Source: an uncultured Chloroflexota bacterium
Lineage (GTDB): Bacteria > Chloroflexota > Dehalococcoidia > UBA3495
NCBI GenBank assembly: GCA_913031095.1
Contig: CAJWGH010000043.1
Coordinates: forward strand, 1 to 7,782
Reading direction: 5' to 3'
DNA: 7,782 nt
The notes below the pieces were generated by a model that had not been told where the DNA came from, did no database searches, and saw only the letters and a program-made list of their open reading frames with translations. The number at the start of each line of letters is the position of its first letter. Position 1 is the stretch's first letter. Below, in pieces: positions 1 through 7,782 of this stretch. The position numbers were made by a program, and so were the translations under genes.

Positions 1-146
1 CCCTCATTGGCCAGAATCGCCATCAACCCGGCATGCACCGTAGGCGATTCGTCTGCTTCTTCAGCAATGGGTCCAATCTGCTCCTCGGCTATGCGCCGCA
101 CTCGTTGCTGTAGTTCTTGTTGTTCTTTCGTGAATGCGAAGTCCAA
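1..146 (-). CDS. Acyl-CoA dehydrogenase, N-terminal fragment (runs off the window)
   Basis: Only the first 48 codons are present; the gene continues beyond base 1. My translation begins (M)DFAFTKEQQELQQRVRR and continues IAEEQIGPIAEEAD. This matches the first helix of the acyl-CoA dehydrogenase N-terminal domain, where an F/L-T-x-E-Q-x-x-L motif is followed by an R-x-x-A-E-E helix. The family catalyses FAD-dependent alpha,beta-dehydrogenation of acyl-CoA thioesters in the cytoplasm and passes electrons to an electron transfer flavoprotein. The catalytic Glu and most of the flavin site lie outside the window, so substrate chain length cannot be judged. The start is TTG at 146-144, chosen because AGGAG sits about 6 nt upstream and no ATG or GTG gives the N-terminus as well. 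It follows the SDR gene on the same strand after 50 bp, probably in one operon. Confidence 0.82.
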   Translation of the reverse strand, partial: MDFAFTKEQQELQQRVRRIAEEQIGPIAEEADESPTVHAGLMAILANE

Positions 147-183
147 TGTAAGCTCCTAATCCCGCCTTTCGTAATCGGGCCTG

Positions 184-195
184 GGTAAATTTACC
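184..195. promoter_or_regulatory. 12-bp perfect palindrome in the SDR / acyl-CoA dehydrogenase gap
   Basis: GGTAAATTTACC is a perfect 12-bp palindrome just past the SDR stop and upstream of the acyl-CoA dehydrogenase start. It has the size of a small dimeric-repressor half-site or operator core, but a palindrome this short can arise by chance. No regulator gene is visible nearby. Function is not established. Confidence 0.25.
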
Positions 196-196
196 G

Positions 197-982
197 TTAC
201 AAACCCAACCGCCGCACCAACTCCTCGGCGGTGACCGTTGCCCCGGTTAGTCCTTGGCCGTCCTGGTCGGCCAGGAACGTAGCGGCTTTAACCATGTCAT
301 TGGGGGTGGCCCAGGCAGAGACGTCGGCGTCTGGGCGCTGGGCTAAGAAACCCTCTGTGGCCACCGGGCGCAAGGGTTTCAACACGTTTACGGCAACGTT
401 GTGGGGGCCCAGTTCCATGGCCAGCCCCCAAGTGAAACGCTCTAGTCCAACTTTAGCAGCGCCGTAATTCTGACCGATTAGAGCGATCTCTTCGCTGTCT
501 GCCGACAGTGTGGACGAGAATATGTTGGTGGCGGCGTGGGACGATATGTTGATGATGCTACCACCGCCCTGCTCAATCATGATGGGTGCCGCGGCCTTGC
601 AGGCGATGAACGGCGCGCGCAGGTCAATGGACATCACCAGGTCCCACTCTTTAACGGTCATCTCCAAGAAGGGTGTGTAGCTGCCGATGGCGGCGTTGTT
701 GATCAGTATGTCCACTGCGCCGTATTCGTCCAGCGTACGGTCTATTAGGTGACGTATACTGTCTTCTTCCCGTACGTTAGTGGGCACGGCCAAGGCCTTT
801 CCGCCTGCGTCTTCTATCTCACCCACCGTGGAGTGGATGGTGCCCGGCAGCATAGGGCGTGACTCCTCGGAACGGGCCGCAACCACCACCTGAACACCCT
901 CCATCGCTAGACCCATCGCCATGGCCTTCCCGATACCCCGGCTGGCTCCGGTCACGATTGCAACTTTGCCGTCTAAGCTCAT
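197..982 (-). CDS. SDR-family NAD(P)-dependent oxidoreductase (classical SDR, 261 aa)
   Basis: A complete classical short-chain dehydrogenase/reductase of ordinary length. Visible landmarks are the Rossmann glycine motif TGASRGIG (residues 11-18), a basic-rich AARSEE stretch after beta-2 (35-40), which may favour NADP, NNAA (95-98), the ISS serines (S147/S148) and the catalytic Y173-x3-K177 in YGAAK. The RPMLPGTIHSTVGEIEDAGG stretch (42-61) and the late P-x4-ATEG motif recall the citronellol-dehydrogenase/HSDL2-like SDR branch. The expected reaction is cytoplasmic NAD(P)-dependent alcohol/ketone or aldehyde interconversion; the substrate is unknown. Oddity: the catalytic Ser to Tyr gap is about 25 residues instead of the usual 13 or so, implying an inserted loop (about 150-170) near the active site. 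The ATG start has GAAGGAA 6 nt upstream. It is the first gene of a probable operon with the downstream acyl-CoA dehydrogenase. Confidence 0.93.
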   Translation of the reverse strand: MSLDGKVAIVTGASRGIGKAMAMGLAMEGVQVVVAARSEESRPMLPGTIHSTVGEIEDAGGKALAVPTNVREEDSIRHLIDRTLDEYGAVDILINNAAIGSYTPFLEMTVKEWDLVMSIDLRAPFIACKAAAPIMIEQGGGSIINISSHAATNIFSSTLSADSEEIALIGQNYGAAKVGLERFTWGLAMELGPHNVAVNVLKPLRPVATEGFLAQRPDADVSAWATPNDMVKAATFLADQDGQGLTGATVTAEELVRRLGL

Positions 983-1006
983 TGATATTCCTTCGCCAAC
1001 TGTTCT

Positions 1007-1032
1007 CCACTGATTGAGTAAAGTTCAGTGGC
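1007..1032. promoter_or_regulatory. 7-bp inverted repeat in the SDR leader (operator or leader hairpin)
   Basis: CCACTGA (1007-1013) and TCAGTGG (1026-1032) are perfect inverted arms separated by 12 nt. They sit between the putative -10 box (1049-1054) and the SDR start codon (982), where a repressor dimer or a 5'-leader hairpin would affect expression. No T-tract follows on the minus strand, so it is not a terminator. Confidence 0.35.
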
Positions 1033-1048
1033 ATTTAGATTCCTAGCA

Positions 1049-1077
1049 ATTTAAGTCCTCGACAGCGGTTGGTCAAG
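1049..1077 (-). promoter_or_regulatory. Sigma-70-like promoter for the SDR operon
   Basis: On the minus strand TTGACC (1077-1072; 5 of 6 to the -35 consensus) is followed after exactly 17 bp by TAAATT (1054-1049; 4 of 6 to the -10 consensus). Transcription would start near 1042, giving a leader of about 60 nt that includes the inverted repeat at 1007-1032. Spacing is ideal, but this is a sequence prediction only. Confidence 0.5.
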
Positions 1078-1173
1078 AATAGCCGGTTGAAGCAACATAA
1101 AGAAGAAAAATGATGCTGATTTAGTCGGCTGAGGAACGATGCTCCTGTGGCCATTTTTACGCCTAGCTCCATC

Positions 1174-1202
1174 TTGACAAACCAGCCTTCAGAGCCAATC
1201 AT
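1174..1202 (+). promoter_or_regulatory. Sigma-70-like promoter for the epimerase gene
   Basis: TTGACA (1174-1179) is a perfect -35 hexamer. It is followed after 17 bp by AATCAT (1197-1202), a 4 of 6 match to the -10 consensus. The leader would be about 78 nt and contains the small dyads at 1234-1250 and 1258-1268. The weak -10 box lowers certainty. Confidence 0.4.
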
Positions 1203-1286
1203 GCTGGCACGTGGGTAACGTGTTGGTTGTGCACCTGGCCTGATACCAGGGAATTTGATTGGGCCAATTAGATTGAGGAGCGAACG

Positions 1287-2222
1287 ATGACAACTTTGGT
1301 ATTAGGCGGCACCGGCTTTATCGGCAAGAGAGCTGTTCCCCGTTTGGTCCAGCGCGGCGAGAAAGTCGTGGTGATGGACATCAATCCCGGAGCAGCGGAC
1401 TTCAGCGAATATGGCAGACAGGTCGAGGTCATCCGCGGCGACATAATGCAGTTCCAAGACGTAGTGACCGCCATCATGCACGCCAAGCCGGACCGCATCA
1501 TGAACCTGGCCTACCTCTTAGGCAGCGGCGACGACACACCCCATTTCACCATGAAGCTGAACATCCTAGGTATGGACAACTGCTTCGAAGCCGCCCGGAT
1601 ATCCGGAGTGAACCGCGTGACTTACGCCAGTTCTATCGCGGTGAGCGGCCAGCAGTCCAACTTCGGAGACCGCACCATCAACGAAGATGACCCGATGCAC
1701 GGCACCAGCCAGTACGCCATGCACAAACGGTTCAACGAATTCCAGGCCCAGCAGTTCAACTCAGTGTACGGCATGTCCATCACGGGCATCCGTCCCGCCA
1801 ACGTGACAGGGCCGGACAAAGTTCGCGGCTCCACAGATCATGTGCAATGCGTGACCTTGCCGGCTGCTGGAGAGCCAGTTAGCTTCCCCAAAGCCGGCCT
1901 GATGCGCCTTCCGGTCCATGTAGACGACATCGCCGAAGCATTTGTACGGGTGACCATGGTGGACGAGAGCCACTACCCCATTTACAACTCGGGTGGCTAT
2001 CCGATTAGCCTGGGCGAATTAGCGGACATCGTAAAGAAATTTTTGCCCGAAGCAGAGATCAACTTCGCCAGCAAAGATGGTAAGGAAGAATCTGGCAATT
2101 ACCTGACCGATAACAACCGCCTATTAGGCGAGTTCGAACTAGAATACCCACCCATTGAACAGCGCATCCTACAGATAATCAACGACGTGCGACGCGACGA
2201 AGGATTGCCGTTGGTGAACTAA
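1287..2222 (+). CDS. NAD-dependent epimerase/dehydratase (extended SDR, 311 aa)
   Basis: A complete extended-SDR protein. The N-terminal Rossmann fold has GGTGFIG (residues 7-13), and D31 at the end of beta-2 predicts NAD rather than NADP. GD at 51-52 and NLAYLLG (73-79) follow. The active site is S115/S116 with Y143-x3-K147 (YAMHK). GIRPANVTGP (167-176) and HVDDIAEA (211-218) are typical of the substrate-domain boundary in UDP-sugar epimerases and related dehydratases. The length of 311 aa is normal. The family epimerises or dehydrates nucleotide sugars or reduces related carbonyls in the cytoplasm; the actual substrate cannot be told, and no sugar-pathway genes are nearby. The ATG start has GAGGAG 6 nt upstream. 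The gene appears monocistronic, with its own promoter (1174-1202) and a strong terminator 28 bp after the stop. Confidence 0.92.
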   Translation: MTTLVLGGTGFIGKRAVPRLVQRGEKVVVMDINPGAADFSEYGRQVEVIRGDIMQFQDVVTAIMHAKPDRIMNLAYLLGSGDDTPHFTMKLNILGMDNCFEAARISGVNRVTYASSIAVSGQQSNFGDRTINEDDPMHGTSQYAMHKRFNEFQAQQFNSVYGMSITGIRPANVTGPDKVRGSTDHVQCVTLPAAGEPVSFPKAGLMRLPVHVDDIAEAFVRVTMVDESHYPIYNSGGYPISLGELADIVKKFLPEAEINFASKDGKEESGNYLTDNNRLLGEFELEYPPIEQRILQIINDVRRDEGLPLVN

Positions 2223-2250
2223 CAGCTAGCGGGAACCAGCTTACTGGGGC

Positions 2251-2298
2251 CCATAAAGAGCCCTCCCTTCCTCTGGAGGAAGGGAGGGCTCTTTATGG
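2251..2298. terminator. Bidirectional terminator with a perfect 23-bp stem
   Basis: The arms 2251-2273 and 2276-2298 are perfect reverse complements over 23 bp; the real loop is probably CTGG. The foot of the stem is AAAGAGCC / GGCTCTTT, so the T-tract on either strand is inside the stem, as in bidirectional intrinsic terminators. It sits between the converging epimerase (stop at 2222) and DUF4440 gene (stop at 2325) and can end both transcripts. Confidence 0.85.
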
Positions 2299-2324
2299 TG
2301 GGCGCCTGAAAGGTTTCAGCTCAT

Positions 2325-2675
2325 CTAGTCCGGAACTCTGGTGGACTGCCAGGCTACCATCTGCCATCCACCGTTACGTTTGGCATAAACGTCGGTGAAC
2401 TTCAATTCGAACTTGTTGCTACCCACGTGAAATTTCCCGTGGCCGGTTACCACTGCAGTGTCTCCCAAGTCCCGGATTTCCCCGAATTGCAACTCCAAAG
2501 AATTGTAGACGCTTTTACCAGTCTTCACGGCGTCTATGAAGCTGGCTTTGTTGTCTAATCTGGCTGTCGTATGAGTGTATATCAGGTCATCGGCCAGAAT
2601 CTCTTCCAATGTTTGGACATCACCTTTAAGCATCGCTTCGATGCGACGGTTTTCCAACGCTAAAATCTCATCCAT
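2325..2675 (-). CDS. DUF4440 / SnoaL-like (NTF2-fold) protein, 116 aa
   Basis: A small complete protein of the NTF2-like superfamily. It begins with an amphipathic helix (MDEILALENRRIEAMLKGDV) leading into LEEILADDLIYTHTTARLDNK (23-43), the usual DUF4440 pattern of an acidic LxDDLxYxH strand and a K-A-SFIDAV helix. It ends in alternating beta strands (VVTGHGKFHVG, FTDVYAKRNGGWQMVAWQST), giving the cone-shaped NTF2 sheet. Members bind small hydrophobic ligands or act as lyases/isomerases, but many have no known activity; I do not assign one. Length is typical. The ATG start has GGAGGAG (2687-2693) about 11 nt upstream, somewhat far but strong. It lies 47 bp downstream of the PPOX-family gene on the same strand and is probably co-transcribed with it. 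Confidence 0.85.
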   Translation of the reverse strand: MDEILALENRRIEAMLKGDVQTLEEILADDLIYTHTTARLDNKASFIDAVKTGKSVYNSLELQFGEIRDLGDTAVVTGHGKFHVGSNKFELKFTDVYAKRNGGWQMVAWQSTRVPD

Positions 2676-2722
2676 GATTGTCTTCTCTCCTCCATATTAT
2701 TTGGTCTCTCCTGTAATGGGCT

Positions 2723-3139
2723 CTAACGTTCCTGTAGCACAGCTCCCGACAGTTCAGCAATCTTGTTGACTCTGACTAACACAGCCACACCCAGACGGCC
2801 TGGGTCTCTTTCCAACTCGGCCTCTACTGTACGTGACATGACATCTTCCCGTATGGGGCCTGATTCGTACACCTCTGCCGTGCCGTAGAACCGCCATCTG
2901 ATCCGGTCCGTCATGTTGTTATAAAGGACAGTTATCTTGGGATTGTCAGACACGTTTTCTAGGGCGGTGCGCTTGGCACGTTCCCAGTACGCCAAGGTCT
3001 CAGAGTCATAGGCCATAACGCTGCCTTTAAGGCTTAGTTGCGGCTGCCCGTCTTTATCGACCGTGCCGATGGTGCAGTCCCAACCGTCGGCATGGGCCCG
3101 GTCCACCAGCTCCTTCATCTGTTCGGTGATCTCGATCAT
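2723..3139 (-). CDS. PPOX-family (pyridoxamine 5'-phosphate oxidase-like) flavin/F420-binding protein, 138 aa
   Basis: A complete split-barrel protein of the PNPOx-like superfamily. After an N-terminal helix, DCTIGTVDKDGQPQLSLKGS (21-40) forms the first barrel strands. LAYWERAKRTALENVSDNPKI (49-69) is the characteristic stretch in which an R-x-K-x-x-N-x-x-x-NP motif contacts the cofactor phosphate. The remaining strands follow (ITVLYNN, RWRFYGTAEVYE, VAVLVRVNKIAEL). The family binds FMN or F420 and performs redox reactions on small molecules; F420 enzymes are common in actinobacteria and some Chloroflexota, but the cofactor cannot be decided here. The start is ATG at 3139, because GAGGGAGGT lies 9 nt upstream. 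An in-frame TTG at 3169 lies before this ribosome site and is unlikely. It leads the operon with the DUF4440 gene. Confidence 0.87.
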   Translation of the reverse strand: MIEITEQMKELVDRAHADGWDCTIGTVDKDGQPQLSLKGSVMAYDSETLAYWERAKRTALENVSDNPKITVLYNNMTDRIRWRFYGTAEVYESGPIREDVMSRTVEAELERDPGRLGVAVLVRVNKIAELSGAVLQER

Positions 3140-3174
3140 TGCGCGTCGACCTCCCTCTAAGCTCGTCAAACACC

Positions 3175-3192
3175 ACTGGGTTCCCCAGTATA
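3175..3192 (-). promoter_or_regulatory. Palindrome overlapping a -10-like box upstream of the PPOX operon
   Basis: ACTGGG-TTC-CCCAGT (3175-3189) is a perfect 6-bp inverted repeat with a 3-nt centre. On the minus strand TATACT (3192-3187; 5 of 6 to the -10 consensus) overlaps its upstream arm. I found no good -35 hexamer at the right distance. The arrangement suits a repressor or activator binding over the promoter, or a small 5'-leader hairpin. Confidence 0.38.
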
Positions 3193-3475
3193 TCTTTTAA
3201 CGACCTTTGAGGATGAATCTTTGGTCGCACGTGACAGCCTGGGCATGAAACAGAGGTTCCTGGAAGAGCAACTAGTCGGCTGTGGCGTCCGATGGCCCAA
3301 GATCCTATCGTGGTTCTGATGAAACTTCGCCAGAGCCACAATCCGGAAACAGTAGCATTAAACCCTGGGCAAATCGCAGAATACTGCCAATCTCATACGC
3401 GCCTATAAACCCATTCGGGATTATTCCTCGCCATCCAGAATGGGTACGCCAAGCACGAAATACTGTCCCTTATGG

Positions 3476-3504
3476 TTGACGCGCTTAGAATCGGATCTTA
3501 TAGT
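3476..3504 (+). promoter_or_regulatory. Strong sigma-70-like promoter for the MFS gene
   Basis: TTGACG (3476-3481; 5 of 6) and TATAGT (3499-3504; 5 of 6) are separated by exactly 17 bp. Transcription would begin near 3511, leaving a leader of about 32 nt with GAGG 8 nt before the ATG at 3543. This is the best two-box match in the window. Confidence 0.65.
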
Positions 3505-3542
3505 TCTGAACATCCTGGAGCCTTGGTTATTGAGGCGACTAC

Positions 3543-4802
3543 ATGTCAAAAGTTGACACTCTCCAATCGGACGTGGAATCCCGTGGCATAAGAAGTACCG
3601 CACCTTTCATATTGGGCGGGCTGAGTGGAGGACATGCGGTCTTCCACTGGTTCAGCCAAAGCTTCTTTGTGATGTTGCCCGAGGTCGTGGCTACCTTCGG
3701 TTTGAATGGACTTCAAGTTGGAGCTATCGCCGCAGTGCGGGAAGTGGTGTCCGGAATAATCGCCCTTCCTGGCGGGGTTGTTACCGATATGGTTCGGCGG
3801 CACTGGGGGATAGTGCTGGCTATATGCATGGGCCTGTTCGGTCTGGGTTGGCTGATCATGGCGATCGCTCCGGTGTATACGGTGCTCTTGGTAGGAATGG
3901 CTGTCGTGGCAGCCGCGGCTTCCATGTGGCACCTGCCAGCTGCAGCTGCCTTGTCTCGGCGATTCGTCGACCGCCGTGGCTCTGCTCTTTCGCTACACGG
4001 CGTCGGCGGCAACATAGGAGATGTCCTGGGACCGGCATTAACCGGGGTTCTCCTATTGACCCTTTCCTGGCGTGGAGTGCTCAGCATATACGCGGCAGTA
4101 CCTCTATTGCTCGTCTTCTTGGTCTATTGGGCGTTTCGCGACATCGGCCGGACCGGTTCCCAAGACGAACAGCCCTCCGGGTTCAGAGATCAGATGACCA
4201 ACACCCGGCTGGCATTCCAAGAACACCCTCGTTTATGGGGAATAATGGCCGTGGCGGGCCTTCGTGGTATGGCCAGCGTGGCTTTTCTGCCGTTCCTAGC
4301 CCTTTATCTGGGACTCGACGAAGAATTAGGTCTAGGCAACGCCGCCCTGGGCCTGCACATCGCCCTGCTGGTGGGTGTAGGAGTTGTGGCCACCCCGGTC
4401 GTAGGTTACATCTCTGACCGTTTGGGCAGAAAATTGGTCCTGATACCCGAGATGATAGCGCTCTGCGCCCTGTCGGCCCTCCTCGTGCCATTCGGCGAAG
4501 GTATCGGTCTGATCGTGATACTCGCCCTGATGGGCCTGTTCTTCTTCAGCGACCAGCCTATCCTGACCGCAGCGGCCCTGGACACAGTAGGCCAGGGAGT
4601 AGCCGCTAGCGCTCTAGGAGTATTTTCGTTCTCTAGGTTCGCCCTCGGCGCCGCATCCCCTATCATCGCCGGGGAACTGTTCGACTCCGTAGGCATCGAA
4701 TCTACCTTCTACTACATCTCTGGCATCTACCTATTAGCCACGTTGGTGTTGGTAGCAGTCCCGTTATCCGTCAAGCAACCACAAACGGACCAAGGCGGCT
4801 AG
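3543..4802 (+). CDS. MFS transporter, fosmidomycin-resistance (Fsr)-like exporter, 419 aa
   Basis: An integral inner-membrane transporter of normal MFS length, with hydrophobic segments consistent with 12 helices in two six-helix halves separated by a polar loop (about 199-228). The loop 2-3 signature appears as GGVVTDMVRRHWG (77-89, D82) and is repeated in the second half as GYISDRLGRK (288-297, D292). The stretch MWHLPAAAALSRRF (128-141) with RRGSALSLHGVGGNIGDVLGP (144-164) closely resembles the helix 4-5 region of fosmidomycin-resistance-type exporters, where H-P-A-A and GGN-x-G-x-x-x-GP are hallmarks. The likely role is proton-driven efflux of a small organic molecule; the substrate is unknown and drug resistance is not implied. 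It has its own promoter and terminator, so it appears monocistronic. The TAG stop is followed by a long in-frame open stretch (see findings). Confidence 0.92.
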   Translation: MSKVDTLQSDVESRGIRSTAPFILGGLSGGHAVFHWFSQSFFVMLPEVVATFGLNGLQVGAIAAVREVVSGIIALPGGVVTDMVRRHWGIVLAICMGLFGLGWLIMAIAPVYTVLLVGMAVVAAAASMWHLPAAAALSRRFVDRRGSALSLHGVGGNIGDVLGPALTGVLLLTLSWRGVLSIYAAVPLLLVFLVYWAFRDIGRTGSQDEQPSGFRDQMTNTRLAFQEHPRLWGIMAVAGLRGMASVAFLPFLALYLGLDEELGLGNAALGLHIALLVGVGVVATPVVGYISDRLGRKLVLIPEMIALCALSALLVPFGEGIGLIVILALMGLFFFSDQPILTAAALDTVGQGVAASALGVFSFSRFALGAASPIIAGELFDSVGIESTFYYISGIYLLATLVLVAVPLSVKQPQTDQGG

Positions 4803-4830
4803 GGTCGCGAACAAGAACTCGATTTAAAAA

Positions 4831-4871
4831 CCAAAGGGCCCCGTCCTTTTAGCAAGGATGGGGCCCTTTGG
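4831..4871. terminator. Intrinsic terminator after the MFS gene (18-bp stem)
   Basis: Arms 4831-4848 and 4854-4871 pair over 18 bp with a single G.U wobble and a 5-nt loop (TTAGC). The foot is CCAAAGGGCCCC / GGGGCCCTTTGG, the same layout as the 2251-2298 hairpin, with the A- and T-tracts paired at the base. It starts 28 bp past the MFS stop and would also work in the opposite direction. Confidence 0.8.
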
Positions 4872-4952
4872 GATACTGTCCATCACATTGAAAGAACCCA
4901 CTACGACTTGAACAAATTTACTGTCCCTCAATCCTACGCCTATAGAACAATC

Positions 4953-5033
4953 ATGGAATGGGATGAGGTCATAAAAAAGAACCTAAGCCGTTCCGGCCAA
5001 TTGACAGATCAGCACGAATCCGAGGATCCCTGA
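4953..5033 (+). other. Possible 26-codon small ORF (uncertain)
   Basis: ATG at 4953 opens a 26-residue frame to TGA at 5031-5033. It reads MEWDEVIKKNL then SRSGQLTDQHESEDP, hydrophilic and acidic. No Shine-Dalgarno site lies upstream, and the frame is in phase with the MFS gene and open all the way from its stop codon. It could be a gene relic or chance. The rest of 4872-5053 shows no feature. Confidence 0.15.
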
Positions 5034-5054
5034 CCAGTGACTAACTAAGATACA

Positions 5055-5116
5055 AAAGAGCCACCTCAAATGAGGTGGCTTTTCTTGTTTCAGCGACACC
5101 CCGTACCGAGAAGGCA
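5055..5116. repeat. Direct repeat, copy 1 (stem-loop plus conserved tail)
   Basis: About 62 bp that recurs in the same orientation at 7472-7533. The core 5060-5102 matches 7478-7520 at 40 of 43 positions by my hand alignment. Two of the three differences are the two partners of one stem base pair (A-T here, C-G in the other copy). The conserved tail beyond the hairpin, TTCTTGTTTCAGCGACACCCC, ends about 15 bp before the NIPSNAP stop. A second potential stem, GACACC (5095-5100) with GGTGTC (5121-5126), spans the tail. Confidence 0.8.
5056..5083. terminator. Bidirectional intrinsic terminator between MFS and NIPSNAP genes
   Basis: The stem pairs 5056-5067 with 5072-5083 around an AAAT loop; its core is GCCACCTC / GAGGTGGC. 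On the plus strand it is followed by TTTTCTTGTTT and on the minus strand by CTCTTTTGT, so it can stop transcripts in both directions. It lies 48 bp past the NIPSNAP stop and would mainly terminate the Rieske-NIPSNAP transcript, since the MFS gene already has its own terminator. Confidence 0.78.
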
Positions 5117-5130
5117 CCGAGGTGTCCTCA

Positions 5131-5751
5131 CTAGCGCATTGGTGAAAATGAAGAGGGCACCATTATCTTGTTCTCCATGCTGACCAACAATTTCCCTGTG
5201 CCGGGCGGCCAGTGGGGACTTTCTAAGGCTTCCGCCCGGATCTGGTCGCGCTCTTGCATGTCTTTATAGGGCCAGATATGGACCCATTTGTTCAGCCCGT
5301 CAAGTTCGGTATACATAGCAGCGGCCATTGGAGAATATTTTTCACGATGAGGCACAGAGGCCCCCCAGCGCTTTAGTATTTCTGGTAATGTACCGGTTTT
5401 AAGCGTGTAGGTACGCATTTCATAGATGTTTCCCAATTTCTGGCCTCCGCCCATCGGCCTCATAAATGGTGCGGGTACGAAAATCTCTGACGCCATGCTC
5501 ACAAATATATCCGGGTCATTGGGGGGCGGCCAATGTGGATCGTTGCTGGCTTCGGCCCGAATACGAACACGTTCTTCGGGTGAATCGTAGGGCCAGACGT
5601 GAATGACTTGGTTTAGCGGTCCCACCTCAGTGTGCCAGAACGCGGCCAGCTTCGAATATTTTTCTCGATGAGGAAGAGAGCCAGCAAAGTTCTCTTCGAA
5701 CTCGGGCACCGACTCCGGCGTTAATACATAGGTACGGACTTCGTAAATCAT
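5131..5751 (-). CDS. NIPSNAP-family protein with two tandem NIPSNAP domains, 206 aa
   Basis: Two complete NIPSNAP (ferredoxin-like alpha+beta) domains are fused: about residues 2-95 and 109-202. Landmarks recur at a constant offset of 107: IYEVRTYVL / IYEMRTYTL, SLPHREKYS / SVPHREKYS, HVWPY / HIWPY, ERVRIRAEA / ERDQIRAEA and PHWPP / PHWPP. I count 39 identities in 75 aligned positions without gaps. Stand-alone bacterial NIPSNAP proteins are about 100 residues and resemble dimeric barrel folds, so this looks like a covalent pseudo-dimer. Biochemical function is unknown in the family; no signal peptide is visible, so it is probably cytoplasmic. The start is ATG at 5751, with AAGGAG 4 nt upstream; the frame is open to ATG 5859, but that N-terminus lacks family similarity and precedes the ribosome site. 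It lies 143 bp downstream of the Rieske-type gene on the same strand. Confidence 0.9.
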   Translation of the reverse strand: MIYEVRTYVLTPESVPEFEENFAGSLPHREKYSKLAAFWHTEVGPLNQVIHVWPYDSPEERVRIRAEASNDPHWPPPNDPDIFVSMASEIFVPAPFMRPMGGGQKLGNIYEMRTYTLKTGTLPEILKRWGASVPHREKYSPMAAAMYTELDGLNKWVHIWPYKDMQERDQIRAEALESPHWPPGTGKLLVSMENKIMVPSSFSPMR

Positions 5752-5769
5752 TTGGCTCCTTGACAGGCA

Positions 5770-5823
5770 ATTCTCTATTTGAAGCTCGAACATGCCAATC
5801 GCTATGAATGTTCTATCGAACAT
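5770..5823 (-). promoter_or_regulatory. Possible internal promoter and GAACAT dyad upstream of NIPSNAP
   Basis: On the minus strand TTGGCA (5798-5793; 5 of 6) and GAGAAT (5775-5770; 4 of 6) are 17 bp apart, which would give a very short leader before the ATG at 5751. Just upstream, ATGTTC-4 nt-GAACAT (5808-5823) is a perfect 6-bp inverted repeat. A further CGAACAT lies at 5787-5793 inside the spacer/-35 region, a 30-bp direct repeat of the one at 5817-5823. This clustering suggests an operator, allowing NIPSNAP expression apart from the Rieske-type gene. Confidence 0.3.
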
Positions 5824-5894
5824 CAGCGGGGGGTTGGCACTGGGTAGCGGCGACCGCACAGGAAATCTTTGAGGAGCTTGTAAAGGGTGAGAGG

Positions 5895-7178
5895 TTAACC
5901 CATCAGGGGAGGATTTTTTAGATACTCCTTGGCAAGCCGTAGTCCGGTTTCCTTCAAAAGCAATTTGTCTTCTCCTGGGGTGCTCGCCTCCGGGAGTCGA
6001 ATTACTGTATCGTTGGCATATGTTGGTATGACGGGCACAGATTGTTTTAGCAGGCCGTCCGGTTCCCGTCCTTCACGGACTGCTCTAATCCCTCTCCGCA
6101 ATTGTTGCCGAAAAATAATCACCCCTCGGTCAGAAGTAGCCAGATGCTCTAAGCCGTGGACAGCGATGGGGCGTTGTGCGATCTGGGCATCGAAATCCCC
6201 AGGCTCCCGTTGGCGTTGTTCGTAGGTCCTATCGTCAGGCATCTGACCCGGCATCCCGACTCGGTTCGCCCACCAATGGGGAGTCACCTCTTGCTCATCG
6301 CTCACGTGCCGGAATTCCACTTGCAAAGTAGTACGGTCGTCTCTCGGCACGATCCATCGGCTCATCATTGGGCCATCGAATGGATGGATCTCTTTACCGT
6401 CCTCCCATACGGGGGACACCATCATCAAATTGGGCAAGACTGAATCTACCATCCGCAGCCACATGTTGTCTCCGACTCTCCGAGTGGCCACATAGGCTAA
6501 TCCCAAAGGAGTCTCGATGTAGTCTAGTTCGGGTACCACGCCGAATTCTTCCGTGAATTGGGCGCCGCTAACGATGGTATGGAGGAATGCCGTGTGTACC
6601 GGATCTTGAGCATTTTCTGCTATTTGAAGCCAGTTACAAGAATAGTCATACCTAGGGCCAGCCACGATGTGGTATCCGGGACGTACCCAGCTATCGAATA
6701 CTGGGAAAGGGGGCTTCTTGTCGGGTGGTCCCATGTATACAAACACAGCGCCGGCAGCTTCGTGAGTGGCGTATGCTCCATGGAATCGGCGGTCTTCTAG
6801 CGGTCTGTCAACAGGCTCTCCGGGTGTCTCAAGGATGGCGCCGTCCACGTCTATTAGCCAACCGTGACGGCAACGGATCCCTCGCTCCGAAACCGTGCCA
6901 AACTCCAGAGAGTGCATTCCATCGGGGCAGTTGGCTGCCACCGCGCCCATCCGCCCGCTGAAGTCTTGGAACACCACTAGATCTTCACCTAGGATACGTG
7001 TCGCCACCGGAACGTCTGTTAGTTCCTCCGTGTATATCACCGGATGCCAGAACCGGCGCAGATACTCCCCACCCGGAGTCCCAGGTCCTACGTGGGTTAG
7101 CTCCGTGTCTTCTTCGGGGATCTCTCGATGCGCGTAAGCGTTGTAGGTTTTGTTGAGAAAAGCTTTCCTAGATGTCAA
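5895..7178 (-). CDS. Rieske-type aromatic ring-hydroxylating oxygenase alpha subunit-like protein with an altered cluster motif, 427 aa
   Basis: Overall architecture is that of phthalate-dioxygenase-type oxygenase alpha subunits: an N-terminal Rieske domain (about 30-150) and a C-terminal catalytic domain. The family uses a [2Fe-2S] cluster to feed electrons to mononuclear Fe(II) for O2-dependent hydroxylation or demethylation of ring compounds. The mononuclear site is intact: NWLQIAENAQDPVHTAFLH (182-200) supplies bridging D192 and ligands H195 and H200; an acidic third ligand is probably in the C-terminal part (D328 or D330 are candidates, unverified). GLEHLATSDRGV (342-353) and RQQLRRGI (357-364) match the family C-terminus. 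The Rieske motif is abnormal: canonical C-x-H...C-x-x-H reads C84-P-D86...C103-R-H105, although RHGWLIDVDG follows normally. The start is TTG at 7178 with AGGAGC 7 nt upstream. No reductase or ferredoxin gene is in the window. NIPSNAP follows on the same strand. Confidence 0.9.
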   Translation of the reverse strand: MTSRKAFLNKTYNAYAHREIPEEDTELTHVGPGTPGGEYLRRFWHPVIYTEELTDVPVATRILGEDLVVFQDFSGRMGAVAANCPDGMHSLEFGTVSERGIRCRHGWLIDVDGAILETPGEPVDRPLEDRRFHGAYATHEAAGAVFVYMGPPDKKPPFPVFDSWVRPGYHIVAGPRYDYSCNWLQIAENAQDPVHTAFLHTIVSGAQFTEEFGVVPELDYIETPLGLAYVATRRVGDNMWLRMVDSVLPNLMMVSPVWEDGKEIHPFDGPMMSRWIVPRDDRTTLQVEFRHVSDEQEVTPHWWANRVGMPGQMPDDRTYEQRQREPGDFDAQIAQRPIAVHGLEHLATSDRGVIIFRQQLRRGIRAVREGREPDGLLKQSVPVIPTYANDTVIRLPEASTPGEDKLLLKETGLRLAKEYLKNPPLMG

Positions 7179-7261
7179 TTCAAAGCTCCTACTGGCACTT
7201 TTGTGAGATGCATTGGGAATCCTTCATCCAAGTTTACAAGTTTTTGGCTCAAATATGTTAA

Positions 7262-7298
7262 GCGACGATATTATAATCGGTGTCGCATACGGGGCTAT
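7262..7298 (-). promoter_or_regulatory. TATAAT box within an imperfect palindrome, candidate Rieske-gene promoter/operator
   Basis: ATTATAAT (7270-7277) gives a perfect -10 hexamer on the minus strand (7275-7270), about 85 nt before the Rieske-type start. The -35 region 17 bp away (ATAGCC, 7298-7293) is a poor match, so an activator may be needed. The box lies inside GCGAC (7262-7266) ... GTCGC (7282-7286), a 5-bp inverted repeat with an inner GAT/ATC dyad, which would suit binding of a dimeric regulator over the -10 box. Confidence 0.42.
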
Positions 7299-7471
7299 TT
7301 TAAGGTTGCCGCAGGGTCAGTTACCTTTGCCTCCGTGCGGTAGCGTCTTCAGCGGTTGTGATTGAGGTCTTCATAATCAGGGCAGACGTTGATGCTAAAC
7401 TCCCTCTAGATTAACCTCTCTGAGCGTTTTCAGAAACTACTTAAGGTGCTTTTTGCCCTCCGCCAAAGATG
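7299..7471. other. Gene-free stretch with no recognisable feature
   Basis: Between the Rieske-gene promoter area and the second repeat copy I see only short frames without ribosome sites and one weak stem, TCTGA (7419-7423) with TCAGA (7430-7434). There is no convincing promoter, RNA gene or coding sequence. A regulator gene for the Rieske-type operon is not present here. Confidence 0.4.
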
Positions 7472-7533
7472 AAAGAAGCCCCCTCAAATGAGGGGGCTTT
7501 TCTTGTTTCGGCGACACCCCCATCGGGAAGGCA
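7472..7533. repeat. Direct repeat, copy 2 (stem-loop plus conserved tail)
   Basis: Same orientation as copy 1 at 5055-5116, with 40 of 43 matches over 7478-7520, and similarity continuing to the AAGGCA at 7528-7533 with one gap. The conserved tail TTCTTGTTTCGGCGACACCCC is kept although no minus-strand gene ends next to it. A second small stem, CCCCC (7517-7521) with GGGGG (7536-7540), occupies the place of the second stem of copy 1. The two copies lie on either side of the Rieske-NIPSNAP pair. Confidence 0.8.
7474..7501. terminator. Stem-loop terminator in repeat copy 2
   Basis: The stem pairs 7476-7485 with 7490-7499 (core GCCCCCTC / GAGGGGGC) around an AAAT loop, extended by a G.U and an A-U pair. 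It is followed by TTTTCTTGTTT on the plus strand and by CTTCTTTC on the minus strand. No recognised gene ends here on either strand, so it may insulate the divergent genes, end a short unrecognised transcript, or be a relic of a lost gene. Confidence 0.65.
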
Positions 7534-7589
7534 TAGGGGGCGGGTACGTAGAGGGTATGGGCATCGGCAGCCGAAGCGTCAAGATATAC

Positions 7590-7625
7590 AGGGTCACCGC
7601 CAGCGTGAAAGGGTGGCCCTTTTTG
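7590..7625 (+). terminator. Second terminator-like hairpin upstream of the 7700 gene
   Basis: AGGGTCACC (7590-7598) pairs with GGTGGCCCT (7612-7620) through 9 bp with one U.G wobble. The loop is 13 nt, and a run of five T (7620-7624) with GTTG follows directly. This is the form of a plus-strand intrinsic terminator or attenuator. Its place about 75 bp before the next plus-strand start suggests it ends a short upstream transcript or acts in a leader. Confidence 0.5.
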
Positions 7626-7654
7626 TTGCCCTCCAGGAAGTAGCGATGTAGTAT
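7626..7654 (+). promoter_or_regulatory. Weak promoter candidate for the 7700 gene
   Basis: TTGCCC (7626-7631; 4 of 6) and TAGTAT (7649-7654; 4 of 6) are 17 bp apart, directly after the terminator-like hairpin. Transcription would start near 7661, with a leader of about 40 nt containing AAGGAG (7687-7692). The match is modest. Confidence 0.28.
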
Positions 7655-7699
7655 CCAAGAAACATTCATGTGATCTGCAGGATAGCAAGGAGAGTTGCC

Positions 7700-7782
7700 A
7701 TGGCCCAAGAACCTAACGTGATCGAACTGTACGAAGGTGCGGTGCAAAACATGCTGCCCATCCTAGGCGGCATCCAGGAGAA
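7700..7782 (+). CDS. N-terminal fragment of a possible DinB / maleylpyruvate-isomerase-like protein (runs off the window)
   Basis: Only 27 codons are visible. ATG at 7700 has an excellent AAGGAG 7 nt upstream, so the start is well supported. The peptide begins MAQEPNVIELYEGAV and continues QNMLPILGGIQE. A short acidic start followed by an amphipathic helix of the pattern L-Y-x-x-A-V-x-x-x-x-x-I-x-G-I resembles the first helix of the DinB-like four-helix-bundle proteins (TIGR03086 / mycothiol-dependent maleylpyruvate isomerase N-terminal type). Those carry a metal site of three His residues, all outside this fragment. The family call is a guess from one helix; the existence of a gene is much surer than its identity. 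Confidence 0.6.
   Translation, partial: MAQEPNVIELYEGAVQNMLPILGGIQE

Follow-up and report, generated by a model that had tools for sequence, protein, structure and literature searches.

The window analysed here, a 7,782-nucleotide stretch of DNA, carries on its minus strand a gene for a homologue of Rieske oxygenase alpha subunits, hereafter P0001, with a NIPSNAP-family gene downstream of it. The features, with the evidence for each, are as follows.

7186..7190, minus strand: Shine-Dalgarno-like AGGAG, 7 bases 5' of the TTG start, assigned on consensus resemblance only
5895..7178, minus strand: P0001, Rieske-oxygenase alpha-subunit homologue of 427 aa with a TTG start (ORF translation, Pfam and solved relatives)
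6735..7067, minus strand: Rieske domain, residues 38-148, constraint apparently relaxed (branch lengths on a fixed tree and departures at near-invariant positions)
6912..6929, minus strand: first cluster loop, C84-P-D-G-M-H89, where the family has C-P-H-R-G-T (translation and alignment)
6858..6872, minus strand: second cluster loop, C103-R-H105-G-W107, where the family has C-C-Y-H-G-W, with one residue deleted (alignment; the relative P0002 has the same deletion)
5898..6734, minus strand: catalytic (mononuclear iron) domain and C-terminus, residues 149-427, changing at the rate of the canonical sister
6579..6608, minus strand: Q191, D192 (bridging carboxylate), and H195 and H200 (iron ligands), with roles inferred from the family
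6129..6131, minus strand: D350, probable third iron ligand by homology
5131..5751, minus strand: NIPSNAP-family protein of 206 aa read from the ATG at 5751, the downstream neighbour (Pfam and relatives)

The NIPSNAP open reading frame as listed begins at GTG 5859 (5131-5859), and its 120 listed relatives, of 203-206 aa, fit the ATG at 5751. Among the matches listed, the named NIPSNAP relatives come from SAR202 and Dehalococcoidia (69% identical), and the named oxygenase relatives from these two groups and also from Entotheonellia, Tectomicrobia and Stellaceae. The host is likely to be a SAR202-type member of the Chloroflexota, probably marine. One study describes ring-hydroxylating dioxygenases as expanded in SAR202, chiefly those of group VII (PMC6946804). 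A conserved NIPSNAP-oxygenase neighbourhood was considered and rejected, with none of 112 fetched loci matching both proteins at E 1e-20, many of these loci having only about 1.5 kb of flank. The six other window proteins scanned have ordinary Pfam domains (SDR, epimerase, SnoaL-like, PPOX-type, MFS and NIPSNAP), and the roughly 600 bases 5' of the oxygenase start (7191-7782) hold just two ORFs, which overlap and encode 83 and 87 aa.

P0001 scores above the Pfam cut-offs for both the Rieske domain (PF00355, 34.8 bits, cut-off 20.3) and LigXa_C (PF19301, 35.2 bits, cut-off 27), and its closest solved structures by sequence, 7fjl, 7fhr and 9ina, are phthalate-type Rieske oxygenases. The predicted fold agrees with the profiles, the AlphaFold2 model matching phthalate dioxygenase 7v28_B in Foldseek (E 3.5e-27, TM 0.65, rmsd 7.9). 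The residues assigned by homology to the 2-His-1-carboxylate site (H195, H200 and D350) and the putative bridging carboxylate ahead of the first iron His (D192) are all present, and P0001 resembles the phthalate dioxygenase/LigXa type (7fjl, 7v25, 7fhr) in whole-length homology and fold as well as in these residues. It differs from that type in its Rieske ligand motif, having C-x-D and C-x-H in place of C-x-H and C-x-x-H. Judged from its sequence, P0001 is a descendant of the Rieske oxygenase family that retains the catalytic features and does not carry the family's complete Rieske ligand motif.

A sequence-only reading of this DNA had reported the motif as C84-P-D86 and C103-R-H105-G-W, which translation and the DNA sequence bear out. 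On the minus strand C84 is encoded by TGC at 6929-6927, D86 by GAT at 6923-6921, C103 by TGC at 6872-6870 and H105 by CAC at 6866-6864. The two cysteines keep their 19-residue spacing and one residue is missing ahead of the second His, both as claimed; the interval given for the motif, 6862-6927, cuts the C84 codon short by two bases and omits W107 altogether. The corresponding loops read CPHGRHSL...CRHGW in P0002 and CPVGGISL...CRSHGC in P0004, so the position of the first His is Asp in P0001, still His in P0002 and Val in P0004. P0001 and P0002 share H89, which is Ile in P0004, and the deletion ahead of the second His. All three have Gly for the Arg that follows the first ligand position, and in all three Arg takes the place of the second Cys in C-C-Y-H when the alignment is judged by eye, a reading that differs from the gap placement of MAFFT. 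D86 was found in the P0001 window alone among the relatives, of which only cluster representatives are visible. This would fit a sequencing or assembly artefact in the window, which we nevertheless consider extremely improbable: P0002, 93% identical, shares the deletion along with several of the changes near it, and error as the source of the deletion is rejected on the strength of this sharing.

The broken motif is rare among the relatives sampled, all of which are nearest or best-matching family members rather than random draws. Two protein searches were pooled, the best 120 matches listed of each giving 201 proteins including P0001, and P0050, which does not cover the site, was left out of the motif count. 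The canonical C-x-H ... C-x-x-H is found in 196 of the 200 proteins counted, P0001 among them, the non-canonical four being P0001, P0002, P0004 and P0084. Oxygenase-like ORFs in the 112 fetched loci are canonical in 116 cases out of 117, and the sole exception, L080, is apparently a wrong frame. The same holds for 89 of 90 distinct ORFs at 70 loci of ten oxygenase-rich genomes, an uneven sample with 40 of the 70 loci drawn from G225, G286 and a third genome, G341. These counts reject motif loss as a general habit of oxygenase-rich relatives. The ten genomes (G286, G341, G225, G183, G494, G500, G485, G506, G243 and G280) have 39-64 Rieske-oxygenase matches each (E <= 1e-15) and hold a very large paralogue family.

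Other departures were seen singly. In P0084, a protein search match, the first Rieske Cys is Gly and the remaining ligands are canonical. A different paralogue, L152 (G225:C9:382800-387600), has Phe for the second Rieske Cys (GLRFLYHGW) in a 440-residue frame that is otherwise open; an isolated mutation or an error could account for it. The frame of a 61% identical oxygenase relative, L103 (G510:C73:1494-2141), is interrupted by a TAG stop, and this is probably a broken copy in another genome. A literature search weighted towards open access, with few subscription journals, and judged on titles and the opening lines of abstracts, turned up nothing on an oxygenase lineage that is full-length yet eroded at its Rieske site.

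Phylogenetic trees were built from 54 of 188 full-length proteins, comprising P0001-P0008 and others thinned at 82% identity. P0001, P0002 and P0004 form a clade with support of 100 both in the full tree and in a tree of the catalytic domain only, P0001 and P0002 pairing within it and P0004 joining them next. Their sister is P0003, whose motif is canonical (support 100 in the full tree and 99 in the catalytic-only tree). Identity to P0001 is 93% for P0002 and 83% for both P0003 and P0004. Alignment with close homologues had been set beforehand as the check that could reduce the motif to a local mutation or error; sister P0003 does have normal ligands, yet the change is clade-wide and so is not merely a local mutation. 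We found no nucleotide relatives of the clade in searches of 393 class-level genomes drawn from a larger group, 250 order-level genomes and families of 50, 1 and 2, where the best oxygenase matches reached 63% identity (L093; L022, partial). In viral contigs there was no match to P0001, and alignment query A2 found three loci at 33-35%. P0050, with 29 member sequences, is a protein of 279 aa that begins at the equivalent of M149, covers the catalytic domain only and differs from P0002 at a single one of 247 residues. It may be a truncated gene, or an effect of gene calling or a contig edge.

Within the clade the two domains have changed at very different rates. On a fixed tree the ratio of Rieske to catalytic branch lengths is 5.2 within the clade versus 0.63 elsewhere, about 8 times higher, and the asymmetry appears on every kind of clade branch, stem, internal and terminal. 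Counted from the point where P0003 diverged, substitutions per site in the catalytic domain come to 0.066, 0.070 and 0.078 in P0001, P0002 and P0004, respectively, and to 0.079 in P0003 (for P0001 the rate test covers residues 149-395). The corresponding values, again with P0003 last, are 0.845, 0.680, 1.137 and 0.060 for the loops (residues 81-107), 0.443, 0.392, 0.645 and 0.000 for residues 108-148, and 0.103, 0.209, 0.192 and 0.009 for the scaffold strands (residues 38-80); for the Rieske domain minus the loops they are 0.233, 0.305, 0.357 and 0.002. The acceleration peaks at the cluster-binding loops and extends over the remainder of the Rieske domain, and the catalytic domain does not share it.

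Counts of altered positions agree with these rates. Near-invariant positions, defined as conserved in at least 99% of canonical relatives, are violated in the Rieske domain (41 positions) 8 times in P0001, 6 in P0002, 13 in P0004 and 0 in P0003, and in the catalytic domain (50 positions) 1, 1, 2 and 1 times. P0001 and P0002 differ at 16 of 111 Rieske and 7 of 247 catalytic residues (Fisher p = 9.6e-5), a statistic that, like the other rate statistics here, counts few changes and draws on non-independent pairs and branches. We also compared 666 pairs of proteins with 2-15% catalytic divergence, leaving out P0084 and proteins shorter than 400 aa. The Rieske to catalytic ratio has a median of 0.85 in the 660 canonical pairs, where it reaches 2.41 at most, and ranges from 1.98 to 5.09 in the six pairs that include a clade member; four of the six exceed every canonical pair, and the P0001-P0003 and P0002-P0003 pairs do not go beyond the highest of them. 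These comparisons indicate that the Rieske site has been lost at the level of the clade and in a domain-specific way, the remainder of the oxygenase being under constraint. Purifying selection on the catalytic domain is suggested by protein rates and one sister lineage.

Erosion at so many otherwise near-invariant sites, together with the short P0050, could also signal an early pseudogene, that is, a dispensable and decaying gene in which the Rieske domain was struck first by chance. We regard this as decidedly unlikely. The TTG start of P0001 is no argument for decay, since protein records of relatives open with M regardless of the codon used. The catalytic domain has not outpaced that of P0003, and the asymmetry between the domains recurs on all three kinds of clade branch. 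The frames are open in the three lineages, with in-frame indels only, although protein databases show only open frames and are biased in this respect. P0002, moreover, is full-length and stands for 353 member sequences. Simple gene decay had already been judged unlikely from the uninterrupted frame and intact motifs of P0001, and the relative domain rates strengthen that judgement and disfavour a whole-gene pseudogene.

The sequence-only reading had left two explanations for the motif: either a cluster persists with altered ligation, or it has been lost and electrons arrive by some other route. The comparative evidence favours loss. Under altered ligation, P0001 would keep a [2Fe-2S] cluster through C84, C103 and H105 together with D86 or H89, at a shifted potential and in an ordinary homotrimer. 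P0001 and P0002 retain both cysteines and one His and share the new H89, and the scaffold strands accelerate less than the loops; the retained ligands and the slower scaffold also leave cluster loss less certain. AlphaFold2 predicts the Rieske fold of P0001 with confidence (block-mean pLDDT 82-95 over residues 31-120), and the models of P0001 and P0003 are alike in secondary structure and in overall scores (mean pLDDT 78.0 and 80.4, respectively, pTM 0.82 in both). On the other side, the residue at the first ligand position differs among three close relatives (D, H and V), P0004 has Ile in place of the proposed substitute H89, the deletion ahead of the second His should shift its register and the loop changes resemble lost constraint. 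The model of P0001 is also weak at residues 124-129 (pLDDT below 50), its block mean at 121-130 being 50 versus 83 in the canonical sister. We find altered ligation quite unlikely on balance; a bolder alternative is a 2Cys/His/Asp [2Fe-2S] site confined to P0001. Because the first His varies among D, H and V, H89 gives way to Ile in P0004, and violations concentrate in the Rieske domain, the pattern looks like relaxed constraint rather than the refinement of a new site.

D192, H195 and H200 are present in all 196 canonical relatives and in all three clade members, and Asp occupies position 350 in P0001, P0002 and P0004, as it does in 99% of 191 relatives. The iron motif had been described as D192, H195 and H200 and as intact. 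These residues are indeed kept, but by homology D192 is the intersubunit bridging carboxylate and not an iron ligand, and the facial triad of P0001 most likely consists of H195, H200 and D350. The structure models say little on the iron site because pLDDT is under 50 beside the iron ligands in both P0001 and P0003 (residues 196-202 and 198-207, respectively). Next to D192, all three clade members have Gln at position 191, where no fewer than 95% of relatives have Met and canonical P0005 has Leu. M191Q is absent from P0003 and, among catalytic positions with at least 95% conservation across relatives, is the sole shared change of this kind, a hint that the interface for electron entry may have been altered.

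Constraint on the catalytic domain and not on the Rieske domain would also be expected if the former had been kept for another role, such as Rieske-free chemistry (for example peroxide-driven), employment of the iron site for something other than redox, or the binding of a substrate. P0050 would fit such a role if it is the catalytic domain alone, yet it is possibly a gene-calling artefact. The bridging D192, whose role in the family is in electron transfer from the Rieske cluster, is kept in all three members, although the time depth is short. We consider a different role unlikely.

The explanation we favour, and hold to be somewhat probable, is that the Rieske [2Fe-2S] cluster of this lineage has disappeared or is disappearing while its mononuclear-iron catalytic domain is still constrained, with electrons most likely supplied in trans. 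In the family scheme, an electron goes from the Rieske cluster of a neighbouring subunit to the catalytic iron through the bridging carboxylate. For CntA, PMC7948474 puts cluster and iron 44 A apart when both belong to one subunit and 12.2 A apart across the interface, with electrons crossing between subunits via the bridging carboxylate and bridging-glutamate mutants being inactive. Because a cluster and the iron it serves sit on neighbouring subunits, a subunit with a dead cluster may still catalyse beside a donor. The donor could be a Rieske-competent paralogue within a mixed trimer, or a separate Rieske-bearing reductase or ferredoxin. The absence of the cluster, the retention of catalysis, and the existence and identity of a partner are all points that we infer.

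To our knowledge, few natural cases have the Rieske and catalytic sites on different proteins. The chlorophyllide a oxygenase (CAO) of Micromonas is one in which these roles are reportedly split between two chains. It differs from P0001 as a green-algal enzyme of which both chains are known, and its occurrence as two chains is noted in PMC9615114. NdmC of the NdmCDE caffeine N7-demethylase offers a second likeness, being described in PMC4408171 as a catalytic subunit of an oxygenase that has no Rieske cluster itself and is complexed with NdmD, which bears an extra one. P0001, in contrast, still has a Rieske domain, though an eroded one. Both systems are likened to P0001 by description and not by sequence. 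A Pfam scan of the seven window proteins showed no reductase, ferredoxin or second oxygenase partner among them, nor an NdmD-like reductase or NdmE-like protein, a result that counts against the favoured explanation.

Since electron transfer is intersubunit, the Rieske and catalytic sites can in principle occupy different proteins. We suggest tentatively, as a possibility that is less than probable, that P0001 and its relatives represent a full-length lineage without its own cluster, at a stage before shedding of the Rieske domain. Its members would be able to work only in a mixed oligomer, as the catalytic partner, or when a foreign donor provides the cluster. The annotation 'aromatic ring-hydroxylating dioxygenase alpha subunit' can mask enzymes that are possibly unable to work alone. 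A lineage with an eroding Rieske domain and a canonical sister at 83% identity make a ready pair for studying trans-fed catalysis.
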